Part shown: positions 1-64,000 of the stretch, one piece after another
Layout of the letters: each line of letters begins with the position of its first letter
How positions within the stretch are numbered: position 1 is the stretch's first letter
Assembly: GCA_022113835.1 (NCBI GenBank)
Contig: JAILWY010000018.1
Location: forward strand, 8,843,001 to 8,907,000
Origin: Atopsyche davidsoni
Lineage: Eukaryota; Arthropoda; Insecta; Trichoptera; Hydrobiosidae
Direction: 5' to 3'
Length of the DNA: 64,000 bases
Made by a program: the position numbers and the translations under genes
The notes under the pieces: model-generated
What the model was told of the DNA's origin: nothing
The model's input: only the letters and a program-made list of their open reading frames with translations
Databases searched by the model: none

Positions 1-585
1 GCTGCTTGCAGTCCTCGGTGCCAAGCGAGTGCCATCAGTTATACCGATTACCGAGTTATTCTCACACCTTGGAAATAGATGAATCTCGCAATTTACCGCT
101 AATAATTAAGACGCGCGTTTGGCTGCCGAGGGGCCATTGCCAAAGCCAACATCGTCAGTTACTCGCTGCTGGTGTTTACAAATAAATTCTTGTGCCGTCT
201 CAAAACAAAAAATTACAGTAGTGATTTATTCACACCTCGGATGCTGCGGAGGAAACCGCTAGAAAAGTCGTATCATAACATGCCCTAGTATTCTAAAAAA
301 GCAGTGTCGTGATTCTGCTCTCCTCTTGAGCTATTTCTGCGTCGGAAGACCGCGGCCGGCGCTGGCTGAGGCCGGCCACTCCGCGCCAGCGACGGACTGA
401 AGAGCTCCTGCATTATTGCACATTGGATTGCACGGAAAGTATTTATCAAATAAAACAGATAGTAGCACTCCTAGTAAAATTTTACTAACGCTATATTGCG
501 GAATTTAAAAATTATGATATTTCATTAAGTAAATTTCTAATTATTTTTAAAAATCAATCTGAAGCTCTGTGATTGTTTTTAATGG
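1..585. other. Left edge, no gene recognised
   Basis: AT-rich sequence with a short GC-rich patch near 340-410 that looks like a mobile-element fragment, though I cannot name a family. I see no exon, RNA gene or open frame I would support. Confidence 0.5.
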
Positions 586-1800
586 TTAAATAGTTGAGAA
601 ATTTTCATTCATCCCCATGGCGGTGTAATTCGATACGGAGGATTTTGTCACATAAAAGTCCTTCGTCACTCTAGGGCGGGTCACGATAGTGAACAGATGG
701 AATTCCATTCCACCCTCATCACCTTTGGGTTGATTCAGCCTCGCAGGCATACCGTGCAGAGACTCTGGAGAGTAGAAACCACTCACCGCCGAATAAGCTG
801 TTTTTTACACTCTCGTTTATTTTACTAAAGCTGAAACGTTTTTGAAACCTAGAATTACGAATTTAAAATTTGACTACTTCCATTTATATAATAATAAAAA
901 AACTTTAAATTCTAAAAGTAATATTTTTATCCAACACTAATTCTCTGAGGATAAAATGATTATATCTGGGTTCTTTGAAAATTTTAGCTGTAGCGTTGCA
1001 GCCAGCATTAGAAGTAAGGTTGATATGAATATCGAGAGGCTTATGGTCGAGACGCTTGATGCGCGCTGGAGGAATGCAACAGCTCTGAGGTGGCTGCTCT
1101 TGCCAATGTCTGTCAAACAACCAACCATCCAAGAACGTTTTCTGGCTGAAAGTGCACACGTCATCCAATTGGACTGCATGAATGTCGGTTCACGCCGGAT
1201 ATATGAGGGCAATCTATTTTTATATTGAGCGCAATGCTGCAGTACATATTACCAGAGTTGATAGAAAGCTGAATCTTTAGCTGCAGTAACATAATTTTCT
1301 TTATAGATACTTATCTACGGATGAATCCATCAAAATTAAAAGATTCTTTTGAAAAAAATAAAGGATAATGTAGTCCATCTACTCATTAAAAGTCATCATT
1401 GCTTGCCATCATGGCATTTTTAGGGAGAATATTTTCCAAGTCAATGTTTTTAAAGTATTATTAAAATAAAATAAAATAAAATTTTGAAAACTTTTAATAA
1501 AACTAAAATGATTCTTAATTATTTATGTACTTACGAGATCAATGAGTCTTCCATCTACAATACATTGTGACAAATAAGCTTGTCATAATATTTCACAACG
1601 TCTAAGGTGGATTTTTGATTATCCATATTATAGTTGCTTTGTCGTTTCTCAAGGAAAATTCCATTTTAGGCCCGGATACTTGGATCGCTGCCAAATTTGA
1701 TGGGGAGTTCCCATGAAAATATTGGAATGTCACTCATACCTCATGAGAGTCTCGCGAGGCGATACAGTGGCATTTACTAATGGTGGATGCAGTAATTAAG
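586..1800 (-). pseudogene. Decayed hexamerin gene
   Basis: Three stretches read as broken hexamerin on the minus strand, in gene order. About 1800-1532 gives FSWELPIKFGSDPS, then SNYNMDNQKSTLDVVKYYD and VDGRLIDL, which is the end of the M-domain exon; it ends at an intact-looking GTAAGT donor but needs frameshifts and contains stops. About 1210-905 gives ARIKRLDHKPLDIHINL and a degraded version of the FLGPKYD motif of the C domain. About 786-586 gives LHGMPARLNQPKGDEGGMEF, matching the LPKG-GGM motif seen in every gene here. I could not find the 158-nt exon between the first two parts, the first two exons, or the 3' end. The retained sequence differs from genes A-I, so this was a separate hexamerin lineage. 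Orientation matches the array. Confidence 0.7.
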
Positions 1801-3423
1801 TTCTTCGCATCTTTTTCGAAAGTCTTTTTCACCTAGTCATAATTAACAACTTTTAAAGGAAACAAAATAAAAAGGGGTTCATATCAAGACCTTGAGTAAA
1901 GTATTAAACCATATTTTCGATGTTACCGGTTCTAAATCGACAACGTAATCTTGCGATTTATTTATTTTAATTATTGAATGTTTAAAACCACTTTCCACAA
2001 AATAGGCTTTGTACGCGTCATCCGGAACAAAAGATAATCTAGAAATACTTTATATATTATAACAGTGTCAATATAAAATTTCTTATTTTATATTAATATC
2101 AATTAGACTTCTTGTCTAATTGATATTCAACTGCCACGTTGAATACACAAAAAAAAAACACCCCGCCATTTCTACGCATCTTTCTCACTATGCTGTTTGA
2201 TAAATTGGTTCAAAATCTTTCTCAAAAAAAGTCAGAACAAAGCGATTGCTTCCTGTCTCTGTCTTTCGCCTGTCAGGCTAGATAGAGGCCCTTGATTTCT
2301 TAGTTTCTCAAGCTCAGTTGAAACATTAGATTTCTAAATATATTTACTTTTTTAAAATACGAGTGTTATTATCCATTAATCTTCTTAAATTTAGATACAA
2401 TATTTTTTCTGTATCGTGACATATTATGACATCACTTCTTCAAAGAGTTTTTTTTAATGACAGTCAAAATAATTTAATAAAAAATCATAATAAATATTTC
2501 ACATTATATTCGTTTATTGTGTAAAAATATGTAAGTTGTCCCGACTCACGGTATATTTGTCTCCGTTTTTCAACACATCGTGGTATTCAGTGTCTGTCAG
2601 TTTTGGTAGGGTACTCATATCAATGACACCATTTTATATATACACATATAAATATATATATATATCATATCACCATATTATGTAAGAATGTGGTTGTTTA
2701 TTGCTGATAGATAGTGTTGTCATGTTTTAAATATGAGCCGAGCTTAAAAAAAGATATTCAAAAGCAAACAACAACAAGGATGTCGCCTATAGTATAAAGA
2801 TAGAACTTCGACGATATTTATATGTGTGATGATAAATAAAGATGTATAAATAGGCATGTTAAGAGTCATTTTGCAACGTCGGCCGCCCACTCCCTCGGAG
2901 CGCCAGAGCGTCTCATTAAGGGGGGCGGGGATATGCCAGCGCTGAAGTCTTTTTAAATGCTAAAATTACATATTTCCTTATTAATATTCCTGAATCCCTC
3001 TACAGTAAATCATAATCACTTTTATTCGTCATATTGAAGAACAAATAAGTTTCAAAGTATAAGAATATTCATCAATGGATTAATAATGTCATACTTATAC
3101 ATCACAAATATGATGCGTATTATTACTTAAATGAAAAAACAATTTTATGTTTTGATTTTATTATTAATAAATATTTTCAAATGTCTCTTAAAGATTTTTA
3201 ACATTTTTTTTATGTAAAGAGCCATCAAAACAAACGCATTTTTGCATTATTTATATATGTTTGGAAATAAACGCATTTTACAGTAGAACTCTTGGCAGAG
3301 GTATATGCAACCAACTAAGGACTGCATTGTAATATTCTTACATCAATTTTCTTCAGAATAATTATTACCTTTTTCAGAAGATATCGGAAAAAAATAAAGG
3401 TATACTAAAAAAAAATCAAAAAA
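1801..3423. other. Intergenic, downstream of gene A
   Basis: No gene recognised. Two adjacent perfect hairpins lie at about 2071-2127 (the second has 14-bp arms at 2095-2108 and 2114-2127 with a 5-nt loop), possibly a small transposon end. A GC-rich patch near 2878-2935 stands out from the AT-rich surroundings but I could not identify it. Confidence 0.4.
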
Positions 3424-3429
3424 TTTATT
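3424..3429 (-). terminator. Poly(A) signal of gene A
   Basis: AATAAA on the minus strand about 85 nt past the TAA/TAG-type stop of gene A at 3513; no closer canonical hexamer was seen. Confidence 0.55.
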
Positions 3430-3512
3430 TGAAAATTTTTATGTTTGTGAAAGATTATAAAATATTTACAAAAAAAACCTTGTCTTGACTATTACATATT
3501 ATAACGACACAT

Positions 3513-6500
3513 TCAATAAAGACCCATTACTGGCGTGACTTTAAGGAATGGGTTTCTTATGATGACGGTTTTTTTCGGGGTATCTCGGATGACGGTGTAT
3601 CCCAGCATATTGGTGTCGGAGCCCAGCCCTCCGAGGGCAGTGTAGTCGGCGTCGTCGATTATATCCTGCATGTCCCAGGAAGTCTTGTATCGGTCGGCCG
3701 TCATCATGGGGTTTTCAGTATCAGTGTACTTCAAATAATCGTGATCGTACAGATCTTTCCCGAAAAACTTGTCTCCAAAATATTTATTGGAATAGTCGTC
3801 TGGAAGACGACCGTTGACTGTGGTTTTGATGACTACATACTTCTCTGGGATAATAGTATCTTCTGGAACGTATGTACTGTACGTTTTTATAACTTTATCT
3901 ACGAAAGTTTTTGGAGTGTATGTTTGTCCCTTAATGGTGATGGCTTTGTGTTTCTTCTTTGCATCTTTATCAATATTTATGAAATTTTTGTACATATTTC
4001 TTCGTGGCTCGACAGTATAATCAATTAAACCATTATCATTGTAACTGTCTCCATTCACGGCCTGATGGTAGGTATTTTCGTCGATTGAATTTTGTTGGTT
4101 TCCATCAACATCCATAAGTGTGTTATATTTCCTGTTATTATTGATATTGAATAAATTTCTGAGTCCAGTGTATCTATCAGTATTGTCTATAAAATCATCT
4201 TCAGTAACTGTCCGTACATCATTTACATTTTTGACGGAATTCAGCCGATCTCCATATAAATTTTGAACTAAAGTATCGTACGTAAACTTATGATTGATGT
4301 CTCTTAAAGCCATATTTTTAGGAGAAATAAAAGTGTCCTCAAATGGACGTCTTTGGCTGTAAGGATTATCCAAGCGATTCCAGTTATACAAATTAGTGTC
4401 ATCAGTATTTAAATAATCCACATTTATCATATCGTTTGTATCTCTCCGCGATCTATAAAGACTTTTTACCTCAGGGGATGTATAGAAATTCGTATATGCA
4501 AACTTTGCATCATATTTATTATTGGTAATTTTATAGTCTTCAAGATCATTATTTAAAAAAGTATTTTTTGGTGTGGTATAAATATTGCTTAATCCAGAAA
4601 AACGATCAATCTTTCCATTATGAGTATCGAGAAAGTTAATGTTATCAAAAGTATTCTCAACATTTTTACATATTCCATAAGCATAACATAAAGCGGCTAA
4701 TTCGTTTGTGTCAAAATCATTTGTTATTCCGTTTTTGATTTTCTTAGAAAAATCAACGATTGTGTGTTTACATACTCCGTAAGTTTTGCATTTCCGCTCT
4801 AATTCGACTTTATCGATGTTAAGAGTATTTCCATAAGTCGTCTTGTCATTAAAATCATCACCAGTGTTCTTGCACACACCATAAATATAGCACATGTGTG
4901 TCAATTTCAACATATCAATATCAGTTGTGGTTCCAATGACATTCCATTTGGTAAAATCATCAAAATTATTTTTACACACGCTATAAGTTTTGCATTTATG
5001 CTTTAAGTCTACTATATCAAAATCAAGGGCCTTTCCATAATCTGTCTTGCCATAAAAATCTTGAACCGTGCTCTTGCACACACCATAATTATAGCACATG
5101 TGGGTCAGTTTCACAATATCGATGTCGGTTGTAGTTCCAAAAAGATTCCACGTTTTGAAATCATTGAGGGTATTTTTACATACGCCATAAGTTTTGCACT
5201 TACGTTCCATGTCGACAATATCGATATCCGGGGTGTTTCTATAAAGCGTCTTGCCATAAAAATCGTCAACCGTGTTCATGCACACACCATAAATATAGCA
5301 CATGTGGGTCAATTTCAACATATCAATATCAGTTGTGGTTCCAATAACATTCCATTTAGTAAAATCATCAAAACTATTTTTACATACGCCATATGTTTTG
5401 CATTTATGCTTTAAGTCTACTATATCAAAATCAAGGGCCTTTCCATAATTTGTTTTGCCATAAAAATCTTTGACCGTGCTCTTGCAAATACCGTATGCAT
5501 AGCACATATGGGTCAATTTCACAATATCAATGTCAGTTGTAGTTATAAAGACATTCCATGACGTAAAATCCCCGAGAGTATTTTTACATACGTCATAAGT
5601 TTTGCATTTTCTTTCAAGGTCGACCATATCGATATCCAGGGTGTTTCCATAAGTTGTCTTGCCATGTACATCCTTATTGAAGTTCTTGCAGATTCCGTAA
5701 GTATGGCACATGTGAGTCAATTTCACAATATCGATATCGGTTGTAGTTCCAAATACATTCCATTTTGTGAAATCATTAAGCGTATTTTTACAAACGCCAT
5801 AAGTTTTGCACTTGCGTTCTAAGTCGACCATATCAATATCCAGGGTGTTTCCATAAGTTGTCTTGCCATGAACATCCTTATTGATGTTCTTGCAGATTCC
5901 GTAAGTATGGCACATGTGAGTCAATTTCACAATATCGATATCAGTTGTAGTTCCAAATACATTCCATTTTGTGAAATCATTAAGCGTATTTTTACAAATG
6001 CCATAAGTTTTGCACTTGCGTTCTAAGTCGACCATATCAATATCCAGGGAGTTTCCATAAGTTGTCTTGCCATGTACATCCTTATTCAAGTTCTTGCAGA
6101 TTCCGTAAGTATGGCACGTGTGAGTCAATTTCACAATATCGGTGTCGGTTGTAGTTCCAAAGACTCCCCATCTAGTAAAATCCCCTTGGGTATTTTTACA
6201 AACGCCATATGTATTGCACTTGCGTTCTAAGTCGACCATATCAATATCCAGGGTGTTTTCATAAGTTGTCTTGCCATGAACATCCTTATTGAAGTTCTTG
6301 CAGATTCCGTAAGTATGGCACATGTGAGTCAATTTCACAATATCGATATCGGTTGGAGTTCCAAATACATTCCATTTTGTGAAATCATTAAGCGTATTTT
6401 TACAAACGCCATAAGTTTTGCACTTGCGTTCTAAGTCGACCATATCAATATCCAGGGTGTTTCCATAAGTTGTCTTGCCATGAACATCCTTATTCAAGTT

Positions 6501-9500
6501 CTTGCAGATTCCGTAAGTATGGCACGTGTGAGTCAATTTCACAATATCGATGTCGGTTGTAGTTTCAAAAAGATTCCACGTTTTGAAATCATTAAGGGTA
6601 TTTTTACATATGCCATAAGTTTTGCACTTGCGTTCTAAGTCGACCATATCAATATCCAGGGTGTTTCCATAAGTTGTCTTGCCATGAACATCCTTATTGA
6701 TGTTCTTGCAGATTCCGTAAGTGTGGCACATGTGAGTCAATTTTACAATATCGATATCGGTTGTAGTTCCAAATACATTCCATTTTGTGAAATCATTAAG
6801 CGTATTTTTACAAATGCCATAAGTTTTGCACTTGCGTTCTAAGTCGACCATATCAATATCCAGGATGTTTTTATAAGTTGTCTTGCCATTAAAATCGTTA
6901 ACCGTGTTTTTGCACACACCATAAGAATGGCACATGTGGGTTAGTTTCAACATATCAATATCAGTTGTGGTTCCAATGACATTCCATTTAGTAAAATCAT
7001 CGAAACTATTTTTACATACGCCATATGTTTTGCATTTATGCTTTAAGTCTACTATATCAAAATCAAGGGCCTTTCCATAATTTGTTTTGCCATAAAAATC
7101 TTTGACCGTGCTCTTGCAAATACCGTATGCATAGCACATATGGGTCAATTTCACAATATCAATGTCAGTTGTAGTTATAAAGACATTCCATGACGTAAAA
7201 TCCCCGAGAGTATTTTTACATACGTCATAGGTTTTGCATTTTCTTTCAAGGTCGACCATATCGATATCCAGGGTGTTTCCATAAGTTGTCTTGCCATGTA
7301 CATCCTTATTCAAGTTCTTGCAGATTCCGTAAGTATGGCACGTGTGAGTCAATTTCACAATATCGGTGTCGGTTGTAGTTCCAAAGACTCCCCATCTAGT
7401 AAAATCCCCTAGGGTATTTTTACATACGTCATAGATTTTGCATTTACGCTCCAAGTCAACCAAATCAATCTTCAGAATGTTTTCATTTATATTTTTCGCA
7501 TCAATTTTTTTAAATATTTTTTTACAAATACCGATGGTATTACACATTCTAGTCAATTTTACAATATCGACGTTTTGTGTGGTGCCAATAACATTCTTGT
7601 TAATAAAATCACCGTATGTGTTTATACATACGTCATATGTTATGCACATGTTCTCTAAGTCATCCATATTTGTATTTTCTGTATTTACATAATTCTTCGA
7701 TAAGTCTGTTGACTTTGTACTTCTTGTATATCTTTTGAGATCACGATAGTGCTTGTTTGTATTTGTGTTTGTATAAAATTTTCCTTCGCCTACTTGATTA
7801 AGATTTTCACCATAGTTATAATTACCTACTGTATCGCGGTAGTTAAAATTTTTACCACCTGTGAAATAATTATTGCCAGCTAAGCCTTCATTTTTTGTGA
7901 AAAATTTGCTAAACATAGGACTTATTTTGTTTATGTAGTTGCTATCGCGAGCCAAATCCTTAATATACATTGTATTGGTGTGAGTATTTTTTAGATGATA
8001 GATTTTTATATCTGTCATCAACATATTATTTAGGAAAAATTCACTTTCATCAATAGGACGATCTAATGGGTAGCCAAAATGCACGTCTTCATAATAACGA
8101 GCACCAGTTCCCACTCCAGCGTTGTAAGTAGTAGGGAAACCTGTACCGTACTTTACGTTTGCTTGTCGGAAAGGCGTGACGATTACAAATAATTGATACG
8201 TCATTCCGCTCTCTTTACCTTTTGGTATTAAGAGTCTCAGAGGCCAGCCGTTATGAGGCTCTGTCATATCCATTTCGAAATCACCATTTAGCAAATCTTC
8301 GTAAAGTTTTCTTATCGGCGTTCGATCTATTGAAGTGCGAGAAAAGTCAGTATTTTTTCGGATAATTGTATTGACGCCGGACTTAAGAGTGTAGATGAAG
8401 AAGTCAACTTCAACGAAATTTAATCTATTGTCGTCGAGATTAATTTCACGCCCAAAGTTATCATATTTAGGTCCAACAAACATCCTCACGGCCGCATCTA
8501 CGGTATTCTCAGACAGTATATCCATAGTTACTGTGAAAGGTTTGTGATTGAGACGTTTTTGTTGACCCAAAAACAACAACTTTTCATTGCCGGTCTTAAC
8601 TTCACCAGGGTTCATATGAGCGGCGTTCGTTAGATCAAATCTGTATTCTTCCATGAATGTTATCAAAGTGGTGAGCTTGACGTTGGCTAATTTGACACCA
8701 TTAAACTCTAGTTGATCTCGAGTATACGAAGGCAAACGGTTCTTGAAATTAACAAAGAACTTCATCACATGGTTTTGGAGTTGATAGAACATCGGGTCTC
8801 TCGTGGTTGTTTGAATTTTTTCAATCACTGATGGTACGTAGTCAACTCTAAAAATTTGAAAATGTTGCTGAGTATTCATGGTATTTATATTGATATTACT
8901 ATATATATAATATTATTCGTATATATTTGCAATGATACATACGGGTCATGGGTTTTGACACTAGCTCCGACAAGAACATTAGCTCCTACAGTCAGCAAAT
9001 CGTTAGTGGTGACTCCATCCAGGTCGCTGGTTCCCTGCACTAGGCGGCCCAGCACTTCAATGTCGGAAGGGTTTTGCATGCGAATAGTAGTTCCATCAAC
9101 CTGATAAACGAGTATATGTGTAACATTTTGATTTATTTAAGCTTTACTTCATTGCATTAATGCATTTACAGTATACGAACCTTAGTGAAAAATCCTGTGT
9201 CGGTAATAATTCGAATCTCATTTTCAAACTCTTTAACTTTTCGCAACAGCTCAATTGTATTTTTGTTTTCAATTCTATAGTTCATATTCCTGGAAGGGAG
9301 GGTTTTACCATTGACTGTTATCATATTGGGATTAAAACCGTATTTGATGGGCAGATTCCAAGAGAATTCCGGAATTTTTCCTAATCCGTTAGCAAGTCTC
9401 TCCATGTAGAATCGAGCCAAAAGCTGTTGATGTATATAGTAATAGAGCTCTCCTCTTCGGTCTTTGTAGAGTCCAAAGTCCTTACCGCCCATCCAGAATG

Positions 9501-11847
9501 GATAGTCAGCGTGGAAATAATAGTAATAAGTATTCAGACCGAGATCGTGGGTAAAGTAGGAGACCTTCTGCTCTTCGTCGTCTACGTCATAGGATCCATC
9601 CGCGTTACAGTCGATTGTTACCTCGTTGCCTTTGACCCTGACGTTAGATTCGATGCCATCCCTCAGGCTGAGGAACTCGGTAGTCTTCACGGTGTCGAGC
9701 TTGTGAATAACGTCAGCGTTGACGAAATCGTAGGGATTGATCTCGTAGGGAGCGGGCAGCTCGATGCCGCGGCAGTCGATTCGGTGCAGTACGGCAACGG
9801 TAAGCGAGTACACAAACAGGTCTGGATTGGCATGTACTCGACTCCAACAAGCCGTGCGATAGAAGGTGTCGAAGTCCCGTGCATAATACATCAGGTTGAA
9901 GAGTGCCACGGCTTCGTCCCTGTGACGATGAAGCGTCAGGCTGAAGGCGGAGTTGCGCGGTAGCAACCCCTTTTTCCAGAAGTGGATGAATTCATCCACA
10001 ACACGCGTGTTCTGCCAATCCAGAGATAAGAGCATACCATTATAACAATGCTATGAACAATTTATAGTATTATATTAAAAAAATATATTTTAAGCTCAGG
10101 CAGATTATTTTCCAGAAGTGGATAAATAAGGGTTAGTAGATTAAAAGAATTGATGTTCAAATCATATATGAATGATAACTGAAATTCTTATAAATAATTT
10201 GGATTGTAAGAATACACCCAATCTAATTATACGCAAATCTTTTTTTTTCAGAATAGCCAAAATAATTAATTCCCTACCAAGTATTTATCTCGGTTGGTGA
10301 TAACAGAATAGTCCTGGCCGATGCGGGCCTGATCTGAGTTGAGGTTCTCTTGATACACCTTCCAAACCAGGTCGAACAGCAACTTCTGGCGCATTCCTTG
10401 TGAGTCCACACCATCTTCGATTGCTTTGTAAACAGAGAAATTTATTATAGAAATTAAAATAGAAAGTATTATAGAATATTTATCTTATGCGTTATTTACT
10501 TTAAATAATTAACAAACAGTATCAAACTCAAATACTTACCTCAACATTATATTGTACGAAATATTAAATTTTATAACACAAAATGTTTTATTTCGTAGTT
10601 TTAGAGTCAAGAATTCATAAAGCCACAAAAGCACCTGGCGGCACTGCCAATGGTTATGAAACATTTAATGGTTTAAGGTCGTTTGGCTAAATAATAAACC
10701 TCCATTAATTATATGGGATAATTTTAAATACTTTAAAGATTTAATTTGTTTTAAAAAGTACTCCACGAACCTTCTCAAAATAATAGTAGTCAACGACACT
10801 ACTCTTTTGTGTCTTCAATGTGAAATTAAAAATGGTTATTTTTACATGTTTTAGAATTAGAAACAAGAATTGGAAACGGAATTAAAAGCAAGAATCAGAG
10901 TCATGATAAAAAAAAATTATAGCTATTTAAAAACTGTGACATTATCTTGACCATATGACTTTGCATGAATATTTATTAAATCTAACAAAGGTTTTTTTAT
11001 CTAAACAATAAAAACATATGAGATTGCTATTACATTTAGATAGTTCATTGTATATAAGCATTTACAAGTATGTATTTTGGTTATGATGGATGTTATCGAT
11101 TTTCAAGTAAAAACGCGAGTAAAGTGTGTGCTTGTAGTGAGACCCAAAACAGATTTTTAAAAGGGTTCTTTAAACATGTTATTCCTACATAAACATAATA
11201 CGAAAAAAAATCCACGTACAATGCCATGTAAGCCCCACAACCTGTGCCCAGGATCAGGGGATAGTCACATGGTGTATTGTAAGCATGGTCCTAAGAAATA
11301 TTCTATCATAAATAAACGAAAAAAATTAAATAATTTTGAATTTATTTTTTTAAAGATTAATTTTTTTAACATTATATTACATTTGTTTTAAACTACTGCT
11401 GGATAAAAAAATGCAATTGAATTAAAAATTCAACGAATTTTCACATGGTAGATGATGTATAAAAATCTAATATTTTGAGTTTAGATAAAACTTTGGTGTT
11501 GATGGGACTTTTAAAATATTTATTGTTTGTTTGAATAAAATAATAAAACATAAAAAGCATTAGTCAAGGAGAGAAATAGTAATAAACTTCAATGAAACTT
11601 CGATGACTGTGATACCTACTGATAATAATATTGATAAGTAACTGAATAATTAATAATTAACTGGCAGTGGAGCGTCATTTCTGCTATTACTCTGTAGTTA
11701 AATTAATTCCCATTTTTATGAATACCTTTGAATGGTCTTTTATTAAGGAAGTTCAGAATACTCACTAAGCTTTCGCTCTGCCACAGGTCTGACGACTAAA
11801 GCCGCGGCCAGAGCCAGGCTACACAGCACCACCCCGAGCAGCTTCAT
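3513..11847 (-). CDS. Gene A: giant hexamerin with CX5C repeat extension
   Basis: Predicted secreted storage protein of 2183 aa, against about 700-750 for ordinary hexamerins. Coding exons: 11847-11766, 10423-10278, 10011-9181, 9100-8943, 8847-3513; phases 1, 0, 0, 2, and the sum (6552 nt) stays in frame. Signal peptide MKLLGVVLCSLALAAA. The M domain has TYYYYFHADYPFW at about 237-249, where hemocyanins bind copper, and MERLANGLG near 277. The C domain runs about 407-691 with FVGPKYDNFGR at 529-539 and FGYPLDRPI at 663-671, so it is complete. The remaining 1490 residues lie in the same exon: an Asn/Tyr-rich spacer (about 696-800), 30 modules of 34 aa with C-x5-C (about 801-1800), and a tail (1801-2183) with RSRR ending near 1874. 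The gene shares its five-exon structure with B, C and D. The repeat part is far more AT-rich than the M-domain exon. Hexamerin identity is firm; the extension's role is unknown. Confidence 0.9.
4443..4454 (-). other. RSRR furin-like site in gene A tail
   Basis: Encodes R-S-R-R followed by D at about residues 1871-1874, just C-terminal of the repeat array. RXRR is the furin-type proprotein convertase consensus. Cleavage here would leave a tail of 309 residues. This is a motif match only. Confidence 0.35.
4630..7665 (-). repeat. 15 x 204-bp coding tandem repeat (30 CX5C modules)
   Basis: Fifteen dyads of 68 codons, each two 34-codon modules. Module a has the core ERKCKTYGVCKNTLNDF and module b the core LTHMCHTYGICKN; each carries one C-x5-C. 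First cysteine is residue 807, the last is 1799, exactly as predicted by 34-residue spacing, so I see no net indel in 30 modules. Flanking units (first and last) are the most diverged and central ones nearly identical, the usual picture for homogenisation by unequal exchange. Confidence 0.93.
5310..5670 (-). repeat. Higher-order duplicate inside the array
   Basis: This block recurs at 6942-7302, an offset of 1632 bp or exactly 8 dyads. By eye I count only about three mismatches over some 350 bp. It carries the distinctive variants TSWNVFITT, KSTVKDFYGK and DLKHKC, so dyads 3-4 and 11-12 are copies of one another. It suggests an expansion event that moved several dyads at once. Confidence 0.85.
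10424..11765 (-). other. Intron 1 of gene A (1.34 kb)
   Basis: Bounded by GTGAGT and TACAAAG. Much longer than the other introns of gene A. It contains a plus-strand frame at 11176-11391 with a short Cys-containing stretch; I do not recognise it and do not call it a gene. Confidence 0.6.
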
Positions 11848-11892
11848 CTTCAGGAGTCTCCTACTTTACTGTTGCTTGCAGTTACTGGGTCT

Positions 11893-11900
11893 CTTTTATA
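11893..11900 (-). promoter_or_regulatory. TATA box of gene A
   Basis: TATAAAAG on the minus strand, 46 nt before the ATG. An ACAGT initiator-like site at 11868-11872 puts a start about 30 nt downstream. Confidence 0.7.
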
Positions 11901-14203
<2,303 letters not shown>

Positions 14204-14209
14204 TTTATT
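14204..14209 (-). terminator. Poly(A) signal of gene B
   Basis: AATAAA on the minus strand, 60 nt past the stop of gene B. Confidence 0.6.
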
Positions 14210-14268
14210 CAAATATATTATTTTATCAAGCAAAATATAATATAACGTCACTGTACATGTTCATATAA

Positions 14269-17200
14269 TTAATATCTGTTGTAGAAAGTATTGGTACTAT
14301 ACGTTGTGTCAGGAGTATTGAAGCCGTTGGAAGTCTTCCAGTCATTTGTGGTGTGGTAATCTCGGATAAAGTAGTCATTGGTTCTCTTGTCACCGATTGT
14401 TTTTGTGTACTCGCGAGGAGTGAAATCCTTAGTGGTCAGGAAATCAGTGGTCTTCAATAAATGCCGGGGAGTGACGCCTTTGCTTGGCCTCAAATCGACA
14501 GTATTTAGCATACCGTGGAATGTTGTATAATCATTATTCAAATAATCGTGAGTATCTCGGGTGTCCATGAAGTTGCGGGTATTGGTGAAGTCCTTTGTGA
14601 AGTCACGAGTGTTGAAGAAAGTATTTTTTGTTTTGTCGTCTGTTGTAAATAAGTTGTGGGTATTTGTGAAGTCCTTGGTGAAATCACGAGTGGTGAAGTC
14701 TGTATTTCTCATATCGTCGCCGGTGGTAAAAAACTTTCGCGTGTTGGTGAAATCACGAGTGGTAAAGTCATTATTCTTTGTAAAATCGCCGGTAGTGAAA
14801 AAGTTGCGAGTATTTGTGAAGTCCTTTGTGAAATCACGAGTATTGAAGCCAGTTGACTTCCAAAAGTCACCGGTTGTGGTGTCAGTCTTAATGTGAGTGA
14901 TCTTCACGTCAGTCATGTACATGTTTTTAGTGAAGAACTCGCCTCTGTTGATAAAACGATCGAAGGGGAACCCGAGAGGAATGTCTTCGAGGTAACGACC
15001 GCCAGTTCCAACCCCTGTGCCGAAAGCAGTAGAATATCCTGTTCCGTATGTAGTCTTAGCGGCTCTGTAGGGAGTGACAATCACGTAAAGTTGGAAGGTC
15101 ATACCTCCGACGGTACCCTTTGGCAGAGCCAAATGAAGAGGGAAGAGATTATGGCGCACGGTAGTATCGTATTTGAATTCATGACCTCCGAGAATGGAAT
15201 TAGTAAGCGTATCAAATAAGGTACGAGTATCCACAAAATCTCTGGTGAATTGAGTAAAGTCGGTGTTTCTTCTTGTGATCAAGTTGTTACCGGTCTTCAG
15301 GGTAGTCAAGAAAGTATCGATCTCAACAAAGTTATGCTTGTTATCATTGATATCTAAAAGACGTCCAAAGGTGTCGTACTTGGGTCCCAAGAAGATACGA
15401 ACGGTGGCATCGGTGCTGGTGGTGGATGCAACATCAATGTCAATTGTGAAGGTCTTGTGATTTAATCGCTTTTGGACTGAATAATATTTTATGTTAGTCT
15501 TTCCAGTCATAACCTTCTCATAGGTCAGAGAAATAGCGTTCGTAATATCGAAGTAGAACTTCTCGAAGTAAGTAAACAGTGGAGACACCTTCACGTCTCT
15601 CACTATAACTCCATCAAAGTTGAGCTCGTGTTTGGTGTATGACGGCAGCATGTTCTTAAAAAGATGGCAGTAGTGGACGAGTCGCTGGGTGAACATGTAA
15701 AACATGGGATCACGCAGGCAAGTGTGGGTGTTATCCAGGACAGACGGAACGTATTTGAAACTGCAACAAATAATGTCAATCCATTATAATCTAAGTACAA
15801 ATAAAAAAATATTACATTCTCAAAAATAAATAAACAGTACTTGTCATAAGTCATGGTAGCTCCACCTAGTACCATCTTAGCCACGACTGTCAAATGGTCG
15901 GTGTAACGGTAATCGCCGATGTCCTTGTTACCGAAAATGAAACGAACCAATGTGTCAAAGTCTTCAGCCTTGGTAAAGGTCAGTGTGGTCCCGTCGTACT
16001 GTAATAAAAAAATAAATGCTTTAGAGTAGGAATATCCAATGGCCATACGCTATCTCATCAAGTGACTGCAGTTGAACATACCAATGTGATGCCACCCTTG
16101 TAAATAGCGTCACGAATGCGCCTTTCGAAGTCAAAGATGGTTTGGAGATGGTATACGTTGGCCTCGGTGTCTAAATCATAATTGTACTCCCTACCAGACA
16201 CGGGGGTTCCAAATGCAGTGAGCATATTTGGGTTGAAGCCTTGCTTGATGGGTTTAGTCCATGAGAACCTCGGGATAACGCCGAGCCCGTTGCTGAGCCT
16301 CTCCATGTAGTATCGAGCCAGAAGCTGCTGGTGCACATAGAAATTCAGCTCTCCGCGCCTATCCTTGTACAACCCTAATTCTTTGCGAGTCATCCAGAAC
16401 GGATAGTCCATGTTAAAGAAAGTATAATAGGTACTGAGAGTAACATCGTGAGTGAAATATTTCATCTTCATCTCCAAATCGTTGACATCAAAGTTCCTGG
16501 AGAAATGGTCTTCAATGAAAATGGAGTTATCATTGTAGGTCACTCGGTTTTCAGTGTTCTTCGTGTTCATGAAGTTCTTGATTCCCATATGTTCAATGGC
16601 AGTGGCCCGGTGAAGAACATCTGCTCCGACAAAGTCAAAGGGGTAAACTTCATACATTGGAGGAGTGATCAACCCGAGGCAATCCTTACGGTGCATAATG
16701 GCCACGTTGAATGTGTAGACGAATAGACCCATGTTCACGTACTCGCGAGCCCAACAGGCGGTTCTGAAGAATGTTTCAAAGTCCTTGGCATAGAAGAACA
16801 AGTTGAAGAGTGCCATGGCTTCTTCTCTCTGCTTGTTGCACGTCAGAGTGAAGGTGGTGGTGAAAGGCGTCAGGCCGTACCTCATAAAGGACACGTACTT
16901 GTCAATTACTTCGGGCTATAATGAAAATAATGCACATTAATTGAATGTCGAGTTTTATAAGTTTGGATTAATGGATTTCATTTGATCTTTTTGACATACC
17001 TTGACGAAGCTATCAACATGGTCAACGAAGTTCCAGTTTTTAAGAATATTTATGTACTCCGTCATAAATTTATCCTCGAGGGTGTTACCGGTGAATTCGG
17101 GTAACGTTTTCATGTTGGAAATTTTGGTCATTCTGGTTACATGGTTCATCAGGAAGAATACTCGGTATTGCTTGATTAAGAACTTGGAATCCACTAAAGA

Positions 17201-17365
17201 CAGAACATTATCTGGTTTATAGGTTTAATTGTATGCAACACATATGTAGTTTATGAGAGAATAAGTTGATGATGACTTACCAACAGTGTCCCGGTGAGTA
17301 ATTGTGGGCAGAACCGTGGCCTGCGCCAGGGCCAGGCCGGCGACCAGGAAAAAAAGGAACTTCAT
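14269..17365 (-). CDS. Gene B: hexamerin with Thr/Asp/Phe-rich extension
   Basis: Predicted secreted storage protein of 920 aa. Coding exons: 17365-17281, 17193-17000, 16915-16082, 15998-15841, 15760-14269 (2763 nt, in frame; phases 1, 0, 0, 2 as in A). Signal peptide MKFLFFLVAGLALAQA. The M domain has the Tyr/Phe-rich, copper-free site TYYTFFNMDYPFW and MERLSNGLG. The C domain has FLGPKYDTFGR, LPKGTVGGM and GFPFDRFI. After it comes an extension of about 200 residues rich in T, D, F and N, containing four imperfect 23-27-residue repeats of the type NTRDFTKDFTNTRNFF, then a Thr/Asn-rich end with no repeat. Long aromatic and hydroxyl-rich extensions at the same point link B, C and A as one subgroup. 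Near-identical to gene C. I do not assign a species-specific hexamerin name. Confidence 0.9.
14556..14847 (-). repeat. Thr/Asp/Phe repeats in gene B extension
   Basis: Four imperfect coding repeats, core FTTRDFTKDFTNTRNFF, of about 27, 23, 27 and 26 residues. The same block is at 20605-20897 in gene C. Confidence 0.8.
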
Positions 17366-17388
17366 GTTGTCCTCTGAGGGAGTGTGCA

Positions 17389-17421
17389 ACTGACTTCCCA
17401 GAGGTTTGCCTGCTATTTATA
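17389..17421 (-). promoter_or_regulatory. Core promoter of gene B
   Basis: TATAAATAG at 17413-17421 and an arthropod-type TCAGT initiator at 17389-17393, with the initiator A 30 nt from the TATA box. The implied 5' UTR is about 25 nt. Gene C has the same pair. Confidence 0.8.
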
Positions 17422-19436
17422 TTCGTTTGTAAATCACAATATCGATTTACAGTGTCATAGGATATCATTGAAACGGTAGCCAATCTTCATTATTGCATAT
17501 ATCACAATATGTTTTTTGATAGCCTTTTTTGGCCAAAAATATTTTTATTGATTATTTTCATATAAAAAACGAGCCTTTTTGTGTTATTTTTTCAGGTGTA
17601 TACTTATTGGAAATTTTAACAACTAAATTTATCAGTATTTTTATTGTTAATCCAACATGAAATTCTTTTACTCGACTTGTTTCACCATTAAAAATTCCAC
17701 AGAAGATTCTGTCAAAAATATTGAATCTAATACTAACATCCTTTTTATTGTAGTTGATACCTTTTACAATAAACAATAGAAATATTTCTGATTTGATGGT
17801 TTATATACGATGTGCTTATGAAATTTGTCAATTTCAAAATACCCCTATTTATTTTAGTTTTAATCTCATTAATATTTAAATTAAAAGGAGTTGTTGTTTA
17901 TATTTTGCGGCTAAATTTAGTTTTTCGGTACTCAATGTTTTGTATTATGACATATACCGACATGTATCTATCTATATAAGCTTTCCTGATTTGGATGTTT
18001 TTTTTTTCATTGTTATAAATTTAGTCGAGGTAGACTTGGTTTTATTATATTTTTAATAGGTAAAATACACATTAGAACGAAAAGTTAATATTTAAAATAA
18101 AAAATATTTTTATAAAATATACAAATATTTTATTTTTATTTTTATAAAAAAATATAAAGATTGTAGATGGTAGGTACCTTCTTTTAAACTAAATGAAATA
18201 ATTTATAGTAATTACATAAAATAATTGAAAATCAAACATCATTTAAAGTAAACCGTAAATTTTTTAATTATATTTTATTAATATTAATATGCTTGGACCA
18301 TTGCTAATATCACGACACTCCAATGCAAAATGTTTAAGAGAGTACTATTTATGTTCGAGTAAAAGATACCCTCTGATAACAACACATCTTTATTTTAGTT
18401 TGAATTCTGCCATTCTAAGGTCAAACGAAAGACATGACTTTTATCGTATGTATATTAAAAAAGCGCAACTCTTGGACACACCTTGTGCATTTTATGTAAG
18501 ATGCAAGCGCTGCGACCAGTTATAGCGCTTTAACCCAGCAGCTCAAATTTAACTACTCGGCTACATAACAACTTTAATATAAATAAAAATTTAAAGTCCA
18601 AACCAAATTTTGAGCATCTTATTCTCAAAATGTTTGCTAGAAGGGATGAATAAATAATATATCTTGACCCATGCAACTAAAACTGATTCGGTTAAAAAAT
18701 GATTGCAAAGTTGTCAAAAACGTCGCACGGATTTTATAAAATGCTAATTCTCAATTGAACAACCCAAAATTGTGGGAAACTAGAAAAAACTGTAAATGAA
18801 TAATACGTAAATTTTATATGAATAAATAAAAATACTGAATAACACTCGCATTAACTAATTGATGATTTAACTTTTGGTGCTATTTATTTAACGTGATTAA
18901 CGCCAATTTTATTAGTCTTTTAGGTGCAAACACCAGAGGCGAACTGTCCATAGAAACCGAATAGCCCGATCTGTCCTGCATTTTTTGTGAATTTCAAATA
19001 ATTTTTCCAAAATGTTAATCTTGGATATTAGTTTAAAACCACACATTAATTTTAAAATTGAATTTCCACACAATTTTCAACTAAAGAAATGCTCATAAGC
19101 ATACCCTTTCTTGCTCCATTTAGTATTTTTACATTGAACCACCTCCACGAATGCCTGTGATGTTTTGGCAATAAATACATCGGTTATTCAAATCCAAATT
19201 AATTGACAATCACAAATGTACATTTCAACCGAAATAGAAGGAAGCCGCCTTTTCATTTGTCTTGCCTGTATTTTGTGCTATTTATTGTCTGCCCGCACAG
19301 ATTAATGCTCTGCGGCAATTATTTACTGAGAGCTGTCAGCCGATGGAATTTGTCTGATGCATTAGATATTTTAGATGTTTTACCAGCATGACACTGATAT
19401 TTTTAATAAATTCATATTGAAATAGGATAATATATA

Positions 19437-19480
19437 ATATTTTCGACAGAAAGTACTTGGTTAAATTCTATTATTTTTAT
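19437..19480 (+). repeat. Solo copy of the GACAGAGAGTACTTGG motif
   Basis: Diverged copy (GACAGAAAGTACTTGG) of the motif that heads the hairpin elements at 29251 and 61303, without the hairpin. Confidence 0.5.
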
Positions 19481-20293
19481 TTAATTATAATTGAACAAGG
19501 CACATTATTTTCACGACAAACGAAATAAAGGAAAATATTCAAATATTAAAGAAAATGTTTTCATATCTTGGTTTTAAAATAGTGTTCACAGTAAATCTTT
19601 TCGATTTATTATAAGATCGGAATCCTAAATATTATAACGAAGAATACTCTAAATTTAATTATTTATCTCATTGATCAAACATTGTTGTCTTAAGATTTCA
19701 AGATTTTGTAAATTTATGTCTATTTTTTTCGTATTTATCATTAAATTAAACAGACTTTGATTAAAAGGCGTAACTACACGGCCATGATAAGTCTTGCCAT
19801 AGTAAGCCACAAACCCATATTATTGATATTCTTAATATATCTAAATATAATTTTAAAAAATTACATATTCAAGCATTCTCGTTATTTTAATTACCATACT
19901 ACATAAAATAACTTAAAGAATTTCAGATAACAACGTTTTTCACTAAATCAAATCAGTTTCCAAAAGAATTAAACATTTTTAATGCATAAAAGGCTGAATC
20001 ATGTCATGTATGGGTATTTCGATAAAAGAAAAATGATATGTATCGTTTGCAATATTTATTATGTTCAAATAAATTATTTGGGGGAAATATATGAACCAGC
20101 ATATCTTCTCAGTATAAATAAATAAAAATGGATAAAACTTAAAAGTTGACAGATTAATTTCTAGCTTATAACTTTGTAAAGCAGAACAGTCACGATGATT
20201 GAAAACCATAGAATCTGAAAATACGGCAAACATAATATCCGTAATGAAATTGATGTTTAAATGGTTTGACATACTTCATAAATATATATTTAT

Positions 20294-20411
<118 letters not shown>

Positions 20412-20514
20412 CTCCATGTGTATGGTTGTGTAATGCGGAGTGTAAATGCTAAGAAAAATCACACATAAGGATAAATGAAAAAAAAAAAACAATAGTTAGC
20501 TTGCAACAAAAAGA

Positions 20515-20520
20515 TTTATT
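20515..20520 (-). terminator. Poly(A) signal of gene C
   Basis: AATAAA on the minus strand, about 72 nt past the stop of gene C. It lies outside the part homologous to B, so it was acquired from new flanking DNA. Confidence 0.5.
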
Positions 20521-20591
20521 ACCAACATTAATAAATATTCCTAACAAAGAAACTTGTAAGTGGTTGTAAACCACAAAGATCTCCCCCTTGA

Positions 20592-23415
20592 TTAATCTGT
20601 CTTAACGTGAGTATCCATGAAATTGTGGGTATTGGTGAAGTCCTTTGTGAAGTCACGAGTGTTGAAGAAAGTATTTTTTGTTTTGTCGTCTGTTGTAAAA
20701 AATTTGTGGGTATTTGTGAAGTCCTTGGTGAAATCACGAGTGGTGAAGTCTGTATTTCTCATATCGTCGCCGGTGGTAAAAAACTTTCGCGTGTTGGTGA
20801 AATCACGAGTGGTAAAGTCATTATTCTTTGTAAAATCGCCGGTAGTGTAAAAGTTGCGAGTATTTGTGAAGTCCTTTGTGAAATCACGAGTATTGAAGCC
20901 AGTTGACTTCCAAAAGTCACCGGTTGTGGTGTCAGTCTTAATGTGAGTGATCTTCACGTCAGTCATGTACATGTTTTTAGTGAAGAACTCGCCTCTGTTG
21001 ATGAAACGATCGAAGGGGAACCCGAGAGGGATGTCTTCGAGGTAACGACCGCCAGTTCCAACCCCTGTGCCGAAAGTAGTGGAATATCCTGTTCCGTATG
21101 TAGTCTTAGCGGCTCTGTAGGGAGTGACAATCACGTAAAGTTGGAAGGTCATACCTCCGACGGTACCCTTTGGCAGAGCCAAATGAAGAGGGAAGAGGTT
21201 ATGGCGCACGGTAGTATCGTATTTGAATTCATGACCTCCGAGGATGGAATTAGTAAGCGTATCAAATAAGGTACGAGTATCCACAAAATCTCTGGTGAAT
21301 TGAGTAAAGTCGGTATTTCTCCTTGTGATCAAGTTGTTACCGGTCTTCAGGGTAGTCAAGAAAGTATCGATCTCAACAAAGTTATGTTTGTTATCATTGA
21401 TATCTAAAAGACGTCCAAAGGTGTCGTACTTGGGTCCCAAGAAGATACGAACGGTGGCATCGGTGCTGGTGGTGGATGCAACGTCAATGTCAATTGTGAA
21501 CGTCTTGTGATTTAATCGCTTTTGGACTGAGTAATATTTCATGTTAATCTTTCCAGTCGTAACCTTCTCATAGGTCAGAGAAATAGCGTTCGTAATATCG
21601 AAGTAGAATTTCTCGAAGTAAGTAAACAGTGGAGACACCTTCACGTCTCTCACTACAACTCCATCAAAGTTGAGCTCGTGTTTGGTGTATGACGGCAGCA
21701 TGTTCTTGAAAAGATGACAGTAGTGGACGAGTCGCTGGGTGAACATGTAAAACATGGGATCACGCAGGCAAGTGTGGGTGTTATCCAGGACAGACGGAAC
21801 GTATTTGAAACTGCAACAAATAATGTCAATACATTATAATCTAAGTACGAATAAAAAAATATTCCATTCTCAAAAATAAATAAACCGTACTTGTCATAAG
21901 TCATGGTAGCTCCACCTAGTACCATCTTAGCCACGACTGTCAAATGGTCGGTGTAACGGTAATCGCCGATGTCCTTGTTACCGAAAATGAAACGAACCAA
22001 TGTGTCAAAGTCTTCAGCCTTGGTGAAGGTCAGTTTAGTCCCGTCGTACTGCAACAAAAAGTGAAAGCTAAAGTAAGAATATCCAATGGCCATACGCTAT
22101 CTCATCAAGTGACTGCAGTTAAACATACCAATGTGATGCTGCCCTTGTAAATAGCGTCACGAATGCGCCTTTCGAAGTCAAAGATGGTTTGGAGATGGTA
22201 TACGTTGGCCTCGGTGTCTAAATCATAATTGTACTCCCTACCAGACACGGGGGTTCCAAATGCAGTGAGCATATTTGGGTTGAAGCCTTGCTTGATGGGT
22301 TTAGTCCATGAGAACCTCGGGATAACGCCGAGTCCGTTGCTGAGCCTCTCCATGTAGTATCGAGCCAGAAGCTGCTGGTGCACATAGAAATTCAGCTCTC
22401 CGCGCCTATCCTTGTATAACCCCAATTCTTTGCGAGTCATCCAGAACGGATAGTCCATGTTAAAGAAAGTATAATAGGTACTGAGAGTAACATCGTGGGT
22501 GAAATATTTCATCTTCATCTCCAAATCGTTGACATCAAAGTTCCTAGAGAAATGGTCTTCAATGAAGATGGAGTTATCATTGTAGGTCACTCGGTTTTCA
22601 GTGTTCTTCATGTTCATGAAGTTCTTGATTCCCATATGTTCAATGGTAGTGGCCCGGTGGAGAACATCTGCTCCGACAAAGTCAAAGGGGTAAACTTCAT
22701 ACATTGGAGGAGTGATCAACCCGAGGCAATCCTTACGGTGCATAATGGCCACGTTAAATGTGTAGACGAATAGACCCATGTTCACGTACTCGCGAGCCCA
22801 ACAGGCGGTTCTGAAGAATGTTTCAAAGTCCTTGGCATAGAAGAACAAGTTGAAGAGTGCCATGGCTTCTTCTCTCTGCTTGTTGCACGTCAGAGTGAAG
22901 GTGGTGGTGAAAGGCGTCAGGCCGTACCTCATAAAGGACACGTACTTGTCAATTACTTCGGGCTATAATGAAAATAATGCACATTAATTGAATGTCGAGT
23001 TTTTATAAGTTTGGATTAATACATTTCATTTGATCTAATTTTGACATACCTTGACGAAGCTATCAACATGGTCAACGAAGTTCCAGTTTTTAAGAATATT
23101 TACGTACTCCGTCATAAACTTATCCTCGAGGGTGTTACCGGTGAATTCGGGTAACGTTTTCATGTTGGAAATTTTGGTCATTCTGGTTACATGGTTCATC
23201 AGGAAGAATACTCTGTATTGCTTGATTAAGAACTTGGAATCCACTAAAGACAGAACATTATCTGGTTTATAGGTTTAATTGTATGCAACACATAAGTAGT
23301 TTATGAGAGAATAAGTTGATGATGACTTACCAACAGTGTCCCGGTGAGTAATTGTGGGCAGAACCGTGGCCTGCGCCAGGGCCAGGCCGGCGACCAGGAA
23401 AAAAAGGAACTTCAT
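20592..23415 (-). CDS. Gene C: tandem copy of gene B with shortened tail
   Basis: Predicted secreted storage protein of 829 aa. Coding exons: 23415-23331, 23243-23050, 22962-22129, 22048-21891, 21810-20592 (2490 nt, in frame). The first four exon lengths equal those of B exactly and I count only about 13 amino-acid differences before the tail. Signal peptide, copper-free M domain and C domain are as in B. The Thr/Asp/Phe repeats are present, but homology stops near 20604, at the end of the fourth repeat: the protein ends FMDTHVKTD and lacks the last 91 or so residues of B. The TATA box and initiator are conserved and the frame is open, so it may be functional, but the missing end could also mark a partial duplicate on its way to decay. 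Confidence 0.87.
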
Positions 23416-23438
23416 GTTGTCCTCTGAGGGAGTGTGCA

Positions 23439-23471
23439 ACTGACTTCCCAGAGGATTGCCTGCTATTTATA
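23439..23471 (-). promoter_or_regulatory. Core promoter of gene C
   Basis: TATAAATAG at 23463-23471 and TCAGT at 23439-23443, the same spacing as in gene B. Confidence 0.8.
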
Positions 23472-23574
23472 TTCGTTTGTAAATCACAATATCGATATAC
23501 AGTGTCATAGAATGTCATTGAAACAGTAGCCAATCTTCATTATTGCATATATCATAATTACATTGTCTGATAAC

Positions 23575-25516
23575 TTTCATTGAAAAAAAATATATATATG
23601 TAAGCAATTCATAATTCCATATTCTATGTTAATTAATTGACAGATTTTTGACAATGTCATTTTTTTAAATTAGTCAAATATATAATCATAAGTATAATAA
23701 TAATGACTTTTCCTTCTTCGTATTTTGGTATATTTTTCATCTTTTAAAGCTTGATGATTTATAATAATTATAATTATTTTTAGTAAATCTTGTATTAATA
23801 TTAAAACCCCAACTTAAATTCCTGCAAAATTATTATTTATATCAAAGTTTTTTTTTAACTTGATTTATTTAATAACAATTAGTACTTGATGGTTATGTTA
23901 CTTTAATTTTCAAATCGTTACTTAAATATATGTGGTATCTACCACGTTGAGCAATAATAACTCCGATTATGTCTCGTAAATTACTCATGTCATTATTAAA
24001 AAATAATTTATGCGCTATAAAGAATGATAAAAGTTCTGTGCGTTTTATAACCGACAAAAAAGTGAGTCACCTTCAAGTAATTCACCTTTGATATTTTAAT
24101 ATAATTATTAAATCCAAAACTTAATTGTTTCTTTTCTTCTGTTTCATTCTAATAATTAATAAAACATTGCTTGCCCTAAAGTATACTTCAAACAATATTT
24201 TTTTTACATTTTATTAATTTAATTACTTTTTTTGCAATTTACAGTTAGCAAATTACAAGTTTGAGGGCGATTGGAGGTTATTGCAATTTTTAAGCAAATA
24301 TAATACATAACACATTTAAAAACAATATTATTTAACGTATGTTGCATACATGTGAGACGTGGTGAAATTTAAAAAGAAAGCCCACCGTAGATAAATAGTT
24401 TATTATAATTACGCCTTCAGGTAGATGATTGACCTACTGTGAGGGTTTAGTTAATCCGGCATGTTCCCTCGGGCTTTGATTCGTGGTTTTAGGCACTAAT
24501 GAGGTCCTAAGTGACAAGTTTCAACCCCTACTTGAAATAAGTCCCAGCAGTCCAGTAGAGGCTGCAACATGAGGATTCATACACAGGGAATGGAAAAAGC
24601 TGCAATCTGAATTTATATTCAATATGTATGCACCTCCAGATTGTATATTATATTATTTATTATTGAATTTACTTCATTGATTATTTTTGTTTGTGGTATA
24701 AATTCTTTTCATAATTACTTATTTTTAAAAATTATTTTGACTCTTTTTTTAATTTCATTATGCTTGTTTCTTATTTTATTTTATGTAGATAAGGGTAGCC
24801 TTAGGAAATGTAGAATAAAAAACTGCACAACTTTCTTATTACCACGAATAAATATACATATATTTTTTAATTATTACAAAATAAAACCGCCTGATTCCGG
24901 AATGGGTTTCCTAAAATGGTTTTTTCTCCATCGTACATTTTTGATATTTGCAAACGCTTCGATTCATCAAACAACTTACTTGACTTGAATTTTGAGAGAC
25001 GGCTTGTAATTGTTGGTTACTAAATTGAAATCCTAAATCTAAGCCCGGTAATTAACTCACTGAATTACGGTGTTAATATTTAGGTTATTAGGTTACAGAA
25101 TTATTAGGTTGAATCTTTTCATGGCTTCTATCATTGCATTTTTTTTAGAAACAACTTTTATCTTAATATCAATTGAATGAACATTTGATACTTTTAAATT
25201 GTCAAGCCGAAAAACAGCTTAAAACATACATGTTTTAAGTTAATTTTATAAAAAAAAATAAACTGAAGTCATGTGATTGTTCTTTATGAATTATATTAAA
25301 ATATAGTGTTTACATTAATCTCAATAAATTTTTAACTTAAGGTATTGTTTCTAACAGTACTAATTTGTGATAGTAGTTAGAATTTTAGAAAATAAAGCAA
25401 TACAAATATCCAAAAAAATATTGCCACTGTTATACGCATTTGAAAAAAAAACATTAAAACATTGAATGTATTCAATTAACGTATTAATTAAGTTTTATCG
25501 TTAAAAATAAAACATG
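23575..25516. other. Intergenic between genes D and C
   Basis: No gene recognised. A moderately GC-richer patch at about 24410-24570 resembles an old repeat but I cannot name it. The plus-strand frame at 24641-24988 is hydrophobic, AT-rich and unrecognised. Confidence 0.4.
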
Positions 25517-25531
25517 TTTATTGTCAAAATA

Positions 25532-25537
25532 TTTATT
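25532..25537 (-). terminator. Candidate poly(A) signal of gene D
   Basis: AATAAA on the minus strand. Two others lie at 25592-25597 and 25517-25522; any could serve. Confidence 0.4.
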
Positions 25538-25614
25538 ATGAGTTATTTACAATTCAATTTATCAATATTGGTAAAATTATAAAATATCCTATTTATTATT
25601 ACAAAAATATAAAT

Positions 25615-28569
25615 TTACCACCCATACTCATCATCAAAATTATCATCTATAATATTTTTTCCTTTGTATCTATTATTAAACGCATCGCTTTGATTGATGT
25701 TCGCTTTAAGAAGTTCTTTATCATCCTTAAATTGGCTAACGACATCGTTTGAGGTTATTTTTTGAGTGTGAAATATCTTAATGTCTGCGAATTTCATGTT
25801 GGTGGTGGTGAATTTGTCATCGTATGCCGGGCGGTCCAGTGGGAATCCGTAGGCGAAGTCTTCTGACATGCCACCCTTCGCGAGAGTCCCCGTGTACTGC
25901 CAGGGGAACTCAGTTCCGTAGTTGGGGTCCTTTGATTTGAACTTCGTTATTACTACAAACACTTGGAAGGTACAACCGTCATCTTTACCCTTCGGAAGTA
26001 TAAGCCTCAGCGGCCAACTGTTCTTATTCCTCGTCTTGTCCGCAGAGGCGCCTGGCTTTGTCGCACTCTTCTTAATCATCTTGTACAAGTCTCTCGTGAC
26101 CGTCGGGTCACCGGCTGTGCGGATAAATTCTGTATCTTTTCGGACGATAGCATTTTTTCCAATTTTAAGGGTGTACATAAAGTTATCGAGTTCCACGAAG
26201 TGTTTCCAGCTATCTATGAGATTGATAGCGCGGCCGACGTTATCGTACTTGGGCCCTAAGAAGACGCGGACAGTCGCGTCGATGTTTTTATCGGATGTAA
26301 CGTTGATCGTTACCGAAAACGGTTCGTGGTTCAGTCGTTTCTGACGAGCGTAGAATGTTTTCATTTCTTTCTTGTTATCGGTGTCATAGGTATTCTCAAT
26401 GCAATTGGTTATATCGAAATCGTAGTCTTCGAAGAAAGTTGTCAACTTTGTTAGAGTGACTTTTTCTACAGTTATGCCTGTGAATGAAAGGTCATTGGCT
26501 GTGTATGGAGGCAAGTTTCCCTTGAAATGATAGAAGTATTGAAGGTACCGCTCCCAAAGTTGATAAAACATGGGATCTCTGGTGGTCGTTTGGAGTTGCT
26601 CGATAGCTGACGGAACGTAATCTTCTCTGTAAAAAACAAAATACAATAATATTCATTGAAAATAAATTTTTAATCAAGTATTAAATAAAATGTTAACAAC
26701 ATTTACACTAATGTTAAATTAACATAGCGCTTAGATTGATTTCACAGGTTTTGAAAAATGGTTTCGATTAAAGTTGGAGATTGATATTGTATAAATATTT
26801 TGTGCACGTGATGATGTCAACGATTGTTGTAAAATTCAAAACATTCAATCGTGTACATCATCAGTTCAGTGGAATTAAATCCTATTTTCTATAGTATCGA
26901 TTATTTGGCAGTGGTATAAGCTCAAATGGCAAAACGTACTTATTGGTTACTGTGGCAGATCCTCCCAGCAGATACTTGGCGACGATAGCTCCGTAGTCGG
27001 CTCTCCCTACGTCTCGTGATTCCTTGTCTCCTTGGATAAAGCGTCCCAGAGTCTCAATATCTTCTGCATTTCTCAACGCAAGCGTTCTTTTGTCATGCTA
27101 AATATATGGAGATTGACATATTATTATATATGTGTGTATATAGTATTTAAAAGTAAATTATCGATTTTTACATAAATTACCAAGGTAATGTATCCTTTCT
27201 GAATGCTATGTCGAATGGTCCTTTCGTATTTTTCCGCGTCATCTACCATGAGAATTTTATACTTGTTATTTACTACGTAGAGATTAGGCCTTATCGGTGT
27301 GGTTAGACCGTTCCTGAAAAGCGTCTTGGGGTTGTATCCATTTCGGATAAATCTGTGCCACGAGAAACTCTGGATGCTCGGCAAGTCTCCGGAGAGCCTC
27401 TCCAGCATGTAATGAGCGATCAGCTGCTGGTGGAGGTAATAGTACAACTCTCCGCGCCTGTCGTCGTTCAAGTGCAGTGTGTTACCGGCCATCCAAAATG
27501 GATACTCCAAATTATAATTATAATAAAATGCGCTCAAGCCGATGTCGTCCGTGAAGTGAGCAAGCTTTTTGTCACTGGGGTTGATATCAGGAGTGTCCGA
27601 AAGATAATTGTGAATAGTGTATTTATTTCCGCTCGAAATAACTCCATCCATATTAGTTGTATCGCCTTTGACTATTGATTTCATTTTTTTGATAACATCG
27701 GATGACACAAAGGCAAAAGGATTCGCCTCGTACGACTGTGGAGTGACAACGTTCTTGCAATCAGGTCTGTGGAAAACTGCTAAAGTGAAAGCGTACACGA
27801 AGATATCATAGTTCACATATTTCCTTGTGAGTAATGCTGTCTTGTAGAATATTTCGTATGTTTTGGCATTCCAATACAAGTTAAAGAGTGAAATCGCTTC
27901 TTCTCGTTGCTTATTGAACGTCAATGAAAATATTTTCGTTTTTGACAATAATCCGCTTTTAGTTACAGCTAAAAATTTCTTCACTACCTCGGAATTCTGA
28001 AAGAGATTTTTATATTAATACTTTAAAAGGTTACCAAAAATCTTTAAAAATGCGCCTAAAAGTGTTATCTATTTGTCTTATCAAACAAAAAGCTGATTTT
28101 ACATACAAGCTTCGTTAATAAGCAAATAAAAAAATATATATGAAGTAAGCGATTTTAGGTAAATATAAAGTTTTATATATTTTTAAGACCTGTGCGTCCA
28201 TAAACAGATAGAATGAAAATTAATAAACTATTAGAATAAATTAAATATGAAACAATACATACAGTGTAGTCAACTTCTTTCAATTGATTAGTTAATTCAT
28301 TGTCAACATCCGTTGAATTTCCGTGATAGGAGTTTTGACTGTGAAAGCTAAATAAGTCAAATATTTCTTGTTGCTTAGTCAGAATATTATCTACTGAAAA
28401 ATAATGCTGTGATTATTTAAGTAAAAAAGATAATTAGTCAAATGTCAAATGAGATATATTATATATATTAAGCACCACCTGTTAAATATGACTTACCAGT
28501 CCTTGTGGCGCCAGTGGCGTGCCAGCAGCTGGCCAGCGCAGCCAGCCAGCACAGCCCAAGGAACTTCAT
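25615..28569 (-). CDS. Gene D: hexamerin without extension
   Basis: Predicted secreted storage protein of 729 aa. Coding exons: 28569-28497, 28393-28263, 27996-27181, 27097-26940, 26626-25615 (2190 nt, in frame; same phases as A-C). Signal peptide MKFLGLCWLAALASCW. The second exon is short (131 nt against 194 in B) and has lost the usual N-domain stretch before the first helix; it contains a possible N-glycosylation site, NST. M domain: FYYNYNLEYPFWM in place of copper ligands, and LERLSGDLP. C domain: FLGPKYDNVGR, LPKGKDDGCTF and YGFPLDRPAY. The end is only about 50 residues beyond the last conserved motif. It groups with A-C by exon structure and by the QKRLNH motif, so it may show what that subgroup looked like before it gained extensions, or after losing one. 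Confidence 0.88.
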
Positions 28570-28616
28570 CCTTGCTTACTCTGACTACACTACGGCACTG
28601 CTTGTATTGCAACACC

Positions 28617-28624
28617 TTTTTATA
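28617..28624 (-). promoter_or_regulatory. TATA box of gene D
   Basis: TATAAAAA on the minus strand, 48 nt before the ATG; a GCAGT initiator-like site follows about 25 nt downstream. Confidence 0.6.
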
Positions 28625-28639
28625 CACAAAATACCTTAT

Positions 28640-30394
28640 AGGTGCATTTGAATACTTGTGCCGCTGCATACGATTATATAATTTCGCTCAGTCTGTTGCC
28701 AAGAGTTTTAAGTCTTGATAGCCTCAGGCGAAAAACGATAATTCTAATATTATATATTTTATCACTAAAAACACTTTCATTATTCATATCGCGAAAAAAA
28801 AGTGTTGCGTAAACAATATACATCATTGTTATTTTAAATTGTCCATTAAAAATAACCAATATCACCACGCAAAAATATAGCAATGAAATGGAAATTTACA
28901 TCGAGGTAATTACGACATACCTATATATTTTGATTACGTTATTAAAATATGTTGCAGTTGTATTTTTTTTTTTAATAATAAAAGTAATTTATAATATGCA
29001 AAGGTTTTTAAGCGTAAATAATTATCGACAATAAATAGACGTGTGATAACTAAAGGTTGAAGAAAAAGATTATCTTTTATTTTATTTTAGAGTTGTTTTG
29101 CCAAAAATTCAAATATAAATAACAGCAAATGATTTTATAAATAAAAATAAAATAAATATAGCAAATACTTAATGGTTTTTTAAAAATAGAAATATAAATA
29201 ATCTTATTATAAAGTCGATTCACAATTTATATTAATGAGTTTTGAAATTGAATATTTTTGACAGAGAGTACTTGGTGGAATTCCATTTTAATATTTTGAA
29301 TAAAAATACTTGAGTGATTTTCCACATTTTTGTTTTTATTAGTGACTGGTTTCGCCAACCTTTCACGTTGGCATCTCTCTTTCTCTGTTTGATAATGCCA
29401 ACGTGAAAGGTTGGCGAAACCGGTCACTAATAAAAACAAAAATGTGGAAAATCACTCAAGTATTTTTATTCAAAATATTAATGAGTTTTAATAACTAATT
29501 TGAATAAATAATTATTTACATATTAAATATAGAAGTTAAAAAAAGTTCTCAGAAAGACCTAATTAAAATTTAATTTATTAATAAAATCAAAGAAAAAATA
29601 CAAATAATCTTAATAATTTTATTAAATTACAAGTCACCTTGTAATAAATGTAACTTCAAAGTATAATTATAACTTTCTGATAACATAATGATGATAAAAT
29701 AATTAGTATCTACACTTAGTTAATGCAGTTTTTTGCTTTTAGTGGAGGGAAACAATGAATTCTCCTAGATAAAATAAAAAAAAATTACATTACACAAATA
29801 TAATATGCAGAGACTTTTCACAAAAAAATATTATTTGTGTCAATGTTTTAAACAGACAAATAATTTATTTTTTTTAATATAAAACTTATGGAACTTGTTA
29901 GTGTTTTTACTAAAGGATAGATTTTAAAAACAATAATAACAATTATGATCGATTGTGGCACTGGATTAATAACCTTATTCTTGTTTATTTAGAAAAGACG
30001 ACCTTGGTTATATATTTATACACGAATAATAATAATTAAAATGAATTTTAAAACTACCTGCGTTTCTAATTTTTTAAATAAAAAATAAAATTTGCTTTTA
30101 TTCCACATTCCGCAGCACCTCAAAAAGGTGATAAAACTTTGTAACTAAATAAGAGAAATGTTATGTTCTGCAGTAGGAATAATTATAATGCATGTATGTA
30201 TATATATTATTGTATTATATTTAAAATGCTAACTTTTTCGTAAATACTAACATCACCAAACCTGTGGTTTTTAAAAACTGATCGCTTTGTCTTCTTAGTA
30301 AGTTCAATAATTGGAAATTCTGCTTGATCTCTTCCAAATAAACAAACAAAGGTGTTCTAAAAAAAAACTCCCGATATTGTTATTCAAAATATAT
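28640..30394. other. Intergenic between genes E and D
   Basis: No gene recognised. AT-rich, holding the palindromic element at 29244-29474. Confidence 0.5.
29244..29474 (+). mobile_element. Palindromic hairpin element, copy 1
   Basis: Begins with a motif around GACAGAGAGTACTTGG, then a long inverted repeat: arms 29290-29374 and 29395-29479, 84 of 85 bases paired, with a 20-nt loop. A 15-bp direct repeat (ATATTAATGAGTTTT) at 29229-29243 and 29475-29489 looks like a target-site duplication. A second copy, inverted, is at 61112-61298. No coding capacity. The minus-strand frame at 29227-29439 is an artefact of the palindrome. Confidence 0.75.
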
Positions 30395-30400
30395 TTTTAT
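30395..30400 (-). terminator. Poly(A) signal of gene E
   Basis: AATAAA on the minus strand, 46 nt past the stop of gene E. Confidence 0.6.
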
Positions 30401-30445
30401 TAGTTTTTATCACAATATCGCATTGCCTTATATCAAAGATATCTC

Positions 30446-33176
30446 CTAATGCTGTTCAGCTACGTCGACATCAGCCTGTTTTTTGTGAAAGATGAAGACA
30501 TCTTCCACGTGAATGTTTGGAACATTGAAATTGTATTCATCAATAATACGATCGAAGGGATATCCAAAGGCATATGAATCTATGAAACGAGCTCCAGAGC
30601 CGACTCCACTGGAGATAACGCTGTCGAATCCGGTGCCCTGAGGCAGGGGAGGAGCGACGTGTGGAGAAATGATAACAAAGAAGTTGAATGGCATGCCCCC
30701 GACGCGGCCCTTGGGCAGTAGAAGTCTCGAGGGAATTCCGTTATGAGATTCGGACATGTCCAGAGGGAATTGCTTGTCTCCAGCGATAGCAGCATTCATA
30801 TCAGCGTATAACTTCCTAGAAGAAGTCCAGTCCTTGGTGATACCACTGAAGTATTTGGAATTATGCTTCACTGTGTTCTTACCGGCCTTAACTGAAAATT
30901 AAAATTCAAGCTATGTTTCATAAAATCTAAAAAGTAGTATTATGAAACTTATGGAAATATTAAAAAATACAATTAAAACTATTAACGTAAGTATCAACGT
31001 TTTACTTACGGTCAAACACAAATGTTTCCAACTCGAAGAGGTTAAGTCTACTTTGGCTAATACTCAAAAGATTGCCCTGTCCGTCATACTTGGGTCCCAA
31101 GAAAAAGCGGATAGAAACCTTGGTGGGCTTCTCGGCGTAAACGTCAGTGGTTACGGTGAAGGGCAGGTGGTTCAGGCGGTGCTGGCGAGCCTTAATGACT
31201 AAATCATCGGCCATTTTCAAAACTATTTAGAATAACAAACATTACAATTGATTCAAAATTAGATATTAGTCAATCACCGAAAAAATATTCATCGAATATA
31301 AGAGTAATTACTACCTTCATCCTTATTTTGGTATACAACGTTCGTGATATCAATATCGAAATTGTCAAAATAGGTGACAAGTTTCTCAACTTCAACGTTC
31401 TCAATTTTAACTCCAGGACACGCGAGTTCCTCCATCGTGTAAGAGGGCAAGGTGTCCTTGAACTGCTTAAAGAAGCCATTATATCGCTGGAAAAGCTGGT
31501 AGAAAACGGGATCACGCAAACAGGTCTGGTAGTTTTCCAGGGCTGATGGTGAAATTTGATACCTTTAAAAAATATATTAGTTTATAAATTAATACGTCTA
31601 ATTTGTTATTTTAGTATCTTCTATTTTTTTATGAAGACTTACTTATTATACGGCTTGAAAGAGTTACCAAGAAGTGATTTGGCGATGAATAAGGGATAAC
31701 GGTAGTACTGAAGATTGGACGTGTCGTTGTTGCATTCTATGATGGATGCCAGATATTCGATAGAATCTGGCTGGTACATGTCAATCTGGGTTCCATATTT
31801 CTAAATGTGAAAAGCATGTTACCCAATATAATTTCATTGCATCTTGTGATACATATTCCAAGTGTTTAAAGCTATGGACTAACCTCCAATAATATTCCGA
31901 GGTCGATAGAACTGCGAATGCGAGATTCATAATCTTCAACTTCCATAAGATGTTTCAAAAACTGTTCTTGGCCAAGCGTAAACTGATTAGGTCTGAATGG
32001 GAACTCCATACCGTTGAAGTATTTTAGAGATGGATAGAATCCGGTCTTGATGGGCATGTGCCACGAGAATTGGGGAATTTCTCCAAGTCCGTTGGACAAT
32101 CTCTCGAGGTAATAGCGAGCCAGAATCTGGTGGTGGACGTAGTAAAACAACTCTCCACGCTTGTCTTTTTTTAATCCGAATTCCTTTCCGTTCATCCAGA
32201 AGGGATAGTCCAAGTGGTAGTAGTAGTAGAAGCTGTTGAGGCCGATATCTTCGGTAAAGTAAGACAGTTGCTGCTCGTCATTGTACCTCACGTACCACCC
32301 GGTGTAATTACTGCGGATGATGATTTCTTTTCCGTCAGATGTGTGGACGTACTCAGACAAATCGGCGCCATGGCCTTGCATCTTGATCCGGTAAGCCTGT
32401 TCGATAACTTCGGAGCTGAAGAAGTAGTAGGGGTGGATTTCATAAGGAGCCGGCAGGGTGATTCCCTGGCAGTCGGGACGGTGCAGGACGGCGATGCTCA
32501 GAGCGTAGACGAACATCTGTTCGTTGACGTGCTCGCGAGCCCAGCAGGCGGTCTTGTAGAAGGTCTCGTAGTCCTTGGCGTAGAAGAACACCTTGAACAG
32601 AGCCTCAGCTTCGTGCATCTGCTTGTAATAAACAGGGGAGAATATGTGGCCTTTGGGCATTATCTTTCTGTCAAGTACGCGCAAATAATGCTTAAATGCT
32701 TCGACATCCTAAAAAAACAACCACAACTTATAAAATATAACCACAACAAGACATTAAAATAAAATAGTCGTTATCATTCCACTGTCAAATATATCATAAT
32801 CTATGTACTTACAGAATATTTGTCACCATTGTCCCTGATGTTATACGTTTGACCAATTTCGACCTGATCCTTGTAAATATTTGGCTGGTGCACATGGTAG
32901 AGAAGATGGAAAATATTTTTTTGCTTCACTAAAAAATCTTTGTCAGCTAAAAGAAAATAACAAATGAGTTTAACCTGTCCACGGTTTTAGGCAGGAAAAT
33001 TGAATGTTGCTAAATTTGAAAAAAATAATTAATACTTTATTTTAAGAATTTTTATTGTAGGTGCCAACTTGATAAATTAAAATAAATTTCTAACCGTTTT
33101 TGCTCTCATAGTGCGTGTCGACCACGTTGGCTGTGGCCAGCCCCAGGCAGAACAAGAATGCGGCCAGACCCCTCAT
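30446..33176 (-). CDS. Gene E: arylphorin-type hexamerin
   Basis: Predicted secreted storage protein of 701 aa. Seven coding exons: 33176-33095, 32946-32813, 32708-31884, 31800-31643, 31562-31315, 31222-31010, 30891-30446 (2106 nt, in frame; phases 1, 0, 0, 2, 1, 1). Signal peptide MRGLAAFLFCLGLATA. N domain has LLYHVHQPNIYKDQVEIGQ. M domain has SFYYYYHLDYPFW where hemocyanins bind copper, and LERLSNGLGEIPQFSW. C domain has FLGPKYDGQGN, LPKGRVGGM and FGYPFDRII. Arylphorins are hexamers rich in Phe and Tyr stored for pupal and adult development; the aromatic content fits. It is the most diverged of the E-I set and uses TTAATAAAAG rather than their TATATAAG promoter. Confidence 0.9.
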
Positions 33177-33221
33177 GGCTCCGCTGAGACGACTGCAGTG
33201 CGCGCTGCTCGCTGTCTTCTG

Positions 33222-33229
33222 CTTTTATT
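33222..33229 (-). promoter_or_regulatory. TATA-like box of gene E
   Basis: AATAAAAG on the minus strand, 46 nt before the ATG, followed by the CACTGCAGTC start-site block shared with F-I. Confidence 0.55.
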
Positions 33230-33239
33230 AACCTGCGAG

Positions 33240-35891
33240 AGGTAAAGGTCGCACCTATCCTCTGATTAACACAGCACTTTCTACAGTTTTATCGGTTAAG
33301 CATGCGCACTGTAATTAATCATATTCGAACATACATAATTGAGAATCGTTTTTTCTTATGTGATTGTTAAGCGTTTGATAATTTCAAATTTTCACCCAAT
33401 TTTATTGCCATTGAATACATTTACTGTCTCAAAATATCTATGATTTTCCGTGTCGTTCTATGTGTAAAACATTAACCTTAAATTTTCAATAATTCGAAGC
33501 AAATAAATGTTTTCTCATGTCACCATTGTCAATAAATACAATGTCATGTTTGTTATACATACGAATAATTTCCATCATCATCCCCGTCTTTGGCGCTACC
33601 TCCGAGGAAATGAGCCAGCGGCTCTGCTCAACTTAACTACATTTCAGTTCATCTCTTGCCAAAACGCGACAAAGTATGTAAAGTTGAGCTTAGCCTTTCT
33701 TTTGAAGAAGTGTCAGAGGAAATGTGGTTCAGCTGAAATCTTCCATGCTTTGAGCGCCAAGAGCGATAATGATGAAATTAAATTCGTATGAAAAAATGAC
33801 TGGATAGTCCAGCTATTTCGTCTTTGGTTTACCAGCATTTTGATAATTTCTTTCTCAACTCTCCACCATCCGTGCGGTGGCACATCATGCAATTGACCTA
33901 ACTACGCTGAGATCTTGGTAAAACCATTAAACTCTTCCACCTGCCGCTGTTTTTATAGGTTCATAAATGCAGCACAAGACGAACTAATTAATGTCTTATA
34001 CAGTTACAGAAATACGCAAAACTACATTGTGGTTTTATACTTTAAGCTCCATTATATAATGAAATATTAAATAAGAGAGAATTTAAACTAAAACTGACAA
34101 AACATTCAAGACATTAATTTGCTATTTCACATATGCCATTATTTCATGGTGACGATCAATTATCTTTTTCAATTGAATGACTTTGTTTTTGGTATAAATA
34201 TTTATGGTGTAGTGTGGTGTTTAAGGTATTTTCTTAAGTAATCAATATTTTTGACAGAGAGTACTTGGTGTAATTCTATTATAAATAAAATGCTTCTAAC
34301 GGCTTGTTAATTTTATAATTAATACGCCGTATCTCGCCTACCAATATCTTGCATTAAAAATATTATTTGAACGATAAAAACTGAGCCACGACATTTGTAT
34401 AAAATAACAAACAGATCCGGTATTATTTTGAGACTTTTTAATATCTACAAACATATTTTCCTGAATAGCCTGTACTAGGTTTGATCAATCAAAGCTTTTA
34501 TAATTTACTATGGTAAGCTATAAAACCTTACAAAACCGTAGCTAATTTATTGACTCAATGATATTTTTCTAAATTGTAGTTTTGTAAAATTACTTATACA
34601 CCTCTAATATTGGTTTTTACTTTTCCAGAGCTTGAAGCATCATAAATACTTGATACCCTTTTTAATTTTTTTATAAATTATATGAATTCTTGATCACACT
34701 TTCAATATTGTTTTTTTAAACACACCTTAAAGTATAAAGTGAAACAAATTTTATTTTTATCAAACTGTTCGCTAGATCAGATATCATTCATTGACTAGGC
34801 TGTATTAGAGAATACCCCATTGTCGAATTAATTATTTTTAATTTTGCATGCATAAGCTATAATTACAATGATTTAAAAATAATTACACAGAAAAAACTAT
34901 TTGAAACTGGTCTATTTTCTAAATTCCATTCATGATATTTTTAATTTAAAAAAAATTATAAAATAATTATAAATAAGGAAACTTTTCGAAAATCTTGTCT
35001 AATATTTTTTTTTCTAAAGCTACCAATATGTTATACACATGCAACAAAAGAAAAATACAATATTAAAAATAATTTTCATATTGATATTGATTGTATGTCA
35101 CCATTCGTCCGTTAAATTAGCCCCTCCACATACAATTTTTTTCAAATATTTAGAATATTTTTTCGTTAATCACAAGTCACAACGTTTTGTAGATATAAAA
35201 TTACTTTGCACTTTACTTACACTTTACTTTTCGATTCATGTGATACACACATGAATCGAAGACCCCATTTTTTTATAATCTCACATGTTAATTTTTTAAT
35301 TGTACGTTCATTAAATCACCATAAAAAATATAAATTTAAGATATATTAGCGTTTAAGTATCATTTAAGTAAGTTTAAGTAGCATAAGTAATAAGCAAAGT
35401 AAGTTTTTAAGTATCTAATTTTTTCAGATTTTTTTTTTGATGAAAACTCAAAAATTATTTTAAAGTATGCAACTGAAGAATTACTCCTAAAAATATCAGA
35501 GCATTACAAAGATAATTGAAAAATAACAATCAAAAATAACAAATTGTAATTATTATATCTACAACATTTTCATACAAGATGGAAATTCAAAATGCCTTTG
35601 AGTTTTAGTAAAACTTACAAAGTCAATGTTTTATTTGTATTGTATCATTTAAAATTATTTTAAAGGTTAAAAGATGCTATTAATCTATAATATTGGTTTT
35701 TTTTTTATCTATTATATGTCATAAAAAAGGATAATTGAGGATAGAAAAGCAAATTTATTCATGAATTTTTTTAAATAAAATGATTGTGGAATATTGATTT
35801 GAGATATGTGTATTTGCATATGTTATTGCTTTGAGGTAAGGGTACGGTGATATATGTGTTTTAGTAATACAATGTATTTTTTTGCTATAGA
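33240..35891. other. Intergenic between genes F and E
   Basis: No gene recognised. A GC-richer patch at about 33580-33780 with an open frame to 33791 is unrecognised. A solo copy of the hairpin-element motif lies at 34243-34290 and a 13-bp perfect hairpin at 35230-35260. Confidence 0.4.
34243..34290 (+). repeat. Solo copy of the GACAGAGAGTACTTGG motif
   Basis: Well preserved copy of the head of the palindromic element, followed by unrelated sequence with no hairpin. Confidence 0.6.
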
Positions 35892-35897
35892 TTTATT
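35892..35897 (-). terminator. Poly(A) signal of gene F
   Basis: AATAAA on the minus strand, 99 nt past the stop; same position in G and H. Confidence 0.65.
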
Positions 35898-35995
35898 CAG
35901 TCATAAAAATCTTAGCAGGTGGACTGCAATAGCGCTACATTTACATTTTGTTCAGCACATGTAGTAAGGTACGTATGAATCAATGATATATCTCT

Positions 35996-38680
35996 CTAGT
36001 GAGCCTGGTTGATGTCAGACTGCTTCTTGTGGAAGATATTGACTTCAGTGAAGAGCATGTTGGGGACCTTGAAGCTGTACTCATCGACGGTACGGTCGAA
36101 GGGATATCCCAAGGGGTAGGAATCCATGAAGCGAGCGCCGGAGCCGACACCGCTGGAGATCGCGGAGTCGAAACCGGTGCCTTCAGGCACGGCAGGTTCG
36201 AGGAACGGAGATGCGATGACGTAGAAGTAGAAAGGCATGCCCCCGGTGCGGCCCTTCGGGAGAAGGAATCTGAAGGGAGCGCTGTTGTGAGACTCGGTCA
36301 TGTCCAGGTTGAACTTCTTGCTTCCGGTCATAGCCTCCTTGACATCAGCGTACAGCTTTCTGGATGAGGTGAAGTCCTTGGTGAATCCATCGAAGTCTCT
36401 GGAGTTGCGTTCAAGCTTGTTCTTGCCGGCCTTCACTGTAAATATAATTATTCATTAAAATAACGTACGTTCAGATGTTGCGCATCATAATTTGTTAAAG
36501 AACTGCAACAAGTAAGCCTTACGTTCATAAACGAATTCATCAAGCTGGTAGAAGTTCATCCTGTTCGTGTCAAGATCCATAACGTTGCCTTGTCCGTCGA
36601 ATTTGGGTCCCAGGTAGAAGCGGAAGGATACCTTGGTGGGCTTTTCGGCGTAAATATTGGTCGTCACAGTGAAGGGCAGGTTGTTCAGACGGTGCTGGCG
36701 AGCCTTGATGTGCATAGCGTCTTCCAGGTTGGCAGCTAAATTAAAATGTAATGTTAAGGGTAAATAAAAAATTTAAAAAAACCTTTGTCTTCTTAAGTAA
36801 ATACACATAAAGAAAATTATTTTTATCACCTTCTTCCTTGTTCTGGTACACGATGTTGGTAATGTCAACATCGAAGTGGTCGAAGTACGTGACGAGCTTC
36901 TCAATTTCCACTGTCTCGATCTTTACTCCGGGGCAGTCGAGCTCTTCCCTTTTGTAAGCAGGGAAGTTATCCTTGAACTGCTTGAAGAAGTCAACATAAC
37001 GCTGGAACAGCTGGTAGAAAGCGGGATCGCGCATGCATGTCTGGTAGTTCTCCAGAGCTGATGGGTAAACCTTATACCTTTAAATAAGAGTATGTCAATT
37101 AATTTTTATGCCCACGTACAAGTAAATATTTAAAAATACATATGTATAATTTTAATTTACCAAGTAGAGGGACGGAAAGAGTTTCCGAGAAGCATCTTGG
37201 CAATAGCCAGAGGATAGCGGTAGTACTGAGCGTTAGGAGAATCGTCATTGGACTCGATGATGGTAGCAAGTTGTTCAATGTGCTCTGGTTTGGTAAGTTC
37301 GATGTGGGATCCATCTTTCTGCAAAAATTACAATGTATTTGACAATAGTTATATAATTATATATTTTATCGATATATATTATATATATATATATATATAT
37401 GATTATTTTGTCAACAACGTAGATTCATACCTTAATCAGGAATCCAAGGTCAATAGCATCACGAATGCGCCTTTCGTAGTCCTCGACCTGGGTAAGGTGA
37501 GGGAGGAACTGCTCCTGAGCAAGAGTGAAATGGTTGGGTCTGAAGGGGAAGTCCATTCCATTAAAGTACTTCAGAGAAGGATAGAATCCGGTCTTGACGG
37601 GCATATGCCACGAGAATCGGGGGATTTCTCCCAGTCCGTTGGACAATCTCTCGAGGTAGTAGCGAGCCAGGATCTGCTGGTGGACGTAGTAGAACATCTC
37701 TCCACGCCTATCCTTTGACAGACCGAATTCCTCTCCGTTCATCCAGAAGGGGTAGTCCAAGTGGTAGTAGTAGTAGAAGCTGTTGAGGCCGATATCTTCG
37801 GTGAAGTAAGACAGCTGCTGCTCGTCATTGTACCTCACATACCACCCGGTGTAGTTGCTGCTGATGATGATGTTCTTTCCCTCGGATGTGTGGACGTACT
37901 GGGACACATCGGCGCCATGGCCTTGCATCTTGATCTGGTAAGCCTGTTCGATAACTTCTGAGCTGAAGAAGTAGTAGGGGTGGATTTCATAAGGAGCCGG
38001 CAGGGTGATTCCCTGGCAGTCGGGACGATGCAGGACGGCGATGCTCAGAGCGTAGACGTACATCTGCTCGTTGACGTGCTCGCGAGCCCAGCAGGCGGTC
38101 TTATAGAAGGTCTCGTAGTCCTTGGCGTAGAAGAACACCTTGAACAGAGCCTCGGCTTCGTGCATCTGCTTGTAATAAACAGGAGAGAAGACGCGGCCTT
38201 TAGGCAGCAACTGCATCTCGTTCTCATACAAGAAGTTGAAGTGCTTGACAGCTTCGACATTCTGCGAAAAATAACAACCATTATTATTTAAACGACCAAA
38301 TAAGTTTTATTTTGAATATCTCAAAAAGAAATAAATATTATAATTTCAAATTAAACTTTTGAAAATGTTAACTTACGGTGTAATGTTCAAAGTTGTCCTT
38401 CAGGTTGTAAGCCTGACCGATCTCGACCTGGTCCTTGTGAATGTTCGGCTGGTGTACATGGTAGAATAGATGGTAGATATTCTGTTGCTTAACCAAGAAA
38501 TCCTTATCGGCTGTAGAAAAGGTACAAATAATTTAGTTTAAATAACCTAACGATTAAAAAATTGATGCACGAGATACAAAGAAAGGAGGGCAGCTCACCG
38601 GTCTTGGTCTCGTAGTGGTTATCGACCACGGCGGCCGCGGCCAACCCCAGGCAGAACAAAAACACGGCAAGGCTCCTCAT
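35996..38680 (-). CDS. Gene F: arylphorin-type hexamerin
   Basis: Predicted secreted storage protein of 701 aa. Coding exons: 38680-38599, 38510-38377, 38261-37431, 37318-37161, 37077-36830, 36735-36523, 36435-35996 (2106 nt, in frame). Signal peptide MRSLAVFLFCLGLAAAA, identical to G, H and I. M domain SFYYYYHLDYPFWMN and YLERLSNGLGEIPRFSW; C domain FYLGPKFDGQGN, LLPKGRTGGM and GYPFDRTVDEYSF. The intron after exon 3 holds a short TA microsatellite. Codon use is strongly GC-ending, typical of a highly expressed gene, which produces long meaningless frames on the opposite strand. Its promoter matches G most closely. Confidence 0.93.
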
Positions 38681-38726
38681 GGCTCCAGTGGCGATGACTG
38701 CAGTGCCTTCTGGGGTCCGCCGGCGG

Positions 38727-38734
38727 CTTATATA
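38727..38734 (-). promoter_or_regulatory. TATA box of gene F
   Basis: TATATAAG, 47 nt before the ATG, inside a block of about 100 bp that is almost identical in F, G, H and I. Confidence 0.8.
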
Positions 38735-38766
38735 CCCGCGAGGCGCGCCGGCCGAGGCGGGGGCGG

Positions 38767-38781
38767 CTTATCTTCTGATAA
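38767..38781 (-). promoter_or_regulatory. Paired GATA sites upstream of gene F
   Basis: TTATCAGAAGATAAG, two GATA-type sites in opposite orientation 33 bp upstream of the TATA box. The same sequence is at 46035-46049 upstream of gene G and absent from H and I. GATA factors act in insect fat-body genes, so this is a candidate site. Confidence 0.45.
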
Positions 38782-38789
38782 TGTAACCG

Positions 38790-41700
38790 TAATTATTGAA
38801 ACGTTACTGACTAATTTTAATATTGAAGCTCACATTACACTAATTTTAATTAACTATTTAAATTATAGGTTTTTTTTAATTTTTCGTATATTTCGTATAT
38901 AGCAAGGTTATAGCTTAATTTAAATTATATATTTTCAAAAAAAAAAATATTTAAATAATTTCATTGAAATTTGTTACTATGTTTTTTTTGTTAAAATTCG
39001 TTTGAAGGAGGAATAAAGCATTTTAATCATGACATTCCTTTCTGGTTTGATTTGCAATAAAACTCTTTTTTATATTAGTTCTGGTGTTTTATTGTTCATA
39101 AAATATAATTATATCTTATCGTGTCATCTTCACTACCACTATCAATATATAGAAAAATAAGCCTCAAGCTAAAGAGAGTCTTTGAATACAAAAGGGTTTG
39201 TGACAATATGTTAAAGGGATGTTTTATATTCTGCTATTGGAAAGTAAAAATAACTTATAGAAAGTTGATATGAAAAAGAAAAAAAAGCTTTAAAAAATAA
39301 AATGTTATAAACGCATTGTATTCGGACTTTTATTGTTAGCCAAAAGTTACATTTTTTTATTTATCTTTTTTATATGTACATTTATTATCAGAAATAAATA
39401 ACAGTTGGTAGCTGACCTAAGAGGTTATAATTATGAGCTTGAATGACCCCAAAAAGAAAGTGATCTTCAATTTCTAATTATTATCTTTGAAAAAATACGC
39501 GATATATTATAGTAGGCAGAATTTTAATTTATTGGTTTAATTTTAAATATTTGAAGGTTTTTTGAATATTGCAGTATAAATTAATCAATTTAAAATACTG
39601 AAAATAGCCTGAATATTCCTGGACAACAACGATTCTTCTCTGGCCACATCAAAGCCTAGCCAATTAATAGGAAAGTCCCTGTAAGCCTTTCTACAGCAAG
39701 AGGCTCAACAGGACAAACATCATCCTAAAGAATGCTTAGTGAATATTTGAATCCTGAATCTAAAGTTTTAACTATCAAAAATATTTAATTTATAACTTAT
39801 TCAATAATAAGTTTTTAATGACAAATAGACTTTTTACATGGACCATTTTGTGAGATCATTAACAGAATATCCCGTAAATTATTTTGAGTATCGTAAAAAA
39901 AATATTTCGAAAATTATTACTAAGGAATGTTTACACTAGTATATTTGAAGTACGTGGAATTTCTTCCTGGTATTCCAAGTGCTTGATAAAAGACATGAGT
40001 TTGAAGTGAATGCTACAAGCTCCATTCTTTATAAAATTCCTAAGACTTTTCTAGTATTTTTTTACCATATATAAGAGTTTAGTTGATTACCTAAATGCGA
40101 AATTTGGCGACACAAGTGGGATTCAAGCCCCCAGGCCTCGTGTTAATGTCATTATTCGTTGTATGTATGTGGATGAGGGAAAATTTACATATCTGTGGTT
40201 TATGGATATTCTTGACGTATATTATAATGCGAATGCAGCTTATACTAGTATATATATATAAGGAAATGTTGAAATTTTAAAAGTCTTAAAAACTTAGCAA
40301 AGTTGCAAATAATTTTTATACTAATGATGATTATTAAATATTTAATAAATCCTTATTTTAACCCCACATAGGTCAGTATGAGTGAAATCGATACACACGC
40401 AACAACTTATTTTTTTTATTTTTCAAGACATTTTGCGATTCCTTCCATTATTTTTTTTTTAATAATACTTATTTACGAAAATGGATGCTTTCTATAAATT
40501 TATCAAATGTATTTCGAAACAATCAGAAAATATTTCTTTTCCAATTTGCCAATCTTATGCTGTTCGAAAACTACAATATCTTTACAAGTTATGCAATATT
40601 AAAATAAATAAACATCGGTGCTTCTAATCTGAAGTGTCGCACATATAAAATAAGGTGTTACCTCATGTTGTTTTTTTTATTTCATCTAAAAGTTTTAAAA
40701 CGGTTTTGCTAATGACTCGTTATCTTATTCGCTACCATTAGACAATGTTATTATTATTTTATTCAAATATTATCTACTTTGGAAAAAATCAGTTTATTAC
40801 TTTATGTTACCTAATGTTTGCTACAAATAATGTCGATAAGCAACTCTATGCGAAAGTTTTCTCACCAGACAAGCTTGTTATTAAGCATTTAATGTTTAAT
40901 TATGGTCCGACATCGACTGTTTATTTTTGATTTGATAAAAAGAAATAGGCCACATTGACCACCGTTTATCTATAAAAGGTATTCTAAGGTCAATCGTGCC
41001 ATCATCAGATTAACAACAATACAAGAAATAAAGACAGTCTGATTCTGTTAAAAATACTTGTAACCGAATCCGAATCATGAGCATTAGCAATCAAAATCCT
41101 TCTTTAAAGAGCTTCCCTTGATAGACGAGAACGATTTACGTTCTTAACAGCATGATTTTAGATTTATTTGCCGCTTGAGTAATCCGATTCTTTTTATGCC
41201 ACCAATAACATGAACATTTATATTTTTGATAGTAGGTACACCAAATAACATCCCAAACTATAATATAGTATTTTGAAACATAAATAATGAAAAACAAGCA
41301 GTTAAATTAAAAGAAAGCAGACTTTGTTTATTTGCGGAATTTGAACTGACTTCGGAGAGAATAGGAGCCACTAAAGGTGAAAAATAAAAAGATTTTTCTT
41401 ATCGGCAATGTTGTAGAGTAAAATATATTGAGAAAAATCCCTTACTAGCTTTGGAATATTCATTTAATTCTAAAAATATCCATAAGTGAATTTGTCTGGG
41501 CATAGTGAAGCAAGCAAGGGTGTGTAGGTGAAGGTAGTTGGTGTTGCTGGATAGCCCTAAAATCCCTCAAAATATATTTTTACAGGAAAATTCAGTCGGA
41601 CGTTTTATGTGTGTGTTATCATAGTAAAACATAACCAAATGAAGAGAAGTGCATTTTTAATTATAATTAAATTTCCTTTATTTATTTCATTATTAAACTT

Positions 41701-43169
41701 CATACATTATTTACGTTACACAAATGCATTGGCCCACGTGCATTGATGATACCGGTGGTGATATTTAAGTTTGTGAACTAGCTGTGTCTCTGTGTGCCCT
41801 CATACTTGTTAGGGAATATTTGTAAACCGTTAAAATGACTGGATCATTACCCCAAATAGTCGTGAATGGCCGCATGTTAGTCATGCTTTATCTCGATAGA
41901 ACCCTTAGTTTTCCATAATAATATATTATAATCTTCTTCAAAGTTAAATTGGCATCGAGTATTAATATTTTACATATCCGTTCATTAAAGCTTTTCCCTG
42001 AGTAAAGAGTGGCCGAAAATTAAATGTTTATTTTTGTAATGGAATAATTTCCCTATCTTTAAAATTTGCAATTACAGCTTTTGTTGCTAACAGCTTTTAT
42101 CGAAATATTGGCTCTCATGACCCTTGATTGAAATTAAAAATTCCGCGCATAGAACCAATGAGCATTGCTGATACGCCAGTAGTAGCGTGACTATCTCCGC
42201 TTTGACCTCAGGTATGATTGTTCAAAACATAAAAAAATAATTAAACAAGATATATAGGATGACAATTAAAATACTCACGGTAACAGTAATTTTCCAAATA
42301 CTTTTTACTGAGGCCTTGATCTTGAGATATTTTATGAGTGAGTGAACGCTAATTATGGCGAAAAAAATCTCTGATATTACTGAAAAATGATATAGATATA
42401 AATGACTCATGACTTTATAAATAAAACCATTTAAAATGAAATTATGAAAATCACTTGATTAGAGAGCAAAAATTGTACAGTAAACATTTAATTTTTCTAT
42501 CGTTTTATATTGAAAATTTGCATAATTCTTAAAATTTGTCTTATAAAAACGTAAAAATTCAATCTAGTAAAATCAATTATATAAAATGGTTGTAAGCGTC
42601 AAGAGCTATTCAAAAAATAAGAAATCGATGCTAATATTGTCAACTGCAGATCAATAAATAGTCTTTAATAGCATTATGTAAGTTACTTTGTGAAGAAAAG
42701 TCTAATGAATGGATTGAAAATATATAAATATAAATTTGGCGATCAAAAGATTATATATCCAAAAATGTTAATATCATTCTAAATATATTATTATTAAATA
42801 ATTTGCTTTGTCAATATGTACTAAACAACCTAATAATGACACAAAGAATATTTCGACTTCATATCTGCGAATCTTGACCACTAATACCTAACATTTTTAA
42901 CTCTTAAAAAAATTGCTTTATTCTCAAACAAATAGTTATTATTTCAATTTTTTACCAATTTAAAACCAGATAGTCTGGAGTAAAAGATGAAATATATAAT
43001 TTTTATTTCGATTCATTTGAATGGGAAATCACAAGAAGCTATATATAAGAAATCATTCGACCGTGTTATTGTATATTAATTTCCATGGCATATCGAAATA
43101 AAAAAGTGAATAAAAATAATCAAACACATAAAAAAATAAAAAACAATAAGTATATATTTTTGCATTAGA
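38790..43169. other. Intergenic between genes G and F
   Basis: A 4.4 kb AT-rich gap with no gene I can support. Patches at about 39600-39740 and 40090-40240 are less AT-rich and may be old repeats. Short frames here are hydrophobic chance ORFs. Confidence 0.45.
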
Positions 43170-43175
43170 TTTATT
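43170..43175 (-). terminator. Poly(A) signal of gene G
   Basis: AATAAA on the minus strand, 98 nt past the stop. Confidence 0.65.
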
Positions 43176-43272
43176 AAGTCTTAAAAATCATAGCAGATGG
43201 ACTGCAATAATGCTACATTTTACTTTTTTAAGCGTATGTAGTAAGGTACAATTGAATCAGTGAGATCACTCT

Positions 43273-45948
43273 CTATTGAGCCTGGTTGATGTCAGACTGC
43301 TTCTTGTGGAAAATGTTGACTTCAGTGAAGTGCATGTTAGAAACCTCGAAGCTGTACTCATCGACGATACGGTCGAAGGGATATCCCATGGGGTAGGAAT
43401 CCATGTAGCGAGCGCCGGAACCGACACCGCTGGAGACAGTGGAGTCGTAGCCGGTGCCTTGAGGCTTAGCAGGTTCGAGGAACGGCGAAGCAATGACGTA
43501 CAGATAGAAAGGCATGCCTCCAGTGCGGCCCTTGGGCAAGAGGAACCTAGAGGGATAGCTGTTGTGAGCCTCGGACATGTCCAGGTTGAACTTCTTGCTT
43601 CCGGTCAGAGCCTCCTTGACATCAGCGTACAGCTTTCTGGATGAGGTGAAGTCTTTGGTGAATCCCTTGAAGTCCCTGGAGTTGCGTTCAAGCTTGTTCT
43701 TGCCGGCCTTCACTAAAATGATTTATAATTCATAATATAAATTATTATAACTTTTCAATATCGTTTTAGAGAAGAAATTTAATTGGAATGATAATTTATA
43801 GAGAAATGCTTAAGTTCTTACATTCATAAACGAATTCATCAAGCTGGAAGAAGTTCATCCTATTCTTGTTGAGATCCATAGCGTGGCCTTGTCCGTCAAA
43901 CTTGGGTCCCAGGTAGTAACGGAATGATACTTTGACGGGGTCAACGGCGAATACATTGGTTGTAACGGTGAAAGGCAGATGATTCAGACGATATTGGCGA
44001 GCCTTGATGTGCATGGCATCTTCCATGTTGGTAGCTGGATTTAAGTTGAATACAAATAATTAATTAATCTGCTTGGACGAAAATATACCTGACATTATAA
44101 ATATTTCTGTGAAATAGTATTTTTTTACCTTCATCCTTGTTCTGGTACACGAGGTTGGTAATGTCAGTATCGAAGTAATCGAAGTACGTGACAAGCTTTT
44201 CAACTTCAACTGTCTCGATCTTAACTCCAGGACACTCGAGCTCCTCTCTTGTGTATGCTGGGAAGGTTTCCTTATACTGCTTGAAGAAGCCAACATAACG
44301 CTGCAACAGCTGGTAGAAAGCGGGATCGCGCATGCAGGTCTGGTAGTTCTCCAGGGCTGATGGGTAAACCTTATACCTACACGTATAAGAAGGGAAAATT
44401 ATATATCTGCCAATTAACACGTTAACACTGTCAAACAAATACTATAAGCCATCTCATACCATGTAGAGGGACGGAAAGAGTTTCCGAGGAGCATCTTGGC
44501 AATAGCCAGGGGGTAGCGGTAGTACTGGTGGTGGGGAGAATCATCGTTAGATTCGATGATGGAAGCCAGACGTTCGATGTATTGGGGCTTAGTCAAGTCA
44601 ATGTGAGTACCGTCTTCCTGCAGATGATTATGTAAGTTTTAAAGTAGACCCATCAAATAACATTATAAATAACGTGCACGTATTCTCATTTATCCGTACC
44701 TTAATCAAATATCCACGGTCAATAGCATCACGAATACGTCTTTCGTAATCCTCGACCTGAGTAAGGTGAGGGAGGAACTGCTCTTGAGCAAGGGTGAAAT
44801 GGTTGGGTCTGAAGGGGAAGTCCATTCCATTGTAGTACTTCAGAGAAGGATAGAATCCGGTCTTGACGGGCATGTGCCACGAGAATCGGGGGATTTCTCC
44901 CAGTCCGTTGGACAATCTCTCGAGGTAGTAGCGAGCCAGGATCTGCTGGTGGACGTAGTAGAAGTACTCTCCGCGTCTGTCCTGTGTCAGTCCGAATTCC
45001 TCTCCGTTCATCCAGAAGGGGTAGTCCAAGTGGTAGTAGTAGTAGAAGCTGTTGAGGCCGATATCTTCGGTGAAGTAAGACAGCTGCTGCTCGTCATTGT
45101 ACCTCACGTACCACCCGGTGTAGTTGCTGCTGATGATGATGTTCTTTCCCTCGGATGTGTGGACGTACTGGGACACATCGGCGCCATGACCTTGCATCTT
45201 GATCTGGTATGCCTGTTCGATAACTTCGGAGCTGAAGAAGTAGTAGGGGTGGATTTCATAAGGAGCCGGCAGGGTGATTCCCTGGCAGTCGGGACGGTGC
45301 AGGACGGCGATGCTCAGAGCGTAGACGTACATCTGCTCGTTAACGTGCTCGCGAGCCCAGCAGGCGGTCTTGTAGAAGGTCTCGTAGTCCTTGGCGTAGA
45401 AGAACACCTTGAATAGGGCCTCGGCATCTTGCATCTGCTTTGGGTACAGAGGAGAGAAGACGCGGTCCTTGGGCAGCAACTGCAACTCATTCTCGTACAT
45501 GAAGTAGAAGTGCTTGACTGCTTCGACATTCTGCGAAAAATAACAAACGTTACTAATTGAACGACAAAAATATATTGATTTTTAAAATCTCAAAATGAAA
45601 TAAAAATTATAATTTCAAATTAAACTTTTGAAAAAGTATACTTACGGTGTAATGATCAAAGTTGTCCTTCAGGTTGTAAGCCTGACCGATCTCGACCTGG
45701 TCCTTGTGAATGTTCGGCTGGTGTACATGGTAGAAAAGATGGTAGATGTTCTGTTGCTTAACCAAGAAATCCTTATCGGCTGTAGAAAAGGTACAAATAA
45801 TTTAGTTTAAATAAGCTAACGATTAAAAATTTGATGCACGAGATACAAAAAAGGAGGGCAGCTCACCGGTCTTGGTCTCGTAGTGGTTATCGACCACGGC
45901 GGCCGCGGCCAACCCCAGGCAGAACAAAAACACGGCAAGGCTCCTCAT
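43273..45948 (-). CDS. Gene G: arylphorin-type hexamerin
   Basis: Predicted secreted storage protein of 701 aa. Coding exons: 45948-45867, 45779-45646, 45530-44700, 44617-44460, 44376-44129, 44034-43822, 43712-43273 (2106 nt, in frame). Same signal peptide and domain motifs as F. Distinguishing points are DRGYLIKV at the end of exon 3, QEDGTHIDLTKPQYIERL across exon 4, RYYLGPKFDGQGHAM in exon 6 and a final Gln instead of His. Exons 1-2 and their intron are nearly identical to F, while the C-domain exons are clearly more diverged, so the 5' end has been homogenised with F. Confidence 0.93.
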
Positions 45949-45994
45949 GGCTCCAGTGGCGATGACTGCAGTGCCTTCTGGGGTCCGCCGGCGG

Positions 45995-46002
45995 CTTATA
46001 TA
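45995..46002 (-). promoter_or_regulatory. TATA box of gene G
   Basis: TATATAAG, 47 nt before the ATG; the paired GATA block seen upstream of F is present at 46035-46049. Confidence 0.8.
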
Positions 46003-46664
46003 CCCGCGAGGCGCGCCGGCCGAGGCGGGGGCGGCTTATCTTCTGATAATGTCACTGCAATGTTAATTGTGTCAAATGTGACTCTTTCATTATTTAGTAA
46101 TTTTTTTATTAAAACAAATATGACTTCTAAAATTTCTCAATTCTTTTTTATTTGAGTTAGTAATGTATTGGAAGTATTTTTGTATTCTCAACTTCTGCCA
46201 ATCGTGTAAATGAGTTTGATTTATCCTTAAGCTTTTTTTAGCATTATTGTACTCATATAAAGTTATTAAATAATCTGAACCGTCTAACGTGTTGTCTCTC
46301 TTTTGATTTTTTATTACATATATCTTATTGTTTTTAAATTTTATAAAGAAAGTGTTCAACAGTTGTAAAAATATAAAGTATTTTTGACTGCTACAGACTT
46401 GAAATAAGTCCTTTGCAAGTTTGTTTGTAAAACAGATCACTTGAGCGTTTCAAAATGGTGCAGAATTTTCATGATTTTGTAAAGTGCTTTAAATAATCAG
46501 CACAGATTTAAACCAAAATCTTTTCTACTAACAACATAGTGTGGACCAATAAATTATCAATGTTTGTTTTCCAACAGTGTATGAAAACTTTAAAATTGTA
46601 TTTTATATTTCAACTTATTATTTTTTTTTCATAAATATTTTAAACAATGCCAATTAATTAATAG

Positions 46665-47010
46665 CTAAAACAAATTAATGGCTTTTTTGTTTAACTCATA
46701 AAACAAGACATATTCACGAGGCTTGAAGCTATATCTATCGACAGTTCGGTTGATGGGATGCCTCGTAGGGTAGGAATACATGAGAAGCGAGCACCGGAAC
46801 CGTCCCTGTTGGAGATGGCGACATCGCAGCCGGAGATACGATGACGTAGAAGAAAAAAGCCGTACCTCCGGTGCAGCATTAGGACAAAAAGAATATGATG
46901 GGACATTACAGTAGTAAGGTTTAGTCATGTCCAAGTTTTTGATTCCAGTCAAAAGCACGGCTAGGCTCTTTCAAGCTTTAGTGGCGATGACTGCATCATC
47001 TTCAGAAGTG
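46665..47010 (-). pseudogene. Collapsed arylphorin relic: exon 7 fused to exon 1
   Basis: About 46950-46690 is a degraded arylphorin last exon: LTGIKNLDMTKP, then pieces matching the GSGARFMDSYP region and a final INRTVDRYSFKP, with several deletions and frameshifts. Immediately next to it, about 46951-47010 matches the start of exon 1 and its leader (compare 38665-38712): AGCACGGCTAGGCTC, then GTGGCGATGACTGCA. Everything between exon 1 and exon 7 is missing, so this is an internally deleted gene copy, not a retrocopy. The TATA box is gone. It sits about 0.7 kb upstream of the G promoter, in array orientation. Confidence 0.75.
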
Positions 47011-47447
47011 CCGGCCTTGCGTTGACCAGAGTACGGGTCCCGGATCTCATTATAATTGCCTCATAATAATATTTAATAATACCACGGCATATCATATTAA
47101 AAATTTTAGTAAAAAACAATTTCTTCTATCACAAGTGATAAGAGACACAAAGCTACATTTTTTATCAAGGTGTGAGTATTTCTTAAGTTCACTGACCCGA
47201 CTTAAATTGTTGTACGGATACATCTCATAATCAGGCTTTATTTTTAATGTTTCATATTTTATAGACCTTTGTGAATATTTTGCAGATTTTAGAAGTTTAT
47301 CGCGTCATGTTTCTCTACACATATTTCTTATAAAGTCGGACTACTTTATGTTAATCCTCAGGGTAGTTTTGGATAAGAATTCACATTTTATCATGTTTGT
47401 AATTTAATTTGACTATTAAAAGGAACAAAAAAAATGCTGTAAAACAC

Positions 47448-47560
47448 AAATTTATTTTTGTAATCCGATAAAACATTTTTCACTTCTTGTGTAAATATTA
47501 ATTCGTCTTTGTTGCTTTTCTTCTAATGAGCCTGGAATTCCGATTGTTTTGATTACAATA
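47448..47560 (-). pseudogene. 3' end relic of a second arylphorin copy
   Basis: Minus strand reads KQSEFQAH followed by TAG at 47524-47526, matching KKQSDINQAH-stop of genes F, H and I, and an AATAAA lies about 70 nt beyond, as in the real genes. The rest of the gene is lost; the piggyBac-like element starts about 260 bp away. Together with the neighbouring relic this indicates two dead copies between G and H. Confidence 0.5.
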
Positions 47561-47816
47561 GAGCAGTTTTTACTTTGGCATTTTTATCTAAAATATATCT
47601 AACTGAAGGCATCAACAGTTTTTGTTGTAATAAAAATCTAAAATTACTGCCATTACTTACAATGTTTGAATGACCTTTTACACTTTTTTGGGTTAAAAAA
47701 GTTCAGTGACATTTTCTTATAATATATAAATACATACTTACAACATAATAATCCATACTAAATGAGAAAGACGAAAACAAATAATAAGCTTGGTTGACTT
47801 TTATGGTACACCTTAA

Positions 47817-49627
47817 CCCTTAACTGCATCTCACAACAGAACGGTCACAAACCGTAAAACCTTTTTTTAAAGCCCCATAAAAACTCATGATATCAACCAT
47901 TTAATTTTTTAACCATTAATTTGTACCTGTCGAAGTAATTTAGTTGAACTTTTTTCCACTAACAGCACTAGAATAGACACAATCCATATTACAAGAAGCC
48001 ATTTGCCAATTTTTGGCGGTTGAGTGAAAACGCGATTTATAAACTAGTGATACACATTATTGGAGATCTTTTTTCTACTTGAAAAAAATATTTGAACATT
48101 TCAAAGTAAGTTATTTTCATAATCCATTATTACTATTTAGTTTTTTTTTTGTATTTTATGAGATATGGTTATTTTTCTTTATGTAACAAATTGGTCACGT
48201 TATGTTTGTGTGGTACCTAATATATTATTTACAAAGCGTGACTGAATTACTACTTTTGACAATTTATACGTTCCATTGAAATTGTTTTATATTTTTATCG
48301 TATATTTTTCGAATGAATAAAAAAAATCAACGATTTTCCGAGAAGGAAATATTGGAAATCATGGAAAATTGGGATGATAGTGACTACAGTTTTGATGATG
48401 AAGAGGGTTCTATCATTCAAAGCTCTAAACCTTAACCAGAACCTGAACCAAAACCTGAACCAGCATTGAAATTTCATTCTAAAGAGATAAGTAACAACAG
48501 GATTTTATGGGCAAAAAAGAATATAAAATTTGATGAAGATTCGATGAATTTCAAAGGATCTTCAAAGTTGGCAGATGAAATAATCAAAACGACGGCTCCA
48601 TTGGATTTCTTCTAGTATTTTATCGATGAAGATTTCATTTCCTTTATATGCGAAAAAACTAATTTATATGGAACATTAACAAACAAAACGAATACTTATA
48701 TCAGAAAATTCCTGGGAATTTTGCAATACATGGAGGTGGTACCATTGCCTTATACGAGATCATACTGGCGGCCTGATATCGGTGTAGAAAACATAATCTC
48801 GGCCATGTCTATTAACAAATTTGAATTAATAAAATCAACTATCCATTTCAATGATAATTTTGCTATTGTTGATAAAGATCATGATAAATACGACAAATTA
48901 CACAAAATTAGACCTATAATCGAGACCTATAAATTTTCAAACATTCCCAAAGAACCAAATTTATTAGTTGACAAACAAATATGTGCCACCGCCCCTTCAC
49001 ATCAGGACTGATGAGTTCGCCCATTGGCCAATACATGAGATCAGACAGAGGTGCAAATATCCAAAGTGCACCGGTGTATCTCGTATTAAGTGCAGTTATG
49101 GTAGAGCAGAGAGCACCTCTGACAAATAAGAATAACTGCTTCATAAAATTCCACGAATAATTGTATCGTATTTTAAGTCATCCTTGCACTGTATGTCCTT
49201 ATTTGCATTCTGAACAATTGACTACCACTTATCTTAATTTTTTATTCCTAAATTTAATTTAATTTTTCTCTATTTTTATCGAGAGTACCCCTTTTAGGAG
49301 GTATTCAAATAAATCAATTAATGAATTATTTTTGTGAATTTGTAAGTAATTTTTGCCACTGATACAATAAAGATCTATTTAAGACCTACCACTCTTTTAT
49401 TTCGTTTAAAAAAAATTCTTTCCTTAGTCAATTGCTACGTTGTATTTCTAAAAGGAATGTATATACCACTACATAATGTGACCAATATGTAGCACTCTGT
49501 TTTTTTCTTATAAAACATATGAAAAATAAACAAAATATTTTTTTAATTATTTTTCCCTGAAATAACACATCATTTCCAAACTCTACGATTTTTTTCACGG
49601 AAAAATAAAAAATCATGCAGTTAAGGG
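47817..49627 (+). mobile_element. Decayed piggyBac-like DNA transposon
   Basis: Perfect 13-bp terminal inverted repeats, CCCTTAACTGCAT at 47817-47829 and its complement at 49615-49627, each flanked outside by TTAA (47813-47816 and 49628-49631), the target duplicated by this superfamily. Length 1811 bp. It holds a broken transposase gene in plus orientation. Confidence 0.92.
48313..49164 (+). pseudogene. piggyBac-type transposase relic
   Basis: Begins MNKKNQRFSEKEILEIMENW and an acidic leader, then stops in frame at 48433-48435 and 48613-48615. The middle carries YTRSYWRPDIG and INKFELIKSTIHFNDN, typical of the piggyBac DDE domain N-terminal side, up to LLVDKQI. An internal deletion near 48985 removes most of the catalytic domain with its aspartates. 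What follows, in another frame, is the cysteine-rich C-terminal end (RQRCKYPKCTGVSRIKC, then NNCFIKFHE after a frameshift). It cannot make active enzyme. Confidence 0.85.
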
Positions 49628-49631
49628 TTAA

Positions 49632-50843
49632 TTAGCGTAATCGCATTTTTTTGCTGTTTTTTAAATGACTATTGTGAGAAGGCAGGAGATTACGTCAATT
49701 TTTTTATTTGTGATTTCTGTCATCCTTCAATGACCTTTTCGAACTAGTTAAGAGAAGCAAAATGTCAACAAATTAAAAGAAAAGCAATCAAATAAAATAC
49801 CAGTCATTTGAAAGTTCTTAGAATTTAGTGTCAGGTTTAATTATTTATGTATTTAAAGATTACTACGCCAATAAGTCGCTAAAATGTGTGAGTTAGCGGT
49901 TGGAGCAAATTAAATCACGATTGGACGAGATGACGTTTTTCTGTTTTTAGAAGTAGAAGGTTTTTTTTATTGAAATTATTTGATATGAAATTTATTCACA
50001 AAATTCGTTTTGTAAATACATTTTAACTGTGGACAAATTTACCAAAAACGTATCACGAAACCTTTACTAATAATATTCTACTGAAATAAAATAATTTTTT
50101 TGTTGAAAGATGATAATATATTTATAATCACCATCACATTGTAGAACCTGAAATGAACCTTAAATTCAACATTATTTTTAAAAATAATGTCATTAGCGAA
50201 CGGAAACGTACGGACGAAACAGACCTTCAAATACAAAATAATGAAACTTTTTGCCACTCTACTCATTTTTCAGTTTTTCTGATTTATCACCTGAATATGT
50301 CACTTAAAACTAAGTGTGTGCGCTTCCTTGTAGCTTTTCCCGCCTCCTGCTTATTATTGTTATTTTTTCTGTATAAGTTATTTTTTACTGCAGTACTAAT
50401 AGTGAAATCAAAAATTAAATACTTAAATAATATAAAAAATTGCGGTTTAAAAATGACAAAAAATGTTATTTTGTATTTATTAATCAAAATCAGTTGGTTA
50501 CATTACTTTAAAATATTTACTCATTGCTATTACTATTTATCAAATAAAAAAAATAAAAAAAAATTGTATTAATTTAAAAACAAATAGAAGAAATATCTAA
50601 AGTAGAATAACAATGAAAAATAATATTTCAAAGTAAATTCTAATATCGATCATTGGAAATTGAATACCTCAACATGCCCTGATAACAGAGTTGAAAAAAA
50701 ACAAAGCAAATGATATATTTTTTTGTAAATTAGAGTAAACCACAGAACTGTAGCCAAAACCAAAGGTGAGAAAAATATAAAATGCCATCACCGAGGTAAA
50801 ATTGAATTAAAAAATAAAAGTCAAAAGTTTGTTTTGCTATAGA
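49632..50843. other. Intergenic between gene H and the transposon
   Basis: No gene recognised. AT-rich; the frame at 50153-50572 is hydrophobic and unrecognised. Confidence 0.4.
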
Positions 50844-50849
50844 TTTATT
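50844..50849 (-). terminator. Poly(A) signal of gene H
   Basis: AATAAA on the minus strand, 104 nt past the stop. Confidence 0.65.
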
Positions 50850-50952
50850 AGGTCATTAAAAATCACAGCAGGTGGACTGCAATAGCGCTACATTAAACGA
50901 TTCATGGAGAATCATATGTAGTAAAGTACATTTGAATCATAGAGATCGCTCT

Positions 50953-53587
50953 CTAATGAGCCTGGTTGATGTCAGACTGCTTCTTGTGGAAGATTTTGAC
51001 TTCAGTGAACTGCATATTGGGGGCCTTGAAGCTGTACTCATCGACGGTACGGTCGAAGGGATATCCCATGGGGTAGGAATCCATGAAGCGAGCGCCGGAG
51101 CCGACACCGCTGGAGATCGCGGAGTCGAAACCGGTGCCTTCAGGCACGGCAGGTTCGAGGAACGGAGATGCGATGACGTAGAAGTAGAAAGGCATGCCTC
51201 CAGTGCGGCCCTTCGGGAGAAGGAATCTGAAGGGAGCGCTGTTGTGAGACTCGGTCATGTCCAGGTTGAACTTCTTGCTTCCGGTCAGAGCCTCCTTGAC
51301 ATCAGCGTACAGCTTTCTGGATGAGGTGAAGTCCTTGGTGTATCCATCGAAGTCCCTAGAGTTGCGCTCAACCTTGTTCTTGCCGGCCTTCACTATAAAT
51401 AAATTTATTGATTATAATAACGTACGTCCAGATATTGGGCATCATTTTTTGTTAAAGAAATGCAACAAGTAGGCCTTACGTTCGTAAACGAATTCATCAA
51501 GCTGGTAGAAGTTCATCCTGTTCGTGTCAAGATCCATAACGTTGCCTTGTCCGTCGAACTTGGGTCCCAGGTAGAAGCGGAAGGACACCTTGGAGGGTTT
51601 CTCGGCGTAGACGTTGGTCGTCACAGTGAAGGGCAGGTTGTTCAGACGCTGCTGGCGGGCTTTGATGTACACGGCATCTTCCATATTGGCAGCTGTAATT
51701 AAGTTAAAAGCAAAGAGTAAACAGAAGCCTAAAGAAAACATAACCTTATTAGGTAAATGTAATGTGGAATATTTTTATCACCTTCTTCCTTGTTCTGGTA
51801 CACGATGTTGGTAATGTCAACATCGAAGTGATCGAAGTACGTGACGAGCTTCTCAATTTCCACTGTCTCGATCTTAACTCCGGGGAAGTCAAGCTCCTCC
51901 CTTGTGTAGGCAGGGAAGTTATCCTTGAACTGCTTGAAGAAGTCAACATAACGCTGGAACAGCTGGTAGAAAGCGGGATCGCGCATGCAGGTCTGGTAGT
52001 TCTCCAGAGCTGATGGGTAAACCTTGTACCTATGAATACAGGAATAATCAAAAAACATGTTTTTGCAAATGAATATGTGAGCATCATCAAGAATAAAGTT
52101 AACTATGCCATACCAAGTAGAGGGACGGAAAGAGTTTCCGAGGAGCATCTTGGCAATAGCCAGAGGGTAGCGGTAGTACTGGTGGTGGGGAGAATCATCA
52201 TTAGACTCGATGATGGAAGCAAGTTGTTCAATGTGCTCAGGCTTAGAAAGGTCGATGTGGGATCCATCTTTCTGCAAAATAAGCAATGTATGTCACAATA
52301 GAAATATAATTCTAACACGTTAAAAATGTATGAATATTTAGTAAACAATGAAGATATATACCTTAATCAGGAATCCAAGGTCAATAGCATCACGAATGCG
52401 CCTTTCGTAGTCCTCGACCTGGGTAAGGTGAGGGAGGAACTGCTCCTGAGCAAGAGTGAAATGGTTGGGTCTGAAGGGGAACTCCATGCCGTTGAAATAC
52501 TTCTGAGAAGGATAGAATCCGGTCTTGACGGGCATGTGCCACGAGAATCGGGGGATTTCTCCCAGTCCGTTGGACAATCTCTCGAGGTAGTAGCGAGCCA
52601 GGATCTGCTGGTGGACGTAGTAGAAGTACTCTCCACGCCTATCCTTTGACAGACCGAATTCCTCTCCGTTCATCCAGAAGGGGTAGTCCAAGTGGTAGTA
52701 GTAGTAGAAGCTGTTGAGGCCGATATCTTCGGTAAAGTAAGACAGCTGCTGCTCGTCATTGTACCTCACGTACCACCCGGTGTAGTTGGTGCTGATGATG
52801 ATGTTCTTTCCCTCGGATGTGTGGACGTACTGGGACACATCGGCGCCATGGCCTTGCATCTTGATCTGGTAAGCCTGTTCGATAACTTCGGAGCTGAAGA
52901 AGTAGTAGGGGTGGATTTCATAAGGAGCCGGCAGGGTGATTCCCTGGCAGTCGGGACGGTGCAGGACGGCGATGCTCAGAGCGTAGACGAACATCTGTTC
53001 GTTGACGTGCTCGCGAGCCCAGCAGGCGGTCTTGTAGAAGGTCTCGTAGTCCTTGGCGTAGAAGAACACCTTGAACAGAGCCTCGGCTTCGTGCATCTGC
53101 TTGTAATAAACAGGAGAGAAGACGTGGCCCTTGGGCAGCAACTGGGACTCATTCTCGTACAAGAAGTAGAAGTGCTTGACAGCTTCGACATTCTGCAGAA
53201 AATAAAAAAAACATTGTTGTTCAAAAGGCGTTTTAAAGCCACATTTTTATATAATTTTTGAAATTTGAATTGAATGTAAACTTACGGTGTAATGTTCAAA
53301 GTTGTCCTTCAAGTTGTATGCCTGACCGATCTCGACCTGGTCTTTGTGAATGTTCGGCTGGTGTACATGGTAGAATAGATGGTAGATATTCTGTTGCTTA
53401 ACCAAGAACTCCTTATCGGCTAAAACAATTGTGAAAGGATATTTTTGAATAAGCATTCAATAACACGTGTAATACATGAAATACAAAGAAAGGAGGGCAG
53501 CTCACCGGTCTTGGTCTCGTAGTGGTTATCGACCACGGCGGCCGCGGCCAACCCCAGGCAGAACAAAAACACGGCAAGGCTCCTCAT
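50953..53587 (-). CDS. Gene H: arylphorin-type hexamerin
   Basis: Predicted secreted storage protein of 701 aa. Coding exons: 53587-53506, 53419-53286, 53192-52362, 52271-52114, 52029-51782, 51692-51480, 51392-50953 (2106 nt, in frame). Same signal peptide and domains as F. The last exon gives the same protein sequence as that of gene I, and the 3' UTR is identical from about 50866 on. In contrast the end of exon 3 (DAIDLGFLIKV) matches F and not I. Exon 6 starts ANMEDAVYIKARQQRLN, distinct from F and I. GC-ending codons dominate. Confidence 0.93.
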
Positions 53588-53633
53588 GGCTCCAGTGGCG
53601 ATGACTGCAGTGCCTTCTGGGGTCCGCCGGCGG

Positions 53634-53641
53634 CTTATATA
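53634..53641 (-). promoter_or_regulatory. TATA box of gene H
   Basis: TATATAAG, 47 nt before the ATG. The upstream flank (53646-53670) is shared with I but not with F and G. Confidence 0.8.
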
Positions 53642-53670
53642 CCCGCGAAGTTTGCAGACCGCGGAAGGGG

Positions 53671-55349
53671 TAAAAGATCTCATAATACCGATATCAAAAT
53701 ATTGTTTTATCGACCCACGGTTTATTGTCATGATATGGCCTTATTTATTTATATATATTTTTGTATCTAGACGACATTGTTTTATCTTAATTGTTTATAT
53801 GAGATATAAGACATATGTTGATAATATGTTTTTTATGTTATGAATATTTCATAGGTTCATTGACCGATCTTCTCTTTTAATTATTTGTGATTCTTTAAAT
53901 AAATATAATTGATTTTTAAATTGACGTTATTCAACAAATGATACATTAAGTAATTTGTATAACTTTTATTTTCAGGCTCCATTCTACCAATATTAATTTT
54001 ATAAATGAATTGTTTTTTAATTTATTTTTTGAGATATACCTAATTTGATTCAATACGCGTATTTGTTTTTGCCTTATATTTCGTCAATTGTTTAGAAGAA
54101 ATTTCGTCATCCTATTTCTTTTGTGGTCTTTGAAATATTTGCCATATAATTAAAACTAAACTTTTCTTTTTGGGAATTTTATTTGTATTGTATTAATTAT
54201 TTTATTTTATTTATTATGTTTTAATGATCATAATTTGAGGAAAAAAATTATAAAAAATAAATAAAATTTTCATCGTCATTTCAGGGGTAAATTTAAAAAC
54301 AAAATTTTGTGGAAATAATATATATATTAAAAAATTTAGCATTTAAAAAAATTGTGGCAAAATATACGACCGTTATGATTTTAAAATATCATTTATAATC
54401 TGACTTGGTTAGCAATTTTGAATGCGTACATTGTTCATTTTTTTCTTTCGTGTAAATTAAACCCCTTTTATTGGATTTCCGATCAAGGCCACAATAAAGA
54501 AAAGCATTTTTAAGCTTTTAATCTAAACCATATTAAGATATTTTTATTTTTCATAAATATTAGATGTAAGAGGAGTAATTTTTTTAATTATTACATAATT
54601 TGAAATGTAATTTATATCTCAACTTTAATGTCAACATACTTCCTAGAAAAAATTTGTCTTTTTTGGATAATTACAATGGCTCTTAGTTTTAACTTAAATC
54701 AAATATTTTTTTAATGGGAATTATATTTACCATAACCGAAAAATTATGTCAGTTTAGTTTTAAAATCAAAACAGCCACTACATCGGTAAAATTAGTATTT
54801 GCCAGTAAAAACAAAATTCAGTGATTTATTTATCGTATAGTTTATTAATGTAGTTGCCCTCCAACGCTACGTCTCAAAGAACCATTTTTTTAATCCACAG
54901 AACCTGGAAATCCGCCACGTAATCAATATTCCAATCAATCACCTTGCAATTGCTTGTTCGTGCCTAGTGCGCAGTGCCATACAAGTCATCATCAAAGTAT
55001 CGTCTAAAAAAGGGACATTTGGTCACTTCTAGAAGACAATTTTTTACTATTTCAAAAAAATACATTTTTTAATTTGGTTTATTCTGTGTTTTTCCAGAGT
55101 TTGCCTGCAATATATCCCGCTATATATATTAAAAAATTTCTTTCAGACTACCACACAAACTACCGATACTCGAATATAAAAAGTGAAATTATATATTTCG
55201 CTGCCCATCACAAGACTGCCATATGTCTATAGATTTTATTGCAAATTAGAAGACAGTTTTATTTAAAATGGCTTTAAAATTATTTACACCTATAATGAAA
55301 AATATTTAAAAATACCTACTGTATCCCCTGATTTACAAATTATGTTTTA
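53671..55349. other. Intergenic between the Helitron relic and gene H
   Basis: No gene recognised; AT-rich with a slightly GC-richer patch near 54860-54990 that I cannot identify. Confidence 0.4.
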
Positions 55350-56486
55350 CTAGCGGATACCCGGCGTGTTCTACTACGCTAAAAAAATAAATACATTTAT
55401 TTTATTTGTCCGAAAAAAGGAAATTTTGTTTTTTAATAACTTTTTTACCTTAATGCTAGCGGATAAACAATATATTGAGTTTTTTCGGTAGGTGTGTAAA
55501 CAAAGATTTTTTGGTTTAATTTTGATTAACTACGTGGCGATAGTTTTTTAACAGCAAGTCTTGTTCCGTTGCACAATTTAGGTAGATCTAAGTTGCGAAT
55601 GAGCATCTATGGTGAACCAACTTTTAAAGTTATGATGTGTGGTGGCATTCCAGATGGTTCCAAAGAGTTGAAAATCTCTATTGGATAGTTGAATCTATTT
55701 TGGAACTTCATTATATAACAATGTTTTCGCAAAATTATTGTAGCTGTGCTCCTCGTTCTTCGACTTTTTTTTTCAGTAAAATAAACACGTTGACCGTTTT
55801 CTAAATGAACAGCAAGATTGAATTGAACAGTTGGATATCATTCGTGAATTCTGAAACCAAGAATTCAGCAGACAGCTTTATTACTGTTAACATATTTGCA
55901 TATCTACTTGTCAATATCAATATCAATGTCAATATCAACGTTTCTTACTTTAATGGTGGTGGTAAATTCTCCATCTATGAATATAATCTTCGATACGCCA
56001 TTTCTTTTGGTTAAAACGAATGTACAGAAGCCGCTCGCTTTCAATTTTGGCGTACATGTCAACAATGAACTGATGAAACACTTCACAGCATTTTAAAATG
56101 TAATTGGATTGCTCTTATCTTATGCAATATGCATAATAATCCATAGATGAAACTTGTAATACTCCCATATAAAAACAGACAAACTCACTACGATAAAACT
56201 CTCCGTTATGAATGACAGATAGTGATTTTGTTTTATACGCGATCTTCACAATGTTTTTTTTTCAAACTTTTTGCAAGGAACGATCTCGACTTTACAAATG
56301 TTGAAAATTGTTGTATGGAAAATGTCGAAAATCGAGTTAATTAATAGACCGAATGTATTTAATACATTGTTTTAATAGTCACAAAGATTCTTCGTATTAT
56401 TGCCTTTCAAATGAAACCGGTTTCAATGGATGGTTTCAAAACCTATGACGGACACACAAACATCTTTTGTGTTTTATATATATAGA
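55350..56486 (-). mobile_element. Helitron relic
   Basis: Minus strand keeps two pieces of a Helitron Rep/helicase protein: HQFIVDMYAKIESERLLYI and RFNQKKWRIEDYIH (about 56090-55970, the Helitron-like N domain) and YPIEIFNSLEPSGMPPHI, LKVGSP, LRNLDLPKLCNGTRLAVKKL-like sequence (about 55710-55545, helicase C-terminal part), with a stop between them and most of the Rep and helicase missing. The 3' end reads CTAG followed by T and is preceded by a short GC hairpin; the 5' end reads A then TCTATATATA, the expected Helitron termini. End positions are predicted from these signs. Confidence 0.8.
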
Positions 56487-57621
56487 TAGAATTAAAAAAA
56501 TAGGCTGTCTCCGGCCCTACTACTTTTTATATGGAGCCCCAACCTTGCGAATAGATTACATTGACTCGCTCTTACATGCACTCTTCCAATAACAGACCTA
56601 TATCTATCGATACATGCAATGTCATACGGCTGTATATTGATGGAACATGAAATTTATTAAATAAAATAAATTACTCTTGCAATAATTATATACCAGTGGC
56701 CATCATTTTTTTTTTAAAATAAACACATTACATCATATCCTAATAAATGGATAAATACATGAAAAATCATAAATTTATAGAAAATATCATACAACAAAGC
56801 AACCCCCCAAGTTTTACATATATATACAAATAAAATTATAAAAATACGACCTCCAATTCCAAGTGCGAAAATCAAATAAAGCCATACATGGCGGTATCTG
56901 ACAAGAATCAGAATTATCAAATCAATCAAAACATATCTAAATAAAGTATTAGTAAAATATAAACTATTCCAACAGATAACTGAGGGATACACATCTATGT
57001 AAACGCTCCATCGGCCTCATCATGATCCTCATGTTTCTAAACTTGGATCGACTTGTTTGAAGGAAATAACAAAACGAGCCTACAAACTGTGCAACATGCA
57101 TTTCATCAAATTCAAGGATATATATTTACGTTTAATATTTTTATTCAGGATTCTAACACCAAAAAAATTGTATATAAATAATAAAATGAATTATAAATTT
57201 GTAAATTTTCCAATATAATTATATTTTTTAAATAAAATATTAATGGACTATGAATTTTACCCAAGCATAATATTATCCATGATACGAATGGACCATTTAT
57301 TTTTAAAATTACACTCGTAATATCCCCTTTAAACACCATAATTTGTTTGACCCATATTATGCAGTAAATTATTTATAAGTAAAAATATATTAATGACAAT
57401 AAATAATGCAAATAAAATCTAATATAGTCTTATATAATAAATGTAGAAATACTTGAGCAATTATCAAACTAGGATATAAGGTGTAATGAAAGCCGTGCGT
57501 TGCAGCAGAGAGTGAGAAAACATTGTAACTACACTGAGTGTTATTTTATGATAAAATAATTAATATTATTTTAGGGAATATGGAACAGGAAAATTAATAA
57601 ACAAGTTTTTTGTGCCATGGA
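56487..57621. other. Intergenic between gene I and the Helitron relic
   Basis: No gene recognised. AT-rich; the minus-strand frame at 56714-56992 is hydrophobic and unrecognised. Confidence 0.4.
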
Positions 57622-57627
57622 TTTAAT
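57622..57627 (-). terminator. Variant poly(A) signal of gene I
   Basis: ATTAAA on the minus strand where F, G and H have AATAAA. It follows the shared 3' UTR. Confidence 0.45.
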
Positions 57628-57731
57628 TAGTTATAAAAAAATCTCAGCAGGTGGACTGCAATAGCGCTACATTAAACGATTCATGGAGAATCATATGTAG
57701 TAAAGTACATTTGAATCATAGAGATCGCTCT

Positions 57732-60361
57732 CTAATGAGCCTGGTTGATGTCAGACTGCTTCTTGTGGAAGATTTTGACTTCAGTGAACTGCATATTGGG
57801 GGCCTTGAAACTGTACTCATCGACGGTACGGTCGAAGGGATATCCCATGGGGTAGGAATCCATGAAGCGAGCGCCGGAGCCGACACCGCTGGAGATCGCG
57901 GAGTCGAAACCGGTGCCTTCAGGCACGGCAGGTTCGAGGAACGGAGATGCGATGACGTAGAAGTAGAAAGGCATGCCTCCAGTGCGGCCCTTCGGGAGAA
58001 GGAATCTGAAGGGAGCGCTGTTGTGAGACTCGGTCATGTCCAGGTTGAACTTCTTGCTTCCGGTCAGAGCCTCCTTGACATCAGCGTACAGCTTTCTGGA
58101 TGAGGTGAAGTCCTTGGTGTATCCATCGAAGTCCCTGGAGTTGCGCTCAACCTTGTTCTTGCCGGCCTTCACTATAAATAAATTTATTGATTATAATAAT
58201 GTACGTCCAGATATTGGGCATCATATTTTGTTAAAGAAATGCAACAAGTAGGCCTTACGTTCATAAACGAATTCATCAAGTTGGTAGAAGTTCATCCTGT
58301 TCGTGTCAAGATCCATAACGTTGCCTTGTCCGTCGAACTTGGGTCCCAGGTAGAAACGGAAGGACACCTTGGAGGGTTTCTCGGCGTAGACGTTGGTCGT
58401 CACAGTGAAGGGCAGGTTGTTCAGACGGTGCTGGCGAGCCTTGATGTGCATAGCGTCTTCCAGGTTGGCAGCTAAATTAAAATGTAATGTTAATGCTAAA
58501 TAAAAAAAAATTTCTTCTTAAGTAAATACACACAAAGAAAATTATTTTTATCACCTTCTTCCTTGTTCTGGTACACGATGTTGGTAATGTCAACATCGAA
58601 GTGGTCGAAGTACGTGACGAGCTTCTCAATTTCCACTGTCTCGATCTTAACTCCGGGGAAGTCAAGCTCCTCCCTTGTGTAGGCGGGGAAGTTATCCTTG
58701 AACTGCTTGAAGAAGTCAACATAACGCTGGAACAGCTGGTAGAAAGCGGGATCGCGCATGCAGGTCTGGTAGTTCTCCAGAGCTGATGGGTAAACCTTGT
58801 ACCTATGAATACAGGAATAATCAAAAAAAATGTTTTTGCAAATGAATATGTGAGCATCACCAAGAATAAAGTCACTATGCCATACCAAGTAGAGGGACGG
58901 AAAGAGTTTCCGAGGAGCATCTTGGCAATAGCCAGAGGGTAGCGGTAGTACTGGTGGTGGGGAGAATCATCATTAGACTCGATGATGGAAGCAAGTTGTT
59001 CAATGTGCTCAGGCTTGGTAAGGTCGATGTGGGATCCATCCTTCTGCAAATAATTATGTTACATTTTTTAGTTGACCTTACAATTAATAATATATATAAC
59101 CAATTATTAATAACGTGGATGAATTCTTATTCACTCTTACCTTGATCAAATATCCGCGGTCAATAGCATCGCGAATGCGCCTTTCGTAATCCTCGACCTG
59201 GGTAAGGTGAGGGAGGAACTGCTCCTGAGCAAGAGTGAAATGGTTGGGTCTGAAGGGGAACTCCATGCCGTTGAAATACTTCTGAGAAGGATAGAATCCG
59301 GTCTTGACGGGCATGTGCCACGAGAATCGGGGGATTTCTCCCAGTCCGTTGGACAATCTCTCGAGGTAGTAGCGAGCCAGGATCTGCTGGTGGACGTAGT
59401 AGAAACGCTCCCCGCGCCTGTCCTTAGTCAGACCGAACTCCTCTCCGTTCATCCAGAAGGGATAGTCCAAGTGGTAGTAGTAGTAGAAGCTGTTGAGGCC
59501 GATATCTTCGGTAAAGTAAGACAGCTGCTGCTCGTCATTGTACCTCACGTACCACCCGGTGTAGTTGGTGCTGATGATGATGTTCTTTCCCTCGGATGTG
59601 TGGACGTACTGGGACACATCGGCGCCATGGCCTTGCATCTTGATCTGGTAAGCCTGTTCGATAACTTCTGAGCTGAAGAAGTAGTAGGGGTGGATTTCAT
59701 AAGGAGCCGGCAGGGTGATTCCCTGGCAGTCGGGACGGTGCAGGACGGCGATGCTCAAAGCGTAGACGTACATCTGCTCGTTGACGTGCTCGCGAGCCCA
59801 GCAGGCGGTCTTGTAAAAGGTTTCGTAGTCCTTGGCGTAGAAGAACACCTTGAACAGAGCCTCGGCTTCGTGCATCTGCTTGTAATAAACAGGAGAGAAG
59901 ACGTGGCCCTTAGGCAGGAACTGGAACTCTTTCTCGTACAAGAAGTAGAAGTGCTTGACAGCTTCGACATTCTGCAGAAAATAAAAAAAAACATTGTTGT
60001 TCATAAGGCGTTTTAAATAAACATGTTTATATAATTTTGATGTTTGAATGTAAACTTACGGTGTAATGTTCAAAGTTGTCCTTCAAGTTGTATGCCTGAC
60101 CGATCTCGACCTGGTCTTTGTGAATGTTCGGCTGGTGTACATGGTAGAATAGATGGTAGATATTCTGTTGCTTAACCAAGAACTCCTTATCGGCTAAAAC
60201 AATTGTGAAAGGATATATTTGAATAAGCATTCAATAACACGTGTAATACATGAAATACAAAGAAAGGAGGGCAGCTCACCGGTCTTGGTCTCGTAGTGGT
60301 TATCGACCACGGCGGCCGCGGCCAACCCCAGGCAGAACAAAAACACGGCAAGGCTCCTCAT
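57732..60361 (-). CDS. Gene I: arylphorin-type hexamerin, mosaic copy
   Basis: Predicted secreted storage protein of 701 aa. Coding exons: 60361-60280, 60193-60060, 59971-59141, 59043-58886, 58802-58555, 58471-58259, 58171-57732 (2106 nt, in frame). Same signal peptide and domains as F. Different segments resemble different neighbours: last exon and 3' UTR like H; end of exon 6 and the intron beyond it (about 58425-58560) like F, with ANLEDAMHIKARQHRLNN; exon 5 and its upstream intron like H again; end of exon 3 (DAIDRGYLIKV) like G; promoter like H. This is the pattern of gene conversion. Confidence 0.93.
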
Positions 60362-60407
60362 GGCTCCAGTGGCGATGACTGCAGTGCCTTCTGGGGTCCG
60401 CCGGCGG

Positions 60408-60415
60408 CTTATATA
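60408..60415 (-). promoter_or_regulatory. TATA box of gene I
   Basis: TATATAAG, 47 nt before the ATG; flank shared with gene H to about 60445. Confidence 0.8.
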
Positions 60416-60445
60416 CCCGCGAAGTTTGCAGACCGCGGAAGGGGT

Positions 60446-61111
60446 CGCGGATTTATGATAACGATACGATAATTTCAAAATATCACGTCATACTATAATA
60501 ATTAGGCTAACCTGCTTAATTTTTAAAACTTTCGACGAATTTCAAATACTAGGGTAAATTATTTTAGCGATAATTGTAAATATATTTTAACTACATAAAG
60601 GATAAATTGGAATAGATATTTGTCCTGTGGTGTGTGGAGCTACTTCTATTATTTTTTCTAAATAAAATATCATTTATATAATAAAGAGAAAATAAATAAT
60701 CTTTTCACATTTTTTAATTAATTTTATTGCTATTTTTTTAACAATTTTTAAAAAATATTTAAACCTCTTATTGTTGTCTCTATTTATTTAGTTATTGTTA
60801 TTGATCAAAAATATATATAGATTTCGTTTTATATTTAAACTTGTTTTTTCTTTTGTTTTATAATATATCAAATCTTAGTGTTGGTAATGAATACATCGGT
60901 CACCATGTAGCAATTTTTTTAAAAAGTTTAAATTATTTCAAAGGTGTTATTATTGCGATTTTTTTCTATTTTATTATAATTTTATTTTTTAGCATTGCTT
61001 TATTATTCCTTAAACATTATAACGGAATCAAAATTAATAATCAAATTCTCTTCACATTCTTATCACCGCTGAATCTTTAAATTAATAGAATATATTGAAT
61101 ATTTATTGATT
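60446..61111. other. Intergenic upstream of gene I
   Basis: No gene recognised; very AT-rich with hydrophobic chance frames. Confidence 0.4.
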
Positions 61112-61298
61112 CTCTATATAATATTTTAAATAAAATACTCGAGTGATTTTGTCACATGTTAATTTTTATTGGTGACCGGTTTCACCAACCTTTCCCGCGA
61201 AACCGGTCACCAATAAAAAATATCATGTGGAAAAATCACTCAACTATTTTATTTAAAATATTTAAATGGAATTCCAACAAGTACTCTCTGTCAAAAAT
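61112..61298 (-). mobile_element. Palindromic hairpin element, copy 2
   Basis: Same family as 29244-29474 but inverted: arms about 61120-61183 and 61199-61262, less perfect, with the CCAAC-AAGTACTCTCTGTC head at the right side. A possible 8-bp direct repeat TATTGATT flanks it at 61104-61111 and 61299-61306. Confidence 0.65.
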
Positions 61299-61306
61299 AT
61301 TGATTA

Positions 61307-63492
61307 CTTAGATTCACTTTATGGAAAATCTCCGATTTTAGAATTTTCATATCTGGTATCAAAAAAGCGCGATTGAGACAGGTCGTTGGATTGACCTGAC
61401 AATATCGGTCATTGACCGATGATATGAATTGGCCGGGGAATCTTAATTTTTTTTTTAAAAATATGAATAAGAACTCATACTTCTCACAAGCGTCGTGATT
61501 TTCATCTATTATATATACTATAGTTTCGAAAATCTTTTCGGTAAGGAGTCTTGTGGACTTATTGCACACTTACAAAATGCTTTTTGTTGTTATACTTTGT
61601 ACTATCTTTGCGTATTTGAGTAAGTAATATTAATATTATCGATATATAAAGCAATTCATTTTATTTCACAAAAGTGTAATATAGGGATAAAAACTATAAA
61701 AGGAGAATTTTAAAATCTAATCAAAAGTATGAAACATTCTGGATTTAAATAGTCATTAATGATTACAGATGTAGTAAGATGATCAACACTGACAAATTAT
61801 TGATACGACTAATTTTCCTGTGTTGTATTATTTATTTAAACATGGTACAAACTCAGTAAAAAGCGCTGCTGTCTTGGGAATCATTATCCTTATCGAATTG
61901 ACAGAAATCGAAAAACAAATTGGTAGAAATAATATTAATTGCACTTGAAATAATATTTCAAGTGCAGCTAAATAAATACCAAAAATGTACAAAAATAACT
62001 TCAATTTATTATGCACGAGAAACCAAGATCCTAGTTTTGTATTTTATGAAAAAATCCTCCCCGCTCTCCCCATTCTGTTGCAAGCACAAGTGCTTGACTG
62101 CCATTGTGTGGTCTGAGCGTTTGTAAAGAATCGGTAATGGACTTGGAATGATTGTGGAGGGATGGCTCTGGAAGTACCTTGTCAAGGTGAGGGCTCTTGC
62201 TATTGTTTCTGCAGCCCACTACAGAAGGAGTATCAGATCTAAACGCCAGAGCTTTGTAAGAAAAGGATTATATAATAATGCTATTGGACAGCAGCAATAC
62301 ACAAACTTATCCTTTGGATATAAAACTTCCGTGTAGATGGACCCGGAGACTACACTATTCTCCCTAAGAAAACCATGAACTCTGGCTCAGCATAAGTATA
62401 TGCTCATTGAGATGGTCGCCAACCTCCTCTGAGGAGAGGTACCCGAAGAAGATGAAATAATATTTTTATGTTTTATGTAAATAAATATAAATAAAAATGC
62501 GATAAAATATCAATTACAGACACGTACCAGCCACACGCCTTACCCTTTCTATGGTCTTAGCTTAATTGTCATAGGTTTAAGTTTTTTAACTCCACGTTCC
62601 CTGCTAGTAGCAGATACTTAGTGATTGTAAGAAGCATTATATTCCGATGAATTTATAACAACCCATATAAATTATTCAAATAATAAACCAAAGGCAATCC
62701 TCGTGTTAAGTATATGTGTTTTCACCCATATGATACTATAGGAGATAGCCATTGCCTTACTTTTAACTTATTGATTTGCATTTATTGTAATTTATCATCG
62801 TAATATAAAGTTGAACTTCATTAAAACTACAGTGAAAAATACATTATTATTAGTCCAGCGAATAAAAACATCGATTAGTTTTAGTTCCTGTTTATGCATT
62901 TTGATCATAATTCGATAACTAAATATTATTCATGAATTCGTTAATTAATATTTAGCAAAAAAAATAATGACGTTGAGTACGTTGAGTTGATCACAACAGC
63001 ATATATATCCGGAGAGGTTTAGACAATAACAAAAAGACCTGACAGTTCTGCATAACGCATTTGTTGTATCTGTGCTATATAAGGAGGATATAGGTATATA
63101 AAGCTAGGATACATGCCCTGTATTAAAAAAAAAACTCCATTTACTTGGTACAGGTTGCAGCCTGGGATCTTATAAATCCTTATGAAAATATTTAGACTGA
63201 CCGCAATACAGATTTTAATATCGCGTTTCTCCTTTACTTCATATTTTTTTCATTAAAATATTTACTTATTTTAGCAATATAATATCGCACGAACCTTCTT
63301 ATAGGGTTTCTTATACTATTGATGTTAGTTTCAATGAAACGGAAATTTATGTATGTATGTAAATTTATATAATGTGTATGTGTGTGCGTTTGTGTATAAT
63401 TTAATTTAAAAATCTGGGATATAACCGTTGTTGACTTCTGTAAATGAATAGGTTAACAAAAAAAAATCATTTTAATGGATGTAAATTATTTT
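61307..63492. other. Intergenic between gene J and gene I
   Basis: No gene I can support. Plus strand 61578-61620 reads as a possible signal-peptide exon (see findings). GC-richer sequence at about 62030-62440 may be an old SINE or LINE fragment. A perfect 11-bp hairpin lies at 61941-61965. Confidence 0.4.
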
Positions 63493-63498
63493 TTTATT
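63493..63498 (-). terminator. Candidate poly(A) signal of gene J
   Basis: AATAAA on the minus strand, about 108 nt past the stop of gene J. Confidence 0.45.
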
Positions 63499-63605
63499 CA
63501 GTCTCCCTCAATTTGTTACTTCTATTTATGTATTCTATTTTACCAATAAATAGAAGTAAGTAAATTAGGCCATTAAATACACTCGACTGCTTAATTTCTT
63601 CAGTC

Positions 63606-64000
63606 TTAGTTTTGGGTTTGTTGATTGAGCTGGTCTTCGTGCTTGTGATAGATGAGGACATCTTCGAAGTGCATGTTGGTGTTGGTAAAACTGTACTCTT
63701 TCACAGGACGATCGAAGGGATATCCAAGAGGATACGAGTCCATGAAGCGAGCTCCGGAACCGACACCGCTGGAGATGACCTGATCGTAGCCAGTACCCTT
63801 GGGCAGAGTAGGAGCGTGATAGGGTGCGACGATGACGTACAGATAGAAGGGCATGCCTCCCTTGCGACCCTTGGGCAAGACCAGCCTGTCAGGGAATCCA
63901 TTGTGAGCTTCGGACATGTCCAGAGGGAATTGCTTCTTGCCAGCGAGAGCAGCATTTACGTCAGCGTACAGAGTTCTGGATGATGTGAAGTCCCTAACGG
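63606..64000 (-). CDS. Gene J: arylphorin-type hexamerin, last exon, partial
   Basis: The 3' end of another hexamerin whose 5' part lies beyond the window. It reads RDFTSSRTLYADVNAAL, then LDMSEAHNG, LPKGRKGGMPFYLYVIV, GVGSGARFMDSYPLGYPFD and ends DQLNQQTQN. The C-domain motifs and length match the seventh exon of genes E-I, and no intron is seen within it. It is about as diverged from F-I as gene E is, and differs from E in sequence, so it is a further member of the arylphorin set. Confidence 0.85.
   Translation of the reverse strand, partial: VRDFTSSRTLYADVNAALAGKKQFPLDMSEAHNGFPDRLVLPKGRKGGMPFYLYVIVAPYHAPTLPKGTGYDQVISSGVGSGARFMDSYPLGYPFDRPVKEYSFTNTNMHFEDVLIYHKHEDQLNQQTQN

Follow-up and report, generated by a model that had tools for sequence, protein, structure and literature searches.

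Few proteins of insect larvae are more abundant than the hexamerins, which are viewed as fixed, cysteine-poor particles of about 500 kDa. The locus considered here, in the caddisfly Atopsyche davidsoni, raises the question of what a hexamerin has become when its last exon runs on, past the C domain, into a long array of regularly spaced cysteines, and what such an extension could be for. The window, i.e., the whole stretch of 64,000 nucleotides that was analysed (C18:8843001-8907000 of an assembly of 370.7 Mb), contains a tandem cluster of about ten hexamerin genes, all on the minus strand. These were located by tblastn with the core of the array-bearing gene, hereafter G2. Besides G2 itself, the set takes in G3 to G10, G11 (its edge only) and, at about 679-1836, a decayed copy.

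A hexamerin core continued by a long extension

The spliced model of G2 comprises five exons and four GT-AG introns, runs from 11847 to 3513 on the minus strand and encodes 2183 residues with no internal stop (Table 1). Its last exon belongs to a stop-to-stop frame (3513-8912, minus strand) that forms a single ORF of 1799 codons; across the array, each of the other five frames is interrupted by 17 to 114 stops. A sequence-only reading of this DNA had described one stop-free exon leading from the hexamerin C domain through 30 C-x5-C modules to a tail, and this exon is confirmed, no stop separating the C domain from the repeat in its frame. The 60 regularly spaced cysteines announced by the same reading were also recovered. 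Two of its figures need correction: the long C-terminal extension, given as 1490 residues, counts 1493 (residues 691-2183), and the motif GYPLDRPI, placed near residue 668, is present but starts at residue 664. The extension is twice as long as the rest of the protein, and the predicted mass is 250.6 kDa for a mature chain that begins after residue 16, a cut placed by eye.

Table 1. Position of G2, its parts and three neighbouring hexamerin genes in the window
Feature	Position	Strand	Description
G2 exon 1	11766..11847	-	Start codon and apparent signal peptide (MKLLGVVLCSLALAAAL...), judged by eye; donor GTGAGT
G2 exon 2	10278..10423	-	Hemocyanin N domain begins here; spliced model and tblastn
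G2 exon 3	9181..10011	-	N and M domains; PF00372 and PF03722 on ORF 9166-10050; splice sites
G2 exon 4	8943..9100	-	Between M and C domains; spliced model and tblastn
G2 exon 5	3513..8847	-	C domain (PF03723), linker, cysteine array, tail and stop codon
G2 linker	7677..7994	-	Residues 691-796 (106 aa), 0 Cys, predicted pI 9.6
G2 array	4617..7676	-	Residues 797-1816 (1020 aa), 30 modules of 34 residues = 15 units of 68, 60 Cys
G2 C-terminal tail	3516..4616	-	Residues 1817-2183 (367 aa), 0 Cys
AATAAA poly(A) signal	3424..3429	-	3' of the G2 stop codon
G3 (exons 3-5)	14269..16915	-	Hexamerin, Cys-free T/D/F/N-rich repeat tail of about 200 aa
G4	20592..22962	-	Hexamerin, 98% identical to G3 across two main exons, tail shorter
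G5	25615..28014	-	Hexamerin, short tail

Over its core (residues 1-690), G2 is a normal hexamerin, in which Pfam finds Hemocyanin_N, _M and _C in this order (PF03722, 2.3e-29; PF00372, 9e-61; PF03723, 1.7e-71), the last of them on residues 40-284 of exon 5. The best PDB matches of the C domain are insect juvenile-hormone-suppressible proteins, arylphorins and silkworm storage proteins, and the N-terminus, read by eye from the gene model, is hydrophobic. The copper-A histidines have been lost, G2 having YYYYFH where the phenoloxidase-like locus L002 has HHWHWH, which we take to be the copper-A motif (comparison made by eye, for copper A only). L002, located on C8 and having kept HHWHWH, is presumably a prophenoloxidase.

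With 2183 residues, G2 lies outside the typical size of about 700 residues for a hexamerin subunit, a size that is a typical and not a defining trait. Arylphorins are recognised by a Phe plus Tyr content over about 15%, and in G2, Phe, Trp and Tyr together reach only 12.6% in the core and 11.9% overall. Its methionine content (2.5%) is below the 4 to 11% indicated for methionine-rich hexamerins in PMC2861669. G2 is a hexamerin by its domains, which its size and its tail set apart as a new form.

The 34-residue module and the search for relatives

The extension holds 60 of the 64 cysteines of the protein, all as C-x5-C pairs; the 30 pairs compare with a mean of 2.4 and a maximum of 8 in 2000 shuffles of the same extension. 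Successive pairs are separated by exactly 28 in 29 out of 29 cases, and the module period is exactly 34 residues throughout the array. Odd and even modules are of two types, so that the DNA repeat is 204 bases long (13.2 copies according to Tandem Repeats Finder, 15 units by the cysteine register). Both cysteines, at module positions 11 and 17, occur in all 30 modules and are the only invariant residues; Asp 3, Leu 7 and Tyr 14 are retained in 29 modules, Lys 18 and Asp 23 in 28.

The four edge modules (1, 2, 29 and 30) rank among the five least conserved of the array and are only 45% consensus-like outside the cysteines, yet they keep all 8 of their cysteines (P about 0.002, assuming independent sites). 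Among the 15 units, pooled dN/dS is 0.16 and the median 0.23 (NG86, on the 93 usable pairs out of 105, 12 being dropped). Homogenisation between units also depresses apparent dN/dS. The fixed spacing and the retained module suggest selection on more than composition. Furthermore, units 3 and 11 show 1 difference per 204 bases and modules 4-7 match modules 20-23 at 96-100%, near-identities that point to growth of the array by exchange or block duplication.

The module was found only in G2, and the extension appears to have no relative above cut-off in protein, Pfam, NCBIfam and PDB searches. Among proteins, no match at E <= 0.01 was obtained with 7983 scored candidates (lengths about 977-3110) and none at E <= 1 with 7993 (lengths about 402-1278), these being the candidates that share most words with the extension, a ranking in which low-complexity words may crowd out true relatives. 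The 24 PDB sequences matched by exon 5 align only with its first 297 residues, and the module profile matches no PDB entry at E <= 10. Beyond Hemocyanin_C, exon 5 has three Pfam matches, all below the curated cut-offs, the best being DUF7753 on one module (E 9.6e-5; 22.7 bits vs 27). In the same way, a single 68-residue unit matches Pvs28, JmjN, EGF_3 and Methyltrn_RNA_4 under their cut-offs (E 0.016-0.058), the linker gives one Pfam match at 0.067 and the tail none, and NCBIfam gives one match, at E 0.52. In this genome, the module has no second place at E <= 1 (best 9 candidates scored) and the tail matched a single place at the same threshold (best 2 candidates scored).

Among the matches listed, the hexamerin nearest to G2 is an arylphorin subunit alpha-like protein from another caddisfly, Arctopsyche grandis (Trichoptera; P0001), with 49% identity over 81% of an 851-residue query. 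Unlike G2, this protein of 710 residues stops shortly after the C domain and has no extension. G2, G3 and G5 group with L007 and L008, two loci beyond the window, on the A. grandis side of one branch (SH-aLRT 99) and L001, G6, G8 and G10 on the opposite side, in an unrooted tree of 35 rows (nine genes of this genome and 26 hand-chosen from 120 hits) that was built by a quick method, three rows being under half filled and G5 standing on a long branch. The lepidopteran affinity implied by the sequence-only reading is therefore not borne out. Its statement that hexamerins are poor in cysteine agrees with the 115 listed relatives over 650 aa, which have a median of 4 cysteines per protein and a maximum of 14. 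It also knew of no described hexamerin of this kind, and none was found in protein, domain and structure searches or, as a hexamerin with cysteine modules, in the literature searched (titles and abstract openings, mostly outside subscription journals).

The closest described case is HEX 110 of the honey bee, a hexamerin that like G2 owes its greater size to a long, compositionally biased stretch; however, according to PMC2861669, this stretch is 291 residues long, rich in Gln and Glu, and interrupts the C domain, whereas G2 carries a C-terminal array of cysteine modules. Two other hexamerins, P0019 (1055 aa) and P0055 (881 aa), have undergone low-complexity expansion as well. Their inserts lie inside the C domain, as judged by eye, and, unlike the extension of G2, include no ordered cysteine array.

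C-terminal tails of the paralogs

Besides the cluster, Hemocyanin_C loci occur beyond the window on C18 (L001, L007 and L008), C11 and C8. Several paralogs also continue past the C domain. In one count this continuation is 105 to 196 residues long in G3, G4, L001, L007 and L008 and 39 residues long in G5. The five longer tails are rich in Thr, Asn, Asp and Lys and devoid of cysteine, with a composition that differs from one paralog to another (for example, Met 9.5% in L007, Phe 12.8% in G3). The sequence-only reading had missed the repeat tails of the neighbouring hexamerins. Of the 120 related hexamerins listed, 118 could be measured and none of these has more than 64 residues past the core, in a search that admitted only candidates of roughly 470-1490 aa. 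Taken with the paralog tails, these short ends suggest that the extension of G2 is the extreme of a C-terminus that is labile in the family.

Common ancestry of the paralog tails was considered and rejected: in local alignments against shuffles, which did not include G4, a near-copy of G3, the only pair of genes above z 3 was L007-L008 (z 11); within G2, a unit aligns with modules 1-2 at z 26. This lack of alignable similarity suggests that most tails were built independently. Fusion of G2 with a separate gene is in turn not required, since module and tail have no other match in the genome at E <= 1 among the best candidates scored and the paralog tails occupy the same place.

The pooled tails contain no N-x-S/T sequon where composition-preserving shuffles give 29.7, and the mirror motif S/T-x-N occurs 36 times in them. 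The pool consists of the linker, one 68-residue unit and the tail of G2, plus the tails of G3, L001, L007 and L008; the G4 tail (a near-copy of that of G3, with 0 sequons) and the 47-residue G5 tail (1 sequon) were kept out of it. The pooled sites are not all independent, given the homology between L007 and L008 and the internal repeats of tails such as that of G3. Across the 120 listed hexamerins, sequons are at 0.48 of expectation and the mirror motif at 0.71, and 26 proteins have no sequon at all. Some depletion is thus general in hexamerins, but it is far stronger in these tails. In the M-domain exon, NYT or NYS, which presumably carries a glycan, is found in G6-G10 and L001 and is missing from G2, G3, G5, L007 and L008. 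The lack of sequons in the pooled tails is the outcome that selection in the ER would be expected to produce; we take it as evidence that the G2 extension is indeed translated, that it travels through the ER and that N-glycans would be harmful to it. The long, Asn/Thr-rich and sequon-free tails could be a separate trace of selection in the secretory pathway.

Possible roles of the extension

AlphaFold2, given the 30 aligned modules, predicts a two-helix hairpin (helix 5-15, turn, helix 21-33) with a moderate mean pLDDT of 68. Taken by block, pLDDT of this single-module model is 74 and 78 across residues 1-20, and four consecutive modules are modelled as alternating helices with a poor mean pLDDT of 55. 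In this model, the two cysteines lie where helix 1 makes its final turns and in the loop that follows, and a local disulfide between them is plausible.

We infer that G2 is expressed, secreted and assembled into hexamers, with cysteines paired in disulfides and a reserve role. The reading that we tentatively put forward, with somewhat under an even chance of being right, is that of a lineage-specific secreted hexamerin whose tail would be a chain of disulfide-closed beads forming a cystine reserve. The freely varying C-terminal tail of G2 would have acquired a 34-residue module with a cysteine pair, which unequal exchange would then have multiplied to 30 copies. Each module would probably form a small hairpin of two helices, with its two cysteines joined to each other by a single disulfide, and 30 such beads per subunit would give 180 per hexamer (360 array cysteines). 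The protein would most likely be a hemolymph or fat-body store of cystine, and also of Thr, Asp, Asn and Lys, consumed at metamorphosis or egg formation, in a way comparable to the sulfur-rich hexamers of moths.

This reserve reading is suggested by the nature of hexamerins, by the differing compositions of the paralog tails and by a view developed for moths in a review essay (PMC3011924, section 19), which presents their sulfur-rich storage hexamers as useful for a disulfide-reinforced chorion. The enrichment in a sulfur amino acid is shared with G2; however, the moth store is described there as high-methionine hexamerins, not as a cysteine store, whereas G2 is enriched in cysteine (2.9% of the mature chain). 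Neither the lepidopteran chorion family (Chorion_1) nor fibroin P25 gave a match in this genome, in searches that matched no control genome either and are therefore uninformative.

The exact spacing and the conserved module exceed the needs of a bare amino-acid store, and a structural role fits them at least equally well. The main rival, unlikely though it seems to us, is accordingly a structural cross-linker, in which the arms of the hexamers would form inter-subunit disulfides and build a gel, a dense storage granule, a clot or a component of cuticle or cocoon. Sixty cysteines at fixed spacing in conserved surroundings, on arms of 1493 residues borne by a protein of a normally hexameric kind, are what such a network would call for, and an even number of cysteines per module also permits exchange between arms. 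However, even and local C-x5-C pairing favours closure within the module, and the extension has no structural-protein domain above cut-off in Pfam or NCBIfam. A disulfide-closed bead, made at high level without aggregation, could satisfy both the store and the spacing; a cross-linked network would satisfy only the spacing. A bolder reading, possible but rather doubtful, is that a new 34-residue disulfide mini-domain arose in the fast-evolving tail and, in 30 copies, turned the storage hexamer into a six-armed, 360-cysteine particle that acts as a gel or as a reversible depot of thiols and disulfides. G2 would then stand at the far end of a radiation of tails across the family, in which compositions differ from tail to tail and long tails stay sequon-free.

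Selfish or near-neutral growth appears improbable. Unequal exchange would then merely enlarge a tolerated tail, and conservation would reflect only the avoidance of misfolding or glycosylation. The repeat-rich and mostly unrelated tails of several paralogs, the recent block duplications and the lowering of dN/dS by homogenisation are all in keeping with it, but the most diverged modules still keep both cysteines and an array of 1020 residues remains open and regular. It is very unlikely that G2 is a precursor from which cleavage on both sides of the array would free it as a secreted protein: the tail does contain the single R-X-[KR]-R of the whole protein, a furin-like RSRR (residue 1871), but the candidate site before the array is a lone KR in the linker (777-778) and no furin site. 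The weakest of the three functions proposed by the sequence-only reading, and a most improbable one, is a metal-binding array resembling a giant metallothionein: cysteine pairs are present and His adjoins Cys in many even-numbered modules, but there are just two cysteines per 34 residues, without dense clusters or any other invariant ligand, the His positions vary (position 9: His in 16 and Arg in 12 of 30 modules; position 12: Lys in 13, His in 8, Tyr in 6) and the extracellular setting favours disulfides.

A hexamerin about three times the usual length with a selected periodic cysteine array would show that the C-terminus is open to the addition of stored amino acids or new modules. Caddisfly adults feed little, and G2 would offer a route to asking how such insects provision cysteine. 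Lastly, exon 5 includes two further AATAAA within the tail (at 3788 and, just past the array, at 4520) as well as an ATTAAA at 8424, within the C domain, and 9 of its 10 donor-like words fall in the array; the two AATAAA and these words make shorter transcripts possible.

Tails of the other hexamerins

Besides the cysteine-rich G2, other hexamerins of the same genome (the neighbouring genes G3 and G4, and the loci L001, L007 and L008) carry cysteine-free C-terminal tails of 105–196 residues. Thr, Asn, Asp and Lys are abundant in them, and some are rich in Met or in Phe. Comparison of the tails within this genome revealed no alignable similarity between groups. The six tails examined (G2, G3, G4, L001, L007, L008) are extremely rich in Asn and Thr, yet none of them contains an N-glycosylation sequon; the short tail of G5 contains one.

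The two main exons of G3 and G4 are 98% identical, whereas their tails comprise 196 and 105 residues, respectively, a difference that points to a recent change of tail size.

Hexamerin-related loci

The M-domain exons of G6–G10 share 82–97% identity, and these genes apparently have introns within the C domain, which are absent from G2–G5. A decayed hexamerin copy retains fragments of the M and C domains, spread over several frames. On another contig, L002 has an open frame of 715 aa with an HHWHWH motif and is presumably an intron-poor prophenoloxidase.

Positions of hexamerin-related features
Feature	Position	Strand
Decayed hexamerin copy	window ~679-1836	minus
Tail-bearing hexamerin region	window 14269-15783	minus
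Tail-bearing hexamerin region	window 20592-21833	minus
G3 and G4	window 14269-22962	minus
G6-G10, tandem arylphorin-like genes	window 30446-60055	minus
L001, L007, L008 (tail-bearing)	C18	
L002	G000:C8:3093614-3094378
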